The position numbers were made by a program, and so were the translations under genes. Positions 1 through 64,000 of a stretch of 64,000 nt of DNA are shown one piece after another. A model generated the notes under the pieces. It had not been told where the DNA came from and made no database searches. It worked only from the letters and a program-made list of their open reading frames with translations. Positions within the stretch are counted from its first letter, which is position 1. Each line of letters begins with the position of its first letter. The stretch is from Sulfitobacter sp. SK012 (GTDB lineage: Bacteria > Pseudomonadota > Alphaproteobacteria > Rhodobacterales > Rhodobacteraceae). The stretch spans positions 3,782,001-3,846,000 of the forward strand of contig NZ_CP025804.1 in assembly GCF_003352085.1 (NCBI RefSeq), written 5' to 3'.

Positions 1-615
1 CAGCGGCGCGTCGCAATTGCCTCCACCTGCCAGCAACTCAGAACGTGCTGCAGCCACCGGGGTGCGCCCTGAAAAACGCTCCAGCAATGCGCGAAACCGA
101 CGAGGTCGCCAGATGTGGCGCATAAGCGCTCCCTTGCGGGCCGGCGTTGTATCCAGCCCAGAAACGGCCGCCATCAAAAGCCCGATATCACCTGTCACCG
201 CACGCACGGGAAGACCGCGCAACGCACCCGCGATCAGCGCAAATACTTCGGCATCCGCTGAAGCGGGATCAGCACGTTCAAACACCTCATACCCAACCTG
301 CACATACTCATTGGTGCGGCTAGGGTCGTGTTCTTGTCGGCGAAAAACTTCGCCCGCGTAGGTATAGCGCGCAGGCTCCGCGCCATGGGCCATGTGCATC
401 TGCACAACGGGAACAGTGTAATCAGGCCGCAGCATTTGCTCCCCGCGCAGCGCATCGCTGGTAACGTAGGCGCGCGCGCGAATATCCTCGCCATAAAGAT
501 CAAGAAGCGTTTCCGCTGGTTGCAGAATTGGGGGCTCGACCGGGACCGCACCTTGCGCTTCAAAAATAGCGCGCAAGGCCGCGGCCTTGGCATTCGTTTG
601 CGCGCGTGTCGGCAT
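1..615 (-). CDS. hisZ: ATP phosphoribosyltransferase regulatory subunit HisZ (partial, 3' end outside window)
   Basis: Reading leftwards from an ATG at 615, the frame stays open to base 1, so about 205 N-terminal residues are visible and the C-terminus lies outside the window. The protein is a class II aminoacyl-tRNA-synthetase-like paralogue of HisRS: residues include DLYGEDIRARAYVTSDA, a motif-2-like segment with YAGEVFRRQE, and EYVQVGYEVF. HisZ partners with the short catalytic HisG to make the first enzyme of histidine synthesis in the cytoplasm. Its ATG overlaps the hisS stop by one base (TGATG), so the two are translationally coupled, as in many Rhodobacteraceae. It is less likely a second HisRS because the full-length hisS lies immediately upstream. 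Confidence 0.9.
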   Translation of the reverse strand, partial: MPTRAQTNAKAAALRAIFEAQGAVPVEPPILQPAETLLDLYGEDIRARAYVTSDALRGEQMLRPDYTVPVVQMHMAHGAEPARYTYAGEVFRRQEHDPSRTNEYVQVGYEVFERADPASADAEVFALIAGALRGLPVRAVTGDIGLLMAAVSGLDTTPARKGALMRHIWRPRRFRALLERFSGRTPVAAARSELLAGGGNCDAPL

Positions 616-2111
616 CAGCGGCGGCTCTTGAGGATCGATTGCACTTGGGCAACCAATTCGCCACGCGGCACCTCGATCTGGCTGGGGCGGTCTTTCCACT
701 CTTCATGCGTCGCGTGTTCGGCAATTTCTGCGCCCAAGATCAGGTCTTTGATCTGAACCAAACCATTATCGAACTCATCGCCGCCCGCAATAATCGCGAC
801 AGGGCTGTTGCGACGATCTGCGTATTTCAACTGGTTGCCAAAGTTTTTAGGGTTGCCCAAATAAACTTCTGCCCGGATCCCGGCCTGCCGCAGTTCAGCT
901 ACCATCGCCTGATACTCGGCCATCCGCGCGCGATCCATCACCGTTACAACCACGGGACCGTCCGATTTCGCATCCAGACGCCCCTTGGCGTGCAATGCGG
1001 CCAACAACCGGTCTACACCGATGGAAACACCCGTTGCCGGCACTTCCTGGCCGGTGAAACGCTTAACGAGATCGTCATAGCGCCCGCCCCCCGCAACAGA
1101 CCCAAACTGCCGCTTGCGTCCTTTGTCATCGAGGATTTCAAAGGTGAGCTCTGCTTCAAAAACAGGACCGGTATAATAGCCAAGTCCGCGCACAACCGAG
1201 GGGTCGATCTCGATCCGGTCGGGGCCATACCCGCCTGCCGCAAGCAACCCTTCGATGGTATCAAGCTCTGCCACACCGTCGAGGCCAATTGCGGAGCCAG
1301 TCACGAGGGCGCGCAAAGCATCAACCGTTGCGGTTCCAGTCGCACCTTTGGCCTGCATAAAGCCCATGACCACGTCTGCCTGCGTATCAGACAGCCCTGC
1401 ACCACCAGTGAAATCGCCGCTGTCATCTTTGCGACCTGCGCCAAGCAATGCACGAACACCGTCCGTGCCAAGGCGGTCGAGCTTATCGATCGCACGTAGC
1501 ACGATGCCGCGCTCCGCTTCTTTGTCGTCCCCAGAAAGCCCTGCGACTTCCATCACACCGCTAAGCACTTTGCGGTTATTCACACGAACAATGTAGTCAC
1601 CACGCTCGATGCCAACCTCTTCGAGGCAGTCAGCCAGCATTGCGCAAATCTCGGCGTCAGCGGCCACACTGGAGGCACCGACAGTATCCGCATCGCATTG
1701 ATAAAACTGACGAAACCGCCCCGGACCCGGCTTTTCATTTCGCCAGACAGGACCCATGGCATAGCGGCGGTAGGGCGTCGGCAAGTCATTGCGGTGCTGC
1801 GCGTAGACGCGGGCTAACGGTGCCGTCAGGTCGTAACGCAACGCGAGCCAATCGCCGGGTTTGTCAGCCTCTGCATCTTCTTGCCAGGCAAAAACACCTT
1901 CGTTTGGGCGGTCAACATCGGGCAGGAACTTGCCCAAAGCTTCGACCGTCTCAACACCGGCACTTTCCAACGCATCAAAGCCATAGCGGCTGTAGACGCT
2001 GGCAATCTTAGCAAGCATATCAGCGCGCTGCGTGACTTCTGCGCCAAAATAATCACGGAAACCCTTGGGCGTTTCGGCCTTGGGGCGGGGGGTCTTTTTG
2101 GGCTTGGCCAT
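615..2111 (-). CDS. hisS: Histidine--tRNA ligase
   Basis: 498-residue class II aminoacyl-tRNA synthetase charging tRNA-His. Visible signatures are [10 protein letters not shown] near residue 92, the motif 2 region [19 protein letters not shown] near 120-138, the histidine-binding stretch VRGLGYYTG in the C-terminal half of the catalytic core, and motif 3 [15 protein letters not shown]-terminal anticodon-binding domain follows ([21 protein letters not shown]). The length matches the longer alphaproteobacterial HisRS form. The lysine- and proline-rich first 16 residues precede the usual start of the fold (PKGFRDYFG). It is first of a coupled pair with hisZ. The 124-bp gap to the divergent slyX must carry both promoters. 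Confidence 0.95.
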
Positions 2112-2235
2112 GGGGCACCTCGGGGCTGCGCAGACGCGGGTAATTTCGACCTGCGTCTACCGGATGGTCTGCGACGGGGCAAGCCGCGCGACCGACCCAT
2201 TGCCAAAGACGGCCCAAGCGCCTAATTCCAACGAC

Positions 2236-2430
2236 ATGGAACAGCTTGAAGAACAGATTGCGCACATGACGCGGACGGTCGATGACCTGTCGGATATTGT
2301 GGCCCGCCAAGAGCTTGAGATTACAGCGCTAACCCGCCGTGTTGAGATGCTGATGCGCCGCGAAGGTCAGCGTGAGGCTTCCGGTGCCGGCGGTATCGTC
2401 GTTGGTGACGAACGGCCACCCCACTACTAA
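2236..2430 (+). CDS. slyX: SlyX family protein
   Basis: 64-residue protein, divergent from hisS. It is almost entirely a predicted coiled coil: heptad-spaced hydrophobics run through EEQIAHMTRTVDDLSDIVARQ and LEITALTRRVEMLM, and it ends in the PPHY C-terminus typical of SlyX. The molecular role of SlyX is not established. An in-frame upstream extension exists, but the SlyX match begins at this ATG, which fits the family's length of about 70 residues. Confidence 0.85.
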   Translation: MEQLEEQIAHMTRTVDDLSDIVARQELEITALTRRVEMLMRREGQREASGAGGIVVGDERPPHY

Positions 2431-2434
2431 GCGG

Positions 2435-3256
2435 TCATTTAATGGCGACGGCCAAGGTTCTGCCGCTATGCACAAGAAATTCTGACCAGCGGGCATTGTC
2501 GCCATAGAACTCGTAAGCGCTGACAAAGACTGTCGTTTTATCGAGACTTGAGACTCTCTTACCGCAGGGCTTGTTTTTTCTGGACCCGCAGACGCGGCGT
2601 TTTAAGCCGTCATAAGCCACATCTGTCGCAGCGTGAGGCAGGTTTTTACCCGCCGGGCTGAAACGCAGCTGTTCATACAGCGAAGGCGACCCAAAGAGTG
2701 CCGTTGCAGCGGTGAACTGCCGCGGGCATCCGTCAGTGTACCCGGTGATGTAGAAAGTGCGTTTTGCAATAATATTCGGGGCGGAATCGTATAGTTTCAG
2801 CCCCCTTTTGCTCAACACATCAACCTTTGAGCCAAGAGGTTTTCCTTTGGCTTCACATACGCGCGCGATGCTACCAAAGGGCAGAACAGTGCCAAAGGCG
2901 ACGTCTTGGGCATCTGGCCCAGTGGCCGCGGGTGGCGCAGAAATCGGGGCCAAAGCTGCGGTCTGCTGCGTTGGAGGCGTGGCGTTTTCCGCCGCATCAT
3001 TTGCAGAGCTTATCAGGCGGCTGAAGAAACCGCCGCCGGTTGAGGCAGCTGGCGATGCCGCGATACTCGGTGCATCCCCTTTAGCAGCATCGGTTCCAAA
3101 GAAGCCTTCGCGCTCAAGTTCAGCGGCGTCAGGCAATGCCGCAACGACAGGATCGGTGTCAGCCACATCAACGTCAGACAGACGTGGCACCCCGGCAAGT
3201 GGATCACTGCATCCTGCAAGGACAGCCGCGATAGCGAAGCCCTGAAATATCCGCAC
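2435..3256 (-). CDS. Putative lipoprotein of unknown function
   Basis: 273 residues from a GTG at 3256, chosen because a purine-rich GGGGGGA lies about 7 bases upstream and because this start yields a classic lipoprotein signal: VRIFQGFAIAAVLAGC, with the lipobox cysteine near residue 16. A low-complexity Pro/Ala linker spans roughly residues 60-120. It is followed by a cysteine-containing globular C-terminal domain (VCEAKGKPLG, GYTDGCPRQF, RRVCGSRKNKPCGKRV) with five or more cysteines that could form disulfides in the periplasm. No family with a known role is recognised. It ends 4 bases after the convergent slyX stop. Confidence 0.75.
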   Translation of the reverse strand: MRIFQGFAIAAVLAGCSDPLAGVPRLSDVDVADTDPVVAALPDAAELEREGFFGTDAAKGDAPSIAASPAASTGGGFFSRLISSANDAAENATPPTQQTAALAPISAPPAATGPDAQDVAFGTVLPFGSIARVCEAKGKPLGSKVDVLSKRGLKLYDSAPNIIAKRTFYITGYTDGCPRQFTAATALFGSPSLYEQLRFSPAGKNLPHAATDVAYDGLKRRVCGSRKNKPCGKRVSSLDKTTVFVSAYEFYGDNARWSEFLVHSGRTLAVAIK

Positions 3257-3327
3257 AACATTCCCCCCTAAGAAAACGAGATCCGTGATAGCGCACAGCA
3301 ACGTCTTCGTCCAGCGGGGGCTATGGG

Positions 3328-6300
3328 TCAGATTTCCTCAACCTCCAGCACACCACCAAGTGAACGAATAGCGCCCTTGATCTGCGGTGTGACGGGGTAC
3401 TGCACGCAAAGGTCCACTTCGACTTCGCCCGGCAAGCTAGGATCCATCAAACACAGCTGCACTGGACCAAGCGCGGATTTGACCGCTGATTGCGCCCCAG
3501 CCAACACGTCGGCAACCGCACCAATCGCACTGGGCGTTTCAATAAAGATGCGCAACCCCATGCCGCCTGCATCTTCTACTGCGGTATCAATCGGGACAAC
3601 GGAGCGACCCAGCAGCTTAAGTTGATCTGCCTCTAGCGTGGCCTCGACGGAAATCACAACTTTGGCCCCTGTTTCCAAATGTTCGCGGCATTTTTCCAAC
3701 GTGTCAGAAAACAGCGTGACCTCAAAAGCGCCTGTGGTGTCAGACAGTTGCGCAAAGGCAAACCGGTTGCCGCGTGCTGATTTGCGTTCTTGCCGTCCGG
3801 CGACAACACCAGCCAGTTTAGCAACCAAAGGACCGTTCAGAGCCTTTTCTGCCAACTCGTCAAGCGTGATCACGCCCTTGCGTTTGAGTGGCCCCATGTA
3901 GTCATCAAGCGGGTGCCCCGAGAGATAAAAACCGACGGCCTTGAACTCTTCTGTCAGGCGTTCAGCGGCCAACCAATCGTCCCCAGGCATCATGCGCGGT
4001 TCGGGCAGATCATCGCCCGCTTCGCCAAAAAGCGAGACCTGATTGGAGGCTTTTTGCTCGTGGATCGCGGCGGAATAACCGACCAGCGCATCAAGTGCGT
4101 CAAAGACCCGGCGACGGTTGGGATCAAGCTGATCGAACGCACCCGAACGCGCCAACATTTCGAGCGGACGTTTGCCGACGCGCTTAAGGTCAACCCGTCG
4201 CGCAAGATCAAACAACGTGGCAAACGGGCGGTCAACACCTTCCAGCTTGCGGCCTTCGGTGATGAGTTTCATCGCCTCAACGCCAACGTTTTTCAACGCG
4301 CCCAGCGCATAGATCAGCGCCCCATCAATAACCTTGAAAGTCGCATCGGATCTGTTGACGCAAGGCGGCACCCAAGGCAGTTCAAGCCGCTTTCGAACCT
4401 CTTCGAAATAGACCCCAAGCTTGTCCGTGAGGTGAAGATCGCAGTTCATCACACCGGACATAAACTCGACAGGGTGGTTCGCCTTCAGCCAGGCCGTTTG
4501 GTAGCTGACGACCGCATAGGCGGCCGCGTGGGATTTGTTGAAACCGTAGTTGGCGAATTTTTCCAGAAGGTCGAAAACTTCTGCCGCTTTTTTCTTTTCA
4601 ACACCATTTTCCATGGCGCCTTTTTCGAACTTTGGACGTTCCTTCGCCATCTCTTCGGCGATCTTCTTACCCATGGCACGGCGCAACAGGTCAGCCCCAC
4701 CAAGCGAATAACCCGCCATAACTTGCGCGATCTGCATAACTTGTTCTTGGTAGACGATAATCCCCTGAGTTTCCTCAAGAATATCATCGATCAGCGGATG
4801 GATAGACTCGCGCTCTTTTAGCCCATTCTTGACCTCGCAATAGGTCGGAATGTTCTCCATTGGGCCAGGTCGGTATAGCGCCACAAGCGCCACGATGTCT
4901 TCGATGCAGGTAGGTTTCATGCGCTTGAGCGCATCCATCATGCCCGAGCTTTCAACCTGAAACACTGCCACCGTCTTGGCACCAGCATAAAGCTTGTAAG
5001 ACGCCTCATCATCCAAGGGGATCGTCGCAATATCGTCTACCAACCCTTCAGGCGGAACAAACAACTCTGTTCCGTCCGCAGCAAGATGCAAGTGGCGACC
5101 ACCTGAACGGATTTGGTCAACAGCATTCTGGATCACAGTCAAGGTTTTTAGGCCAAGAAAGTCGAATTTCACCAGTCCAGCCTGCTCCACCCATTTCATG
5201 TTGAACTGCGTAGCGGGCATGTCAGAGCGCGGGTCCTGATACAGCGGAACAAGCGCATCCAAAGGCCGGTCGCCAATCACCACGCCCGCGGCGTGGGTCG
5301 ATGCGTTCCTGAGCAGACCTTCGACTTGTTGGCCGTAGTCAAGCAGCCGCGCGACTACCTCTTCGTTGCGCGCTTCTTCACGCAATCTCGGCTCGTCCGC
5401 GAGGGCTTTTTCAATGGAAACCGGCTTGACGCCTTCGACCGGGATCATCTTGGATAGACGGTCGACCTGCCCATACGGCATCTGCAGCACGCGCCCGATA
5501 TCGCGCACAGCAGCTTTGGACAACAGCGCACCAAAGGTGATGATTTGCCCGACCTTGTCTCGCCCGTATTTTTCTTGAACGTAGCGGATGACCTCTTCGC
5601 GCCGGTCCATGCAAAAGTCGATGTCGAAGTCGGGCATGGAGACACGTTCGGGGTTCAGAAAACGCTCAAACAAAAGCTGGTAGCGCAACGGGTCAAGGTC
5701 CGTAATCGTCAGCGCATAGGCAACCAGCGATCCCGCACCAGAACCACGACCGGGGCCAACAGGAATGCCCTCATCTTTGGCCCATTTGATAAAATCCGCA
5801 ACGATCAGAAAGTAGCCGGGAAATCCCATGCCCTCGATGATCCCCAGCTCAAATTCGAGCCGCTTTTCGTATTCCTCAACAGTGTCAGCATGCGGGATCA
5901 CGGCCAGTCGCGCCTTTAGTCCTTCGATGGATTGGCGGCGCAGCTCTTCGATCTCGTTATCTGCAAACTTAGGTAGGATCGGATCGCGGCGATAGGTCTT
6001 AAAAGCGCAGCGCTTGGCGATTTCGACTGTATTTTCAATCGCTTCAGGCAGGTCAGCAAATAGTGTGACCATCTCGGATTGGGTTTTGAAATAGTGCTGC
6101 GGCGTCAAGCGACGGCGCGGTTCCTGCTGATCAACATAAGCCCCTTCGGCGATACAAATTAGGGCATCATGGGCCTCATACATCTTTGTATCTGGGAAAT
6201 AGACATCATTGGTGGCGACCAGAGGCAGGTCCATTGCGTATGCCATTTCGACGAAACCGCGCTCCGTTAGGCGCTCATCTTCGGGCTGGCCGTCATCGCC

Positions 6301-6837
6301 GGGATGGCGCTGCAGCTCGACATAGAGCCGATCACCAAACATGGCCTTCAGACGGTCCATCAGCTCTTGCGCGGCTGGCAATTGGCCCGCTTGCAAGAGC
6401 ATCCCAACCGGACCAATCGGCCCCCCTGTCAGGCAAATCACATCACCCGCATAGGTCTGCAACTCGTCCAGCGTCACCTCAGGCAGCGCGCCTCCCTTAT
6501 CGAGGTAGAGACAGGAATTGAGCTTCATGAGGTGCTCATATCCAACTTCGGTTTGCGCAAGCAGCACCACCGGGGCCGGGTCGCGGGGCCGTTCGCCAGG
6601 ACGGGATTCAACATACGCCAGATCGACCTGACAGCCGACGATCGGCTGGACGCCTGCGTCTGACATCGCGACTGAAAACTCGAGCGCCGCAAACATGTTG
6701 TTTTTATCGGTGAGCGCCATCGCAGGCATGCCCGCCTTTGCGCACATGCCTGGCATTTTCTTGAGCCGCAGAGCACCTTCTAGCAAGGAGTACTCGGAAT
6801 GGGTGCGCAAATGGATGAACTTAGGATTCTGAGACAT
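3328..6837 (-). CDS. dnaE: DNA polymerase III subunit alpha
   Basis: 1169-residue replicative polymerase. It opens with a PHP domain (FIHLRTHSEYSLLEGA at residues 7-22). The polymerase palm has GPGRGSGAGSLVAYAL near residue 360 and the catalytic acidic motif PDFDIDFCMDR near 400. Later come the fingers/beta-binding region with NKSHAAAYAVVSYQTAWLK, the clamp-binding region, and an OB-fold C-terminus (VVAGRQERKSARGNRFAFAQLSD). The length is normal for DnaE1 of alphaproteobacteria. It is flanked by unrelated genes and has its own promoter region of about 315 bp upstream. Confidence 0.97.
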   Translation of the reverse strand: MSQNPKFIHLRTHSEYSLLEGALRLKKMPGMCAKAGMPAMALTDKNNMFAALEFSVAMSDAGVQPIVGCQVDLAYVESRPGERPRDPAPVVLLAQTEVGYEHLMKLNSCLYLDKGGALPEVTLDELQTYAGDVICLTGGPIGPVGMLLQAGQLPAAQELMDRLKAMFGDRLYVELQRHPGDDGQPEDERLTERGFVEMAYAMDLPLVATNDVYFPDTKMYEAHDALICIAEGAYVDQQEPRRRLTPQHYFKTQSEMVTLFADLPEAIENTVEIAKRCAFKTYRRDPILPKFADNEIEELRRQSIEGLKARLAVIPHADTVEEYEKRLEFELGIIEGMGFPGYFLIVADFIKWAKDEGIPVGPGRGSGAGSLVAYALTITDLDPLRYQLLFERFLNPERVSMPDFDIDFCMDRREEVIRYVQEKYGRDKVGQIITFGALLSKAAVRDIGRVLQMPYGQVDRLSKMIPVEGVKPVSIEKALADEPRLREEARNEEVVARLLDYGQQVEGLLRNASTHAAGVVIGDRPLDALVPLYQDPRSDMPATQFNMKWVEQAGLVKFDFLGLKTLTVIQNAVDQIRSGGRHLHLAADGTELFVPPEGLVDDIATIPLDDEASYKLYAGAKTVAVFQVESSGMMDALKRMKPTCIEDIVALVALYRPGPMENIPTYCEVKNGLKERESIHPLIDDILEETQGIIVYQEQVMQIAQVMAGYSLGGADLLRRAMGKKIAEEMAKERPKFEKGAMENGVEKKKAAEVFDLLEKFANYGFNKSHAAAYAVVSYQTAWLKANHPVEFMSGVMNCDLHLTDKLGVYFEEVRKRLELPWVPPCVNRSDATFKVIDGALIYALGALKNVGVEAMKLITEGRKLEGVDRPFATLFDLARRVDLKRVGKRPLEMLARSGAFDQLDPNRRRVFDALDALVGYSAAIHEQKASNQVSLFGEAGDDLPEPRMMPGDDWLAAERLTEEFKAVGFYLSGHPLDDYMGPLKRKGVITLDELAEKALNGPLVAKLAGVVAGRQERKSARGNRFAFAQLSDTTGAFEVTLFSDTLEKCREHLETGAKVVISVEATLEADQLKLLGRSVVPIDTAVEDAGGMGLRIFIETPSAIGAVADVLAGAQSAVKSALGPVQLCLMDPSLPGEVEVDLCVQYPVTPQIKGAIRSLGGVLEVEEI

Positions 6838-7152
6838 GATCCCAGATTAGCCGCCTTCTGCCGCGGCTTCTATCGGAAACACCACAAATCGCGCGGCTTC
6901 TTTCCATTGGCTAGCGCCTTTTTTTTCGACGCGGGGACATGCAGATCGCGGTCTTGATAAATCCCTCCATACCTGCAGAGATATCCCGCCCGCTCTGCGT
7001 GCCCCAATCGCAGCTGGCCAAAACAGCAAGCCCCTTGCCGAATCCTATCTCCTGCGCGTAGCGTGTTGAAACGATAAGCCCGCGACCCGTGTTCTACACC
7101 GCATCGAACGCACCGCACAATTGGGCCACATGTAACGCGGCAGGCGAACTCC
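6838..7152. other. Intergenic region between divergent dnaE and xdhA
   Basis: 315 bases that separate the divergent starts of dnaE and xdhA and should hold both promoters. No convincing coding sequence, RNA gene or repeat was seen. A T8 run lies near 6919, but no stem precedes it on either strand. Confidence 0.5.
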
Positions 7153-8526
7153 ATGGACATCACGTTTCTTCTGAACGGAGAGAGTGTGTCACTTCACGAC
7201 ATATCCCCCACGACAACGGTGCTCGACTGGCTGCGTGAAAGACGCGGGCTTACTGGCACCAAGGAAGCATGCCGTGAAGGCGACTGCGGAGCGTGCACCG
7301 TGATGATTTCGGACGAAGCAGGCAACCGCGCGCTCAATGGCTGCATCCTGTTTATGCCGCAAGTCCACGGCAAGCATATCACCACCGTCGAAGGATTGGC
7401 CGAGGCTGATGGCACCTTGCATCCCGCCCAGACCGCGATGATCGACCACCACGGCAGCCAATGTGGGTTTTGCACGCCCGGTTTTGTGGTTTCGATGGCC
7501 ACGGCGCAGCTTAACGGAAATGACGATCACGACACACAGCTTGCTGGCAACCTTTGCCGCTGCACTGGCTACGCCCCCATCATTCGCGCCGCCGAAGAGT
7601 TAGCCCAAGCACCCGTTCCTCCACATCTGGCTTCGCTGCCTCAAAACTTGCCTGTGGTGGAAGGTGCAGCGGCACCTACCCACCCAGAAAGTGGCGATGC
7701 GCTGGCCGAGTGGTATGCTGCAAATCCCGATGCGACGCTGATCGCTGGGGCCACCGATGTTGGCCTTTGGGTGACCAAGCAGTTCCGCGATCTGGGGTCT
7801 GTGGCTTTTCTCAACCGGTGTTCTGACCTGAGCGGCATCAAGGACGAAGGCGATCATTGGCACATCGGGGCCACCACGACGATCACTGATCTTGAGCAGC
7901 ATTTTGCGCCGCATTTTCCTAGCCTTGCAGCGATGCTTCGCCGCTATGGGTCTGTGCAAGTGCGCAATGCCGCGACCATCGGCGGCAACATCGCCAATGG
8001 CTCGCCTATTGGGGATGGAGCCCCTGCGCTGATTGCGATGAATGCCACGCTACATCTGCGCCACGGGAATACCCGGCGCAGTATGCCGCTTGAGGATTTC
8101 TTTATTACTTATGGTAAACAGGACCGTGCCAAAGGCGAATTTGTCGAGGCTGTTAGCGTACCAAAACAGCCCGACACCTTGCGGTGCTACAAGCTTTCAA
8201 AACGCTTCGACCAAGATATATCTGCTGTCTGCGCTTGCCTGAACATAACCCGCGATGGCGATAATATTACGCAGGCGCGCCTCGCCTATGGCGGTATGGC
8301 CGGCACCCCAAAACGCGCATCTCAAACGGAGGCTGTCCTGACAGGCCAGTCTTTTTCGGAGGAAACGTTTCGAGCGGCGATGCAGGCCCTAGCTGAAGAT
8401 TTCCAGCCCCTCGATGATATGCGCGCCTCTGCCGAATACCGTCTCAAGTCAGCGCAAAACCTGTTGCTGAGGTATTATCTGGAGGCAACGGGTACCCAAA
8501 CCGACCTGCATCTGGTGATGTCATGA
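7153..8526 (+). CDS. xdhA: Xanthine dehydrogenase small subunit (FeS/FAD)
   Basis: 457-residue subunit that carries electrons from the molybdenum site of XdhB to FAD and NAD+ during hypoxanthine/xanthine oxidation. The N-terminal plant-type [2Fe-2S] domain has C40-x4-C45-x2-C48 and C63; the second [2Fe-2S] domain has QCGFCTPGF (C104, C107) and NLCRCTGY (C135, C137). An FAD-binding domain follows ([16 protein letters not shown] near residue 196; [15 protein letters not shown] near 275). All eight cluster ligands are present. It starts an xdhABC unit and overlaps xdhB by ATGA (8523-8526). The neighbouring purine-type ABC importer supports a role in purine catabolism. Confidence 0.95.
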
Positions 8527-10886
8527 GCGTCGCAAAGCCCCTGCCCCACGACGCCGCCCGCCTTCATGTGACGGGTACCGCGCGTTATGTTGACGACATC
8601 CCTCTCCCAGCGGATACGTTGCATATTGCCTTTGGCCTCAGCACAATCGCTGCGGGCACGCTCGACGCGGTGGATTTATCGGCTGTGAATTCCGCCCCCG
8701 GTGTCGTCGCGGTTCTTACCGCCGACGATCTGCCTCACGCGAATGATGTATCACCTTCCAACCATGACGAGCCGCTGCTTGCCATGGGTCAAGTTCATTA
8801 TGTCGGGCAGCCAATATTTATGGTCATTGCCACATCTCATCTTGCGGCACGGGCAGCCGCACGGTTGGGTGAATTTGCATTCACACCGGCAACAGCCCTT
8901 CTCAGCATCGAAGATTCGTTGGCTGCAAACAGCCGTTTTGAGGACGGTCCCCGCATCTATACTAAAGGTGATCCGGACGCTGCGTTTCAAACAGCACCGC
9001 AGAACTTGACCGGATCGATAATTGTTGGCGGTCAGGAACACTTTTATCTCGAAGGGCAAGCATCCCTCGCGTTGCCCCAAGAAGGTGGCGACATGGTTGT
9101 GCACAGTTCAACCCAGCACCCGACCGAAATCCAGCACAAGGTTGCCGAGGCACTGGGGACCCCAATGCACAGTGTCCGCGTCGAGATACGGCGCATGGGC
9201 GGCGGATTTGGCGGCAAAGAAAGCCAGGGCAATGCTTTGGCAGTCGCGTGCGCCATTGCTGCGGCACGCACGGGCAAGCCCTGCAAAATGCGCTATGACC
9301 GCGACGACGATATGATCATCACCGGCAAACGGCATGATTTTCGCATCGACTACACCGTCGGGTTTGACTCCGATGGACGCATCCAGGCGCTTGATTTTAA
9401 ACAATATGTCCGCTGCGGTTGGGCGATGGACCTTAGCCTCCCAGTTGCTGACCGCGCCATGCTACATGCTGACAACGCTTATCATCTTAGCGATGTCCGG
9501 ATCACCTCGCACCGTCTCAAGACGAATACGCAATCAGCAACCGCATTTCGTGGCTTTGGCGGACCTCAAGGGGTTGTCGGAATTGAGCGCGTCATGGATC
9601 ATATAGCGCAGCATCTGCAACGCGACCCGCATGAGGTCCGGCGCGCTAATTACTACGCTGATAGCGCCCAAGAACCCTCATCTGGCACTTTGCAAGACAC
9701 GCAGAGTGCAACAAATGCTGCTTCTCGCGATGCGCCGACTGCCAAGGCGGCCACCGTTCAGACCACCCCCTATCACCAGCCCGTCACCGACTGCGTTATC
9801 AACGCGCTGACTGATCGTCTGGCGTCTTCTTCTGACTACGTCGCGCGCCGAGCGGCCATTGCGGCATGGAACGCAGAGCACCCCGTGCTGAAACGCGGAA
9901 TTGCATTGAGCCCGGTAAAATTCGGCATTTCCTTTACGCTCACCCATCTTAATCAGGCAGGCGCATTGGTGCATGTTTACCAAGATGGCTCGATCCACCT
10001 GAACCACGGCGGAACGGAGATGGGTCAGGGTCTGTTTCAGAAAATCGCGCAGGTTGCTGCCGCACGGTTTGGCGTCTCAACCGATCTCGTGAAAATCACG
10101 GCAACAGACACAGGCAAAGTGCCCAACACATCTGCAACCGCCGCGTCCTCAGGCACCGACCTGAATGGCATGGCCGTTCAAGCAGCATGTGACACCATAC
10201 GCACACGTATGTCCGAGCATCTCGCTGAACTGCATCAAACCACACCGGAGGCCGTGCATTTTGAAGACGGCATGGTGTCGATAGACGAAACCAAGATCAC
10301 CTTCGCTCAGGCCGCGGCCTCGGCTTATGTAAACCGGGTCAGTTTATCGGCCACTGGTTTTTACAAAACCCCAGATATCGAATGGGACCGGATCAAAGGG
10401 CGTGGCCGGCCTTTCTTTTACTTTTCCTATGGTGCGGCGGTGACCGAAACTGTGATCGACACCCTCACGGGCGAGAACCGCATTTTACGGGCTGACATTC
10501 TGCATGACGCTGGCGCTTCGCTGAACCCAGCGCTTGATATTGGCCAAATTGAAGGTGGCTATGTTCAGGGCGCTGGTTGGCTGACCACAGAAGAACTGGT
10601 TTGGGACGCAAAGGGCGTGCTGAAAACCCATGCGCCTGCGACCTATAAAATCCCGTCCTGCTCTGATCGCCCGGATGTGTTTAACGTGGCGCTTTGGGAT
10701 CAACCAAACCCTGCGCAGACGATTTACCGTTCCAAAGCCGTGGGAGAGCCACCTCTTATGCTTGGCATTTCTGCTTATCTGGCGCTGGCCGATGCGGTGG
10801 CCGCCTGTGGTCCGAATTTCGGCGACCTGCAAACACCCGCGACTGCCGAAGCGGTGCTGAACGCGGTCGAGCGGGCACGCGGATGA
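8523..10886 (+). CDS. xdhB: Xanthine dehydrogenase molybdenum-binding subunit
   Basis: 787-residue molybdopterin subunit that hydroxylates hypoxanthine and xanthine to urate. Moco-contacting motifs are GGGFGGKES (near residue 225), RGFGGPQG (near 344), GTEMGQG (near 497), GGYVQGAGW (near 678) and [12 protein letters not shown] (near 738), the last holding the expected catalytic glutamate. The length is normal for the bacterial XdhB type. It overlaps xdhA upstream and xdhC downstream by four bases each, so the three are almost certainly one transcript. A Ser/Thr/Ala-rich stretch near residues 380-415 (between [11 protein letters not shown] and TTPYHQP) is longer than I would expect and may be a surface loop. 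Confidence 0.95.
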
Positions 10887-11683
10887 GCCACATCTGTATA
10901 GAAATCACAGCAACACGCGGATCGGCCCCCCGTGACGCTGGCACCGCGATGATTGTGCGCGCCGATCGGATTGTCGGAACAATTGGTGGCGGGGCGCTGG
11001 AATACCGCGCCATCACGACAGCGCGAAAAATGCTGAACGACAATCAATCAGAAGCGCACGAGACAATCCCTCTGGGCCCCGACTTGGGACAATGCTGCGG
11101 CGGGGCCGTCAGCTTGCGCTATTCACGCGATGGTGCCGGACCAAATGGCGATCCGAGCCTCGCTATTGATCTGTCGATCCTGCCGGAAACACCCCTAGGG
11201 CCCTTGTGGATTTGGGGTGCAGGTCATGTGGGCCGCGCGATGGTAAACCAAATTGCGCCGTTGGATGCTTTTGCAATCACGTGGGTCGACGCGACCCCAG
11301 ATCGGTTTCCCGCCAACGTGCCGGCGCACATAGACATCGTTCCTACCCTCGACATGCCGCGCCTAGCCGCACACGCCCCGACCGAGGCGCATCATCTGAT
11401 CCTTACCTATTCGCATGATATTGACCTAAAACTATGTGCTGCTTTGCTGGAACGTGGTTTTGCTTCTTGCGGGCTGATTGGGTCAGCAACGAAGTGGGCG
11501 CGCTTTTCCAGTCGGCTCAAAGCGCTTGGACTGGAACCTGCACAGATCACCTGCCCTATCGGCGATCCATCCTTGGGCAAACACCCAGCGCAGATCGCGC
11601 ATGGCACTGCTCTCACTCTCTTGAAAGACACGCGCCAACGTGGCGATACTGGACAAAATCCGGGGACCAAATGCCATGACTGA
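10883..11683 (+). CDS. xdhC: Xanthine dehydrogenase accessory protein XdhC
   Basis: 266 residues. XdhC binds and sulfurates the molybdenum cofactor and delivers it to XdhB. Family marks are the N-terminal EITATRGSAPRDAGTAMIV, the cysteine pair in LGQCCGGAVSLRY, and a Rossmann-like C-terminal half with LWIWGAGHVGRAMV. The start overlaps the xdhB stop (ATGA), which places the conserved block only 7 residues from the N-terminus; the protein is therefore slightly short at that end. The last 8 bases overlap the start of the ABC ATPase gene, tying cofactor insertion to the downstream transporter operon. Confidence 0.9.
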   Translation: MSHICIEITATRGSAPRDAGTAMIVRADRIVGTIGGGALEYRAITTARKMLNDNQSEAHETIPLGPDLGQCCGGAVSLRYSRDGAGPNGDPSLAIDLSILPETPLGPLWIWGAGHVGRAMVNQIAPLDAFAITWVDATPDRFPANVPAHIDIVPTLDMPRLAAHAPTEAHHLILTYSHDIDLKLCAALLERGFASCGLIGSATKWARFSSRLKALGLEPAQITCPIGDPSLGKHPAQIAHGTALTLLKDTRQRGDTGQNPGTKCHD

Positions 11684-13196
11684 CAGCACACTTCTTGATC
11701 TGACCGGCCTGACCAAAGCCTATCCGGGCGTCGTTGCGAATGACGAAGTGTCCTTACGGATTGCACCCGGCGAAGTGCATGCACTCTTGGGTGAAAACGG
11801 TGCGGGAAAATCGACTTTGGTCAAGATGATCTATGGTCTGGTCAAGCCTGATGCGGGTCAAATGTTGATGCACGGGGATGTTTACGCCCCATCTGAACCT
11901 CGCGCGGCGCGCTCTGCCGGGGTCGGCATGGTGTTCCAACATTTTTCACTTTTTGACGCACTGAGCGTGGCCGAGAACATTGCCCTTGGCATGGAGAACG
12001 CCCCAAAACTGAGGGCTCTGTCGGCCCGAATTCGTGAAGTATCAGAGACCTATGGGCTGCCCCTATCGCCTGATCGGGTTGTCGGTGATCTATCTGCCGG
12101 CGAACGCCAAAGGGTCGAAATTATTCGCTGCCTTCTGCAAGATCCGAAGCTGTTGATCATGGATGAGCCAACAAGTGTCCTGACACCGCAAGAGGTTGAA
12201 ATCCTATTCAAAACCTTGCGAAAGCTGAGCGCCGAGGGCACAGCCATTTTGTACATCTCACACAAGCTCGAAGAAATCCGCAGCCTATGTGACAGCGCCA
12301 CGATCTTGCGATTAGGTAAAGTCGTGGGCCATTGCACCCCTCGTGAAACCACGGCCCGGGACATGGCCGAGATGATGGTGGGCACGGTCCTTCAGACCCC
12401 TACCCGGGCAGGCAAAACGCCTGGTGACGTGGTGCTCGCGCTCAAAGCGCTATCTGCCAAATCGCCAAGCGCTTTTGGTATGCCCCTTCGAGAGATCAAT
12501 GTTGAGTTGCGCGCAGGCGAAGTGCTGGGCATCGGCGGAGTTGCTGGCAACGGACAAGACGAATTGCTGAGCGCGTTGTCAGGCGAGGTGCTCAGCGCCC
12601 GTGGGATGATCCATTTTCGTGACCAAGATATCGGTGTCCTGGGCCCTACTGTTCGGCGCGCACTCGGCATACTCACCGCACCCGAAGAGCGTCTCGGCCA
12701 TGCCGCCGCACCGGATATGTCGCTGACAGAAAACGCGATGTTGACGGGCGCTGTGCGCGAAGGCTTGGAAACAGCTGGATTTTTGAATTGGCCTGCCGCC
12801 ACAAAGTTCGCTGAAAAAATCATTAAGGAATTTGACGTACGCACGCCGAGCCCACGATCTGCCGCGCGATCTTTGTCTGGGGGTAACCTGCAGAAGTTCG
12901 TGATTGGGCGCGAAGTATTACAGCGGCCAGAAGTGCTCGTTGTCAATCAACCCACTTGGGGGGTCGATGCATCTGCCGCCGCCTCAATTAGGCAAGCGCT
13001 GCTTGATTTGGCTGAGAATGGCACGGCGATCATCGTGATTAGTCAAGATCTGGACGAGCTGATGGAGATTTCGGATCGGTTTGCAGCGCTCAACGAAGGG
13101 CGGCTGTCTGAACCTCGGCCCGCCATGGGGCTGACCGTCGACGAGATCGGCCTTATGATGGGCGGCGCGCACGGCATGGAGGTGGCTCATGTTTGA
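11676..13196 (+). CDS. ABC transporter ATP-binding protein (BMP/NupA-type nucleoside or purine importer)
   Basis: 506-residue protein with two fused ABC domains, as in carbohydrate/nucleoside uptake family ATPases. The first has Walker A GENGAGKST near residue 39, signature LSAGERQR and Walker B LLIMDEPTSV. The second has the degenerate features usual for this family: signature LSGGNLQKFVIGREV and a variant Walker B VLVVNQPTWGVD, with APEERLGHAAAPDMS before it. The start at 11676 is preferred over one 36 bases upstream because the alignment begins with LLDLTGLTKAYPG. It overlaps xdhC. The neighbours (two permeases, a BMP-type binding protein, xdhABC) point to uptake of purines or purine nucleosides; the exact substrate is inferred. 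Confidence 0.9.
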   Translation: MTDSTLLDLTGLTKAYPGVVANDEVSLRIAPGEVHALLGENGAGKSTLVKMIYGLVKPDAGQMLMHGDVYAPSEPRAARSAGVGMVFQHFSLFDALSVAENIALGMENAPKLRALSARIREVSETYGLPLSPDRVVGDLSAGERQRVEIIRCLLQDPKLLIMDEPTSVLTPQEVEILFKTLRKLSAEGTAILYISHKLEEIRSLCDSATILRLGKVVGHCTPRETTARDMAEMMVGTVLQTPTRAGKTPGDVVLALKALSAKSPSAFGMPLREINVELRAGEVLGIGGVAGNGQDELLSALSGEVLSARGMIHFRDQDIGVLGPTVRRALGILTAPEERLGHAAAPDMSLTENAMLTGAVREGLETAGFLNWPAATKFAEKIIKEFDVRTPSPRSAARSLSGGNLQKFVIGREVLQRPEVLVVNQPTWGVDASAAASIRQALLDLAENGTAIIVISQDLDELMEISDRFAALNEGRLSEPRPAMGLTVDEIGLMMGGAHGMEVAHV

Positions 13197-13295
13197 AACG
13201 CTTATGCCGACATGTCGCGGATCTATCTTTGAGTTAGACAGACTAGACCCCCAAAAAACTTCAATCAATTTAAAAACTAAAGTCAGGACCGGCGT

Positions 13296-14381
13296 ATGAT
13301 CCGATTAGAAAAACGCCCAGAGCCAAGCCGCGCGTTTTCATTGGCGACACCGCTACTTGCTGTAATCGCAACGATGTTCTTTGGCGGACTGCTGTTTTTG
13401 GCTTTGGGCAAGGACCCGATCGCTTCGATCTTAACGATCTTCTGGGAGCCGCTGTTTGGGGATTTTGCCTTTTACTATCGGCCACAATTGCTGATCAAGG
13501 GTGCGCCGCTGGTATTAATCGCCATTGGTCTAAGTTTGGGTTTTAAAGCCGGGATTTGGAACATCGGAGCCGAAGGGCAATACATCATGGGCGCGCTGTT
13601 TGGCGCAGGTATGGGGCTTGCGTTTTATCCCGGTGAAGGCTGGTATATCTTTCCGCTGATGGTTCTCGCGGGTGCCTTTGGCGGATGGCTATGGGCGATG
13701 ATCCCGGCAATTCTTAAGGTGAAATTTGGAACCAACGAGATTTTGGTCTCGCTCATGTTGGTCTATGTCGCAGAGCAGTTCCTCGCCTCAATGTCCTTGG
13801 GCTTGATGAAAAATCCCGAAGGCTTTGGATTTCCGGGCAGTCGAAATCTCCAGCAATACGCACCTGCGCATAACGCCGAATTAATTGCAGGGTCCGGTAT
13901 GCACTGGGGTGTGGTTGCGGCCTTGATTGCGGTGATTTTCGCCTATGTTTTGCTGGCACGGCACCGGTTGGGTTTTGCCATTAGGGTGACCGGAGAAGCG
14001 CCCCGTGCCGCGAAGTTCTCAGGTGTTAATCCTGCGCGATTGATTTTGTTCTGCCTCGGAATGTCGGGATTGCTAGCCGGGCTGGCAGGCATGTTCGAAG
14101 TGTCGGGGCCTGCGGGTCAGGTGACGATTGATTTCAACGTAGGCTATGGCTTTACGGCGATCATCGTCGCGTTTTTGGGCAGGTTGCACCCGGTTGGAAT
14201 TTTGTTGGCAGGCGGTCTGATGGCGCTGACATACATCGGCGGTGACATCGCGCAATCCAAACTCGGGTTGCCTGCAGCGGCCATTCAAGTGTTTCAGGGC
14301 ATGCTGCTTTTCTTCCTGCTGGCGCTTGATCTCTTCACCAATTACCGGCTGCGGTTTGGCCGGACGGAGGCATCCATATGA
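13296..14381 (+). CDS. ABC transporter permease, BMP/nucleoside type (subunit 1)
   Basis: 361-residue polytopic inner-membrane protein of the BPD_transp_2 type (RbsC/YufP-like). It has hydrophobic segments throughout, the GIWNIGAEGQYIMGALFG block near residue 86, and the FGTNEILVSLMLVYVAE loop typical of nucleoside importers. GEAPRAAKFSGVNPARLI contains the EAA-like cytoplasmic motif that contacts the ATPase. It is separated from the ATPase gene by 99 bases, longer than elsewhere in the operon. It ends by an ATGA overlap with the small membrane gene that follows. Confidence 0.9.
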   Translation: MIRLEKRPEPSRAFSLATPLLAVIATMFFGGLLFLALGKDPIASILTIFWEPLFGDFAFYYRPQLLIKGAPLVLIAIGLSLGFKAGIWNIGAEGQYIMGALFGAGMGLAFYPGEGWYIFPLMVLAGAFGGWLWAMIPAILKVKFGTNEILVSLMLVYVAEQFLASMSLGLMKNPEGFGFPGSRNLQQYAPAHNAELIAGSGMHWGVVAALIAVIFAYVLLARHRLGFAIRVTGEAPRAAKFSGVNPARLILFCLGMSGLLAGLAGMFEVSGPAGQVTIDFNVGYGFTAIIVAFLGRLHPVGILLAGGLMALTYIGGDIAQSKLGLPAAAIQVFQGMLLFFLLALDLFTNYRLRFGRTEASI

Positions 14382-14689
14382 GACATTTGGAAATACGACC
14401 TCTCATGATGGGGGCGCTGATGGGCCTCATGATGCTGGGAATGGTCCATTTGATGCTCCAAGGGAACAGTGAACTCGCAGGGACGGCACTGGCTGTATTT
14501 GTCGCGGTGCATATTGCCATTCTGCTCAGCGCCCTTTGCCTTGGCGTCTGGGCAACCCGGCATATGCCACGGCTAGCCTCGATGCTCGCACGGCTGCATC
14601 GGCCATCTATCCGGCATTTTGCGCAAATGCTCGGAGCTGCCGCGTTTGTTGCTTTCGTCATTCATCTTAGCCTTCACGGAGGGCTCTAA
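14378..14689 (+). CDS. Small membrane protein between the two permease genes
   Basis: 103 residues, with three probable membrane segments: residues 8-27 (rich in Met: LMMGALMGLMMLGMVHLML), 34-58 and 84-101. The cytoplasmic/periplasmic loop RHMPRLASMLARLHRPSIRHF is basic. No family is recognised. It is locked into the transporter operon: its ATG overlaps the stop of the first permease by four bases and its stop ends immediately before the ATG of the second permease. It may be an accessory subunit or stabiliser of the importer, but that is inference from position only. Confidence 0.7.
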   Translation: MRHLEIRPLMMGALMGLMMLGMVHLMLQGNSELAGTALAVFVAVHIAILLSALCLGVWATRHMPRLASMLARLHRPSIRHFAQMLGAAAFVAFVIHLSLHGGL

Positions 14690-15610
14690 ATGGACCTGTC
14701 AGCGATCAATCCAGTTCTTTTTGTTGCAGGTTTTCTGGTGGCCGCGACGCCCCTGATATTTGCTGCCGTAGGCGAGCTTGTCGTGGAACGCACGGGCGTT
14801 CTGAACCTTGGCGTCGAAGGTATGATGATCATGGGCGCGATCTGCGGCTTTGCAACCGCGGTTGAGACGGGCTCACCGCTGTTGGGGTTTGTCGCAGCAG
14901 CCGTTGGTGGGGCTACGATCAGCCTTCTGTTTGTGTTTCTCACGCAAGTGATGCTGGCCAATCAGGTCGCCTCTGGGCTGGCGCTAACGCTCTTTGGTCT
15001 CGGGTTTTCTGCCCTGATGGGTCAAAGCTATGTTGGGGTAAAACCGCCGCGTCTGGGGGATGTCGACTTCGGGCCCCTGAGTGATATTCCTGTGATTGGG
15101 CCGATCCTGTTGACCCATGACATCATCCTCTATCTGGGTCTGGCGCTGGTCGCCGCGGTCTGGGCCACATTGAAGTTCACGCGCATTGGCCTCGTTTTAC
15201 GCGCGGTCGGCGAAAACCACGACGCAGCGCATGCGCTTGGCTACAAGGTCGTGCGTATCCGTACCGCTGCGATCATGTTTGGCGGAGCCTGCGCGGGCTT
15301 GGGCGGGGCTTACATCAGTTTGATCCGTGTTCCGCAATGGACCGAAGGCATGACCGCCGGCGTTGGTTGGATCGCGCTCGCGCTGGTTGTATTCGCATCA
15401 TGGAAGCCTTGGCGCGTGCTGGCGGGTGCCTATCTTTTTGGCGGAATTACTCAATTGCAGCTTAATCTACAGGGCGCCGGCGTTGCCATTCCTGTCGAAT
15501 ATCTGGCAATGTCACCGTATGTGATCACCATCGTTGTGCTGGTGATCTTGTCTGCAGACAAAAGTGCCGCGCCCGGTTCGCTGGGGCGGACATTCCATGC
15601 CTCATCTTGA
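14690..15610 (+). CDS. ABC transporter permease, BMP/nucleoside type (subunit 2)
   Basis: 306-residue second permease of the importer, with 8-10 predicted hydrophobic segments. Diagnostic blocks are GELVVERTGVLNLGVEGMMIMGA near residue 26 and LRAVGENHDAAHALGYKVVRIRT near 167, the coupling-helix motif of the YufQ/BPD_transp_2 family. It follows the small membrane gene directly and is followed 50 bases later by the binding protein. Confidence 0.9.
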   Translation: MDLSAINPVLFVAGFLVAATPLIFAAVGELVVERTGVLNLGVEGMMIMGAICGFATAVETGSPLLGFVAAAVGGATISLLFVFLTQVMLANQVASGLALTLFGLGFSALMGQSYVGVKPPRLGDVDFGPLSDIPVIGPILLTHDIILYLGLALVAAVWATLKFTRIGLVLRAVGENHDAAHALGYKVVRIRTAAIMFGGACAGLGGAYISLIRVPQWTEGMTAGVGWIALALVVFASWKPWRVLAGAYLFGGITQLQLNLQGAGVAIPVEYLAMSPYVITIVVLVILSADKSAAPGSLGRTFHASS

Positions 15611-15660
15611 GGCCAATCACCATGCCCCGCAAATGGGGTTTTACACCTGGGAGACGTTTC

Positions 15661-16740
15661 ATGAAATTCACCAAACTGATGACTGGTGCCGCAATGGCAA
15701 TGGCATTGGCAACCGGCGCACTGGCCGATGGCCACGCCAAGACCAAGCTCGGCTTTGTCTATGTCGGCCCTGTCGGTGACGGCGGCTGGACCTACGAGCA
15801 TAACAAAGGTCGCCTCGCGGTCGAAGCAGAATTTGGCGACGCGGTTGAAACCGTGTTTGTCGAAAACGTGGCCGAGGGTCCTGACAGCGAACGCGTCATG
15901 ACCCAGATGGCACTAGACGGCGCTGACATGATCTTCACCACATCGTTTGGCTATATGGACCCGACAATCAACGTCGCGGCCAAATTCCCGAATGTGAAAT
16001 TCGAGCACGCGACTGGCTACAAGCGTGCCGACAACGTATCGACCTATTCTGCACGGTTCTATGAAGGCCGCGCGATTCAGGGCCACATTGCCGGCAAGAT
16101 GACAAAATCCAATACCGTCGGCTATATCGGATCCTACCCGATCCCCGAAGTGATCCGTGGCATCAACTCGGCGTTTCTTCATGCCAGAAAAGCCAACCCA
16201 GATGTACAGTTCAAGATCGTTTGGGCCTACACATGGTTTGATCCTGCCAAAGAAGCCGATGCAGCCAAAGTACTCATCGAGCAAGGCGCAGATGTGATCT
16301 TGCAGCACACCGATTCCACTGCGCCTCAGGCGGCTGCACAGGAAGCGGGCAATGTGATCACCTTCGGTCAAGCCTCCGACATGGCGCAATATGCACCGCT
16401 GCCGCGTGTGTCTTCGATCATTGATGACTGGGCCCCCTACTACATCGCACGCACCAAGGCCGTTATGGATGGCACTTGGGAAAGCACAGACACATGGGAC
16501 GGCATTGGCGCCGGCATGGTCGGCATCGGCGAGATTTCCGATGCGGTACCAGCTGACGTTAAAGCAGAAGCGCTGGCGTTGAAGGCGTCTATCGCTGACG
16601 GCTCCTATATGCCTTTCACCGGTCCGATCAAAAAGCAGGACGGCTCTGATTGGTTGGCTGACGGCGAAACAGCAGATGACGGCACCTTGGCCGGCATGAA
16701 CTTCTACGTCGAAGGCATCGAAGGCGACATCCCACAATAA
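15661..16740 (+). CDS. BMP family (Med/PnrA-like) substrate-binding lipoprotein-type protein
   Basis: 359 residues. A Sec signal peptide covers residues 1-20 (KFTKLMTGAAMAMALATGALA), then the mature protein opens with KLGFVYVGPVGDGGWTYEHNKGR, the hallmark of the basic-membrane-protein/PnrA family of purine nucleoside binders. Further family blocks are FTTSFGYMDPTINVAAKFPNVKFEH and GYIGSYPIPEVIRGINSAF. No lipobox cysteine is seen, so it is probably soluble in the periplasm. The start was chosen at the signal peptide; an upstream in-frame extension would bury it. Last gene of the operon, ahead of a strong terminator. Confidence 0.92.
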   Translation: MKFTKLMTGAAMAMALATGALADGHAKTKLGFVYVGPVGDGGWTYEHNKGRLAVEAEFGDAVETVFVENVAEGPDSERVMTQMALDGADMIFTTSFGYMDPTINVAAKFPNVKFEHATGYKRADNVSTYSARFYEGRAIQGHIAGKMTKSNTVGYIGSYPIPEVIRGINSAFLHARKANPDVQFKIVWAYTWFDPAKEADAAKVLIEQGADVILQHTDSTAPQAAAQEAGNVITFGQASDMAQYAPLPRVSSIIDDWAPYYIARTKAVMDGTWESTDTWDGIGAGMVGIGEISDAVPADVKAEALALKASIADGSYMPFTGPIKKQDGSDWLADGETADDGTLAGMNFYVEGIEGDIPQ

Positions 16741-16762
16741 CGGGAGTCACTTTTTGAAAAGT

Positions 16763-16793
16763 AAAAAGGCCCCGTATGATGCGGGGCCTTTTT
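16763..16793 (+). terminator. Rho-independent terminator of the purine transporter operon
   Basis: A 7-bp GC-rich stem (GGCCCCG / CGGGGCC) extended by an A5/T5 pair, with loop TATGATG and a T5 tail, lies 22 bases after the binding-protein stop. It is oriented to end the xdh/transporter transcript. The A-tract on the other side also makes it able to work on the minus strand. Confidence 0.9.
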
Positions 16794-17031
16794 ATTAGGG
16801 TTAACCGCGGCTTTGAGCCCTCATTATCGAATTCTCGCGACGCAGCTAATGCCCGCTTTCGCGTCAGATGCAAAAATGTTCAACAACTGTTTGGGTATGA
16901 AGGTGGTTTGTGGCCGCGTCAAAAGATGTTGCTCGGGCCTGTTTCAAAAATGAGCGTTTTAGGAAGGTTCCTGAATGTTGACCTTGCGGGAAAGTAACAT
17001 TCAAAATGGTAGCCAACACCTTGTGCTGCCT

Positions 17032-17460
17032 TCAACGAAAACGAGGAATGCGAGGTAACAAGAATGCCAATCCAGCCCCGAAAAGATAAAGAGGCGCAAT
17101 CACTTCAGGAAACAAAAATGGAAGATCGAGAGCGACACGCAAACCACCGATAATTCCCAATGGATGACCGAACGATAACAACGCCCCGGTCATGGCTCCG
17201 ACACAAGGGAACGCACCCGCAATCCAGAGTATATCTTTGAGCCAGTGACGCCCCATCCTTGGGAAGACTGCCCAGGCCCAAGCGCCAGCTGCAAATCCAG
17301 CTATCCCCGCAACGTACCAAGGGCTCGTCGGATCATGGCCCGGATTTACACCTGCTTCGTAAACAAAGGCGGAAAGACTCGCGCACAGTGCGGCAAAAAA
17401 TAAACTGATCCGTCGCCTCATTGCAAAGCAGGCCATGTCCATAATGTTCACCACAATCAT
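17032..17460 (-). CDS. Hypothetical small membrane protein
   Basis: 142 residues with four likely membrane segments, for example ISLFFAALCASLSAFVYEA, WYVAGIAGFAAGAWAWAVF, DILWIAGAFPCVGAMTGALL and FPEVIAPLYLFGAGLAFLL, and a basic cytoplasmic end. No known family recognised. The start is uncertain: an ATG at 17421 (MRRRISLFF) would give 129 residues and places the basic residues directly before the first membrane helix. It lies alone, convergent with the upstream transporter operon. Confidence 0.55.
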   Translation of the reverse strand: MIVVNIMDMACFAMRRRISLFFAALCASLSAFVYEAGVNPGHDPTSPWYVAGIAGFAAGAWAWAVFPRMGRHWLKDILWIAGAFPCVGAMTGALLSFGHPLGIIGGLRVALDLPFLFPEVIAPLYLFGAGLAFLLPRIPRFR

Positions 17461-18033
17461 CGTTTGGTTGCACTAGCGTTTCAATGCAATCAGGCCTAAG
17501 CGCAACATGCGTTCGAGTTCCCCTTAAGCAAATTCAAAACCATGTTGCGCAATAGCATGATCCAAATGCCTTCGCACCCGCACAAGCTTTCCAAAAACGA
17601 CAGTTTGTTGAGCGGTATCATGTAGCTGACATTGATACATTTGAAGTGGACGGCAGCTTTACCCCGCAAAGGGTACAATCACCAAACCCTGAATAATATG
17701 TTCAAGGGCAACAGTGAACTTGGCAACACGATGCACGAATGGAACTTGTCGAAAGAACGGAGCTGGCCATCACTTGCGCTCAGAATTTCGATACCCGGTG
17801 TGTTGAACGAGATCATCGCCGATGGTTCGGGCGAGCCGACGCGCGGGCTTCTTTTCTTACGGAAACGGGCACGAAAAAATCGAGGCCACCCGTCGCAACT
17901 GCGACCCATGACGTGCAAGTAAAGGGTCGTCTTGCCAGTACAAGAAACTCTCAATTCCGCACCTGTGACTTTATTCTAAATCAACACAGCTTTGCCCGTT
18001 GCACCACTTTCCGCGTCGTGCCACCAATCATGT
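17461..18033. other. Non-coding or decayed stretch
   Basis: About 570 bases without a gene I can support. Several short open frames occur on both strands between 17630 and 18060, but none has a ribosome binding site, recognisable motifs or codon use like its neighbours. The stretch may be a decayed gene. The promoter of the following aldo/keto reductase operon should be at its right end. Confidence 0.4.
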
Positions 18034-18975
18034 ATGACACAAAAGCTAACCAGCCTTGATGGCACTCCCGCCAGTCGCCTTGCCTTTGGCTCCATGCAAT
18101 TTGGTGGGCGTGCCGACGCCGCCGCCTCGCGTGAGATGTTTGAGGCATGTATCGACGCAGGGATCACTCATTTCGATACGGCCCATGTTTATACCGATGG
18201 CGCATCTGAGACGTTGCTTGGTGGGATGCTGGGTGCACACCGCGAACGTCTGATCATTGCAACCAAGGCCGCGTATACCGGCGGTGCCTCTGCGCAAAAC
18301 ATCCGCAGCTCGGCTGAGATGTCGCGCCAGCGGATGCAGCTTGAAACCCTTGATGTCCTTTACCTGCACCGTTTTGATCCTGACACCGACATGCATGAAA
18401 GTTTTGAGGCATTTGCCGATCTGCGCGCCAAAGGCCATATCCGCCATATCGGCCTCTCGAATTTTGCGGCTTGGCAGGTGGTCAAAGCCGCGTCGATCGC
18501 CGCCAAGTTTGACCAAAGCGTCGCGGTCATCCAGCCAATGTATAACCTCGTCAAACGGCAGGCCGAAGTTGAAATTTTGCCAATGGCACAGGACCTAGGC
18601 ATCCTTGTCGCCCCCTATTCTCCCTTGGGTGGTGGGCTGTTGACCGGGAAATATACCAGTGGTGGCGGTGCCGGACGGCTCGCCGAAGATGATCGCTATG
18701 CCGCACGCTATGGGCAAGATTTTATGCATAGTGCTGCCGCTGGTTTGGCAGAAATTGCCGCTGAATTGAGTGTGCATCCAGCGACATTGGCTGTGGCATG
18801 GGCGGCCGCGCATTCAACTACGCCCACACCCATCATCTCTGCGCGCTCCGCCGAACAGTTGGCTCCGTCATTGGCGGCGATGAACTATGCCATGACGCCC
18901 GATGTTTACGCTCGAATTTCAGCTCTTTCTCCAACGCCTCCGCCGGCTACAGATCGTCTGGAAGAACAATCATGA
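18034..18975 (+). CDS. Aldo/keto reductase
   Basis: 313-residue NAD(P)H-dependent oxidoreductase with a TIM-barrel. The catalytic tetrad is visible: Asp and Tyr in HFDTAHVYTDGASE, Lys in LIIATKAAY, and His in LYLHRFDPD. The later segment HIRHIGLSNFAAWQV is also typical. The start at 18034 was chosen because the domain begins directly after it; an upstream start would add unrelated residues. First gene of a four-gene unit in which each gene overlaps the next (ATGA at 18972-18975). Substrate not predictable. Confidence 0.88.
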   Translation: MTQKLTSLDGTPASRLAFGSMQFGGRADAAASREMFEACIDAGITHFDTAHVYTDGASETLLGGMLGAHRERLIIATKAAYTGGASAQNIRSSAEMSRQRMQLETLDVLYLHRFDPDTDMHESFEAFADLRAKGHIRHIGLSNFAAWQVVKAASIAAKFDQSVAVIQPMYNLVKRQAEVEILPMAQDLGILVAPYSPLGGGLLTGKYTSGGGAGRLAEDDRYAARYGQDFMHSAAAGLAEIAAELSVHPATLAVAWAAAHSTTPTPIISARSAEQLAPSLAAMNYAMTPDVYARISALSPTPPPATDRLEEQS

Positions 18976-20051
18976 CCGATATTATCGTCATCGGGGGCGG
19001 CATCGCAGGATTATCCGCCGCGGCACGTCTATCAGCAGACGCGAAGGTCACCGTGCTGGAGGCAGAAACAGCGCTTGGATTTCATGCGTCTGGCCGCTCA
19101 GCTGCGCTGTTCGAAGAAAACTACGGGCTGGCGAGTACGGTTGCGCTCAATAAAGCAGGCGCTGAATATCACCGAAGCCATGCAGGGGGTTATCTTTCTC
19201 CTCGTGGCTTGCTCATCTTGGCAGAAGCCCACGACCGCGCGGGTTTTGATCATGACATGGGCGTCATGGGCGTTCATGAAATCACGACCCAAGAAGCGCT
19301 TGCGATGGTGCCTGTGCTCAACAGCGAAAAGGTCGCGTTTGCGGGCTACCATTCCGAGGCCTACGACATTGATACCGACAGGATGATGCAAGATTTCGCG
19401 CGCGAGGTGCGCAAGAACGGCGGCCAGGTTCTGACCGGTGCCGCCGTGACAGGCATCCGGCGCGAGAACGGTCATTGGCATGTCGATTGCGGGGCACAAA
19501 GCCATAGCGCTCCCCAGCTGGTCAACGCTGCTGGGGCTTGGGCAGATGGCGTGGCCGAGATGGCAGGCGTCGCACCGCTGGGGATTGTGCCGCATCGCCG
19601 GTCTATGGCGCGCATACCCGCCCCAGGTGGACATGACACGCGCGATTGGCCAATGTTTTTTGGAATTGGCGAGACTTGGTATGCCAAGCCTGATGCTGGT
19701 GCTTTGCTGGTTTCTCCTGCCGAAGAACACGTCACGACGGCCCATGATGCTTATGCCGATGACATGGTCTTGGCCGAAGGTTTGGCGCGCTACGAGGCCT
19801 TGGTCACCGAACCAGTGACGCGCCTGCTGGCATCTTGGGCGGGACTGCGCAGTTTTGCACCAGATCGAAATTTAGTGTTGGGACGCGATCCCGATACACC
19901 AGAGTTTATCTGGAGTGCTGGGCAAGGTGGGTATGGTTTTCAGACGGCCCCAGCCGCGTCTCAACTGGTGGCGGATTTGGTCATGGGACGTACGCCTGTG
20001 TTGACTACAGAAACCGTTTCGGCACTCACGCCGGATAGGCTGCGCGGATGA
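18972..20051 (+). CDS. FAD-dependent amine/amino-acid oxidoreductase (DAO family)
   Basis: 359 residues. It begins with the dinucleotide-binding motif DIIVIGGGIAGLSAAARL at residues 3-20, then GFHASGRSAALFEENYG, a DAO-family FAD contact, and ends with FIWSAGQGGYGFQTAPAASQLVADLV, the C-terminal FAD loop. The family includes D-amino acid dehydrogenases, glycine and sarcosine oxidases; substrate cannot be assigned. Coupled to the aldo/keto reductase upstream and the DUF938 gene downstream by four-base overlaps. Confidence 0.88.
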   Translation: MTDIIVIGGGIAGLSAAARLSADAKVTVLEAETALGFHASGRSAALFEENYGLASTVALNKAGAEYHRSHAGGYLSPRGLLILAEAHDRAGFDHDMGVMGVHEITTQEALAMVPVLNSEKVAFAGYHSEAYDIDTDRMMQDFAREVRKNGGQVLTGAAVTGIRRENGHWHVDCGAQSHSAPQLVNAAGAWADGVAEMAGVAPLGIVPHRRSMARIPAPGGHDTRDWPMFFGIGETWYAKPDAGALLVSPAEEHVTTAHDAYADDMVLAEGLARYEALVTEPVTRLLASWAGLRSFAPDRNLVLGRDPDTPEFIWSAGQGGYGFQTAPAASQLVADLVMGRTPVLTTETVSALTPDRLRG

Positions 20052-20698
20052 CCCGCCTGCCCCCATCAGCAAGCGTCACGACCCCGCAAGACGGTGCCAA
20101 GCTGCACGCGCCATCGGCAGAGCGGAATGCAGGCTTCCTATCAACGCTTTTGCAAGAGGTCGCACCCGTCAAAGGTCGCGCTATGGAGATTGCCAGCGGC
20201 ACCGGCCAGCACATCGTCCGCTTTGCGCGCACTGTCCCGCAACTGCATTGGCATCCCACCGAAGTCGAGCCAACCCGCGTTGCCAGCATTGATGCTCATG
20301 CAGCTGAGGCCGGCCTACAAAACCTCGCCCCCACCCGCCATCTTGATGCAACAACCGCTGGGTGGGGAGCAAAAGACGGTCCTTTCGATCTGATCGTTCT
20401 GATCAATTTGTTGCACCTCATTCCCAATCCTGCTGCCACGACGCTGATCAATGAAGTAGCGCAGGCACTTAGCCTGAATGGGCTTTTTGTACTCTACGGT
20501 CCTTTCAAACGCGGCGGGACGCTGACATCTGAAGGAGATGCGCGGTTCGATGCCGAGTTGCGCGCCGCCGATCCAACAATCGGATACAAGGATGATGATT
20601 GGATTTTATCTCACCTGACCGGTGCAGGGCTAACCGTCGATACACCGCGCGAGATGCCCGCCAATAACCTCGCCTTTTTAGCCAGGAGTCCTCACTGA
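20048..20698 (+). CDS. DUF938 family SAM-dependent methyltransferase-like protein
   Basis: 216 residues. The DUF938 signature is clear: SAERNAGFLSTLLQE near the N-terminus, then the SAM-binding motif I MEIASGTGQHIVRFA near residue 46, followed by LHWHPTEVEP, DLIVLINLLHLI, and the closing LYGPFKRGGTLTSEGDARFDAEL. The substrate of this family is unknown. Overlaps the FAD oxidase by four bases and the following GH25 gene by one base (TGATG). Confidence 0.88.
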   Translation: MTRLPPSASVTTPQDGAKLHAPSAERNAGFLSTLLQEVAPVKGRAMEIASGTGQHIVRFARTVPQLHWHPTEVEPTRVASIDAHAAEAGLQNLAPTRHLDATTAGWGAKDGPFDLIVLINLLHLIPNPAATTLINEVAQALSLNGLFVLYGPFKRGGTLTSEGDARFDAELRAADPTIGYKDDDWILSHLTGAGLTVDTPREMPANNLAFLARSPH

Positions 20699-21483
20699 TG
20701 CGCCTTGCTCCCATTCTCGCGGCCTTGTCCATCGCCCTTCTTACTGCCTGTGGCAGCGGTGGCCCCGTGGCCCCCGTGGGCGAACCGATTGCACCGCGAT
20801 TTGCCGATACCAATCCGGTTGACTTTGACGGGCGTGGGCCAGAGCGATATCCGGTCCATGGCATTGATGCCGCACGGTTCCAGACCAGCATTGATTGGGC
20901 TGAGGCACGGCGCAAGGGTACGAACTTTGCTTTCATAAAAGCTACTGAGGGTGGCGATCTGCTTGATCCGATGTTCGCCGATCACTGGAGCGGAGCGGGG
21001 CGTGCAGGTGTTGCCCGAGGGGCCTATCATTTCTACTATTTCTGCACCTCCCCTGAGGTTCAGGCCCGCTGGTTCATCCGCAATGTGCCCCGGGTAAAAG
21101 GCGCATTGCCGCCGGTGCTGGACATGGAGTGGAACCCCTTTTCGCCCACATGCGCCAAAGTGCGCCCCCCCGCAGCCGAGGTACAAGATCAGATGCGTCG
21201 GTGGCTTCGCATCGTTGAGGCGCATTATGGTCAACGTCCAATTATCTACACCACACCGAGGTTCTACAGCGAAAATGACCTCGGCCGTATCAGTGGCTAT
21301 GAATTCTGGCTGCGCAGCACTGCGAAAACCCCCGCCATGGCATTCCCCGGCCAGCGTTGGACATTCTGGCAATACAGCGCCACGGGCTTGGTTCCGGGAG
21401 TTGCCGGAGAGGTCGATCTTAACGCCTTCTCTGGCGGTCGTGCGACATGGGAAAGTTGGTATGAGACCCGGAAAGCCAAGTGA
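20698..21483 (+). CDS. GH25 family lysozyme-like lipoprotein
   Basis: 261 residues. A lipoprotein signal (RLAPILAALSIALLTACGSGG; lipobox cysteine near residue 18) precedes a glycoside hydrolase family 25 (Cellosyl/lysozyme) barrel: GIDAARFQTSIDWAEARRKG near residue 54, FAFIKATEG near 78, the catalytic pair in PPVLDMEWNPF near 138-148, and FWQYSATG near the C-terminus. The family cleaves the MurNAc-GlcNAc bond of peptidoglycan; this copy is likely anchored in the envelope. Last gene of the four-gene operon; no terminator seen after it. Confidence 0.9.
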   Translation: MRLAPILAALSIALLTACGSGGPVAPVGEPIAPRFADTNPVDFDGRGPERYPVHGIDAARFQTSIDWAEARRKGTNFAFIKATEGGDLLDPMFADHWSGAGRAGVARGAYHFYYFCTSPEVQARWFIRNVPRVKGALPPVLDMEWNPFSPTCAKVRPPAAEVQDQMRRWLRIVEAHYGQRPIIYTTPRFYSENDLGRISGYEFWLRSTAKTPAMAFPGQRWTFWQYSATGLVPGVAGEVDLNAFSGGRATWESWYETRKAK

Positions 21484-21607
21484 TCCTTTGCACAAGCCGC
21501 GAACCCACCGACGGACTGTAGCTTAGGCACCTTGGATGCGTGGGAAAGCGGTCGGGAAAAATTCCCGCTCTGATATCCGTTTCAAACCCCCACTGACTAA
21601 GACGATG

Positions 21608-24100
21608 TTACCCGTCCGCGCGGATGGTAGCATTCTTTGGATCATAAGGACTGTCTTCGACCACCTCAGCTGACCAAAGCTGATCAAACATTTTGACCTG
21701 CAGTTTGGTGCCCACTTCGGCGTGTTCCGGCTTGACGTAACCCATACCGATGGACTTGCCAAAAGCGACAGAATACCCGCCCGAAGTTAGACGGCCTACT
21801 CGCGTGTCACCCGCATAGAGCACCTCGCGGCCCCACGGATCAGCATCGTCAGGGCCTTCAATCAACACGGTCACACATTTTGCATTAATCCCGTGATCCA
21901 CCATGGCTTGTTTGCCATGGAAATCTTTGGACAGGTCCACAAAACGCGGGAGATCAGCTTCGAGCGGCGTGGCGTCACGGCCCAACTCAGTCCCGAAGGC
22001 ACGGTAGGATTTTTCCTGACGCAACCAGTTTTGGGCACGTGCACCAACCAGCTTCATCCCGTGTTTCTCGCCGGATTTTTCCAGCAAATCAAACAGATGG
22101 TTTTGCATCTCGATCGGGTGGTGCAGCTCCCATCCAAGCTCGCCGGTATAGGCCACTCGAATGGCGCGCACAGGAACCATGCCCAGTTCGATGTTGCGCA
22201 TCGTCAGCCAAGGAAAGCGCTTGTTCGACAGTACGGTATCGGGGTCCGCATCCTTGATGACATCGCGCAGGACATCGCGAGATTTTGGACCCGCGATGGC
22301 AAAAACACCCCATTGCGTGGTCACATCATGGCATTCGATATAGCCAAGCTCAGGGGCCTTATCTTCGATTGCCTTGTGCAGATAATCGGAATCGTATGCC
22401 GTCCAGCCGCCCGCGCTCACCAGATAATATTCATGCTCAGCCAGACGCACGATGGTATATTCGGTGCGCGTTGTTCCGGCCTCTGTCAGCGCGTAAGTCA
22501 GGTTGATGCGACCCACCGATGGCAGCTTGTTGCAGGTAAACCAATCAAGGAACGCAGTGGCTCCCGGTCCTTTGACAAGATGTTTGGTAAAGGCGGTCGC
22601 GTCGACCAAACCCACACCCTCGCGAATTGCGCGTGCCTCATCAACGGCGTGTTGCCACCAACCGCCGCGCCGGAAAGAACGAGCGTCATGGTCGCTGAAC
22701 CCCTTGGGCGCAAAGTAGTTTGGACGTTCCCAACCGTTCACCCAACCAAATTGCGCGCCGCGCTCGGCTTGCCGGTCATAGGCGGGCGACGTGCGCAGGG
22801 GCCGACATGCTGGACGTTCTTCATCGGGATGGTGGACGATATAGACATGCTCATATGCCTCCTCGTTCTTGCGGGCAGCAAATTCCGTGGTCATCCATTC
22901 GCCGTAGCGTTTGGGATCAAGGCTCGCCATGTCGATCTCTGCTTCACCGTCGACCATCATCTGAGCGAGGTAATAGCCTGTGCCCCCTGCGGCCGTGATG
23001 CCAAATGAGAACCCTTCTGCCAGCCACATGTTGCGCAGCCCCGGCGCAGGGCCGACCAGTGGGTTTCCGTCCGGCGTGTAACAGATGGGACCGTTGAAAT
23101 CATCCTTCAGCCCGCAATCTTCGGTCGAAGGAATGCGATGATTCATCGCGAGATACTGACCTTCGATCCGGTCAAGATCGAGCTGGAACAAATCGGCACG
23201 AAAGCTGTCTGGCACGCCGTATTCAAAACGCGCAGGTGCGTCTTTTTCGTAGACACCTAAAATCCAACCGCCGCGCTCTTCGCGCACATAGCTTTGTGCA
23301 TCGGCGTCGCGAATGACGGGATGCTCTACATTGCCCTCAGCGCGGAATTTGACCAGATCTGGGTCTTGGTCCATCACGATGAACTGATGCTCGACGGGGA
23401 TCGCAGGTATCTTGATACCCAGCATTTTGGCGGTGCGTTGCGCATGGTTACCGCTGGCGGTGACGACGTGTTCAGCTGTGATCACGATCTGCTCGTCGGA
23501 GGGAACAAGGTTGCCACCCTTTTCGACCATTTTGGTGACCGTGACTTCCCACGCATTGCCATTCCAGTGAAACGCATCAGCCTGCCATTTACGCTCAATC
23601 ATCACGCCGCGCTGACGCGCGCCTTTGGCCATCGCCATGGTCACATCTGCGGGATTTATGTAGCCATCCGTCTGGTGGTAGATTGCGCCTTTGAGGTCTT
23701 CTGTTCGGATCAGCGGCCATTTCGCCTTGATCTCATCTGGGGTCATCCATTCGTAAGGCACGCCGCATGTCTCTGCTGTGGAGGCATAGAGCATGTATTC
23801 TTCCATCCGCTCGTCAGTCTGGGCCATACGCAGGTTACCAACTACGGCAAAGCCGGCATTCAACCCGGTTTCCTCTTCAAGCGTTTTGTAGAACTTGATG
23901 GAATAGTCGTGAATGTGGGTCGTCGCAAAGGACATGTTGAAATAGGGCAGCAGCCCTGCCGCGTGCCACGTGGATCCTGAGGTTAACTCATCACGCTCCA
24001 GCAGCATGACGTCATCCCAGCCAGCGCGCGCAAGATGATAGGCAATTGATGTGCCCACGACACCCCCACCGACGACCAGTGCCTTAACTTGCGTTTTCAT
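21608..24100 (-). CDS. FAD-dependent dimethylglycine/sarcosine dehydrogenase-like protein (DAO-GcvT fusion)
   Basis: 830 residues. The N-terminal half is a DAO-type FAD domain: VVGGGVVGTSIAYHLARAGW near residue 8 and SGSTWHAAGL near 42, whose histidine matches the covalent FAD site of dimethylglycine dehydrogenase. The C-terminal half is a GcvT/folate-binding domain with the usual GELGWELHHP and the C-terminal barrel (RVGRLTSGGYSVAFGKSIGMGYV). Enzymes of this type demethylate dimethylglycine or sarcosine and pass the one-carbon unit to tetrahydrofolate. Which of the two is the substrate is not decidable here. Stands alone, 136 bases from the next gene on the same strand. Confidence 0.88.
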   Translation of the reverse strand: MKTQVKALVVGGGVVGTSIAYHLARAGWDDVMLLERDELTSGSTWHAAGLLPYFNMSFATTHIHDYSIKFYKTLEEETGLNAGFAVVGNLRMAQTDERMEEYMLYASTAETCGVPYEWMTPDEIKAKWPLIRTEDLKGAIYHQTDGYINPADVTMAMAKGARQRGVMIERKWQADAFHWNGNAWEVTVTKMVEKGGNLVPSDEQIVITAEHVVTASGNHAQRTAKMLGIKIPAIPVEHQFIVMDQDPDLVKFRAEGNVEHPVIRDADAQSYVREERGGWILGVYEKDAPARFEYGVPDSFRADLFQLDLDRIEGQYLAMNHRIPSTEDCGLKDDFNGPICYTPDGNPLVGPAPGLRNMWLAEGFSFGITAAGGTGYYLAQMMVDGEAEIDMASLDPKRYGEWMTTEFAARKNEEAYEHVYIVHHPDEERPACRPLRTSPAYDRQAERGAQFGWVNGWERPNYFAPKGFSDHDARSFRRGGWWQHAVDEARAIREGVGLVDATAFTKHLVKGPGATAFLDWFTCNKLPSVGRINLTYALTEAGTTRTEYTIVRLAEHEYYLVSAGGWTAYDSDYLHKAIEDKAPELGYIECHDVTTQWGVFAIAGPKSRDVLRDVIKDADPDTVLSNKRFPWLTMRNIELGMVPVRAIRVAYTGELGWELHHPIEMQNHLFDLLEKSGEKHGMKLVGARAQNWLRQEKSYRAFGTELGRDATPLEADLPRFVDLSKDFHGKQAMVDHGINAKCVTVLIEGPDDADPWGREVLYAGDTRVGRLTSGGYSVAFGKSIGMGYVKPEHAEVGTKLQVKMFDQLWSAEVVEDSPYDPKNATIRADG

Positions 24101-24236
24101 GTCCCACGTTCCCTTGCTGAGTGTCGTCTTCGTTTTAGGACGGGCAAGAAAGTGACGTCATCACACGCCGACACAAGACAGCGCGAAACCGACTTGCAAC
24201 GTTGATTTTAGCGGTTGGAATGATGTTAGGCGGGGA

Positions 24237-24848
24237 TCAGTCGTAGATGCTGCTGCGGTATACGCTCATATCAACGCCTGCCTCTTTCATACCTGAAACG
24301 ACGTCATTCATGTTGTTTATGGCCGTCGTGCTTAGGCCTTTTTGAATCGCGCCCATGTTTGCAGCGATCTGCGCGGGGCTCATATTCGCAAGATCAGCCG
24401 GGTTCATGCCCATTCGGCGCGGCCTAGGGGTATTGCGCGCGCGAATATCAGCCAGACGGTTGCCCGCGTTTTTATCCTCCGGTTTGAATTTCTGACGAAT
24501 ACGGTCCCACCAGCGTTGCTTTGAAGCCGCGCGGTCAGCACTGACCATCTTTTCCAACATTGGGCTGCCACTGGCCATGGAATCAATTTGCTGCTCATTG
24601 GTCATATTCGACCAATCGTCATCCATCGAGTTCATTGCGAGCTGTCGCACCTGAGGCAATTTGCTTGGCTTCGCCGTTTCATTGCGCGCCGCGAATTCTG
24701 ACATCCGGTCAGGGATCATGGAAAGATACTGGTCGAGTTGTAGCGCGGCTGCACCATGTGCCGACATTTGGCGGCTGTAGTCATACCCGACCACCGCTGT
24801 GGTCATGCACAGGGTCACGCCCAACCCCAAAATCACTTTCAACATCAT
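24237..24848 (-). CDS. Hypothetical secreted or membrane-anchored protein
   Basis: 203 residues with one N-terminal hydrophobic segment (KVILGLGVTLCMTTAVVGY) that is either a signal peptide or an anchor, followed by a soluble region rich in Met, Asn and charged residues. No family recognised. Two adjacent ATG codons could be the start; the second (24845) lies at better spacing from GGGAGAG. The gene stands between two catabolic genes on the same strand without overlap. Confidence 0.65.
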   Translation of the reverse strand: MMLKVILGLGVTLCMTTAVVGYDYSRQMSAHGAAALQLDQYLSMIPDRMSEFAARNETAKPSKLPQVRQLAMNSMDDDWSNMTNEQQIDSMASGSPMLEKMVSADRAASKQRWWDRIRQKFKPEDKNAGNRLADIRARNTPRPRRMGMNPADLANMSPAQIAANMGAIQKGLSTTAINNMNDVVSGMKEAGVDMSVYRSSIYD

Positions 24849-24933
24849 GCTCTCCCAAACCCTTTGGGTTAGAAGAACACCCCGAAAACACGGCGCTAAT
24901 GGGGCGAGAAACTGGTTTGTTCGCGCCCCTTAA

Positions 24934-26337
24934 TCAGTCGCCGACTATCTTGCCGGGGTTCATGATATTATCGGGATCAAGGGCGGTTTTGATCGACTGC
25001 ATGATGTCCACAGCACCGCCCAGTTCTTTGAGCAGATAGGGCCGTTTCCCTTGCCCGATGCCATGTTCGCCGGTGCAGGTTCCATCCATGGAAATGGCCA
25101 AATCGTTCAGCCAGCTGACAAACATCTTAGCCCGTTCCAGTTCATCAGCGTTTTCCATATCCACCAGCGGCGTCGCATGGAAATTACCATCGCCAGCATG
25201 ACCCACGATCGGCACTACAAGGTCCAGCTCCGCGGCTTTGCGGCTTGAAGCAACGACCGCCTCAGCCAAGCTGGAAATCGGCACACAGACATCTGTCGCC
25301 ACCGCCTTGCACCCCGGACGCAGCGTCAACATTGCCCAATACGCGTCATGTCGCGCCTGCCAAAGCTTGTTGCGTTCTTCTGCCGTTGTCGTCACGGCAT
25401 AGCCTATGCCGCCAAATTCTTCGGACAGCGTGCCAAATACCTCTGCCTGCTCGGCAACACTTGCGTCCGAGCCATGAAACTCCAGCAACAAAAGCGGCGT
25501 CTCAGGAAGAGTGAGCTTGGAATAGCTGTTCACTGCCTTGACGACCATCGCATCCAACAACTCGATCCGCGCCACAGGCAGCCCGTATTGGATCACCGCC
25601 ATCACAGTTTGGCAGGCAGCCTCGACCGAAGGATAGGAGCAGCGCGCGGCTGATATTGCTTCGGGAATGCCTTGCAAACGCAGGGTGACTTCGGTGATCA
25701 CTGCCAGCGTCCCTTCAGAGCCAACCATCAACCGCGTCAAGTCATACCCCGCCGAAGACTTGCGCGCACGGCTTGCTGTCCGGATGATTTTTCCGTCGGC
25801 CATCACGGCCTCGACACTCAACACATTGTCTTTCATCGTGCCGTAGCGGACTGCATTCGTCCCACTAGCCCGCGTAGCAGCCATCCCGCCAATGGAAGCA
25901 TCAGCCCCCGGATCAATCGGAAAGAATAACCCTTGATCTCTTAGATGCGTATTGAGGGCCATGCGCGTGACACCCGGCTGCACACGGCAATCCAGATCAC
26001 CGGCGTTGACCTCAACAACAGCATTCATCTGGCTCAGATCAATGCTGATCCCCCCAGCGGGCGCGTTTACATTTCCCTCCAGAGAAGTACCTGTTCCAAA
26101 TGGGATAATTGGAACTTTATGCGCAGCGCACACCTTTACAATATCCGACACATCCTGCGTTGATTGGGCAAAGACCACGGCATCGGGTGGTTGGTTTTCA
26201 ATCCAGGTGGTCGTATGCCCATGCTGTTCACGGATCGCGGCCCCCGTTTGAAACCGCTCTCCGAATTGCTGTTTGAGCACACCAAGGACGCAGGCAATCC
26301 CGTCCTCATTGCGCGGCAATGTAGTAGCCTCAACCAT
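24934..26337 (-). CDS. FAD-linked D-lactate/glycolate dehydrogenase (GlcD/Dld type)
   Basis: 467 residues. The FAD_binding_4 (PCMH) domain shows IIPFGTGTSLEGNVNAPAGGISIDLS near residue 97, LFFPIDPGADASIGGMAATRASGTNAVRYG near 155, and the C-terminal oxidase domain ends with GTCTGEHGIGQGKRPYL, whose histidines belong to the active site. The reaction is oxidation of a 2-hydroxyacid (D-lactate or glycolate) to the 2-oxoacid with electrons passed to the respiratory chain. GlcE/GlcF partners are absent, favouring a single-subunit D-lactate dehydrogenase. It starts 9 bases after the gamma-glutamyltransferase stop. Confidence 0.88.
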   Translation of the reverse strand: MVEATTLPRNEDGIACVLGVLKQQFGERFQTGAAIREQHGHTTTWIENQPPDAVVFAQSTQDVSDIVKVCAAHKVPIIPFGTGTSLEGNVNAPAGGISIDLSQMNAVVEVNAGDLDCRVQPGVTRMALNTHLRDQGLFFPIDPGADASIGGMAATRASGTNAVRYGTMKDNVLSVEAVMADGKIIRTASRARKSSAGYDLTRLMVGSEGTLAVITEVTLRLQGIPEAISAARCSYPSVEAACQTVMAVIQYGLPVARIELLDAMVVKAVNSYSKLTLPETPLLLLEFHGSDASVAEQAEVFGTLSEEFGGIGYAVTTTAEERNKLWQARHDAYWAMLTLRPGCKAVATDVCVPISSLAEAVVASSRKAAELDLVVPIVGHAGDGNFHATPLVDMENADELERAKMFVSWLNDLAISMDGTCTGEHGIGQGKRPYLLKELGGAVDIMQSIKTALDPDNIMNPGKIVGD

Positions 26338-26346
26338 GGTCTCTCC

Positions 26347-28125
26347 TTAATTGCCTAGTGCGATGCCTTCTCGGCGCGGGTCCGCACCACCTTGCAAATC
26401 TGTTCCGATCTCAATCAGGTGCAAACCAGACGTCAACGACCGCGTTCCAACCTCATACCCCAAGGCCGTCAACTCGTCTGCCATTTCAGCCGCCGCCGTG
26501 CCCTCTTCGAGGTCATACTTCCCAAACCGGTTCACCGCATGTGGCAATGACGCCGCTTGCTGCACGTCCATATCCCAGTCGAGCATCGCGATAACCGCTT
26601 GTGTCACATAGCCAATGATTCTGCTGCCACCAGGACTACCGATTGCCAGCACCGGCGCGCCGCCTTTCAGCACGATTGTTGGGGCCATAGAAGAGCGAGG
26701 CCGCTTGCCCGGCTCAACCCGATTTGCCACAGGCACGCCATCTACATGGCTGCGAAACGAGAAATCCGTCAGCTCGTTGTTCAACAGAAAACCCCCGACC
26801 ATCAGACGGCTGCCAAAGCCATTCTCAATTGTGGTCGTCATGCTGGCCACGTTGCCCGCGCCGTCCACGATAGAGATATGCGAGGTCGACGGGAGTTCAA
26901 TCGCGGTGTCATCGGCCCAGTTTAGCGCATGGTCATATTCCGGATTGCCGGGTGTCACTTCAGGCAAGGCATCATCCCCCGCAAGCAAACCACCGCGTTC
27001 AGTCAGATACGCCGGATCAAGCAGACCTTTGACTGGGACAGGGACGTAATCGCTATCCGCAAGGTAGCGCCCACGATCCGCAAACGCGAGACGCGCAGCA
27101 TCACCGATCAAACGCCGTACATTTGCGTCCATCGGCCCAGCGCTTAGGTCATAACCCTCTAACATGCCCAGCGTTTGACCTACGGCCACAGCGCCAGAGG
27201 ACGGCGGGCCCATGCCACAGACTTCATGATCACGGTAAGTGGCGCAAACGGCCGGGCGCTCTTTTACCTGGTAGATGGCCAAATCAACCTCAGACAACAC
27301 GCCGGGATTGCCCTTTGCATTTTGCACAGTGCCGACAATTTTCTTTGCCAGATCACCGGCATAAAAGGCACCGATGCCCCCTTCAGTGATTGTTTTCAGG
27401 GTCTGTGCGTAGGCTTGATTGATCAACGTATCACCGGCCTTGATCGGCGTGCCGCCGGGCAAGAAATAGGCCGCGGTGACATCTGAACTGGCAAGCCGCT
27501 CTGCGTCATTTTCCACCAAACCGGCCAAACGGGGCGATACGGTAAAACCAGCATTCGCCAAATCAATTGCCGGGGCCAGCAAGGACCCCCAATCTTGCGT
27601 TCCCCAACGTTTGTGCGCTTGAGCCATCAACGCGGGCGTGCCCGGCGTGCCAACGGACCGCCCACCGACAACTGCGTCAAAGAATTTGAGCGGCTCCCCG
27701 GCTTCATTTTGGAACAAACGTGGCGTCGCGGCCAGGGGTGCCGCCTCGCGCCCATCAAGTGTCGTCAGCTCGCCCGAGGCGGCATCATACCAAACCAGAA
27801 AAGCACCCCCACCAAGGCCCGAGCTTTGTGGCTCCACCAGTCCCAGCATCGCCTGAACCGCCACCAGCGCATCCGCCGCAGTGCCACCTCGTGCCAAAAC
27901 GTCATATCCCGCCTGCACCGCGTGAGGGTTCGCTGCTGCAACCATAAAGTCTTGCGATCTGACAACCTGTCCTGCGGCCTTGGCCTCCAGAGCAGCGCTC
28001 ACTTCGGGCGACAAGCTCTCAAACACACCAACGGCGGCGGCCTCAGGCTCAACGCCATCCGCCGCTTGTTGAGCAAAACCTGCCCCCGCAACCATCACGC
28101 CCACTACAAAGGATACAAACCGCAT
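26347..28125 (-). CDS. ggt: Gamma-glutamyltransferase / glutathione hydrolase
   Basis: 592 residues. A signal peptide (residues 1-18, ending AGFA) exports it to the periplasm, where the proenzyme cuts itself into two chains. The catalytic threonine that becomes the N-terminus of the small chain is in LPSTSHISIVDGAGN (about residue 412). Other family blocks are QAMLGLVEPQSSGLGGGAFLVWYD, GFLLNNELTDFS, PGKRPRSSMAPTIVL and GSPGGSRIIGYV. It degrades glutathione and other gamma-glutamyl compounds. Next to the lactate dehydrogenase gene, which probably shares its transcript. Confidence 0.93.
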   Translation of the reverse strand: MRFVSFVVGVMVAGAGFAQQAADGVEPEAAAVGVFESLSPEVSAALEAKAAGQVVRSQDFMVAAANPHAVQAGYDVLARGGTAADALVAVQAMLGLVEPQSSGLGGGAFLVWYDAASGELTTLDGREAAPLAATPRLFQNEAGEPLKFFDAVVGGRSVGTPGTPALMAQAHKRWGTQDWGSLLAPAIDLANAGFTVSPRLAGLVENDAERLASSDVTAAYFLPGGTPIKAGDTLINQAYAQTLKTITEGGIGAFYAGDLAKKIVGTVQNAKGNPGVLSEVDLAIYQVKERPAVCATYRDHEVCGMGPPSSGAVAVGQTLGMLEGYDLSAGPMDANVRRLIGDAARLAFADRGRYLADSDYVPVPVKGLLDPAYLTERGGLLAGDDALPEVTPGNPEYDHALNWADDTAIELPSTSHISIVDGAGNVASMTTTIENGFGSRLMVGGFLLNNELTDFSFRSHVDGVPVANRVEPGKRPRSSMAPTIVLKGGAPVLAIGSPGGSRIIGYVTQAVIAMLDWDMDVQQAASLPHAVNRFGKYDLEEGTAAAEMADELTALGYEVGTRSLTSGLHLIEIGTDLQGGADPRREGIALGN

Positions 28126-28267
28126 GTCATTTCTCCAATCAAGCGGATCACGCCCGCATTCCTTCGGCTAAAACCATTCACGCGAAGAGTTTTGAGGCCG
28201 TGCCCCGTCATCTCGCAACAATCGTTAAGCCTGTCAGCTCCCTCAAGAAGGGGCAAAACAGGAAACG

Positions 28268-29254
28268 CTAAAGCATTGATGGCACAACCTGATCCGGTGG
28301 CCGGTGGCCGTCATCAAACGTCTTGATGTTGATGATAACTTTTTCGCCCATCTCAATTCGACCTTCCATCGTTGCCGAACCCATATGCGGTAACAACACC
28401 ACATTAGACAGCTCGCGCAGGCGTGGATTGATTGCCGCGCCATGCTCATAGACATCCAGCCCGGCACCTTTGATTTCGCCGGCGCGCAACATCCGGGTCA
28501 GGGCGTTTTCGTCGATCACTTCACCGCGTGAGGTATTCACAATCACCGAATCCGGTTTCATCAATTTTAAGCGCCGCGCGTTCATCAGATGAAAGGTCGA
28601 CGGCGTGTGCGGACAGTTGATGCTGATCACATCCATCCGCGCCACCATCTGATCCAAACTTTCCCAATAGCTAGTCTGAAGCTCTTGCTCCACTTCGGGA
28701 CGCAGACGTTTTCGGTTGTGATAATGCACCTGCATGCCAAATGCCGCTGCGCGCCGCGCGACCGCCTGACCGATCTGACCCATCCCAAGGATGCCCAGGC
28801 GGCGCCCGCTGACACGTCCGCCCAACAGCGCCGTGGGTGCCCAGCCTTGCCACTTGTCTTGCTGCATAACGGCCATACCCTCAGGCATCCGCCGTGTCAC
28901 CGCGAGGATCAGCGCCATAGTCATATCGGCCGTGTCGTCTGTTAGAACACCGGGTGTGTTGCTCACCAAAACGCCGCGCTGGCGTGCGGTGGCGACGTCA
29001 ATATGATCCACTCCGACCCCGTAATTCGCGATCAGCTTCAGCCGGTCACCCGCTTGGCCGATCAGCGTATTGTCGATTTCATCCGTAACGGTAGGCACCA
29101 GCACATCGCAGGTCCGCATCGCCTCACCCAGTTCTTCACGGGTCATTGGCGTGTCGTCGTCCCGCAGTCGCACATCAAACAGTTCCGACAAACGGGTCTC
29201 AACCACATCTGGCAACCGTCGCGTGACTACAACACTCAAGCGTTGCTTTGACAT
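28268..29254 (-). CDS. D-isomer-specific 2-hydroxyacid dehydrogenase (glyoxylate/hydroxypyruvate reductase type)
   Basis: 328 residues from an ATG at 29254; a longer frame upstream adds 37 residues with no family match. Cytoplasmic NAD(P)-dependent enzyme with the Rossmann motif LGILGMGQIGQAVARRAA near residue 152. The catalytic Arg is in VIVNTSRGEVIDE, the Glu in GLDVYEHGAAINP, and the His in VVLLPHMGSATMEGR. The family reduces glyoxylate or hydroxypyruvate; substrate is not certain. Confidence 0.88.
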   Translation of the reverse strand: MSKQRLSVVVTRRLPDVVETRLSELFDVRLRDDDTPMTREELGEAMRTCDVLVPTVTDEIDNTLIGQAGDRLKLIANYGVGVDHIDVATARQRGVLVSNTPGVLTDDTADMTMALILAVTRRMPEGMAVMQQDKWQGWAPTALLGGRVSGRRLGILGMGQIGQAVARRAAAFGMQVHYHNRKRLRPEVEQELQTSYWESLDQMVARMDVISINCPHTPSTFHLMNARRLKLMKPDSVIVNTSRGEVIDENALTRMLRAGEIKGAGLDVYEHGAAINPRLRELSNVVLLPHMGSATMEGRIEMGEKVIINIKTFDDGHRPPDQVVPSML

Positions 29255-29383
29255 ATCTGGTCTCCCCGGCCTTGGCTTAGCGCGCCTCTTGGTGGCATGG
29301 TGTCCCAAGCGGCGACGAGGCACAAGAACTCCCGGGCCGCAAATGAGCAAAAACAGATATTCCACAGTGCAGGCGGCACCAGA

Positions 29384-29890
29384 ATGAAATTTTCGATCAC
29401 AAAGTCACTCGTGGCTGCGCTATTTGCGATTCCCTTTATGTGTAGCATGGCCATGGCTTCTGATATCGGCAAAGTGACCAAACGCCCCTTGCCCCGCTTT
29501 GTCTCTATGAAAGCCGTCGAGGGCAATGTGCGTCGCGGCCCCTCCCTAAGCCACCGGATCGATTGGGTATTTAAACGTCGCGATATGCCGCTGCGCGTGA
29601 CCGCAGAGCACGGTCACTGGCGGCGCGTCGAAGACCGCGACGGCATGGGCGGCTGGGTTCATTATTCGCTCTTATCGGGCGCGCGCACCGTATTGGTTGA
29701 AAAAGACATGCTGCAATTGCGCAGCCGCGCCAACCCTGCGGCCCCGGTGACTGTGGCGCTTGAGTTCGGCGTGGTCGCACGTGTCGGTGCCTGCGAAACA
29801 GAATGGTGCCTGCTCCGTTCGGGCGGCTTCAAAGGCTGGGCTCCGAAAGCGCGCCTATGGGGCGTCGCCCCTGCTGAGGTTTTCAACTAA
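29384..29890 (+). CDS. Secreted SH3-domain protein
   Basis: 168 residues. A signal peptide covers about residues 1-27 (ending SMAMA), then two bacterial SH3-like segments are seen: RFVSMKAVEGNVRRGPSLSHRIDWVFKRRDMPLRVTAEHGHWRRVEDRDGMGGWVHYSLL written here as two parts, first VSMKAVEGNVRRGPS and later GHWRRVEDRDGMGGWVH. The segment LQLRSRANPAAPV followed by CETEWCLLRSGGFKGWAPK is the second repeat. Such proteins are periplasmic and often bind peptidoglycan. The start was chosen at the signal peptide. Divergent from the 2-hydroxyacid dehydrogenase. Confidence 0.82.
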   Translation: MKFSITKSLVAALFAIPFMCSMAMASDIGKVTKRPLPRFVSMKAVEGNVRRGPSLSHRIDWVFKRRDMPLRVTAEHGHWRRVEDRDGMGGWVHYSLLSGARTVLVEKDMLQLRSRANPAAPVTVALEFGVVARVGACETEWCLLRSGGFKGWAPKARLWGVAPAEVFN

Positions 29891-29975
29891 GCGCAACCGC
29901 TCAAACGGCAATTGCAGTGCCTGCTGGTTTGGCGCAAGGTCCGGTCGACACCATGTCGTCACAGGAGCCTGACTG

Positions 29976-30974
29976 ATGCACGCCGTTACCTATGAAAAAT
30001 TCGGCAAAGCAGCCGACGTATTGACCCTTTCCGAAATGCCCGATGTGAACCCCGGATCGGGAGAGGTGCGGGTTGCACTTCACCGCTCTGGCGTGAATCC
30101 TTCGGACGTCAAGAGCCGCGCTGGCAGCCGCCCCGGTGTGACAGCCCCCCCTTTTCCACTCGTCATTCCTCATAGCGACGGCGCTGGCGTGATCGAGGCC
30201 GTTGGGGCCGACGTGGATCCATCGCGGATCGGAAGTCGCGTTTGGATCTGGAATGGTCAATGGCAGCGGGCTTTTGGCACAGCCGCCACTCACATAACAT
30301 TGCCCGCGACCCAAGCTGTGGCACTACCGGATGGCGTCAGCTTTGATACAGGGGCGACGCTAGGTATCCCCGGCCTCACGGCCTGCCATGCGGTCTTTGG
30401 CGGGGGCGACGTTGCTGGGCAAACCTTGTTGGTTTCAGGCGGCGGTGGGACAGTCGGATACCTTGCCGTGCAATTGGCACGTTGGGGCGGTGCGCGGGTG
30501 ATCGCAACCTGTAGCGCACGCGACCGTAACCGCGTATTAGCCGCTGGCGCACATGTCGTTCTGGATTATGCGGCAGAGGATCTAGCGGGGCAGGTACTTG
30601 CTGCAAATGACGGTGCGCAAGTTGACCGGATCTTGGAGGTTGAATTCGGCATCAACCTTGGTGTCGACACCGATGTGATCGCCGAAAATGGAACAATCGC
30701 GGCCTATGGATCAGCATTGGAGATGGCCCCAGTGTTGCCGTTCGGACCTCTGCTTTTCAAGGCCGTAACCATCGATGTCATTTTAATATATCTGCTGCCA
30801 AAGGCCGAGCGTGATGCAGCCATCAAACGCCTGCACGCAGCCCTGACCGACGGCGCGCTGACTTGCCCAGTGGAAAAGGTTTTTGCGTTGGCAGACACCG
30901 CTCATGCACAACAAGCCGTTGAGGCCGGAGGCCGCGCTGGCGCGATCCTGATTGACTGTGTCCTCAAAGATTAA
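29976..30974 (+). CDS. Quinone oxidoreductase / zinc-independent alcohol dehydrogenase (MDR family)
   Basis: 332 residues. MDR superfamily: GroES-like N-terminal domain (LHRSGVNPSDVKSRAG near residue 37, IPHSDGAGVIEAVG near 62) and a Rossmann domain with TLLVSGGGGTVGYLAVQLARWGGARV near residue 150. The structural and catalytic zinc ligands of classical alcohol dehydrogenases are missing, so this fits the NADPH:quinone reductase branch. Ends in a 4-base overlap with the convergent gene at 30971. Confidence 0.87.
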   Translation: MHAVTYEKFGKAADVLTLSEMPDVNPGSGEVRVALHRSGVNPSDVKSRAGSRPGVTAPPFPLVIPHSDGAGVIEAVGADVDPSRIGSRVWIWNGQWQRAFGTAATHITLPATQAVALPDGVSFDTGATLGIPGLTACHAVFGGGDVAGQTLLVSGGGGTVGYLAVQLARWGGARVIATCSARDRNRVLAAGAHVVLDYAAEDLAGQVLAANDGAQVDRILEVEFGINLGVDTDVIAENGTIAAYGSALEMAPVLPFGPLLFKAVTIDVILIYLLPKAERDAAIKRLHAALTDGALTCPVEKVFALADTAHAQQAVEAGGRAGAILIDCVLKD

Positions 30975-31417
30975 ATGTGTGGCGAGGGCCCTGCAGCGGC
31001 GACGAACACATAGCGACATTTATAGCTATGTGGCGGAAGCGCTGTGATCCGGCCGTCTGGCTGGCGGAGCACGTAGTGGCCTTCGGGCACAGTAATGGCC
31101 TCGCCGTCATCCCCAACCAGTTCAGCCGGGGCGCGCAGGCGCAAGGCCTGAACAGGCCCATAGCGCGGCTTGAAGACAGTCGCGTTGCGGATGGGCTGAT
31201 GGGTAGTATCAAGTGTCACCCGGTCGAGTGCGATGCGGCGACCATTCTGGCTTTGTAGGGGAACAGGGCCCTCCGGCGGCACCGCCCCATCAGGTGGGTC
31301 CAGCAACAGCATCGCCGTGTCCTGCACCCACAGAGCTTTGTCATCCCACGCCAGCCCGGGGGCTAGTGCCCTGCCGGTCTGAGCGCCTTCAACGATCAAG
31401 GATTGGTATTCTGCCAT
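30971..31417 (-). CDS. Hypothetical protein
   Basis: 148 residues, no family recognised. Predicted soluble, beta-rich and proline-containing (LLLDPPDGAVPPEGPVPL; VPEGHYVLRQPDGRITALPPHSYKCRY). Codon use matches its neighbours and the start has an AATGG context; the frame is convergent with the quinone oxidoreductase, the stops overlapping by four bases. No function is inferred. Confidence 0.55.
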   Translation of the reverse strand: MAEYQSLIVEGAQTGRALAPGLAWDDKALWVQDTAMLLLDPPDGAVPPEGPVPLQSQNGRRIALDRVTLDTTHQPIRNATVFKPRYGPVQALRLRAPAELVGDDGEAITVPEGHYVLRQPDGRITALPPHSYKCRYVFVAAAGPSPHI

Positions 31418-31475
31418 TGCATCACCCGTTTAACGCGAATGACGTCCTTGCTAAGGAAGTTTGGTTAACGAAGGA

Positions 31476-31889
31476 TTAACCACGTTCGAAGCTATGGAAC
31501 TGATAGCTAACCGACACCTTGCCGCGTTTCGTCGCAAGTTCCTTGCCAGAAACAAACATCCGTCGGCGCGAAACATAGGCCTCGATCACCCCATCAAGGC
31601 CGATCATAGTTTCGGCAACGCTATCGTCTTCTTCGGAGCCAAGGGCAAGAAAGGTGATCTTGCGGGGTTGGATTTGACCACATTGAGCGAGTGCGTCTAT
31701 CAAGGCCATGCCGCCGTCATACTCAGACAATGCGCCAAGGGAAAAATCGCTGATCAACAACGCATCACTGATGGGCATTTCGATCCTGATCCAAAAATGC
31801 GTGTCATCAGGGAGCGAAAACTGTTCAGAAAAGCCGTCGCTACGGCGAACCAATGCGGGAACGCGGGCGAGTGGACGCTGCTCTTCCAT
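31476..31889 (-). CDS. Hypothetical protein divergent from the STING-like gene
   Basis: 137 residues from an ATG at 31889, chosen because GGAGAA lies 6-11 bases upstream; the open frame continues further upstream without any feature. Soluble alpha/beta protein, with WIRIEMPISDALLISDFSLGALSEYDGGMALIDALAQCG and ITFLALGSEEDDSVAETMIGLDGVIEA as its best-formed parts. No family is recognised. It is divergent from the gene at 32028 and separated from it by 138 bases, so the two may share a control region. Confidence 0.55.
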   Translation of the reverse strand: MEEQRPLARVPALVRRSDGFSEQFSLPDDTHFWIRIEMPISDALLISDFSLGALSEYDGGMALIDALAQCGQIQPRKITFLALGSEEDDSVAETMIGLDGVIEAYVSRRRMFVSGKELATKRGKVSVSYQFHSFERG

Positions 31890-32027
31890 GACACTTCTCC
31901 GGTTCGTCAGATCTGCGACAATCAGTGGTTGCTTGACGCATGGGGACCTTTCGTTAAGCATAGTTAACAAACAACAGCCCGGCAAGCGTTTGGCCCCATA
32001 TTCAGGGGAGGTTTCCTGCGCAGGAAG

Positions 32028-33155
32028 ATGAGGTACAGTTTGGCAATTGGACTTGGCGCACCGCTTAAACGGGTGTTCATCATTGGCCCGATGAATGACG
32101 ATTTGGATGAAAGCGGGCTTTCCAATGCAACACATATTCCGAACATCGCGGCCGCCACCCGCCGCGTTTTAGCCCAACATACGGCCAATGGCGCGCCAGA
32201 ATGGGATGTGATTATTCCTCCGAACCATACAGGCGACATCCCTCCCCATATCTTTGCTAACATCATGCATTGCGATATCGCGATTGCGGATCTTTCAAAC
32301 GCTAGCCCGAACGTGTTTTACGAACTTGCAATCCTGCATGCCAATGGCATCCCTGTTATCCTGTTGACGGAACGCGATACGGAAGACAAACAGCCAAAGA
32401 ACGTATTCTATACCGTACAAAGCAATCTGACCGTAGTGGACGACTATTCTGAGGCCGCGATAGAGCGCGCCCTGATAACGCCCGCGGGCACGGGCGCACA
32501 GCCAGTTCTGGAACAGCTCGCCTTTGCGCAACGCAATGTCCACCGGAGCAACCCGATCAGCAACTATTTTGGTGGTGTGCACCTAATCAACGTCGCCTCC
32601 ACCACGGGACTGGCGACCGGGCAGTTTTACAACTTTTTGCAATGGGCGCTGCGCGAAGGCGGTATCTTTCAGGATTTTCCAGAACTAGAGGGCTTGATCA
32701 TTTTGCGCCCTGCGCGCGTCAGCGAAGTGGACCGGGCCACAGGCACCCTGATCCAACGCTTTGGTGACGAGATCACAGACAATGACGATAACCCAGTCAT
32801 GGACGATCTGGGTCGATCTAAGAAAGAAATCAAACGACAATTCTATCCGCATAAGGGCCACCCGCGAGGCGGCTACTTCTTTCAACGGATTGGCAATTAC
32901 CTGATCGATTATCCGACACCGATCAGCAGCCTTTCGGTCAGCCAGCAATACCGTGCCGCCGCCGACTATGTCCGCGACTATGCAGAGGTCGATGATGACG
33001 ACGGAATCGCCCCTATTGAGGCCCGCTTGATCGAGATCTATTTTGAAACACTCCGCCGATTGGCGAACGATCCCGCGAACGGGTGTAGCTTTCAAAATGT
33101 GCGGATCCTAACCCTTGAAGAAGCCATTGCAGTGCTGGACACGCAAGCCTCCTAA
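32028..33155 (+). CDS. Two-domain protein: NDT/TIR-like N-terminus and STING-like C-terminus
   Basis: 375 residues. N-terminal part (about 14-150) is a Rossmann-like nucleoside deoxyribosyltransferase/TIR-like domain: RVFIIGPMNDD, then DIAIADLSNASPNVFYELAIL (81-102) with Glu99 in the place of the catalytic glutamate, then GIPVILLTE. C-terminal part (about 170-370) resembles STING: GLATGQFYNFLQ (194-205) corresponds to the GLAWSYYIGYL helix of human STING, LIILRPAR (223-230) to its LLPLD strand, and LIDYPTPISSLSVSQQY (292-308) to LEYATPLQTLFAMSQY; the last helix region (EIYFETLRRLAND) also fits. In bacteria such proteins bind a cyclic dinucleotide and trigger an effector, in CBASS usually NAD+ loss. 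No cyclase gene is visible nearby. STING call is by eye; start could also be a TTG at 32040. Confidence 0.7.
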   Translation: MRYSLAIGLGAPLKRVFIIGPMNDDLDESGLSNATHIPNIAAATRRVLAQHTANGAPEWDVIIPPNHTGDIPPHIFANIMHCDIAIADLSNASPNVFYELAILHANGIPVILLTERDTEDKQPKNVFYTVQSNLTVVDDYSEAAIERALITPAGTGAQPVLEQLAFAQRNVHRSNPISNYFGGVHLINVASTTGLATGQFYNFLQWALREGGIFQDFPELEGLIILRPARVSEVDRATGTLIQRFGDEITDNDDNPVMDDLGRSKKEIKRQFYPHKGHPRGGYFFQRIGNYLIDYPTPISSLSVSQQYRAAADYVRDYAEVDDDDGIAPIEARLIEIYFETLRRLANDPANGCSFQNVRILTLEEAIAVLDTQAS

Positions 33156-33232
33156 ACTAGAGGTGCATTGTAACAACTGTGCCGCGCGCCTATTCTGGCG
33201 GTATTGTTCGCTCAATTTTACCTGAGATTTTT

Positions 33233-34558
33233 ATGCGCCTGATTGCCCTTCTGCTTTGCCTTTCCATTCCGCTTGGTGCTCTGGCGCAGACCGTCACCAC
33301 GCAGCCTAGCGGCCCGATCTCCGTTACGGAGGGTGCTGTCGCTGATGAGGCCATCGCCCAACGTATCCGCGACATTGTGCACGAACTCGACGGGTACGGC
33401 GACGTTACGGTTTCAGTCAGCGCTGGAATTGTGACCTTGCAGGGCACCACCTTGGATACCGCTGCTGCGGGCCAACTCACCAGGCTCGTAAGCCGGATAG
33501 AAGGCATCGTCGCCATAGAGAACGACATCTATGAGACGACCGACGTAGTGGAGCGATTGAACCCGGCTGTTGCCCGTTTTACGGCGCGCGCGCAGCAGGC
33601 GATGGCGTTTCTGCCCCTAGCGCTGGTCGCCCTCGCCGCCTTTATGCTGGTTGTCACGCTGGGGTTTTTTATCGCCCGTCTCAAAAAACCGTGGAACAAG
33701 TTGGCCCCAAACGCCTTTATCGCTGACATTTACCGGCAAGTGCTTCGGCTGATCTTTATTGTGGGTGGATTGGTGGTAGCCCTCGATATCGTGGGCGCGA
33801 CAGCACTGCTTTCTGGTATTTTGGGTGCGGCCGGGATTGTTGGCCTGGCCATAGGCTTTGCCGTGCGCGACACGGTTGAGAATTTCATCGCATCCATCAT
33901 GCTTTCGATCCGTCAGCCTTTTCGGCCCAACGACACTGTCGAAATCGAAGGCGATACTGGCAAGGTCATCCGCCTGACATCGCGTGCAACGATTCTCCTT
34001 AGCTTTGATGGCAACCATATCCGCATCCCCAATTCGACTGTTTTCAAAAGCCGCATCGTAAATTTCTCCCGCAACGAGGAGCGCCGGTTCACTTACACGC
34101 TGTCCGTTCGCTCTGACGCCAACCTCGATCATGCGCGGCAGCTTGCAACCGAAACCCTGAACGCGCTGCCCTTTGTGCTTGAGACCCCTAAGGTTTCCGT
34201 CTGGGTGCAGTCGGTTGATGACAGCTCGATTTCATTGAATATGGCGGCGTGGATCAATCAGAACGAAACCGGCATCACCCTAGCGCGGTCCGAGGCGATC
34301 CGTTTGACGCTTGCCGCATTCGACGAAGCGAACCTGACGGCCTCCGCTCCCGCATATCGCATCATTCAAGCCACAGAAGACCCCGCCAAACGCACATCCC
34401 ATGCTACAGGTACAGAACACCTCGAAACAGCGCCGCAGCCCCCTGCCCCCGCACAAGACGTAGAGGCGACGTTGAACAAAGATCTTGATGAGATCATCGA
34501 CCAAGAACGGGCGGAAGAGCACAGCGATTTGCTCCGAGATGACGCCGTTCAGGAATAA
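33233..34558 (+). CDS. Mechanosensitive channel (MscS family) with N-terminal BON domain
   Basis: 441 residues from the ATG at 33233, chosen because it opens a signal peptide (RLIALLLCLSIPLGALA). A BON domain lies at residues 40-105 (IRDIVHELDGYGDVTVSVSAGIVTLQGTTL). Three or four membrane segments follow, then the pore-lining helix and the MscS beta domain: GILGAAGIVGLAIGFAVRDTVENFIASIML, and QPFRPNDTVEIEGDTGKV. IRIPNSTVFKSRIVNFSR marks the end of the middle domain. A charged tail rich in Glu/Asp ends the protein. It likely opens under membrane tension to relieve hypo-osmotic shock. It begins 77 bases after the STING-like gene and could share its transcript. Confidence 0.88.
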   Translation: MRLIALLLCLSIPLGALAQTVTTQPSGPISVTEGAVADEAIAQRIRDIVHELDGYGDVTVSVSAGIVTLQGTTLDTAAAGQLTRLVSRIEGIVAIENDIYETTDVVERLNPAVARFTARAQQAMAFLPLALVALAAFMLVVTLGFFIARLKKPWNKLAPNAFIADIYRQVLRLIFIVGGLVVALDIVGATALLSGILGAAGIVGLAIGFAVRDTVENFIASIMLSIRQPFRPNDTVEIEGDTGKVIRLTSRATILLSFDGNHIRIPNSTVFKSRIVNFSRNEERRFTYTLSVRSDANLDHARQLATETLNALPFVLETPKVSVWVQSVDDSSISLNMAAWINQNETGITLARSEAIRLTLAAFDEANLTASAPAYRIIQATEDPAKRTSHATGTEHLETAPQPPAPAQDVEATLNKDLDEIIDQERAEEHSDLLRDDAVQE

Positions 34559-34634
34559 CCTACGACCTGCGTGAAATTTCTTGGCGATAAACACTTGCGC
34601 CCCGCGCCGCGTCGTCCTATCTAGCGCCTCACGT

Positions 34635-34709
34635 TGGGATGTAGCCAAGTGGTAAGGCAACGCTTTTTGGTAGCGTGTACCGTAGGTTCGAATCCTACCA
34701 TCCCAGCCA
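34635..34709 (+). tRNA. tRNA-Gln (anticodon TTG)
   Basis: A complete cloverleaf: acceptor arm TGGGATG / CATCCCA with discriminator G and encoded CCA; D arm GCCAAGTGGTAAGGC; anticodon stem ACGCT/AGCGT with the 7-base loop TTTTGGT, giving anticodon TTG; T arm GTAGG TTCGAATCCTAC. It reads CAA (and CAG by wobble). It marks the border between ordinary chromosome on the left and accessory DNA on the right. Confidence 0.97.
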
Positions 34710-34936
34710 ATACCCATCAGATCAGCTGCCAATGGACCATAAGCGTGCAGTTTTTGGCCAACTTCATGCATATTCGTGTCAAGAAGTTTGTTTTTGCCGA
34801 ATTCCTCTCCGCAGATGAGGCTTAAGTGCGTTTTTGCACATTAGATTCGGCGAATTGCGTCGACCACACAGCACTGTCGCTTCACTCATTTTGGAATGTT
34901 CGGAGCCGATGCGGCCGAATTGCCCTCAAAATGAAG

Positions 34937-36841
34937 CTACTTGAGGACTCCCTCGACATCCTCGCGGAGATAAAGCGGGCCGTAATCCTCTCCATTTGGC
35001 GCAAACGGTTTAACCTCTGCCGCCTTCAGTTTCGCAAGCAATGATGCTTTTTTCAGGCCAGACTCATCTCTCATTATCTTAGTTGTCACAAAGCGTTTGT
35101 GAAATTCTTCGATATCGCTTGTTGAGGCATAGACCCACTCGCCACCAAATTTCGGATGCGGCATGCGTGTCGCAGGGGTGTGACCGGCAGCCGCAAGACT
35201 TTCGAACCATCCTTGGGTGCGTACACCAACTGATCGGCCAAAGGTGGCAGCAGTAATCAAAGGACCGCCAGCGGCCTCTTGTTCTTGAGACTTCATCCGG
35301 TCGATCTCTTCCTTCAGGACACACAACGCTGCGTACCCCTCAAGATCCGTACGGCGAGCCAGTTTTAGATTACCAGCACGTAGTCCGGCAATTATTTTCC
35401 CGACGCTTAAGTCAGAGCGGTTTTTGGCCTCCTGTATTCCTTCCCACCGTTTGTCTGAGGGCTCTATTCGAACAGCCATCGCTTGAAGTTCAGCGACTAA
35501 GGCAATGCCGTCCGACTTCCGCCAAGGAGAATTGATCGTAGGGATGTTGATCCGAGGCACCAACACGCCATCAATGGCCAATGAAGCAAATTGCCCCTTC
35601 TTTGCGCCCATCGCTCGCTGCATTCCGATAGGACCAACCAGCGTCGGAATTTCCGCCAGCAGGTCAGCAAAGGTTGCTGCGTCGAAGGTTTTTCGAGAAA
35701 TGGGCCTGTCATCGTCAGCAGCAATCGCGCCAGCATCAATTAGGCATTGTTCAAGTAACACAGGCCCGATCCCTGTCTCTTCCGATGCAGTCAGAATTGA
35801 GTGCAGTTGCCTTACAGGCTGGGCAATCCCAAGAACAGTTTCTCCGGCAGCAACCGGCCAGATGCCGACGATGCCATCCCGCAGAATTTTCCGAAATGGG
35901 GTGAAGTCTTCTTTGTCCAGATGTGCCTGACTGAAATCGATGAATAAATGACCAAAAGCCTTTTGCGGTTTGGCGTTGGAGCCATCAGAAAGGGCGGCAA
36001 GCTCGTTCAGTGCATTCCGGATTGCTGCCTCTCCATGGCTTGCTACACAAAAGCCCAAGGTCCGGGCCCGCTGAAGCCGCGCACTTGGATCCAAATGAGA
36101 CACATCCTCCAATCGCAGTAGTTCTGTACCCAGAAGCGTACAAAATGTCGTTGCAGCATAAAGTGTGTGATCAGCGAGCCATGTATCGTCAGCTCCCGTT
36201 TGAAGACGGGTGTCGAGCCAAGTGTCGTAAGGCGAAGGCGTCATGCATGGCTGCTCTAAACTACCTTCCAGGACGTCTTTCAGGATCTCGGCGAAGCGAG
36301 ATGAAAGATCATATCTAACGGACTGGGGTGTGTGCTTCCACAGCGGCACCAGAGGATGGCAATGTTCGACGCAAAGATCGATTTCTCGCACTTGCCAATC
36401 CCCACGCATCGTCATTTGAGCGAGCGGTCGGAGATGATCAGCTTCGGCATCTTTACGCAAACAAACAGGACAGCCTCGTATGATTGGGTTCCTGAGTGCA
36501 CGAGAGACAAACACCTCACCTCGAAAGATCGTCCGAAAATCGCCGACACCCCTTCCCGTCCAGGAAATGAGTTCTTCGAGTTGAAGGTCACTTAGTCCGC
36601 CACTTGCGGCAAGCCTGTGCAAAGCAGCATCTTCGAGATTGACTATCTTCTTAAGCGAAAATCCCATGTCCAATGCGAAGTCAGCAGCGCATATTCCGTT
36701 CAGCGCCGCGATCCGAGATAGAAATGACGGGATCGTTTCCCTGTGGTTCGGTTCGGGACGGAGGGGGAGTGGTTGTAACACACTGTGCGAGATACTGCCT
36801 CTGGACGGAATACGAAAGCCATTTTGGCTGAGGGTTATCAT
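34937..36841 (-). CDS. TniQ family protein (orphan transposition target selector)
   Basis: 634 residues. The TniQ domain is visible at the N-terminus: LPLRPEPNHRETIPSFLSRIAALNG (25-49), followed by a zinc site made of CPVC (124-127) and CVEHCHPL (157-164). A helix-turn-helix-like DNA-binding part follows near the C-terminus (AATFGRSVGVRTQGWFESLAAAGH). In Tn5053/Tn7-type elements TniQ links the target DNA to the TnsC ATPase. Here no transposase or ATPase gene adjoins it, though a TnsA/TnsB-like pair starts at 63.0 kb. Its stop is about 230 bases from tRNA-Gln and it reads towards it. The true start may be later, as the first 20 residues have no match. Confidence 0.8.
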   Translation of the reverse strand: MITLSQNGFRIPSRGSISHSVLQPLPLRPEPNHRETIPSFLSRIAALNGICAADFALDMGFSLKKIVNLEDAALHRLAASGGLSDLQLEELISWTGRGVGDFRTIFRGEVFVSRALRNPIIRGCPVCLRKDAEADHLRPLAQMTMRGDWQVREIDLCVEHCHPLVPLWKHTPQSVRYDLSSRFAEILKDVLEGSLEQPCMTPSPYDTWLDTRLQTGADDTWLADHTLYAATTFCTLLGTELLRLEDVSHLDPSARLQRARTLGFCVASHGEAAIRNALNELAALSDGSNAKPQKAFGHLFIDFSQAHLDKEDFTPFRKILRDGIVGIWPVAAGETVLGIAQPVRQLHSILTASEETGIGPVLLEQCLIDAGAIAADDDRPISRKTFDAATFADLLAEIPTLVGPIGMQRAMGAKKGQFASLAIDGVLVPRINIPTINSPWRKSDGIALVAELQAMAVRIEPSDKRWEGIQEAKNRSDLSVGKIIAGLRAGNLKLARRTDLEGYAALCVLKEEIDRMKSQEQEAAGGPLITAATFGRSVGVRTQGWFESLAAAGHTPATRMPHPKFGGEWVYASTSDIEEFHKRFVTTKIMRDESGLKKASLLAKLKAAEVKPFAPNGEDYGPLYLREDVEGVLK

Positions 36842-37291
36842 CGGCAGCTTTGGGGATCAGACAACAGACGCTTGGTTTCACGCCGCTGGAAGACAAGCGA
36901 GCGCGTGGTTTGCCGCACTTCAGCGGGATCGCATCGTGATAGCTGGCGATGATTTCCGGCGAGTGAACGGCCATAGTCAGCTTGGTGCGTAAGGCCACCG
37001 TACGGGGTATGCCAAGAGCTGTGAAGCCGTTTGGGATCGCGGTGCGGATCTGGATCTCAGCAACCTAGCGTTCTTTGGGCTGAGACCCGCCATGGGCTGC
37101 GCATTGTAGGAAAGACCGCTTGTAGACAGAACCCCAATTACAGAACTCACCCGTCGTTTTCGCCTTTGCCAAAAACGTATGAGTTTTGACCGGTTCTTCG
37201 CTCACAGCGCACGTTCACTGCCAAAATGACAAATGGCGACAGTGCCGGACTAAACGGTTTTTCATCCGAAACCGCTGCGTCGACGTGATTA
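36842..37291. other. Accessory stretch between tniQ and the IS5 element
   Basis: About 450 bases. Apart from the 72-base dehydrogenase scar noted separately, no gene is supported. It holds the upstream region of tniQ. The short open frames here contain scrambled pieces and stop codons and look like decayed DNA. Confidence 0.45.
36920..36991 (-). pseudogene. 72-base scar of a short-chain dehydrogenase gene
   Basis: These 72 bases match 49481-49552, inside the intact SDR gene, at 71 of 72 positions. On the minus strand they encode RTKLTMAVHSPEIIASYHDA and two more residues, and the frame then runs into unrelated sequence on both sides. It cannot encode a working enzyme. It is a fragment copied or left behind from the gene now 12.5 kb away. 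Confidence 0.85.
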
Positions 37292-37301
37292 GGTTCAGGA
37301 C

Positions 37302-37691
37302 TCATAACCAGAATATGACGGTTGCTGCGAGGGCGATTGCTGACAGGAATACCTTGGGGCAGCGGTCATAGCGGGTTGCGACGCGTCGCCAGTCTTTGAG
37401 CCTTCCAAACATTCGTTCGATGCGGTTGCGACGTTTGTAACGGCGCTTGTCGTATCTAACGGTCTTATTGCGTGACTTGCGGCCGGGGATGCAGGGCCGT
37501 GTTCCCCTGTCTGACAAGGCTTCTCGGAACCAATCTGCATCATAACCCCGGTCGGCGAGTAACCAATCAGCCTCGGGTAAACTGCTCAGTAGCGCTGCTG
37601 CGCCGGTGTAATCGCTGACCTGACCGGCCGTTATGAAGAAGCGGATCGGGCGACCGCTGGTGTCAGTGACGGCGTGCAATTTGGTGTTCAT
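37302..37691 (-). CDS. IS5-family transposase, second part (orfB)
   Basis: 129 residues if read from its own ATG, but the frame is open upstream to about 37740, so it is expressed as the second part of a fusion with orfA by frameshifting. It carries the downstream DDE region: ADRGYDADWFREAL holds the second aspartate and the block RYKRRNRIERMFGRLKDWRRVATRYDR holds the catalytic glutamate with the arginine/lysine pattern of the family. Ends 10 bases from the left inverted repeat. Confidence 0.88.
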   Translation of the reverse strand: MNTKLHAVTDTSGRPIRFFITAGQVSDYTGAAALLSSLPEADWLLADRGYDADWFREALSDRGTRPCIPGRKSRNKTVRYDKRRYKRRNRIERMFGRLKDWRRVATRYDRCPKVFLSAIALAATVIFWL

Positions 37692-37711
37692 GCCGCCCTT
37701 GGTCTGACCGA

Positions 37712-38059
37712 TTAGCCGCCCACGCCCCCCTTTTTAAGCCCCAGGCTTGAGGCCGTGCGGTGCGCTTTGAGGTAGGTCGCATCAATCGAGATCGTTTTAT
37801 TGTCGGGTGCTTTAGCCGCCAATCCAGTCATGATCCGAGCGAAAACGCCCATATCGCTCCAGCGCTTCCAACGATTGTACAACGTCTTGGGAGGGCCATA
37901 CGCGGCAGGTGCATCACACCAGCGTAAGCCATTGCGATTGATGAAAATAATACCGCTCAAAACACGTCTATCGTCAACACGTGGCTTGCCTCGGCTCCTC
38001 GGAAAATACGGGCGTAACCGCAACATCTGTTCTTCGGTTAGCCAATAAAGATTGCTCAT
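37712..38059 (-). CDS. IS5-family transposase, first part (orfA) with programmed -1 frameshift
   Basis: 115 residues from the ATG at 38059 (a GGGGGGC lies just upstream). It covers the N-terminal DNA-binding region (WLTEEQMLRLRPYFPRSRGKPRVDDRRVL) and the first catalytic aspartate (TISIDATYLKAHR). Near its end the slippery run AAAAAGGGGGG (37725-37735 on the plus strand as its complement) allows a -1 shift; the reading frame of orfB is offset exactly by -1 and continues with GRLIGQTKGGMN. Confidence 0.88.
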   Translation of the reverse strand: MSNLYWLTEEQMLRLRPYFPRSRGKPRVDDRRVLSGIIFINRNGLRWCDAPAAYGPPKTLYNRWKRWSDMGVFARIMTGLAAKAPDNKTISIDATYLKAHRTASSLGLKKGGVGG

Positions 38060-38307
38060 CGTGCCCCCCAAATCATTGGGGTCTGTGAATCATGACGACA
38101 AATCAGCAGCAAGGCATTTAATGGGTCCTGAACCTAGGCGGAAAAGGCCTCTTGGCATTCGAACAAAAGGCCGCGTAAATGAGTTGAGAGACTGCAACCT
38201 AAACGGGACAAGATCAATATACACTTGATGGCCTAAGAAACGCCTAAACACTAACGGTCGCTCGGACATGAAAATAGGTCGATTAACTAACATTGTGGAG
38301 GCCAAAA

Positions 38308-38514
38308 ATGGGGACCGGATTAGAACTATGGTGTAGCAGTTGTGTGAAAACAACAGAACATCTCGTTACGAAAACGTCACAAGAAAAATGGCAAATACCA
38401 GATCTTCTCAACTCTCCGGAAAACGCTTCCGAGTTTATGAGAGAAAGAACTCGTCAATGTAGCCAATGCGGCCTCGGCCAAGCGGCGGACAAAAAAGACA
38501 TTTTACCTGCCTAA
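38308..38514 (+). CDS. Small zinc-ribbon-like protein
   Basis: 68 residues from an ATG at 38308 with GGAGG 8-12 bases upstream. Two Cys pairs (WCSSC near the N-terminus and CSQCG near residue 52) suggest a zinc ribbon. No family recognised. It is short, but the ribosome binding site and the paired cysteines make it more than chance. Confidence 0.5.
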   Translation: MGTGLELWCSSCVKTTEHLVTKTSQEKWQIPDLLNSPENASEFMRERTRQCSQCGLGQAADKKDILPA

Positions 38515-38590
38515 TTTCTTTCGCTCGCCACCAATCTGACCGTTTGAGAAATTTATGGTAAAGTCAGACTGAAACATGGAGGTGCCAGTG

Positions 38591-39133
38591 ATGAAAAAGC
38601 CAAAACCATATTTTCTCGTTTTAGCCACCCTATTCGGACTTACAGCGGCCTGCGTTTCAGCCCCGCAGCACGGTGACTGGTGGGGTCACGGCCCGATGGG
38701 GCCGGGCCATATGCAGCCCGACGGCATGCATGGCTGGGGTTGGGGCGACATGGGTCAAGGCCAACAGCAGAGGATGCAGCGACACTGGACATACATGAAC
38801 AAGGGAATGCCCGCGACCTATCGGGGCGCTCGAAGCCCTTTTCGGGCAACGCCGCAGGTTATTGCCGAAGGAGAGACACTCTATTCTGCCAATTGTTCAG
38901 GATGTCATGGCGCGGAAGGTTTAGGAGACGGTGAGGCGGGACGCTCTCTTGTTCCTTCTCCAGCCTTGCTTAGATGGTTTGTCCAAATGCCGATGTCAGG
39001 AGATGAATATCTCCTCTGGACGATTTCCGAAGGCGGAGATCGATCTGGGACCGACATGCCCGCGTTCAAAGATAATCTGAGCGAAGAAAACATTTGGAAG
39101 ATCATCGCATACATGCGCGCGGGTTTTCCCTAA
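38591..39133 (+). CDS. Cytochrome c with a His/Met-rich segment
   Basis: 180 residues from ATG 38591; GGAGG lies 10 bases before it. A hydrophobic signal (residues 8-21, ending LTAAC) suggests export, perhaps as a lipoprotein. Residues 27-66 are strikingly rich in His, Met, Gly and Trp (for example GHGPMGPGHMQPDGMHGWGW). The class I cytochrome fold follows, with heme site CSGCH at 102-106 and the distal Met in TDMPAFKDN at about 156. It probably carries electrons in the periplasm. The rich segment could bind copper, which is inference. Confidence 0.85.
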   Translation: MKKPKPYFLVLATLFGLTAACVSAPQHGDWWGHGPMGPGHMQPDGMHGWGWGDMGQGQQQRMQRHWTYMNKGMPATYRGARSPFRATPQVIAEGETLYSANCSGCHGAEGLGDGEAGRSLVPSPALLRWFVQMPMSGDEYLLWTISEGGDRSGTDMPAFKDNLSEENIWKIIAYMRAGFP

Positions 39134-39689
39134 TCTCATTTAGTTTAAAGTCCGGCTTGTCGGCAACTCGGTCATTCAAAAGGCTTACGGTTGCGGCACC
39201 GCGGCGAACGGCTGGTTTGTCCCGCACAGCAGTCACTCGCACCGACCGCGGCGAAGGTTGGCTTCCCGCCCTTATTGACGAAATGTGCATGGTGCAGCAA
39301 TTGGGCCAAATCACTCGCGTATCACGGTCGCGAACGGCCCATTGCTGCCGTCCATCACACACTTCCACGCTGCGGTGCAGCTTTCGCATTGCTGTCGTTC
39401 GCGCATCGTGCAGCATTTTGGCGGTTTGACCTTCGATCAACGGACGAACCTGCCACTCGCCGCACCCTGCTTTGTTGCCACGGCAAACTGGGTATCCAGA
39501 CTTTATCAAAGCCAAGCCGATCTAGCCGGACCCATTCCTCCAGATCGTTCCTGTGTCTTTCGACGATTGAGCGCTCGGGAGGTCGTCCAATGGGTGCATA
39601 GCGAGAACACTCGCTCCCCTCCCATCCAGCAATTGTCTAAAAAGAAAATTAGTGGCAGGCTCGGACAGCGGCACTGAAGGAGCGGCAGG
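39134..39689. other. Decayed intergenic region
   Basis: 556 bases with no gene I can support. Short frames on both strands have no start signals or recognisable motifs. The stretch 39266-39299 is a diverged copy of 43290-43323, suggesting a repeat family (see the repeat entry). Confidence 0.45.
39266..39299 (+). repeat. Diverged 34-base repeat, copy 1 (other copy at 43290-43323)
   Basis: Both copies share CCGCCCTTATTG, then CGAAATGTGCAT, then GCAGCA with about four differences between them. They lie 4 kb apart in non-coding DNA in the same orientation. They may be the remains of an old mobile element or a regulatory element. Confidence 0.55.
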
Positions 39690-41264
39690 ATGTTAATAGG
39701 AAGGGTCGGCATCGCTTTGAGAGCCTTTTCATGCGCGGCCGCTCTCGCCCTAAGCGGATGCGGTAGTGCGGCGGAAGATTCAAAGGCGGATCGCACGGCA
39801 ATCGCAGACAGACTGGCTGATCCGGCAGATTATGCCGGGAACGTTACGTTTCGCATCGCCGAAGCCTTTCCTATCGGGGATTCCAGCGTTCCGTTTGCTC
39901 TGTATCTCGGACTCGCTCCGGAGACGGAGACGCGACTCCGAGTGAACGCATTAATCGACCTTCGCGAACTCCAGCGTGCCCTGCCGGGGCTGATCTCGGA
40001 CACTCTAAATCCAAGTTGTGGGCTCAGCCTCGATGTCACACTGAACGATGCGCGAGCGGCGGGAGATACTGTGCGTGGGAGCGGCACGGTTAAGGCCGTT
40101 GTCTACCGATGCAAGATTAGCGGGACGGGAGAGGAGGAGCGCGGCGCTCGCTTGCTGACACAGACGGTCGACGTTGACGTCGCTGTCGGCGTAGGCATTC
40201 AGGGAGACTGTATCGTCTTCTCCTTGGTTGATCTCGAGCTCGCGCCCCGTGGGGTGATTGGCTGGTTGGCCAACCTTCTTGGGGTGACGGAACGTGTGCG
40301 GACTGTGATCCGCGAGACTGGAAGAGCGACCCTGTCGGAGAATCCTGTCTGTCCTGATTTGCCAGAGGCTCTTACCCTTCTGGACTTGCACTACAGTCAA
40401 GTTGACCTTCGAGAGATAGGAAGCGGTGGGATCGGCGCAATTCTCTCAGGCTCGGTCGACACCGGCGCGGAAACGCTGATCAGCCTCCTCGCATTGGGGC
40501 AAACAAACGGGGTTCTACCAAATGCAGGGCTGGCACCCATACTACCTACCGCGACCACCGCCGGTCGACGCGTCGACTTCAGGATCGACGAAACGCTAGC
40601 GGCACCGAACGGGCAAGTCGCCTATGGCCTCGACCTTCGGCTTGCAACTGTCGCGCCGACCCGGATTGGCGTGAAAACCGTGCTGGATCTTAGAGACTTG
40701 CAGCACCAATTGCCGGACCTGTTTTCCGATATTGTTCTTCTGGATACCTGCGGTTCGCGCATTACGCTGCAACGGTTGGAGGCTGAAGCTAGAGAGAAGG
40801 CTGTTATCGCGAGGGGACGGCTTGATGTGCGAGGGTTCGCCTGCGAGAGAACCGGCCCAAGCTCTTGGGAACGTGGTGAGCCACAGACCTCTGAAGAGGT
40901 TGATGTCCGCGCCGAGATGTCGATCCGGCTCGTTGAAGGGTGCGCCGTTTTCAGCCTACTTGATCTCTCTCGCGACCCGCCACTCCCGTTCGGCCAAGTG
41001 GAAACGGGGAGCGGTCGGATCCAGGCGGCACGGGCCCTGCTTCTTGATGCGGTTGGTTTTATGCTGGAGGGAGCGCCGCTATGTCCTGAGGTGCCGCCGG
41101 AGCTGACGATGCTTGACCCGCAGTTCGAACGCGGCGAACCGCAAGAACTCGACCAGGGTGGCATCGGGGTCGCAGTCGAGGGGTCAATCGACGTGAGCAC
41201 GAGGACCATCCTCGAGTTTTTACAGCTATTGCAGCATCGGGGTGCGCTACCGCCACGTCCCTAG
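39690..41264 (+). CDS. Putative lipoprotein with two internal homologous halves
   Basis: 524 residues. Lipoprotein signal (RVGIALRAFSCAAALALSGC; lipobox near residue 24). The rest is two homologous halves, about residues 45-275 and 290-515. Matching pairs are IDLRELQRALPGLISDTL with LDLRDLQHQLPDLFSDIV, VFSLVDLELAPRG with VFSLLDLSRDPPL, and GSGGIGAILSGSVD with DQGGIGVAVEGSID; each half also has similar cysteines (CPDLPE, CPEVPP). No family is recognised. Probably an envelope protein exported and lipid-anchored. It precedes the DUF3604 gene on the same strand and may be co-transcribed with it. Confidence 0.7.
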   Translation: MLIGRVGIALRAFSCAAALALSGCGSAAEDSKADRTAIADRLADPADYAGNVTFRIAEAFPIGDSSVPFALYLGLAPETETRLRVNALIDLRELQRALPGLISDTLNPSCGLSLDVTLNDARAAGDTVRGSGTVKAVVYRCKISGTGEEERGARLLTQTVDVDVAVGVGIQGDCIVFSLVDLELAPRGVIGWLANLLGVTERVRTVIRETGRATLSENPVCPDLPEALTLLDLHYSQVDLREIGSGGIGAILSGSVDTGAETLISLLALGQTNGVLPNAGLAPILPTATTAGRRVDFRIDETLAAPNGQVAYGLDLRLATVAPTRIGVKTVLDLRDLQHQLPDLFSDIVLLDTCGSRITLQRLEAEAREKAVIARGRLDVRGFACERTGPSSWERGEPQTSEEVDVRAEMSIRLVEGCAVFSLLDLSRDPPLPFGQVETGSGRIQAARALLLDAVGFMLEGAPLCPEVPPELTMLDPQFERGEPQELDQGGIGVAVEGSIDVSTRTILEFLQLLQHRGALPPRP

Positions 41265-41342
41265 TTTCAACGCCCTGATCGGCGGCTGGCATTGCCTCAA
41301 GAAGCTTACTCAGCAATACTTGAAAAAAAAGGGAATGTGAAA

Positions 41343-43253
41343 ATGTCGATTGGAAAAACGCTAACTGGCGCACTGCTCACTTTGAGTACAGTCCTGCCGT
41401 CATCGGCCTCTGCCCAACAAGCGAGCGGGCCTGATTTTTCCGTACCGAAAAACGAAATTGTCGAGAAGACAGAGAATTACTCTCCTTTCGTAAACTTCGA
41501 GGCACCTGATCGTGTCTTCTGGGGAGATTCACATCTGCACACTTCGTATTCTTGGGATGCTGGATTGGTAGGCAATACGTTAGGCCCGGATGAGGCTTAT
41601 CGCTTTGCGAAAGGTCAGCAGGTTATTGCAAGCTCTGGGCAGCCGGTCAAACTGGTCAGACCTCTGGACTGGCTCGTAGTGGCAGATCACGCAGAGAGCC
41701 TTGGTGTTGCGGTGCTTATCGAGCGTTCAGATCCCGCCATTTTAAAAAGCGAAGTCGGCCGGACCACGCACGACCTGTACAAAGAAGGCAAGATCTACGA
41801 AGCCTTTGAAAACTGGGGCCTGAATGTCATCGTTGGGGGCAATGATCCGCTCAAAGACCCTGCGCTGACCCGCACTGTCTGGGAAGAGATCATAGACCAC
41901 GCTGAAAACCACAATACCCCCGGGCAGTTTACGGCCTTCATCGGCTACGAATGGTCATCAGCGCCAGGTGGCAATAATCTGCACCGCGTCGTCATAATGC
42001 GGGATGGTGCGGCGGAGGCGAAAAAAGTCCTACCGTTCGCTGCCTATGAGTCCGACGACCCCGAGAAACTGTGGGATTGGATGGAAGTCTACGAAGAAAA
42101 AACCGGTGGGCAGATTCTTGCTATCCCCCACAATGGCAACATCTCGAATGGTGTGATGTTCTCTGTCGAGACCCAGTCCGGAGACCCAATAGACCAAGAA
42201 TATGCAGAGCGCCGTGCCAAATGGGAACCTCTCTATGAGGTCACTCAAATGAAGGGTGATGGAGAAGCGCATCCGTTCCTGTCACCGAACGACGAGTTCG
42301 CTGACTATGAAAATTGGGATCGAGGAAATTGGAACGGTGAGCCGAAAACACCGGAAATGTTGCCACATGAATACGCCCGGGGTGGATTGAAGGTCGGCCT
42401 TCAAATGGAAGAAGCGCTCGGCATCAACCCATTCAAGTTTGGAATGATCGGTGGAACCGATTCACACACCTCGCTGGCCACCAGCCGAGAAGATAACTAT
42501 TTCGGCAAAGTGTCGTTGATGGAACCGGGTCTCGACCGGTTCGAAGGAGAGATCGTCCCCGATCCGCAGAATGCGGGCACAGGTACATATGAATTTGAGA
42601 CCATCGCGTCGGGGCTTCAAGGTGTATGGGCCAAGGAAAACACGCGCGAGGCTTTGTGGGATGCAATGAAACGCAAAGAAACATACGCAACCACAGGCAG
42701 CCGTATGACTGTCCGGGTGTTCGGCGGCTGGGAGTATAATGCCGACGATGTGCTGAGGCCAGATTTTGCCAAGACAGGTTATCTGGGCGGTGTGCCCATG
42801 GGCGGTGATTTGCAAAACGCACCTGACGGCATGGCCCCTAAACTGATGATCCGCACACTGCGTGACCCGGACGGAGCGAACTTAGACCGTGTTCAAGTTG
42901 TAAAGGGTTGGCTCGATTCAAACGACCAAGCACAAGAGCTTGTCTATGATGTCGTTTGCTCCGATGACCGAGAAATCATTGAAGCTCGTTGTGAACGTGC
43001 CGTCGGCAATACCGTCAACATCGAGGCTGCCACATACACCAACGATATTGGCGATTCACTTCTGATGGCCTTCTGGGAAGACCCCGATTTCGATCCCTCA
43101 CAGCGTGCCTTCTACTATGTTCGGGTTCTTGAGATTCCCACACCACGCTGGACAACCTACGACGCTGCTTTCTACGGTGTTGGTTTGCCCGAGGGCGTGC
43201 CACCGTCACAGCAGGATCGGGCATACACATCACCGATTTGGTATACGCCATAG
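41343..43253 (+). CDS. DUF3604 domain protein (PHP-like, exported)
   Basis: 636 residues from ATG 41343 (signal peptide SIGKTLTGALLTLSTVLPSSASA, about residues 2-24). The DUF3604 family opens with FWGDSHLHTSYSWDAGLVGN (near residue 59), which has the HxH metal site of PHP-type phosphoesterases, and continues with DWLVVADHAESLGV, FIGYEWSSAPGGNNLHRVVIMRDG, ILAIPHNGNISNG, and a terminal GTDSHTSLATSRE near 380. These hold the metal-binding His and Asp residues. The family is usually exported; its substrate is not known. It follows the lipoprotein gene by 78 bases. Confidence 0.85.
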   Translation: MSIGKTLTGALLTLSTVLPSSASAQQASGPDFSVPKNEIVEKTENYSPFVNFEAPDRVFWGDSHLHTSYSWDAGLVGNTLGPDEAYRFAKGQQVIASSGQPVKLVRPLDWLVVADHAESLGVAVLIERSDPAILKSEVGRTTHDLYKEGKIYEAFENWGLNVIVGGNDPLKDPALTRTVWEEIIDHAENHNTPGQFTAFIGYEWSSAPGGNNLHRVVIMRDGAAEAKKVLPFAAYESDDPEKLWDWMEVYEEKTGGQILAIPHNGNISNGVMFSVETQSGDPIDQEYAERRAKWEPLYEVTQMKGDGEAHPFLSPNDEFADYENWDRGNWNGEPKTPEMLPHEYARGGLKVGLQMEEALGINPFKFGMIGGTDSHTSLATSREDNYFGKVSLMEPGLDRFEGEIVPDPQNAGTGTYEFETIASGLQGVWAKENTREALWDAMKRKETYATTGSRMTVRVFGGWEYNADDVLRPDFAKTGYLGGVPMGGDLQNAPDGMAPKLMIRTLRDPDGANLDRVQVVKGWLDSNDQAQELVYDVVCSDDREIIEARCERAVGNTVNIEAATYTNDIGDSLLMAFWEDPDFDPSQRAFYYVRVLEIPTPRWTTYDAAFYGVGLPEGVPPSQQDRAYTSPIWYTP

Positions 43254-43741
43254 CAGACGGTGGAACACACCGCAGCGAATGTCCGCAGTCCGCCCTTATT
43301 GTCGAAATGTGCATACCGCAGCATCGGTCACTATGGGCTGAAGTCGCGACACGACATGAACAAGATATTGACGATCCTCAGCGGATCAATGGCGCACGCA
43401 TCGCCGAGGTACGTTCCAGTTCAAGCTCGTCAATTCTGGCATCTTTCCGCAATCTCGGATCCAAGCGATCAAAGTCGTAATTTGGTTGGAAATCCCTTTT
43501 ACAGAATATCAGAGTCGACTTCCCAATACGTGCCGGAAGGGTAGAATACCGTGCGAGGTTGACTGATGCCGAACAGTAGCTGCAATAAGTTGTGATCGTT
43601 CAGGGATTTGACCCTAAATAAATCATACATATGCGGTAGGTATTTGTTTTAAATAATTAAATATTCAAGCAATTGGCCGCTTGAACCGCACAGGGCATAC
43701 TCATTTCACGGCTTATTTAGGATTAACCACAGTGTGCCTTA
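43254..43741. other. Intergenic, AT-richer stretch
   Basis: About 490 bases between the DUF3604 gene and the candidate small RNA. It holds repeat copy 2, an AT-rich stretch 43619-43663, and a 7-bp palindrome TTCAAGC-N8-GCTTGAA at 43664-43685 that could be an operator. No gene is supported. Confidence 0.45.
43290..43323 (+). repeat. Diverged 34-base repeat, copy 2 (other copy at 39266-39299)
   Basis: The second copy of the 34-base repeat, just after the DUF3604 gene. The surrounding 250 bases have no clear gene. Confidence 0.55.
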
Positions 43742-43836
43742 GAGCCTTCTCGACTGTTCCTCGTCCCTTCAGTCGGGAGTTAGGCTCGAGATTAACTAGT
43801 TCGGGTTGCGCAGCACTATCTGCGCAACCCTTTTTA
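43742..43836 (+). ncRNA. Candidate small RNA with terminator
   Basis: Two strong hairpins in non-coding DNA. The first: GAGCC (43742-43746) pairs with GGCTC (43783... actual 43783-43787), and TTCTCGACTG (43747-43756) pairs with CAGTCGGGAG (43770-43779), separated on one side by a 3-base bulge, with a pyrimidine-rich loop TTCCTCGTCCCTT. The second (43804-43831) is an 11-bp stem GGGTTGCGCAG / CTGCGCAACCC followed by T5, a classic Rho-independent terminator. Such hairpin-plus-terminator layouts with pyrimidine loops are seen in alphaproteobacterial sRNAs that bind ribosome sites. The 5' end is not known. Confidence 0.55.
43804..43836 (+). terminator. Rho-independent terminator of the candidate sRNA
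   Basis: An 11-bp perfect stem (GGGTTGCGCAG / CTGCGCAACCC), a 6-base loop CACTAT and a T5 run. No gene on the plus strand ends just before it, which supports its being the end of a non-coding transcript. Confidence 0.88.
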
Positions 43837-43872
43837 AACCAAAGCGACTTTATCGTCGTAGTGAAAGAATGA

Positions 43873-44031
43873 ATGATGACCCAATTTACCGCTGACAAAA
43901 GAAAAAATGAACTCGGTTCTATCGAGCTTGCTCCGATGCAAATTGACGAGCTGACAGCACGCAAATTTCAACTAAGTGCGACCCTTCTTCTCATAGTAAC
44001 CACAACTGGATTGGGACTGCTCGGACTATAG
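43873..44031 (+). CDS. Possible small single-pass membrane protein
   Basis: 52 residues starting MMTQFTADKRKNELGS. A charged N-terminal half is followed by one hydrophobic segment at the C-terminus (ATLLLIVTTTGLGLLGL), a layout typical of small tail-anchored membrane proteins. A weak GAAAGA precedes the ATG. It lies 36 bases after the sRNA terminator. Low confidence because of its size. Confidence 0.35.
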   Translation: MMTQFTADKRKNELGSIELAPMQIDELTARKFQLSATLLLIVTTTGLGLLGL

Positions 44032-44062
44032 TCAGCTGAGGTGATGTTGAGCATACGCTCGT

Positions 44063-44454
44063 TCATTCGCCAGCCTCCAGTATCTTAAGTGCCTCAGTTC
44101 CCGCCAGGTTTGGATTTTGCTGGCCAAAGTCGAAGCCAGTTTCCCTCATCTGGGTTTTGGCAGCAGCATCGACCACATTTGCCGTTTTCCACGGCGGCTC
44201 TTCAACATGCAAAGAGGTTAAAAAACTGTCTGTGATTGTAATGTTTCCGATACGGTCGGCTTGAAACGCGGCTTGGCTATCAGCTTAAAGCTGAACGGAA
44301 ACTTTAACGTATCTTCGGGAATGTCCACGCTGTCATTCATTTACTGGATCTCGACCAGCCGCCAGGGAATACCTGTAAGATCACCAGCATTTGTGCTCAG
44401 TGCGCAAAATATTGAGCCGGCTAAAAGCAGTAGCCGGAAACAAACCCGGTTCAT
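44063..44454 (-). pseudogene. Broken META-domain (HslJ-like) protein
   Basis: Starts with a signal-like MNRVCFRLLLLAGSIFCALSTNA and continues DLTGIPWRLVEIQ, then a stop. The reading goes on after it (NDSVDIPEDTLKFPFSF) and a further frame change gives DSQAAFQADRIGN and a final run ending in LEAGE and stop at 44063. PWRLVEIQ and the AFQAD segment fit the start of META domains, but at least one stop and one frameshift break it. It follows the gene at 44456 by one base, so it was once co-transcribed with it. Confidence 0.55.
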
Positions 44455-44455
44455 A

Positions 44456-45151
44456 TTAGCCACCTTCAATCGCGGCAATCGGAACTTCGTACACCTCTGC
44501 ACCATTGACTGTGACGGTCCATATATCGCCATTTATCATAGCCTCCACCTCGCGATTGGTTGCGTTTACATAGCCAGTCATGAAGTTGATCGTGAACTGT
44601 TCGCCTTTCTGGTTCTGAACCACAATCGAAGCCTGCCGGTCTTCCATACGCAATATGCCAGCAGGGCACTGGCCGAATTTGGTGTCGCTCGCGTCTCGGC
44701 AGTTCAAGAGTGTCGTGGCATCATAATCTTTGGTGGAGAAGGGAAAGGCTGGATTGTCCGCGTTATCAGGTTCAAGCGCAGCTGCGTTCCAATAGACGAA
44801 AACACTTTCGTCCGGAAATCGAAAGATCAGACCCTGGTCACCGAGACCACTCTGCCGATAGACCCTGCGGCCATCCTTGTCTTTGAAATTGCCGACCGTG
44901 TTTCCGTCCGGCTCCAGTTCGTGGGTCACACCGTCTGCACGTCTGATGGTCACAAAGCCCTGCCGCTGCGAGAAGCTGCATGAGATCATGTCGGACGCTT
45001 GGTCCGACTTTGCGGGATAGATGTCGCATCGTGCTTCTGCCGTGTCCGCCGAGGCAGAAGTCGCCAACATAGTCACCACTGTTGCGGTAGCCAAAAGCCC
45101 AGTCTTTATGAACTTCCATATGTCGATGGGCATCAAATTATATTTGGTCAC
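44456..45151 (-). CDS. Hypothetical periplasmic protein
   Basis: 231 residues. The GTG at 45151 was chosen because AAGGAG lies 8-13 bases before it. A signal segment (FIKTGLLATATVVTMLATSASA) directs export. The mature protein, about 190 residues, contains four cysteines (ARCDIYP, MISCSFSQ, LLNCRDAS, GQCPAGIL), which could form two disulfides. No family recognised. An FNR-type box lies about 100 bases upstream, suggesting control by oxygen or nitrogen oxides. Confidence 0.65.
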   Translation of the reverse strand: MTKYNLMPIDIWKFIKTGLLATATVVTMLATSASADTAEARCDIYPAKSDQASDMISCSFSQRQGFVTIRRADGVTHELEPDGNTVGNFKDKDGRRVYRQSGLGDQGLIFRFPDESVFVYWNAAALEPDNADNPAFPFSTKDYDATTLLNCRDASDTKFGQCPAGILRMEDRQASIVVQNQKGEQFTINFMTGYVNATNREVEAMINGDIWTVTVNGAEVYEVPIAAIEGG

Positions 45152-45608
45152 GGTTTCTCTCCTTAAAAATAAACCCAAACAGAGCAGCTTAGACGCAATG
45201 GAAGTCAGCAGTGAGCCACATTATAAGACTTCTGCAACGTAGCTTATGGCCTTGATGCAAATCAAGCTTCAGGGGTGGGCAGAGAGGTACTCTCTGCTGG
45301 AGACTAAGTTCTTGTGCATTGACGGTCATGATGCTGTGTTCCGACCATGAAGTTAGGGCCTCGTAGGGTCATCGGCACTCTTCCAGCTGTAAAGTGGTGG
45401 GAAACATCACCGGGGGCCTAGGCGACCCATCTACGTTCTCTAAAACACGCATGAACGGAGTAGCGCCGCAGGCATCGCTTGCTTGGTTTGCATACTGTTG
45501 GTTTATGACGCTAAGTTGGCAAAGCAACTGTTGGAACTGAACGTATTATCAGTTGCTGCGGAGCAAGTTCACGATGCCTAATTGTCGTTTAGATTCAGGG
45601 ATTGCGCG
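45152..45608. other. Intergenic region
   Basis: About 450 bases between divergent genes. Besides the FNR box it contains a perfect 8-bp hairpin GCAGAGAG-GTA-CTCTCTGC at 45279-45297, without a T-run after it. No gene is supported. Confidence 0.5.
45252..45265. promoter_or_regulatory. FNR/FnrL-type operator box
   Basis: TTGATGCAAATCAA, a perfect match to the consensus TTGAT-N4-ATCAA bound by FNR-type regulators. It lies 101-114 bases upstream of the minus-strand start at 45151 and would fit regulation of that gene by low oxygen. Confidence 0.6.
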
Positions 45609-46403
45609 ATGGCTTACACCGAACTCTTCGGAAATCCTGCGCATCGTACCTTTCTTAGGCGCGGTGAGAATCTCTGGCGTGTCGTTCAAGGCCATCCTCG
45701 CTATGCTTACTACGGGACTGTCGTATCACTAAGCGATCCGGGGGAAGACACCGCAGAGATCATGACCAGTCTCGCTCGGTTACAAGGCTTAGGAATGTGT
45801 TTCTATTATCCCAAAACTGGCGCGACTGCTCTTCTGGCAGGCCTAAAGGCCAAAGGGCTGCGGACAGCGCAAAGTTTGTACCATCGTGGTGGCCGCGCGG
45901 CTTATGAGGCAAGTAAAACCCTTTTGAACAGTAAGACTGCGCCAGAAAACCTGACCATTTCGCGGTTAGATGCGACTACGCCTGAAACGGTGATCAAAGC
46001 AACGGTAGAGTTATGCCAGAGTTGCGGCCTGTCAGCGATGCCCGGCGAAATCATGCGTGGCAGCGTTATTCCGGGAATAAACCTGATTGCGACAGACGTC
46101 AGCGGTACACCTGTGGCCACCGCGGCGTCATATGCGATGCATGCTCCTGACACGCCCCGTGCCACTGAGGCTTTCTGGGGTGTGCTAGCAACCCAGAAAG
46201 ACTATCGCGGACAAGGGTTGGCCGCGCGGCTTGGGGCTCTAGCGATTGTGTATATGTGGGAGAACGAGGGTATGCGCGCCTTCAATACGGGTATCAAAGC
46301 CGAAAACTTGGCCTCACAAGCTGCCTGCGCAAAGCTAGGCGTATTGAACACCGATTGGGTAACTGCTTTTTGTTTTGATGACGAGCGTTTGGCCGCCCAA
46401 TAA
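45609..46403 (+). CDS. GNAT family N-acetyltransferase
   Basis: 264 residues. The GNAT fold is in the C-terminal half: EAFWGVLATQKDYRGQGLAARLGALAIVYMWE, with RGQGLA as the acetyl-CoA pyrophosphate-binding motif A, then AFNTGIKAENLASQAACAKLGV (motif B). The N-terminal half resembles a diverged GNAT lobe (HPRYAYYGTVVSLSDPGE). Substrate not known. The start at 45609 was chosen because the upstream TTG would have no binding site. Confidence 0.78.
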   Translation: MAYTELFGNPAHRTFLRRGENLWRVVQGHPRYAYYGTVVSLSDPGEDTAEIMTSLARLQGLGMCFYYPKTGATALLAGLKAKGLRTAQSLYHRGGRAAYEASKTLLNSKTAPENLTISRLDATTPETVIKATVELCQSCGLSAMPGEIMRGSVIPGINLIATDVSGTPVATAASYAMHAPDTPRATEAFWGVLATQKDYRGQGLAARLGALAIVYMWENEGMRAFNTGIKAENLASQAACAKLGVLNTDWVTAFCFDDERLAAQ

Positions 46404-46567
46404 TTAGCGATCCGAATTCCGGTTCGGGTTCGATGTCTCCTCTCACGTTGTGAGCAGAGCAGACCTTTGGCCACTTCGGAGCATTGGTCAAAAAGGGCTC
46501 ATAGCTGGCCTTCTCTGCGTCCTGCGTCGACGACCGTTGTGCGGGTCACTTCAGGTTCTGTCGGGTT

Positions 46568-47461
46568 TCAGTACAGGCAGCATTTCTTGAACTTCTTGCC
46601 GCTGCCGCAGGGACAGGGGTCGTTACGGCCGACTGGGACTGTCGGGTGTTTAAAGGCTTCAGTCCAGGGGGCCACGCGCAAATCATTGCTGACCTTACGG
46701 ATATTCTGCTGCGTGAGGAACGCATCTGAATAGCAGTGCCATTTCGACAGATCTTCGATGGCATCGGTGATCAGGGAATTCTGGTAACGGCGGTTTACGG
46801 GTGAGCCATTTGCATCGAGCGTGGCCCCCAAATCCTCAAGGAAATGCCCGAAATCGTAGTAGTTCTTCGGAATCAGGCCCGTGTCGAAAACAACGCGCAC
46901 AGTCTCTGACATGTCTTCAAGTCCGAGGTCGGCAACGGCGTCCATCCAGCCGGTGAGAACGTCGCTCGAAGCCTTGGGGCATCGCTGGCGGAAGGTCCGA
47001 AAGTAATCCTCTATCACCGGGCGTTGGGTGAGGTGCAGTTGCGCAATCAGGACGAGGGCGCTCATCAGGGCCGTGCGCGCGAATTCATCGGCCTTCTTGT
47101 TCTCGATGACGTCGAACAAGGGTTGCAAGTCACCGTCGAATGTTCCGGCGATGACGCGAAAGCTCGTTTCGGTCACGGCGTCTCCGAGGAGATGGTCGAT
47201 GACGCTGGTCGGGCGAGCGAGCATCTGAACTAATGGGCGATAAGCGCGTGGATCTTGCCATTCGCCAAGCATGTGGAAGATAGGAATAAGGGCCATCAAG
47301 TCAGAGTCTTTCATCTCCGGGATGGACTGACGTGCAAGATGGCTGACCAGATCGACAAAGATTGGCACCATTTCTTCGCGCCTAGCGCGCGCTTCGGCCA
47401 TAGCGGCTTTCGGGAAAATGTCGTCGCGCGCGAGATTGCGCATGATTTCTTCGGGAGTCAT
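46568..47461 (-). CDS. DUF1186 / SEC-C metal-binding protein
   Basis: 297 residues. An alpha-helical repeat part (DUF1186-like, for example LMALIPIFHMLGEWQDPRAYRPLVQMLARP) fills the first 230 residues. The C-terminus is the SEC-C zinc site GRNDPCPCGSGKKFKKCC, as in SecA. The role is not known; SEC-C is often a zinc-binding contact. Stands alone. Confidence 0.85.
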   Translation of the reverse strand: MTPEEIMRNLARDDIFPKAAMAEARARREEMVPIFVDLVSHLARQSIPEMKDSDLMALIPIFHMLGEWQDPRAYRPLVQMLARPTSVIDHLLGDAVTETSFRVIAGTFDGDLQPLFDVIENKKADEFARTALMSALVLIAQLHLTQRPVIEDYFRTFRQRCPKASSDVLTGWMDAVADLGLEDMSETVRVVFDTGLIPKNYYDFGHFLEDLGATLDANGSPVNRRYQNSLITDAIEDLSKWHCYSDAFLTQQNIRKVSNDLRVAPWTEAFKHPTVPVGRNDPCPCGSGKKFKKCCLY

Positions 47462-47525
47462 GGCTTTTCCTTCAGTCGGCCGACGTTGGCTTAATGAAAC
47501 ATATTCGCACGGCAGGTCAATTCAG

Positions 47526-47735
47526 ATGTCAACGCTCCCCGACCTTCTGGCCCACGGTTATGTTCTTCTGTTCGATCATGACGTGTCGAACGTCGAATGG
47601 CCGCCATCGAAACTCGATCCCAACCTTCTTCGCAAGTTCGGGCAGGCGCATTACTGTGAGGTAGCTATACGTACTTCCAATAGAAAACCAAAAATCAATC
47701 TTTGCCATTCCATGCCCTTTTCTTTTGTCATTTAG
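47526..47735 (+). CDS. Hypothetical small protein or fragment
   Basis: 69 residues (STLPDLLAHGYVLLFDHDVSNVEW). The first 45 residues look protein-like, while the end (SNRKPKINLCHSMPF) looks like read-through of unrelated DNA, so it may be the start of a truncated gene. No family and no clear binding site. Confidence 0.3.
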   Translation: MSTLPDLLAHGYVLLFDHDVSNVEWPPSKLDPNLLRKFGQAHYCEVAIRTSNRKPKINLCHSMPFSFVI

Positions 47736-47744
47736 GAAGCGGCC

Positions 47745-48158
47745 TCAAGGTACGTATCGCTCTGGCGCAGGATCCTGTAACTCTTCGAGATAGTTCACTA
47801 TCTCGACAAGCTTACTCGGCACCAAAACTTCCACACCGTTTCCAGTGTCAAATTCTACCATGTCATTGTCCAAGAAATTTTCGAAGACTGGCATATCTTC
47901 TCGCGGGAGCGTGTTGCGGGAGTAACCATCGATGATCGACATAATTTCGAGCATGGGCCAAACCCCGTCACGGCGCTCGGCGATTTTTGTCAGATCTGGT
48001 GGCGGCGTACCCAATTCTCCAGCCTTGGGACCGTCGCCACGTCCCACTGTGCCGTGGCACAAAACACAATTCTCGGCGAACAGATCTTTCCCAGTGCTTT
48101 CAGCTCCTAGCGACGAGCCCAAAACAAGCAACGGGAAAAAAAGTACAAATCGGTTCAT
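47745..48158 (-). CDS. Cytochrome c family protein
   Basis: 137 residues. Signal peptide (residues 1-19, ending LGAES), heme site CVLCH near residue 31-35, and a candidate distal Met in REDMPVFENFL. A class I monoheme cytochrome in the periplasm. The similarity of NCVLCHGTVGRGDGPKAGEL to the heme region of the cytochrome at 38591 suggests they are related. The partner oxidase or dehydrogenase is not in the window. Confidence 0.87.
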   Translation of the reverse strand: MNRFVLFFPLLVLGSSLGAESTGKDLFAENCVLCHGTVGRGDGPKAGELGTPPPDLTKIAERRDGVWPMLEIMSIIDGYSRNTLPREDMPVFENFLDNDMVEFDTGNGVEVLVPSKLVEIVNYLEELQDPAPERYVP

Positions 48159-48279
48159 CGGTGACCTTTTTCATTAAAGTATTTAAAGAGCTACCTTGCC
48201 TGATCATGAAGGGACCTAATCAAATGCTTAGATTGATGGCGTTCTCTGACGTGAGACCAGATTAGTATAAACTATTTGA

Positions 48280-48534
48280 TTAGGTTCGCTTCACTAAACC
48301 GATCAGAAAAAGCAGTATCACTGCGCCGATTGTAGCGTGCAAAATTGAAGCGACGATTCCGCCGCCAACCGAAAATCCAAGAGCGGGGAAAATGAGGCCA
48401 GCTAGGAAAGCGCCAACGATCCCAACGATTATGTTCCCTAGAAGCCCGAAGCCACGGCCTTCCATAATTTTCCCTGATAACCAGCCAGCAAGAGCACCTA
48501 TGACAAGCATCGCAAAAATGCTTCCAAACACCAT
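48280..48534 (-). CDS. GlsB/YeaQ/YmgE family small membrane protein
   Basis: 84 residues, almost all hydrophobic. Family motif GALAGWLSGKIMEGRGFGLLGNIIVGIVGAFLAGLIF, with three membrane segments and Gly-rich helices. These are stress-linked small membrane proteins once called transglycosylase-associated; function unclear. GGAGG lies 8 bases before the ATG. Confidence 0.92.
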   Translation of the reverse strand: MVFGSIFAMLVIGALAGWLSGKIMEGRGFGLLGNIIVGIVGAFLAGLIFPALGFSVGGGIVASILHATIGAVILLFLIGLVKRT

Positions 48535-48729
48535 GATTTTGCCTCCGGGTTGTCATGCTTGGAGAAACTTTGGATGCTAACCGCGCTTGATTCAAGTCCT
48601 GTGAGTGCCTTGCACCACAATCTGTTGTGCGTACAGAGTAGTCGTTTTCGGCTCAACTTTGTTGGGAGAATTGCTCTTGGGGCTATATGATAAAGGGCAG
48701 ATCATTGCTCATTTTTCAGGGAGACTAAC

Positions 48730-49158
48730 ATGAAGTGCTTATTTTCAACTGTGACCGCAGGAATTCTGCTTGCCGGAGCAGCCGTTGCAGACGGTCACCG
48801 CAGCCCAGCACCAGCAGACGCACGGGCATACATTATATCACCTACCGAGGGTTCGACGGTCTCAAACCCTGTAACCATCATTTTCGGACTTGAAGGCATG
48901 GGCGTTGCGCCAGCAGGCACAGAAATGGACAACACCGGCCATCACCACCTGTTGATCAATACTGACCCGAGCTCTTTGGATCTTGATTCTGGGCTGCCCG
49001 CAACGGACCAAATTGTCCATTTCGGTGGCGGTCAGACACAAATAACTCAAAAGCTGCCTGCGGGCACACATACGCTACAGCTGCTTCTTGGCGATTGGAG
49101 CCACGTGCCGCACAATCCGCCTGTCATGAGTGAGGTCATTACAGTCACGGTAAACTAG
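48730..49158 (+). CDS. DUF4399 domain protein, exported
   Basis: 142 residues. Signal peptide (KCLFSTVTAGILLAGAAVA) then the DUF4399 domain: ISPTEGSTVSNPVTIIFGLEGMGVAPAG, a His cluster NTGHHHLLIN that could bind metal, and LPAGTHTLQLLLGDWSHVPH. Periplasmic. GGGAG lies 8-12 bases upstream. Followed by a terminator-like inverted repeat. Confidence 0.87.
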   Translation: MKCLFSTVTAGILLAGAAVADGHRSPAPADARAYIISPTEGSTVSNPVTIIFGLEGMGVAPAGTEMDNTGHHHLLINTDPSSLDLDSGLPATDQIVHFGGGQTQITQKLPAGTHTLQLLLGDWSHVPHNPPVMSEVITVTVN

Positions 49159-49164
49159 ACCGAG

Positions 49165-49220
49165 ACACCAGAGCACTTTGTACGTGAGCATAAATGCTGT
49201 GGGAGTTGCTCTGGTGTTTT
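49165..49220 (+). terminator. Probable terminator after the DUF4399 gene
   Basis: Inverted repeat ACACCAGAGCA (49165-49175) / TGCTCTGGTGT (49207-49217), an 11-bp perfect stem, followed by TTT. The intervening loop is 31 bases and may itself fold. Confidence 0.6.
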
Positions 49221-49337
49221 GGACCACGGCTACTGCACGAAGCCAAGCTCGCTGACTTAGCAGCGGTTTAACCGTTAAGGCTTCAAATTTCTCTGGGTGT
49301 TTCAGTTGGGATTTCTCCACTACCCAGTGGCGGCCCC

Positions 49338-50090
49338 TTATGTACGCAGCGCAGGCAATCCAACTCCCGTGCTTTCAAAGCCCCCGTCTGACGCGATGAT
49401 TTGACCGGTGACATAGCTGGCTCTATCGGAGCATAGAAAAGTTATCACCTCTGCGATCTCGCGCTCAGATCCATAACGATTCAGCGGGATCGCATCGTGA
49501 TAGCTGGCGATGATTTCCGGCGAGTGAACGGCCATAGCCAGCTTGGTGCGTACCGGGCCGGGGCAAACGCAATTGGCCCGGATTCCATATTCGCCCAATT
49601 CAGCAGCTTGTTGTTTGGTTAGGTGGATCACCGCAGCTTTGGAGGTCCCATACGCAACCCTCAAGGTAGAAGCTCGTAATCCAGAGATTGAAGCGATGTT
49701 CACAAGCGCGCCGCGCGTTTCCTTAAGGGCCGAAAGGCAGGCTTGTGATACTAAAAACGTCCCGTCCAGATTGGTCGCCATAACTTCTTTCCAACGCGCG
49801 AAATCGGTGGTCTCGATTGGGCCAAAATCGGCGACACCGGCGTTGTTCACCACTGCGTCGATGCGACCAAATGCGCTAACAATGCTGCTCACCATCTCGT
49901 CAACTTGCTCTGGGATCGAAATGTCATACAAGAATGGGCTGGCTTGGTTCAGGCCATCAGCGGCCTCGACAAGCGCTTCGCCATCGCGGTCCACCATCGC
50001 AACACGCCAGCCTTGTTCGATGAACAATCGTGTTGTCGCAAGGCCGATCCCGCGGGCCGCACCTGTAACCAAAGCTACTTTTTCCAACAT
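49338..50090 (-). CDS. Short-chain dehydrogenase/reductase (SDR)
   Basis: 250 residues from the ATG at 50090 (AAGGAA upstream). Classical SDR: cofactor motif VALVTGAARGIGLATTR near residue 5, NNAG (VVNNAGVADFG) near 80, the catalytic Ser in NIASISGLRAS, and Tyr/Lys in VAYGTSKAAVIHL. The C-terminal YVTGQIIASDGGF is typical. NAD(P)-dependent; substrate unknown. A 72-base piece of this gene is duplicated near 36920. It is convergent with the DUF4399 gene to the left and reads away from the LysR gene. Confidence 0.92.
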   Translation of the reverse strand: MLEKVALVTGAARGIGLATTRLFIEQGWRVAMVDRDGEALVEAADGLNQASPFLYDISIPEQVDEMVSSIVSAFGRIDAVVNNAGVADFGPIETTDFARWKEVMATNLDGTFLVSQACLSALKETRGALVNIASISGLRASTLRVAYGTSKAAVIHLTKQQAAELGEYGIRANCVCPGPVRTKLAMAVHSPEIIASYHDAIPLNRYGSEREIAEVITFLCSDRASYVTGQIIASDGGFESTGVGLPALRT

Positions 50091-50442
50091 TCTAAACGTT
50101 CCTTTGGTTACTGAATTTCGGGTTAGGCCAGCCGCCTCACCAGGGCAAGGTTTAACAGAAATCCCGATCCAAAAGGCACACGAACACTGTTCCATTAACC
50201 ATTTTCTGCGCCCACACTAATTATGCATAAATGCTCTGGCGCGCTCACCAACGTGGCCGCATCGGCAGCACGTCAACAGGGAGACATTGTATACACAGAT
50301 GTGAAACGCGCGACTTGGCCCGTGCCACCTCGACGCAACATTTCTGAGACGCGATGTCTACCAGCTTCTTCTGCGGCCCAGCCGTCCTAAAGTCGCGATG
50401 ACCATTTATCAGGACGGATCATCTTCAGTTGGATTCCTAAAC
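50091..50442. other. Intergenic region with a gene fragment
   Basis: About 350 bases. Apart from the 80-base fragment at 50213-50292, no gene is seen. The SDR promoter should lie at its left end, and the end of the lysR transcript at its right. Confidence 0.5.
50213..50292 (-). pseudogene. Fragment of the cysteine-rich gene at 58399-59127
   Basis: 80 bases that align with 58449-58528 with roughly 11 differences. On the minus strand it encodes LLTCCRCGHVGERARAF, the zinc-finger-like C-terminal part of the intact gene, then a stop. It is a relic of a second copy of that gene. Confidence 0.75.
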
Positions 50443-51369
50443 TCACTTTTGGGCATTTGCAGCGACTCTTTTTGAGTGGGGATCAGCCGGTGTGTGGAGC
50501 CTAAGATGACGGATAAATGCGCGAGCGATGCGGGGTAAAGGGCGTATGTCGGACATGACGAAGTAGCTGCGATATTCTATCGGCGATACAAACCGGCGAA
50601 AGGCGAGATCACTTGAGCGATAATGGTAGACTGGAAAGGGGTTAACCACGGCAAGGCCCAACCCTTCTTTGGCCAGATCCACAGCGGCGAACGAGGTTGA
50701 TACCTCGGCCATGATCCGCGGCTTGCTGCGCGCTTGGTTGAAGATTTTATCGAGCTGAGTGCGGCGGGCATGGCGACTTGCAATGGCAACAATGGGCTGG
50801 TTGTCCAGATCAACCGGATGCACATCTGTCTGCGCAGCAAGCGGATGATCAGCTGTCATCACACAGACAGCTGATGAGACACGGAAAGCCTGCATTCTGA
50901 CTCCGACCCGCTGGAGTTCGACTCCGGTTAAGCCAAGATCAAAACGGTCTTCGAGAATCGCGCGGATCACCTCGTCGGATGTGTTGACTTCGAGGCTCAC
51001 AAAGAAATGCGGGTTGATGGCAAGAAAGCTGGCGATGTGGCTGACAAGAAAACGATGGGCATAGGTTGGCGGTGCGATCAGGCGCAGTGTTTCCTGAACC
51101 GGCTGTTTAGGGCCGTCGATCCTGTCCAGGGCTTCAAACAACGGGTCAAGGCGGTGGTTCAATCGCACTGCCTCTTCGGTTGGGCGCAATCGACCGGCTT
51201 CTCGCTCAAAAAGCGTCAGGCCAGTGCGCGCCTCAAGGTTCCCGATTGAGCGACTGACCGCGGATTGCGACAGGCCCAGTTGTTCAGCAGCAGCTGTCGC
51301 TGTGCCCCCCTGCATCAGGGCGCGAAGAGCCTGATATTCGGGCAGGCTGTGCCAGGATTTCCGGGACAT
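50443..51369 (-). CDS. LysR family transcriptional regulator
   Basis: 308 residues from the ATG at 51369. N-terminal winged helix: LPEYQALRALMQGGTATAAAEQLGLSQSAVSRSIGNLEARTGLTLFER, the LysR signature, at about residues 8-56. The C-terminal part is the periplasmic-binding-fold inducer domain. It is divergent from the dipeptidase/ABC operon, with 112 bases between them, and is the likely regulator of it in response to a peptide or derived metabolite. Confidence 0.93.
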   Translation of the reverse strand: MSRKSWHSLPEYQALRALMQGGTATAAAEQLGLSQSAVSRSIGNLEARTGLTLFEREAGRLRPTEEAVRLNHRLDPLFEALDRIDGPKQPVQETLRLIAPPTYAHRFLVSHIASFLAINPHFFVSLEVNTSDEVIRAILEDRFDLGLTGVELQRVGVRMQAFRVSSAVCVMTADHPLAAQTDVHPVDLDNQPIVAIASRHARRTQLDKIFNQARSKPRIMAEVSTSFAAVDLAKEGLGLAVVNPFPVYHYRSSDLAFRRFVSPIEYRSYFVMSDIRPLPRIARAFIRHLRLHTPADPHSKRVAANAQK

Positions 51370-51481
51370 TTTGGGTTCCTTGCAAAAACTGCATAGGAAT
51401 ATGAGCATAACTCATGGTATCTCGACTCGTCCATGACAAAACATTCGTTAGCTTAGCGTTAAGAAATTCTCGGGGATTGAT

Positions 51482-52543
51482 TTGAACGCTGCCACCGCGC
51501 CAGTCATTTTTGATGGTCACAATGATGTCCTGCTGCACCTTTACCGTGCGGGCGGGCTTTCTGCCACTGACAGTTTTCTGACTGGGCGGGATGGCGCGCT
51601 TGATTTGATCAAGGCAAAGGCTGGAGGTTTTGGCGGCGGTTTCTTTGCCATTTATATTCCTTCGCCGATGGATAAAGCCTTCAAGATGGCAGAGATGGCC
51701 AAGCCCACCTACGATCTTCCTTTACCGGATGCCATCGATTGGGAAGATGCTTTGCCCGTTGCAATGGCCATCGCGGCGATACTTTTCGATCTGGAAAACA
51801 AAGGCGCGCTGAAGGTGTGCCGCAGCGTTGCCGATATACGTGCGGCTCTTGTTGCAGGCCAGATGGCTGCGATTTTTCATATCGAAGGGGCTGAGGCAAT
51901 TGATCCCGATTTGCACACGTTGGAAGTGCTGTATCAGGCGGGTTTGCGTTCCATTGGCCCCGTTTGGAGCCGTCCGACAATCTTTGGCAATGGTGTGCCG
52001 TTTCGCTATCCCAGCGACCCCAATATTGGTTCAGGTTTGACGGATCACGGTTTGCGATTGGTGAAACGCTGTGACGAATTGGGCGTGATGGTCGACCTTT
52101 CGCACCTGAACACCGCCGGATTCTGGGACGTTGCGCGCCATTCCACCAAACCGCTAGTGGCGACCCATTCCAACGCGCACGCCATTTGTCCACATTCGCG
52201 GAACCTTACCGATGATCAGTTGGCCGCGATCAAGGATAGCGACGGCATGGTCGGGCTGAATTTCGCGGTGGCATTCTTACGCGACGATGGGCGCATGATT
52301 GAAGATGTGCCACTGGAACAGATGCTGCGACATCTGGATCATCTAATCGAACATCTAGGCGAAGATCGGGTTGGTCTTGGCTCTGACTATGACGGAGCGA
52401 TTGTGCCGCAGGATGTGACAACGGTTGCTGAACTGCCCAACTTGAGACAGGCCATGACCCAGCATGGATATGACGATACGTTGTTGACCAAGCTGTGTCA
52501 TGGAAACTGGTTGCGTGTGCTGGAGAAAACCTGGGGGTCTTAA
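51482..52543 (+). CDS. Membrane dipeptidase family (peptidase M19) protein
   Basis: 353 residues. The zinc ligands of renal dipeptidase-like enzymes are visible: the HxD motif in FDGHNDVLLHLY near residue 12, Glu in HIEGAEAIDPD near 130, His in DLSHLNTAGF and LVATHSNAHAICPH, and Asp in GLGSDYDGA. It hydrolyses dipeptides. No signal peptide, so it acts in the cytoplasm on peptides brought in by the transporter. The start is a TTG at 51482 with GGGG upstream. First gene of the peptide operon. Confidence 0.88.
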   Translation: MNAATAPVIFDGHNDVLLHLYRAGGLSATDSFLTGRDGALDLIKAKAGGFGGGFFAIYIPSPMDKAFKMAEMAKPTYDLPLPDAIDWEDALPVAMAIAAILFDLENKGALKVCRSVADIRAALVAGQMAAIFHIEGAEAIDPDLHTLEVLYQAGLRSIGPVWSRPTIFGNGVPFRYPSDPNIGSGLTDHGLRLVKRCDELGVMVDLSHLNTAGFWDVARHSTKPLVATHSNAHAICPHSRNLTDDQLAAIKDSDGMVGLNFAVAFLRDDGRMIEDVPLEQMLRHLDHLIEHLGEDRVGLGSDYDGAIVPQDVTTVAELPNLRQAMTQHGYDDTLLTKLCHGNWLRVLEKTWGS

Positions 52544-52597
52544 CCCCATCAAGCACCCGCAACTTTATTGAAAACCAAATAGGAGAGGTCTAGAATT

Positions 52598-54193
52598 ATG
52601 AATGCTTTTAACCGTTTACTATCCAGCGCGGCCCTTGGCCTGGCAGTTGGACTGACGTCCTTTGCTGCCGTGGCAGAAACGCCGGCAAACATGCTGGTGA
52701 TTGCCAACCGGATTGACGACATCACCACAATTGATCCTGCACAAAGCTTTGAATTTGCCGGGTCTGACGTGAGCCGCAACATCTATAGTAAGCTGGTCAA
52801 TTTTGACCCGCTGAACCTCGATGCGGGCTATCAGCCGGATCTGGCTGAAAGCTGGACCGTCAGCGAGGATGGCCGCACCATCACCTTTACGATGCGTGAA
52901 GGGGTCAAGTTTCATTCAGGCAATCCCGTGCGTGCCGAAGACGTAGAGTTTTCGCTGCGTCGTGTGGTGACGTTGAACAAAACGCCATCGTTCATTCTGA
53001 CACAATTCGGTTTCACCGCAGAGAATGTTGGTGAAACAATCGTGGCCGACGGCAATACGATCAGCATCACAACGGACAAGCGCTATGCGACGTCTTTCGT
53101 GCTGAACTGTCTGACAGCCACAATCGGTGGTATCGTCGACAAAGAGGTGGTGATGGCCAATGAAGTTGATGGCGATCTGGGCAATAACTGGCTTGCCACC
53201 AATTCCGCCGGGTCCGGTCCATACATTCTGCAAGGCTGGAAGCCCAACGAAAGCGTCACGCTTGTCAGTAACCCTGGCTACTTCGGCGGTGCGCCTGCCA
53301 TGGAACGCGTAATCGTGCGTCACGTGCAGGAAAGTGCGACCCAGCGTCTTATGCTGGAACGCGGCGACATTGACGTTGCCCGCAACCTGAATCCCGAAGA
53401 TATCGCTGGTGCGCGCGAAGCTGACGGCGTGGCAATTGATGATGAGTTGCGCGGACGTTTGATGTATATCTCGGTCAACCAAAAGCACCCAGAGCTGGCC
53501 AAGCCCGAAGTGCGTCAGGCGATCAAGTATCTGGTCGATTATGAAGGGATGCAGAACAGCTTTCTCAACGGTCAGTACACGATCCATCAGAACTTCCTGC
53601 CGCGCACCTATCTGGGTGCCGTCGACGAAAACCCGTTCAGCCTGAATGTAGAAAAGGCCAAGGAATTGCTGGCATCCGTCGGTGTTGGCCCGTTCGAAAT
53701 TGAAGTTGGTGTACGCGAAGCGCAAGAGCGGATCGAGATTGCACAATCGCTGCAAAATACCTTTGCCCAGGCAGGTATCACTCTGAACATTACAGTTGGA
53801 ACGGCCAAGGCCATTCTGGGCCGTTACCGTGCGCGGGAACTGGATATGTATATGGGCGCGTGGGGACCAGATTATCCCGACCCACACACAAACGCTGGTA
53901 CATTCGCATATAACCCTGACAATTCGGACGAAGCAGGCGCAACGGGCCTGTTGGCCTATCGGAATGCCTGGGACACCGGTGGGTTGACCGAAAAAGTTGC
54001 TGCGGCTGTTGTCGAGAGCGACCGCGACACACGTGCAAAGATGTATGCTGACATTCAGTCCGAGTTTCGCGACATCGCACCATTTGCGATCCTGTTTCAA
54101 AAGATTGAGCAAACAGGCCGTAACGAAGCGGTGCAAAACCTCAACCTAGGCGGGGCTATCACGGCTGTATCATACTGGCCGGTAACCAAGTAA
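52598..54193 (+). CDS. Peptide ABC transporter substrate-binding protein (DppA/OppA type)
   Basis: 531 residues. A signal peptide covers residues 1-27 (ALGLAVGLTSFAAVAE). The family SBP_bac_5 (DppA/OppA) is visible: TIDPAQSFEFAGSDVSRNIYSKLVNFDPL near residue 40, LAESWTVSEDGRTITFTMREGVKFHSG near 88, and the C-terminal part ending in ITAVSYWPV. It binds peptides in the periplasm and hands them to the permease. It is preceded by GGAGAGG, 7 bases before the ATG. Confidence 0.92.
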   Translation: MNAFNRLLSSAALGLAVGLTSFAAVAETPANMLVIANRIDDITTIDPAQSFEFAGSDVSRNIYSKLVNFDPLNLDAGYQPDLAESWTVSEDGRTITFTMREGVKFHSGNPVRAEDVEFSLRRVVTLNKTPSFILTQFGFTAENVGETIVADGNTISITTDKRYATSFVLNCLTATIGGIVDKEVVMANEVDGDLGNNWLATNSAGSGPYILQGWKPNESVTLVSNPGYFGGAPAMERVIVRHVQESATQRLMLERGDIDVARNLNPEDIAGAREADGVAIDDELRGRLMYISVNQKHPELAKPEVRQAIKYLVDYEGMQNSFLNGQYTIHQNFLPRTYLGAVDENPFSLNVEKAKELLASVGVGPFEIEVGVREAQERIEIAQSLQNTFAQAGITLNITVGTAKAILGRYRARELDMYMGAWGPDYPDPHTNAGTFAYNPDNSDEAGATGLLAYRNAWDTGGLTEKVAAAVVESDRDTRAKMYADIQSEFRDIAPFAILFQKIEQTGRNEAVQNLNLGGAITAVSYWPVTK

Positions 54194-55252
54194 GTGGCTT
54201 TGACTGAACACAAAAACGGGGGGCGCCATAAGGCGCCTCTTGAACTTTGGATCAGGGCGACGTTCCTGACGCTTGGCTCAATCATCGTGACGATGTTGGG
54301 TCTCATCTTCGTCACATTCATCATTGGACGGGTCATGCCGATTGACCCGGTGCTGGCCATTGTCGGTGAGCAGGCGTCAAAATCCACCTATGACGCCGCT
54401 TATGAACAACTGGGGTTGGACCGGCCCATCATCGTTCAATTTGGCCTTTATGTCTGGGATGTCATTCACGGCGATTTTGGGAAGTCGCTTTTGACGGCAC
54501 GTCCTGTGGCAGATGATATCAAGCGGGTTTTTCCGGCGACGTTGGAATTAGCCACGATTGGCGTCTTCGCCGGGATTGTGCTGGGCGTGCCACTGGGCGT
54601 TATTGCCGCTGTCAAACGCGGCTCTTGGATCGACCAAGTGGCTCGGGTCATTGCGCTGGTTGGCTATTCAATGCCCATCTTCTGGCTGGGTTTGATGGGT
54701 CTCTTGGTGTTCTACGGTATTCTGGGGTGGGTCGGTGGGCCCGGCCGGGTCGGCATATTTTATGTCGATATTGTCCCGTCTGTGACGGGCATGATCCTAG
54801 TAGACAGTATTCTTGATCGGAACTGGGTAGTCTTCAAAGACGCGCTAAGCCATATTGTGCTGCCTGCGTCCTTGCTCGGCTATTATTCACTGGCCTACAT
54901 CAGCCGCATGACACGCTCGTTCATGTTGGAACAACTCAGCGCAGAATACATCACAACCGCGCGGGTCAAAGGCATGTCAGAAAACGCTGTCATCTGGCGA
55001 CATGCGTTCAAGAATATCCGGGTGCAACTGATCACCGTAATCGCGCTGAGCTATGCGAACTTGCTCGAAGGGTCAGTTCTGACAGAGATCATATTCAGTT
55101 GGCCTGGTATCGGCAGCTACATCACCACAGCTCTTTTGTCGGCAGACATGAGTGCGGTTATGGGGGGCACGGTTGTGGTTGGCTTGATCTTTATCTTGCT
55201 GAATATTTTCTCAGACCTACTCTACAAGGTGTTTGATCCCCGTGCAAAATAG
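54194..55252 (+). CDS. Peptide ABC transporter permease (DppB type)
   Basis: 352 residues, starting at a GTG directly after the binding-protein stop. BPD_transp_1 permease: six membrane segments, ending in the conserved EAA-like region SAEYITTARVKGMSENAVIWRHAFKNI and LLEGSVLTEIIFSWPGIGSYI. Heterodimer partner of the next gene. Confidence 0.93.
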   Translation: MALTEHKNGGRHKAPLELWIRATFLTLGSIIVTMLGLIFVTFIIGRVMPIDPVLAIVGEQASKSTYDAAYEQLGLDRPIIVQFGLYVWDVIHGDFGKSLLTARPVADDIKRVFPATLELATIGVFAGIVLGVPLGVIAAVKRGSWIDQVARVIALVGYSMPIFWLGLMGLLVFYGILGWVGGPGRVGIFYVDIVPSVTGMILVDSILDRNWVVFKDALSHIVLPASLLGYYSLAYISRMTRSFMLEQLSAEYITTARVKGMSENAVIWRHAFKNIRVQLITVIALSYANLLEGSVLTEIIFSWPGIGSYITTALLSADMSAVMGGTVVVGLIFILLNIFSDLLYKVFDPRAK

Positions 55253-56180
55253 AGTGGCAAAATCGATGGCCCAAGCCCAGACATGGCGCGCATGGTTGCT
55301 GACCGACACGCCGACGTCCCGCAGACATGCAAAGCTTTCGGCGTTCTACCAAGGATGGTTATCGTTTCGCGGCAATACGATGGCAATGGTCGGACTTTGG
55401 ATATTGATCTTGCTGGGGCTGATCGCCTTTGCGGCCCCTTTACTGGCCCCGCATGATCCGTTTGCACAAGAACTTGGCAATCGCCTGCAACCCTTGTGGT
55501 CAGAGGGCCATGTTCTGGGCACGGATAGTTTGGGCCGCGATATCCTAAGTCGGTTGATCTACGGCTCACGGATCACGTTGTACATTGTCGGGCTCGTGGC
55601 GCTGATCGCGCCGATCACCGGGCTGCTGGTTGGAACGGTTGCGGGCTATGTTGGCGGCTGGACGGATCAGGTTCTGATGCGGATCACTGATATTTTCCTT
55701 GCCTTCCCGCGCCTTGTACTGGCCTTGGCCTTTGTTGCTGCGTTGGGTGCTGGCATCGAAAACGCGGTACTCGCAATCTCATTGACCGCATGGCCGCCCT
55801 ATGCCCGGATTGCACGGGCTGAGACCCTGACGATCCGATCTTCGGATTTTATCAGCGCCATCCAGTTGCAAGGTGCAGGGGCCCTGCGCATCATTACCAA
55901 ACACATATGGCCCTTGTGCATTTCTTCGCTGATTGTGCGGGTTACATTAGATATGGCGGGCATTATCCTGGCTGCTGCTGGTCTTGGCTTCTTGGGTCTT
56001 GGCGCACAACCGCCCAGCCCGGAGTGGGGCGCGATGATTTCTGAAGGGCGTCGGTTCATTCTTGACTACTGGTGGGTCGCAACGGTTCCCGGCATGGCCA
56101 TTTTCACTGTCTCGCTGGCGTTCAATTTGCTTGGTGATGGGCTGCGGGATGTTCTGGACCCGAAGGATAGTGAAAAATGA
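55242..56180 (+). CDS. Peptide ABC transporter permease (DppC type)
   Basis: 312 residues from the GTG at 55242; other starts at GTG 55254 or ATG 55266 are possible. N-terminal OppC-type segment (WLSFRGNTMAMVGLWILILLGLIAFAAPLLAPHDP) followed by LGTDSLGRDILSRLIYGSR, the DppC signature, and the EAA-like loop SDFISAIQLQGAGALRIITKHI. It overlaps the end of dppB and the start of the next gene. Confidence 0.92.
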   Translation: MQNRVAKSMAQAQTWRAWLLTDTPTSRRHAKLSAFYQGWLSFRGNTMAMVGLWILILLGLIAFAAPLLAPHDPFAQELGNRLQPLWSEGHVLGTDSLGRDILSRLIYGSRITLYIVGLVALIAPITGLLVGTVAGYVGGWTDQVLMRITDIFLAFPRLVLALAFVAALGAGIENAVLAISLTAWPPYARIARAETLTIRSSDFISAIQLQGAGALRIITKHIWPLCISSLIVRVTLDMAGIILAAAGLGFLGLGAQPPSPEWGAMISEGRRFILDYWWVATVPGMAIFTVSLAFNLLGDGLRDVLDPKDSEK

Positions 56181-57031
56181 CGCTACTGGATGTCGAGAAC
56201 CTTTGGGTAAAATTCCCGTCGCGCAACGGTGTCTTTGATGCCGTACGGGGCGTGTCCTTTACGCTTGGGCGAGAACGCCTTGCGATTGTCGGAGAGAGCG
56301 GATCAGGCAAGTCGATGACGGGCAGGGCCATCCTGCGTTTGATCCGTCCACCGGGTATAGTTACCGCTGATCAGATATCGCTGGAAGGTATCGACTTGAT
56401 GATGAAGTCAGAGCGTGAAATGCGCGATGTTCGCGGGCAGCGAATTTCGATGGTCATGCAGGATCCAAAATTCTCTCTGAACCCGGTCATGACCATTGGC
56501 CAACAAATCATAGAGGCCTATCGCCTGCACAACAAGGCCAGCAAGTCAGCGGCTTTCGCCAAGGCTCTCGAAATGTTGGAGGCCGTCTCAATCAGAGACC
56601 CGGAGCGTGTTATGCGCGCCTACCCACATGAAATGTCAGGTGGCATGGGGCAGCGTATCATGATCGCAATGATGCTGATCCCGAACCCCGACATTTTGAT
56701 CGCAGACGAACCGACCTCGGCACTTGACGTCTCTGTCCAAAGACAGGTTCTGTCGATCATCGACAAGCTGGTCACGGATCGTGGTATGGGGCTGATCTTC
56801 ATCAGCCATGATCTCAATCTAGTAGCCGATTTTTGTGATCGCGTCTTGATCATGTATCTGGGCCGTATCGTCGAAGTCTGCGATGCCAAAAATCTCCACG
56901 ACGCCAAGCACCCTTATACACGTGGATTACTCAATTCACTGCCGCGCCTGAATGCGCCACGCAAAAAACTGGACGTCCTGGATCGCGATCCGGCATGGTC
57001 TGAGGCACCCAGCGTGAGTGGTCGCATATGA
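56177..57031 (+). CDS. Peptide ABC transporter ATP-binding protein (DppD type)
   Basis: 284 residues. Walker A GESGSGKSM near residue 38, Q-loop MVMQDPKFSLNPVMTIGQQ, signature MSGGMGQRIMIAMML, Walker B ILIADEPTSALDVS, and the switch histidine in FISHDLNLV. It overlaps the next gene by 4 bases. Confidence 0.94.
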   Translation: MTLLDVENLWVKFPSRNGVFDAVRGVSFTLGRERLAIVGESGSGKSMTGRAILRLIRPPGIVTADQISLEGIDLMMKSEREMRDVRGQRISMVMQDPKFSLNPVMTIGQQIIEAYRLHNKASKSAAFAKALEMLEAVSIRDPERVMRAYPHEMSGGMGQRIMIAMMLIPNPDILIADEPTSALDVSVQRQVLSIIDKLVTDRGMGLIFISHDLNLVADFCDRVLIMYLGRIVEVCDAKNLHDAKHPYTRGLLNSLPRLNAPRKKLDVLDRDPAWSEAPSVSGRI

Positions 57032-57768
57032 CCATGCTGACTGTTGAAAATCTAAGTGTTTGGTTCGGTGGCGGTCGCGACCGTGTGGATGCCGTGCGTC
57101 ATGCAAGTTTTCATGTCGAACGCGGTGCCAGTTTTGGACTGGTGGGCGAAAGCGGGTCGGGCAAGTCAACCATTCTGCGCGTGATCATGGGGCTGGTTCC
57201 AAATTGGTCTGGTGCAATATCGGTGGATGAAACGCCAGTTGCCAAAAAACGGCAAAAAGCGTTCTACAAGACGGTTCAGATGGTGTTTCAAGACCCCTAT
57301 GCTTCACTTCATCCGCGTCATTCGGTGGATCAGGTGTTAGGCGAAACCCTGCATTTGCACGGCTTTCGCGACATCGACGCGCGTGTGGTGAAGCTACTGG
57401 ATGATGTTGGTCTTGGCGCTAAGTTCCGGTTTCGCTATCCACATCAACTGTCCGGTGGACAACGACAACGGGTCGCCATCGCCCGCGCGTTGGCCCCTGA
57501 GCCCAGCATTTTGCTGCTCGATGAACCAACGTCAGCACTTGATGTCTCGATACAGGCTGAGATTCTAAACTTGCTGACTGATTTGCGCTCGGAACACAGA
57601 TTGACCTACGTGATGGTTTCCCATGATCTGTCCGTCGTGGGTCATATGTGTGAGCACTTGGCGGTCATGAGAGACGGCGAAATCGTCGAGATTATGGATG
57701 TTGAAACGCTCCGAAACGCGCAGGCGCGGCACGCCTATTCGCAAGAATTATTCGCGGCCTCTATTTGA
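57028..57768 (+). CDS. Peptide ABC transporter ATP-binding protein (DppF type)
   Basis: 246 residues. Walker A GESGSGKST near residue 39, Q-loop MVFQDPYASLHPRHSVDQVL, signature LSGGQRQRVAIARAL, Walker B ILLLDEPTSALDVS, and the switch histidine in VMVSHDLSVV. Last gene of the peptide operon; no terminator is clear after it. Confidence 0.94.
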   Translation: MTMLTVENLSVWFGGGRDRVDAVRHASFHVERGASFGLVGESGSGKSTILRVIMGLVPNWSGAISVDETPVAKKRQKAFYKTVQMVFQDPYASLHPRHSVDQVLGETLHLHGFRDIDARVVKLLDDVGLGAKFRFRYPHQLSGGQRQRVAIARALAPEPSILLLDEPTSALDVSIQAEILNLLTDLRSEHRLTYVMVSHDLSVVGHMCEHLAVMRDGEIVEIMDVETLRNAQARHAYSQELFAASI

Positions 57769-57860
57769 ATAGTGGGTTGGGGATGCATGCATAACGTTGT
57801 CAATATACCGTCAGATTGATATGATAGTCGCACCTGAGTGGGGCGTTGAGGCCTGAAGGC

Positions 57861-58226
57861 ATGATTGAAGAATTACACCACATTCAAATTGCGATACCTA
57901 AAAATCAAGAAAACAAAGCTCGTACATTTTACGGCGGCATCTTGGGGTTTTCGGAGATAGAAAAACCAAGTGCGTTGCGTGGACGTGGTGGAGTCTGGTT
58001 TCAAGCCCATGGTATTCGGCTTCATATCGGCGTGGAAGACCCATTTACTCCGGCAAAAAAAGCCCATCCAGGATTTAGGGTAACATCTTTGAAACATGCA
58101 GTTTCGCATCTAGATGCCAGCGGCATCGCGTACCGAACCGATATGGATTTTCCGGACATGAAACGGATTTACATCAATGACCCATTTGGCAACCGAATTG
58201 AACTGCTTGAAGTAACCAGTACCTGA
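57861..58226 (+). CDS. Glyoxalase/VOC family protein
   Basis: 121 residues from ATG 57861. The vicinal-oxygen-chelate fold is seen: LHHIQIAIPKNQENKARTFYGGILGFSEIEKP at the start, then WFQAHGIRLHIGV, and YINDPFGNRIELLE at the end. The possible metal ligands are His in LHHI, His in RLHIGV and Glu in IELLE. The reaction is unknown. Confidence 0.85.
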   Translation: MIEELHHIQIAIPKNQENKARTFYGGILGFSEIEKPSALRGRGGVWFQAHGIRLHIGVEDPFTPAKKAHPGFRVTSLKHAVSHLDASGIAYRTDMDFPDMKRIYINDPFGNRIELLEVTST

Positions 58227-58398
58227 CACCAAAAACGCCGATAGTTTCATCCGCTGGCGTCGGATTCGTCTTCAAATTGCAGCGCCTCGCACGAATGTCA
58301 GCAATGCGAAAGCTGCTGTGCGGCGCAGACGGAACCGATGGAAGTCGGCTCTGGGCCGATCTCTTTTTAAAGCAGTACGATTGCCAAACCTTGCACCT

Positions 58399-59127
58399 TC
58401 AGGCGTCACTTTTCCCATACCTATCGAAAACCGCACAACAATTGCAGACACACTCATTATGTATAAATGCCCGCGCCCGCTCACCAACATGGCCGCATCG
58501 ACAGCACGTCAACAGGGAGTCATTGTGTAGCTGTTGATCGATGGGATCGATGCTGTCGTGAAAACTGTGAAAGCCGGTTCGAATGCTACCCAGCTTGGTT
58601 TTAATATCCGAGATTTGAACCATGCCGGGTGCCAAATCAGCCTCTCGGACAGCATCCCTCATCTCAGCCAGGCGCTTGCGGATGATGGCATACCACCCCC
58701 GGCCAGTGGCAGGCACAAGGCTTGCTGTGTTATCACTGACAAGATCTGGGAACTCAGTTGCGACATCCAGATCTCGGATCCAGGGTGCGCCTTTAGCATA
58801 GCACCAGCTGCACAATCGCCTGATTGGAGTCGTGTGCTGAACATAAGCCGCATTGCCACACTCTTCACACAGCTTGCCACAGTCGCCGCAGATCTGGTCA
58901 ATGTAGTCCACCACGTCCTGTGGTGTGTCGGCGACCGTAAAAATGACTAGGTTGCCCCCTGCCCGCTTCATAGCGGTGATAGTCGGCATAGACCGCTGCT
59001 GGGCATCCAAATTGGCCTTCAACCGTTCCAAGCTATTGGCAACATGATCCGACCAGTACCGACTCTTTAAGAGACAGCTTTCGACAGAGGCAGCAATGTT
59101 TTCCCAATTGATGATTGAGTCAGACAT
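58399..59127 (-). CDS. Cysteine-rich (zinc-finger-like) hypothetical protein
   Basis: 242 residues. It has two cysteine-rich parts: CGDCGKLCEECG followed by CSWCYAKG near residues 80-113, and near the end CCRCGHVGERARAFIHNECVCNCC. Each has four or more cysteines with CxxC spacing, expected to bind zinc. The middle is helical. No family with a known role is recognised. A relic of a second copy is at 50213. It lies beside the IS256 element. Confidence 0.65.
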   Translation of the reverse strand: MSDSIINWENIAASVESCLLKSRYWSDHVANSLERLKANLDAQQRSMPTITAMKRAGGNLVIFTVADTPQDVVDYIDQICGDCGKLCEECGNAAYVQHTTPIRRLCSWCYAKGAPWIRDLDVATEFPDLVSDNTASLVPATGRGWYAIIRKRLAEMRDAVREADLAPGMVQISDIKTKLGSIRTGFHSFHDSIDPIDQQLHNDSLLTCCRCGHVGERARAFIHNECVCNCCAVFDRYGKSDA

Positions 59128-59143
59128 ACTTGATACAGACCCT

Positions 59144-59152
59144 CATGGTCAT
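59144..59152. repeat. Target-site duplication of the IS256 element (left copy)
   Basis: CATGGTCAT immediately outside the left inverted repeat; the same nine bases stand at 60540-60548, outside the right end. The perfect match shows a recent insertion. Confidence 0.92.
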
Positions 59153-60539
59153 GAGTTATTGTCAAATCTGGTGTTTAAGGGTTTCTGGTCATGCGGCGAT
59201 CTGGCTGTTTTCAGTGGCTTCAATTCCGTCTTTGAATGCGACGCCGGTGATGACTTTGGCGAGGTAGTCAAAGCCGCGTAGTTTCCTCCAGTTTTGCTCG
59301 GCGCATTGCCCCAGCTTGAACATCATGTGCAGCATGCCGTCGCGTGAGAGGCAGCCCTTTGATCGTTTGGTGCGATGACGGATCGTGGCAAAGGCGGATT
59401 CAATTGGATTACTGGTGCGGATGCTTTGCCAGTGTTGTGCTGGAAAGTCGAAGAATGCCATGAGTTCCTCGCGGTCCTTTTGCAGGCACAGCGTCGCCTT
59501 GGGGTATTTGGGTTCGTAGGTTTTGATGAACAAATCTAAGGCCTTGCCCGCATCATCTTTGGTCTCAGCCTGCCAGATGTTGTGGATCGCAGCTTTGGCC
59601 TTTGGCTGAGACAGCTTGGGCAAACAGTTGAGCACATTCATAGTTTTGTGTTGCCAACAGCGTTGATGACGGGTCTCAGGATAGACTTCATCTATGGCGG
59701 CCCAGAACCCCATGGCACCATCTCCAATAGCAAGTTTCGGGGCGTTCATTCCCCGGCTTTTGAGGCTGAGGAGAGCCTCGCGCCAGCTCTGCGTGGACTC
59801 GCGCACCCCGTCCTCAATAGCCAAGAACCGCTTCTTGCCACGGGCTGTTACCCCCACAATCACAAGGGCGCAGAGCTTGTCATCCTCGCCCCGAAGGCCG
59901 CTGTGGACACCGTCAGCCCAGATGTAGACCAAGGGCTCATCGTCCAACGCTGCCTTTCTCCACTCGCCGTATTCGTTGGCCCAATCGCGCTTGAGCCGTG
60001 AGACCGTATTTGCCGACAATCCCGCCGCATCAGGGCCCAGAAGAACCTTGAGAGCCGAGCCCATTTCACCGCTGGAGATGCCCTTCAGATACAGCCATGG
60101 CAAGGCCGCTTCCAACGTTTTGGTTCTGCGCACGTACGGTGGCACCAGGGCCGAATGGAATGTCACGGGCTGGCCGTTTTTTGAGCGAACCTTGGGAATG
60201 CGCACGTTCACGGGGCCGATGCCCGTTTGGAACGGGCGCTCGGGATGATGCCCATTGCGCACAACAGTCGCATGACCGGCCTCAGTGCGCGCGGTGGTAA
60301 ACTGAGACAGATAGCTTTCAAGCTCAGCTTCAACGGCTGTTGCGATCAATTGCTGCGCTCCTGTTCTCAATAAATCCGTCAGCGCGTCCGTGATCCCGTC
60401 TCGACGCGAAAAATCAACAATGTTAGTCGTTTCCATGGTGGTGTATCTCCTTCGGTTGGGCTGCTGTCTCGCAACAACAAATCAACCAGATACGCCGCCA
60501 ACCTTCAAATCCCCCAAACACCAGATTCAGTCATAGCTC
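59153..60539 (-). mobile_element. IS256-family insertion sequence
   Basis: 1387 bases. The imperfect inverted ends begin GAGTTATTGTCAAATCTGG at the left and GAGCTATGACTGAATCTGG (reverse complement) at the right, each followed by GTGTTT. It is flanked by a 9-bp target duplication (CATGGTCAT). One transposase gene fills it. Confidence 0.95.
59189..60436 (-). CDS. IS256-family transposase (Mutator type)
   Basis: 415 residues. Mutator-like DDE transposase: first Asp in LVYIWADGVHSGLRGEDDKL, second Asp in KLAIGDGAMGFWAAIDEVYP, and Glu in TSNPIESAFATIRHRTKRSKG. The zinc/DNA-binding part lies at the N-terminus. Full length, likely active. Confidence 0.95.
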   Translation of the reverse strand: METTNIVDFSRRDGITDALTDLLRTGAQQLIATAVEAELESYLSQFTTARTEAGHATVVRNGHHPERPFQTGIGPVNVRIPKVRSKNGQPVTFHSALVPPYVRRTKTLEAALPWLYLKGISSGEMGSALKVLLGPDAAGLSANTVSRLKRDWANEYGEWRKAALDDEPLVYIWADGVHSGLRGEDDKLCALVIVGVTARGKKRFLAIEDGVRESTQSWREALLSLKSRGMNAPKLAIGDGAMGFWAAIDEVYPETRHQRCWQHKTMNVLNCLPKLSQPKAKAAIHNIWQAETKDDAGKALDLFIKTYEPKYPKATLCLQKDREELMAFFDFPAQHWQSIRTSNPIESAFATIRHRTKRSKGCLSRDGMLHMMFKLGQCAEQNWRKLRGFDYLAKVITGVAFKDGIEATENSQIAA

Positions 60540-61218
60540 CATGGTCATCGTTTGTACGGTTAAGTTCAATTCGCGGCTCGTATATTGATTTCCCGAATTG
60601 GGCGGAGCTGTTGCGCCCATCAAGCCGGGCTGGGACACGTATGGACTGAAGGTTCTTGATCAACAGGAAATACAGCCAAATACTGTTTTCTGGCCGGGCA
60701 GATTGTTGTAACCGAGGGCCAATCTGCCATGTTTCTCCGTTAATTTTGTTTGCGGGATTGTAGCGCGTGTCCCCTGCTTGCAGCGAGGGATGATGCTCAC
60801 CGCCCAAGCCATTTGACATGGTGTTTGAGCGAGGCAGCCAAACAATCTGCGCCCTCGGCCCTCGGTCAACCTTAGGTTTAGCTAGTACTGTTAATCGGTT
60901 GCCTTTGATGCACTTGGTTACAGCATGGCCAGACGCTTGAGGATCCTCTGCTTGGGGTTCGAACTGGTGGCCAGAGAACTTCCTGAGCAATGAAACTGAC
61001 GTGGGATTGCAAGGGCCATCATCGTCAGATCCCCCTAAGGGGAACGCGACCCAGGCAAATCTTTTCCGATCCGACCTTCCTGAACTTAATCCTGAACCGT
61101 TTAGGTCAAACCGAATTGAATTCGCATCGAAAGAACGAGTATAAATGCCGGTACATACGACACATCGATGTGCGTCCAATACTAGCTTTACGCTAATGCG
61201 CTCAAGTAAATCAGTCAT
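60505..61218 (-). pseudogene. Unknown gene cut at its 3' end by the IS256 element
   Basis: 237 residues are now encoded; the last 12 come from the IS end (GAMTESGVWGI). Removing the IS and one target copy restores a frame that continues EGLYQVCLTQSSIGKTLLPLSKAVS to a stop at 59067, so the original protein had about 25 different residues at its end and overlapped the start of the cysteine-rich gene. No family is recognised; the protein is polar, with SLLRKFSGHQFEPQAEDPQASGH and WLPRSNTMSNGLGG. It may still work if the end is not needed. Confidence 0.65.
60540..60548. repeat. Target-site duplication of the IS256 element (right copy)
   Basis: CATGGTCAT outside the right end of the IS256 element, identical to 59144-59152. 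Confidence 0.92.
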
Positions 61219-61831
61219 TCATCTTCTCCCTTCCAATCCTCGTTTCCTACTGACCATCGAAGGCCCCACGTTTGGACTTCAGGATGGGTCTCAAATTGGC
61301 TTGAGTCAATAACCTACTGAAATCAATAAACTATCCTTGATATTATGGCGGCTAATTAATTATTTGAGGTCAAATTTGGGCGTAGCCCAAATTCCAACTG
61401 AATTAAGTGATGAGGATAGGTAATGATTACCAAGGATAGCGATGCCATTATTCGGTCAAATCTAAGATAGGCTCGTCTTTGATATTCGCATCATATTGGC
61501 GATCTTTGTTATGGTAGATATCCAGTTTTTTGCCTGATTCGCCGCCGCAAAATGGCGATAACGCCGAATCGTTTCCGGGGACCAGGGCCGCCATCACTCA
61601 ATAAGGCTACTAGACACCGTGCGCGCAGCTTCGTTGGTTAAGAGATTGTGATGATACATCTGAGAGTCGCTCGACTGGAGCCATGTTGCCAAAAGGGCAC
61701 TACATGCCTTGGTTGAATCGATTTCAGAATGCCTTTGATTTTCGTCTTGACTTTCTTGGGCGTTTTATCGTTTATTAGCCGTCATGACGAATGCACACAT
61801 CATATCTGGTACAACCCAAATTCGGTTCTAG
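61219..61831. other. AT-rich intergenic stretch ahead of the transposon leader
   Basis: About 610 bases without a supported gene. A 9-bp perfect inverted repeat AATTTGGGC-GTA-GCCCAAATT lies at 61373-61393. The left end of the Tn7-like element may be in this stretch, but I could not place it. Confidence 0.45.
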
Positions 61832-62430
61832 TTAACCGTTTATCTTGGTCGCTTTAGGTTTCGTCACCTCCCTAAAATTCTGTTTCTGAGCGACCGCTCG
61901 AATGCACTTTCGATCTTGGGCTATCAACATGACCTGCTCTACCAAAACATACCAAATGGACGTCGCTAGCAATGATCGGACTGATCAGTGCGAGCCTAAG
62001 TCTTTGAGTGCCTTTCTCTCGTCTTTCTCACGAATAGGCGCCTGAAAAGAACGGACAGACTCCGTTCTCCTTTTTTCAGACCAATTCAAAAAACCGACTG
62101 TTTCGGCTGCTTTCGCAGACCGTCAACACTCGAACTACGTGAGGACAGACCAATGGGTCATTCAAATTACAACGCTTCGACTTCTTCTGCACAATCGGGT
62201 GGGAGAAATACAGTAACAGACGATAATGGCGGCCACGAGTCGTGGGATTATCCATCACCAAAGCTGGCGAAAGCGTCAGCGATCAAATTTGACTCGATCC
62301 ACGGTGTCCTGCCGTTCGACGGTGTGCGGAACCCTGGTTTCCGAAGCTCCACATCTATTACGGCTTGGTTCACCTACAAGACTGCCGCAAATGATGGGCA
62401 ACCCAAAGTCGCCATTTGTGAAAGTGCCTC
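61832..62430 (+). repeat. Tandem direct repeat, copy A (leader plus TnsA-like N-terminus)
   Basis: About 600 bases that match 62688-63284 (copy B) with offset 856 falling to 854. Both contain the same leader of about 320 bases and the first 92 codons or so of the TnsA-like gene. The leader is as well conserved as the coding part. Confidence 0.9.
62048..62076 (+). terminator. Hairpin with T-run in the leader of copy A
   Basis: AGAACGGA-CAGAC-TCCGTTCT followed by CC and T6. The larger surrounding sequence is also self-complementary (CTGAAAA ... TTTTTTCAG). It stands about 80 bases before the ATG and could be an attenuator or terminator that limits read-through into the transposase genes. An identical hairpin is present in copy B. 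Confidence 0.65.
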
Positions 62431-62713
62431 CGGAGGTGACTGGCCAATTGATTTGTACTTGATCAAAACTGACAATGCCAACAAGGTACGTTCGAAAGCT
62501 GTTGTCGGTAGACTTCTCGGAATGTCTACAAACTACACAGCCGTCAGAAGTCATGCATTGGCTGAAAAGCCGTATGTCGAGCGTTTATTTCGTACTATTG
62601 AGTCAGCCTTGCTGAAGCAGACCCATGGCGACACAGGCCAAAATTCGGGAGAGTTTCCTGAGAAGCTGCGGCCTGTCACCCGCTATATTAACCGTTTCTC
62701 TTGGTCGCTTTAG
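62153..62713 (+). pseudogene. Chimeric remnant: TnsA-like N-terminus joined to a DDE-transposase fragment
   Basis: 186 residues. The first 92 or so match the intact TnsA-like protein at 63007. After that the frame continues in different sequence, VRSKAVVGRLLGMSTNYTAV and HALAEKPYVERLFRTIESALL, which resembles the part of TnsB/TniA-type transposases around the catalytic glutamate. The protein then runs out in repeat copy B. It lacks the nuclease region and most of the transposase and is unlikely to be active. Confidence 0.6.
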
Positions 62714-63284
62714 GTTTCTTCCCCTCCATAGAACTCTGTTTCTGAGCGACCGCTCGAATGTACTTTCGATCTTGGACTATCAACATGACCTGTTCTACCA
62801 AAACATACCAAAAGGACGTCGCTCGCAATGATTTGACTGATCAGTGCAAGCCTAAGTCTTTGAGTGTCTTTCTCTCGTCTTTCTCACGAATAGGCGTCTG
62901 AAAAGAACGGACAGACTCCGTTCTCCTTTTTTCAGACCAATTCAAAACCGACTGTTTCGGCTGCGTTCGCAGGCCGTCAACACTCGAACTACGTGAGGAC
63001 AGACCAATGGGTCATTCAAAAAACAAAGCTTCGACTTCTTCTGCACAATCGGGTCGGAGAAATACTGTGACAAACGACAATGGCGGCCATGACGCGTGGG
63101 ACTACTCGCCACCGAAGCTTCCAAAGGCTTCGGCAATCAAGTTGGGCGATATTTATGGGGTGCAGCCATTCGATGGTGTTCGCAATCCTGGGTTCCGGAG
63201 TTCCACATCTCATACGATTTGGCTCACCTACAAGACTGCTGCCAACGATTGGCAACCCAAGGTCGCAATTTGTGAAAGTGCTGC
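62688..63284 (+). repeat. Tandem direct repeat, copy B
   Basis: The second copy of the leader-plus-gene repeat. It continues into the intact TnsA-like gene. 257 bases separate it from copy A and hold the transposase fragment. Confidence 0.9.
62904..62932 (+). terminator. Hairpin with T-run in the leader of copy B
   Basis: The same hairpin as in copy A (GAACGGA-CAGAC-TCCGTTC, then T6), about 75 bases ahead of the intact TnsA-like gene. Conservation of the stem in both copies suggests it has a role. Confidence 0.65.
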
Positions 63285-63813
63285 CGAAGCTGCGGTCGCA
63301 ATCGAAGTTCTCCTGTCGCCAGACATTCATGATGTCAGTTTTCAGCCGCTGACGGTCAAATTTGAGATTGATGGCAAGTCGCGTGAATACACGCACGATC
63401 TGCTTATGACTTTCAAATCCGGCCGTCGCAGTCTCGTTTTTGTTCGCAATGGGGAAAGTCTTTCCAGACCCAAAACCTGGCGGGAAATCTCCGCGATCCG
63501 TGAGGCGACACCGCCGACTGCCGCTAATGATTTAGTTGTTATCGATGCCGACGATTATTCCCGGCAGCGTCGAGAGAACCTATTTCGTATGCACGAAATG
63601 GTACAACAAACTGATCAAGAAGCGGACGACCTCACCCTCTTTGCTGCTGAAAACCTTAGTACTCTTTGGCAAATCAAAGACATCTTTCCTCATGTTGCGT
63701 TGCCGCAACGGCGTGTTTTCCGCGCCTGCCTTCGTCTGATCGCACGCAAGAAACTGACTGCCAACATGGATAATGTGATCCTTGAAACCTCCTGCGTGCA
63801 GGTGGCAGCATGA
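63007..63813 (+). CDS. TnsA-like endonuclease protein of a Tn7-like transposon
   Basis: 268 residues, GTGAGGA at 9-15 bases before the ATG. The middle part has the TnsA nuclease pattern: Glu94 in CESAAEAAVAIEVLL, QP in VSFQPLTVKF, Asp131 in THDLLMTF. The expected Gln/Glu-x-Lys is replaced by Phe145-Val-Arg147 (LVFVRN), so catalysis is doubtful. A helical C-terminus follows. In Tn7-type elements TnsA cuts the 5' strands while TnsB cuts the 3' strands. It overlaps the next gene by 4 bases. Family assignment rests on the pattern and on the next gene. Confidence 0.6.
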   Translation: MGHSKNKASTSSAQSGRRNTVTNDNGGHDAWDYSPPKLPKASAIKLGDIYGVQPFDGVRNPGFRSSTSHTIWLTYKTAANDWQPKVAICESAAEAAVAIEVLLSPDIHDVSFQPLTVKFEIDGKSREYTHDLLMTFKSGRRSLVFVRNGESLSRPKTWREISAIREATPPTAANDLVVIDADDYSRQRRENLFRMHEMVQQTDQEADDLTLFAAENLSTLWQIKDIFPHVALPQRRVFRACLRLIARKKLTANMDNVILETSCVQVAA

Positions 63814-64000
63814 GCTTTATCCCCCGATACAACTACGCCACTGGGACCAAGGTGACACTCGTTAACAAGGAGATGGCGTTCGGTTCTAAGACCGACGACG
63901 GATACGAATTGATGGACCTCGAAACGGGCGAAATCACCGTCATGGGGTTTTCCCAATACGTTGGACTGTTGAAAACAGCCGCAGTAAACGTGGAAAGTTC
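63810..64000 (+). CDS. TnsB/TniA-type transposase (partial, start only)
   Basis: The first 63 residues (MSFIPRYNYATGTKVTLVNK ... GYELMDLETGEI) are seen; the gene runs off the window. The opening MSFxPRYxxxxGTKVT resembles the N-terminus of Mu/TniA-type DDE transposases of alphaproteobacteria. The start overlaps the TnsA-like gene (ATGA). The DDE core and the TnsC and TniQ genes would be expected outside the window. Confidence 0.6.
   Translation, partial: MSFIPRYNYATGTKVTLVNKEMAFGSKTDDGYELMDLETGEITVMGFSQYVGLLKTAAVNVES

Follow-up and report, generated by a model that had tools for sequence, protein, structure and literature searches.

The present study reveals that one protein of Sulfitobacter sp. 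SK012 joins an N-terminal DNPH1/NDT-type domain to a C-terminal STING domain (NDT-STING) and is encoded beside two small divergent genes, S1 and S2. Within the window (the whole 64,000-nucleotide stretch that was analyzed), these genes apparently form a small acquired three-gene unit in the order S2-S1-NDT-STING. We tentatively favor, at somewhat less than an even chance, reading this unit as a cyclic-dinucleotide-gated N-glycosidase with two accessory proteins, of the abortive-infection type and probably defensive.

Table 1. Features of the NDT-STING unit in the window
Feature	Position	Strand	Basis or remarks
NDT-STING fusion, 375 aa	32028..33155	+	ORF call, profiles, predicted model and fold comparison
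DNPH1/NDT-type domain, residues about 12-166	32061..32525	+	conserved Y98-E99 at 32319-32324
STING domain, residues about 185-363	32580..33116	+	F203 at 32634-32636; lid-tip R280 at 32865-32867; D294 at 32907-32909
S1, small soluble protein, 137 aa from ATG at 31889; longer ORF to 32135	31476..31889	-	divergent to NDT-STING
S2, small soluble protein, 148 aa	30971..31417	-	behind S1, same strand
Divergent intergenic region, 138 bp	31890..32027	.	between S1 and NDT-STING

The initial annotation had read the C-terminal half as STING-like and the N-terminal half as NDT/TIR-like with a glutamate in the stretch NVFYELAIL; the STING and NDT readings were borne out. In the predicted structure, the C-terminal half adopts the STING fold and the N-terminal half the NDT/DNPH1 fold. 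The prokaryotic STING profile (PF20300) scored the window protein at 22.3 bits (E 1.4e-4), under its cut-off of 27.1, which seven of nine relatives passed; an independent STING profile gave it 95.3 bits, while none of 1000 shuffles scored above 5.2. Among the pocket columns of the NDT-STING alignment, N202 is present in 18/18, D294 in 17/17 and F203 in 16/18, the other two having Met. These residues align with dinucleotide-binding residues of solved STINGs, F92 and D169 of FsSTING and D251 of MySTING, whose roles are given in part of PMC8748872. NDT-STING is a candidate cyclic-dinucleotide receptor, one that may assemble into filaments. The published lid motif, RX(Y/F) or RXR, is missing from the window protein, which has R280-G-G instead; RXR is present in three sister loci (L019, L023 and L039), and R270-Q-F272, upstream of R280, is not common to the nearest relatives.

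In the N-terminal half, Y98, E99, H104 and Y128 are each conserved in 18/18 NDT-STINGs. The second active-site aspartate of DNPH1 (D80), which we take to be catalytic, is absent from all 18: column 75 holds I/V/A/L throughout, against D/N/A in the aligned Rcl chains, and its human counterpart is the position changed in the DNPH1 D80N/D80A structures, as their titles state. Since this column is aliphatic in all 18, an ordinary deoxynucleotide hydrolase is disfavored. TIR NADases work with a lone Glu, and for this reason NAD+ is preferred as substrate; by this analogy, NAD+ or a related nucleotide is most likely what the glycosidase would cleave. A c-di-GMP-activated TIR-STING that acts as an NADase, described in part of PMC8748872, offers a precedent.

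The remark that no cyclase stands beside the gene also held, and it extends to the whole genome (G000), where neither CD-NTase model (SMODS/cGAS, PF18144 and NF041078) found a match. Nineteen NDT-STING genomes were searched, the genome of L041 lying outside the set. PF18144 matched in 4/19, with 3/14 control genomes positive; NF041078 matched in 5/19, only one of them above its cut-off, and in 0/14 controls, so that this search had no positive control. By either model, a CD-NTase is present in 6/19 and none was detected in 13/19. None lies beside NDT-STING at the 20 loci tested, and the six CD-NTase stretches overlap none of the loci read; the CD-NTase of G081:C3 shares its contig with a truncated NDT-STING 19 kb away. 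GGDEF proteins occur in 14/19 genomes (three in G000) and DAC in 6/19 (none in G000), and all 19 have one or the other, as their phyla would predict anyway. As GGDEF proteins are the only cyclic-dinucleotide synthases detected in the window genome, c-di-GMP is the likely ligand.

The lid offers a hint toward housekeeping dinucleotides as ligands. A lid-tip arginine (-16 to -11 from D294) occurs at 14/14 loci in genomes without DAC and at 0/6 in genomes with it, an association that is post hoc, the interval having been picked after inspection of the data. At exactly -14/-13 the counts are 13/14 and 0/6, over rows that are not independent (L037 and L038 nearly duplicate each other, as do L044 and L045; L020 and L021 come from one genome). 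The best contrast is the gammaproteobacterial L049, which has the arginine despite its place inside an arginine-free clade and whose genome has GGDEF and no DAC; G779 (L050) is a counter-case, with GGDEF and DAC both present and the arginine absent. In solved bacterial STINGs, a lid Arg (R230/R233) reads guanine and an Asp contacts guanine N2 (part of PMC8748872), and c-di-AMP is described as bound by bacterial STING with no stacking on lid R230/F232 (part of PMC10739871). We consider it possible, though doubtful, that NDT-STINGs read a housekeeping cyclic dinucleotide and not a CD-NTase product, namely c-di-GMP in the proteobacterial members and c-di-AMP in those from Bacteroidota and Verrucomicrobiota. 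If this is true, the unit would stand guard over basal second-messenger levels and fire once an invader upsets them.

NDT-STING is rare and widespread. A first search matched 17/394 genomes of the window's family; NDT-STING is present in five of these, and the other 12 have the NDT part only, as judged by the STING profile. A search of genome contigs gave 17 loci (L036-L052), three of which repeat loci found earlier, and the 21 distinct loci are the window, L019 (=L036), L020, L021 (=L043), L022 (=L046), L023, L037-L042, L044, L045, L047-L052 and L055. The hosts are Alphaproteobacteria, one gammaproteobacterial MAG, Bacteroidota and Verrucomicrobiota. At E 1e-20, NDT-STING is found in 2/364 genomes of the window's phylum, and among 335 genomes around G775 in the center genome only. 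In a tree of 19 rows, leaving out L020 (a C-terminal piece only) and L041 (truncated where its contig stops), the window and L019 are paired (support 100/99), and a single clade (100/100) unites the gamma, Bacteroidota and Verrucomicrobiota rows. L020 (G081:C3:15000-34900, about 7800-9600) is a second NDT-STING copy, STING end only, directly behind an IS3-type-like transposase ORF pair; by eye, a VirB4/TrbE-like ORF lies 3.4 kb beyond this remnant.

The initial annotation had named a small divergent gene and an MscS channel as neighbors. There are in fact two small divergent genes, S1 and S2, both recurrent; MscS does not stand as a partner, being a core gene of the genus. Among 22 same-genus genomes carrying the MscS gene, ten were compared, and in 10/10 QOR, MscS and tRNA-Gln lie side by side without the unit, which makes MscS old chromosomal context. 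The window carries about 2.2 kb extra between QOR and MscS, where S2 and the end of the QOR gene share four bases. This discrete insertion, together with the patchy presence (5/394 family genomes), fits a mobile defense unit.

By iterated profiles over the locus ORFs, S1 recurs in 11/21 loci, all 11 alphaproteobacterial, and S2 in 4/21, counts that may run low, since some contigs, and the stretches for L022 and L055, are short. The divergent S1-S2 order beside NDT-STING recurs in L019 and L041, and L042 has S2 alone. S1 was modelled at pLDDT 88.6, and its sequence has no predicted membrane segment. The window S2 matched no Pfam family at E 1; the L019 copy matched PF14083 PGDYG at E 0.0038, under the family cut-off, and only through this relative may S2 be called PGDYG-like. 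The 138-bp region is presumably the shared regulatory region of S1 and NDT-STING; a consensus scan found no sigma-70-like site in it. S1 is present in 6/394 family genomes, four of which also have NDT-STING. In L108 (G126:C21, 8978-12722), S1 lies near a four-segment DUF4231-like membrane protein and an NDT-like protein in which an unknown C-terminal half takes the place of STING. This may be a version of the module with a different sensor. S1 of G330 (L109) has no clear partner nearby.

Elsewhere in the window, tRNA-Gln is followed by a TniQ gene (34635-36841, Pfam E 3e-16) on the other side of MscS, which suggests a Tn7/Tn5053-like element at this tRNA. Further on lie a DDE_Tnp_1-type transposase gene (37302-38071, E 5e-18) and a Mutator-family transposase gene (59189-60436, E 2e-61). 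The neighboring ORFs at 62153-62713 and 63007-63813 have closely similar N-termini (MGHS.NASTSSAQSG...) and are probably a recent duplication.

Sister loci often hold a membrane protein: by a raw count of neighbors with hydrophobic segments, 14/20 do. These include TrkA_N channel-like proteins (L019 and L045 by Pfam, L022 with RyR just under cut-off, L044 by likeness to L045), DUF4231 proteins (L038 by Pfam, L037 and L039 by likeness), an 8xMP protein (L041), members of the PADLOC phage-defense-candidate family PDC-M50A (L023, 140.5 bits; L052, 128.3 bits), and SLATT/2TM proteins with a SLOG-like part by eye and weak Pfam matches (L047, L048, L050, L051). The SLOG Pfam matches at sister loci are weak as well (E 0.047-0.086). 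No membrane neighbor was seen at L020, L021, L040, L042, L049 and L055, nor at the window locus, where the 2.2-kb unit is made up of S2, S1 and NDT-STING alone; a search of the window genome, run without a positive control, found no relative of the L019 channel. Burroughs and Aravind 2020 and the 2015 nucleotide-network paper reportedly treat SLATT, SLOG and RyR neighborhoods, so our partner lists may be partly known. Among other neighbors, a large nSTAND1/TPR ATPase (L019, 1428-5216, E 1e-62) and, by eye, a TPR-like protein (L022, 3644-6064) adjoin the TrkA channel and NDT-STING, and just upstream of NDT-STING in L049 (6480-9631) lie a patatin phospholipase and an NDT-like protein with a TPR-S sensor domain.

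In the mechanism that we propose, the STING half would dimerize around a cyclic dinucleotide, probably c-di-GMP from the cell itself or from an invader, and then assemble, and this assembly would switch on the glycosidase of the same chain. Cleavage of an N-glycosidic bond would stall the cell or yield a messenger, with S1 and S2 perhaps tuning or sensing. At sister loci, the membrane protein would be a likely, optional second-stage effector, the product being sensed at it or acting on it, as predicted for SLATT proteins in part of PMC9503650. At the window locus, the output may be the glycosidase itself, or S1/S2. The earlier suggestion of an orphan effector or a new defense or signaling unit is supported in part. 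The domain folds, the conserved Glu and pocket residues, the partners, the insertion site and the lack of a detected CD-NTase are observations; the ligand, the substrate, the activation by assembly and the defensive role enter as parts of our proposal.

Since bacterial STING is best established within CBASS, the STING half might answer a CD-NTase product, from a cyclase that comes and goes on other mobile DNA or one missed by the two models. The six genomes with a CD-NTase by one of the models, that of G081:C3 with its truncated NDT-STING among them, speak for such an effector cut off from its cyclase; however, nothing was detected in the other 13, the window's included, and no CD-NTase stretch overlaps a locus read. 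We regard this as unlikely.

The STING half could also be a ligand-free assembly scaffold, with the trigger sensed by S1 (and S2), which would then drive the enzyme's assembly or its release. No partner recurs more often than S1, S1 also stands beside the STING-less NDT-like protein of L108, and no membrane effector is present at the window locus. Yet the pocket is kept across very distant members (N202 and D294 without exception), and the non-alphaproteobacterial loci keep the STING half without S1, which renders the scaffold improbable in our judgment. A role outside defense, as a second-messenger-controlled enzyme of nucleotide salvage or NAD+ turnover in the cell's own regulation, would suit the GGDEF proteins and the DNPH1/NDT relatives, which are salvage enzymes by their PDB molecule names. 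The rarity and patchiness of NDT-STING in family and phylum, the insertion of the unit between core genes and the partners found in candidate defense loci (PDC-M50A, L023 and L052) argue against it, and it seems to us a poor prospect.

In its known setting, CBASS, bacterial STING is the receptor that works with a CD-NTase. Here the STING pocket persists in a family that is rare but widespread and sits mostly in genomes without a detected CD-NTase, so that triggers of another kind can be put to a direct test. Should housekeeping c-di-GMP or c-di-AMP prove to be the trigger, guarding ordinary second messengers would be either the original task of STING or one to which it was later turned, a role close to animal STING's handling of bacterial dinucleotides. 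Besides, the STING-glycosidase pairing and the S1/S2 proteins are candidates for an uncharacterized defense module.

Compared with the TIR-STINGs of CBASS (Cap12; SfSTING, PcSTING, MySTING, FsSTING), NDT-STING has an N-terminal domain that looks DNPH1/NDT-like rather than TIR, an R-G-G lid, and no CD-NTase adjoining or detected in the window genome, whereas CBASS has its CD-NTase next to the effector. From DNPH1/Rcl and the nucleoside 2'-deoxyribosyltransferases (PF05014), it differs in the aliphatic residue at the D80N/D80A position. In DisA-STING pairs, reported second-hand in part of PMC10739871, STING is likewise tied to a housekeeping-type dinucleotide synthase and not to a CD-NTase, but no synthase adjoins NDT-STING. 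Choanoflagellates have standalone STINGs that bind c-di-GMP in genomes without cyclases (part of PMC12424679). Thoeris (TIR plus a SLOG-bearing effector) and the SLATT/TrkA-RyR systems resemble the sister loci in pairing a TIR-related enzyme with a membrane protein, some with a SLOG-like part by eye (L044, L045, L047, L050); in contrast, the NDT-STING enzyme carries STING, and the window's unit lacks the SLOG or macro-domain effector of Thoeris. The same domain pair is found in the DrHyd-STING fusions (Burroughs and Aravind 2020), and STING fused with a deoxyribohydrolase in other bacteria is already in print, in part of PMC10732462 citing that work; our finding is a variant of this known pairing.
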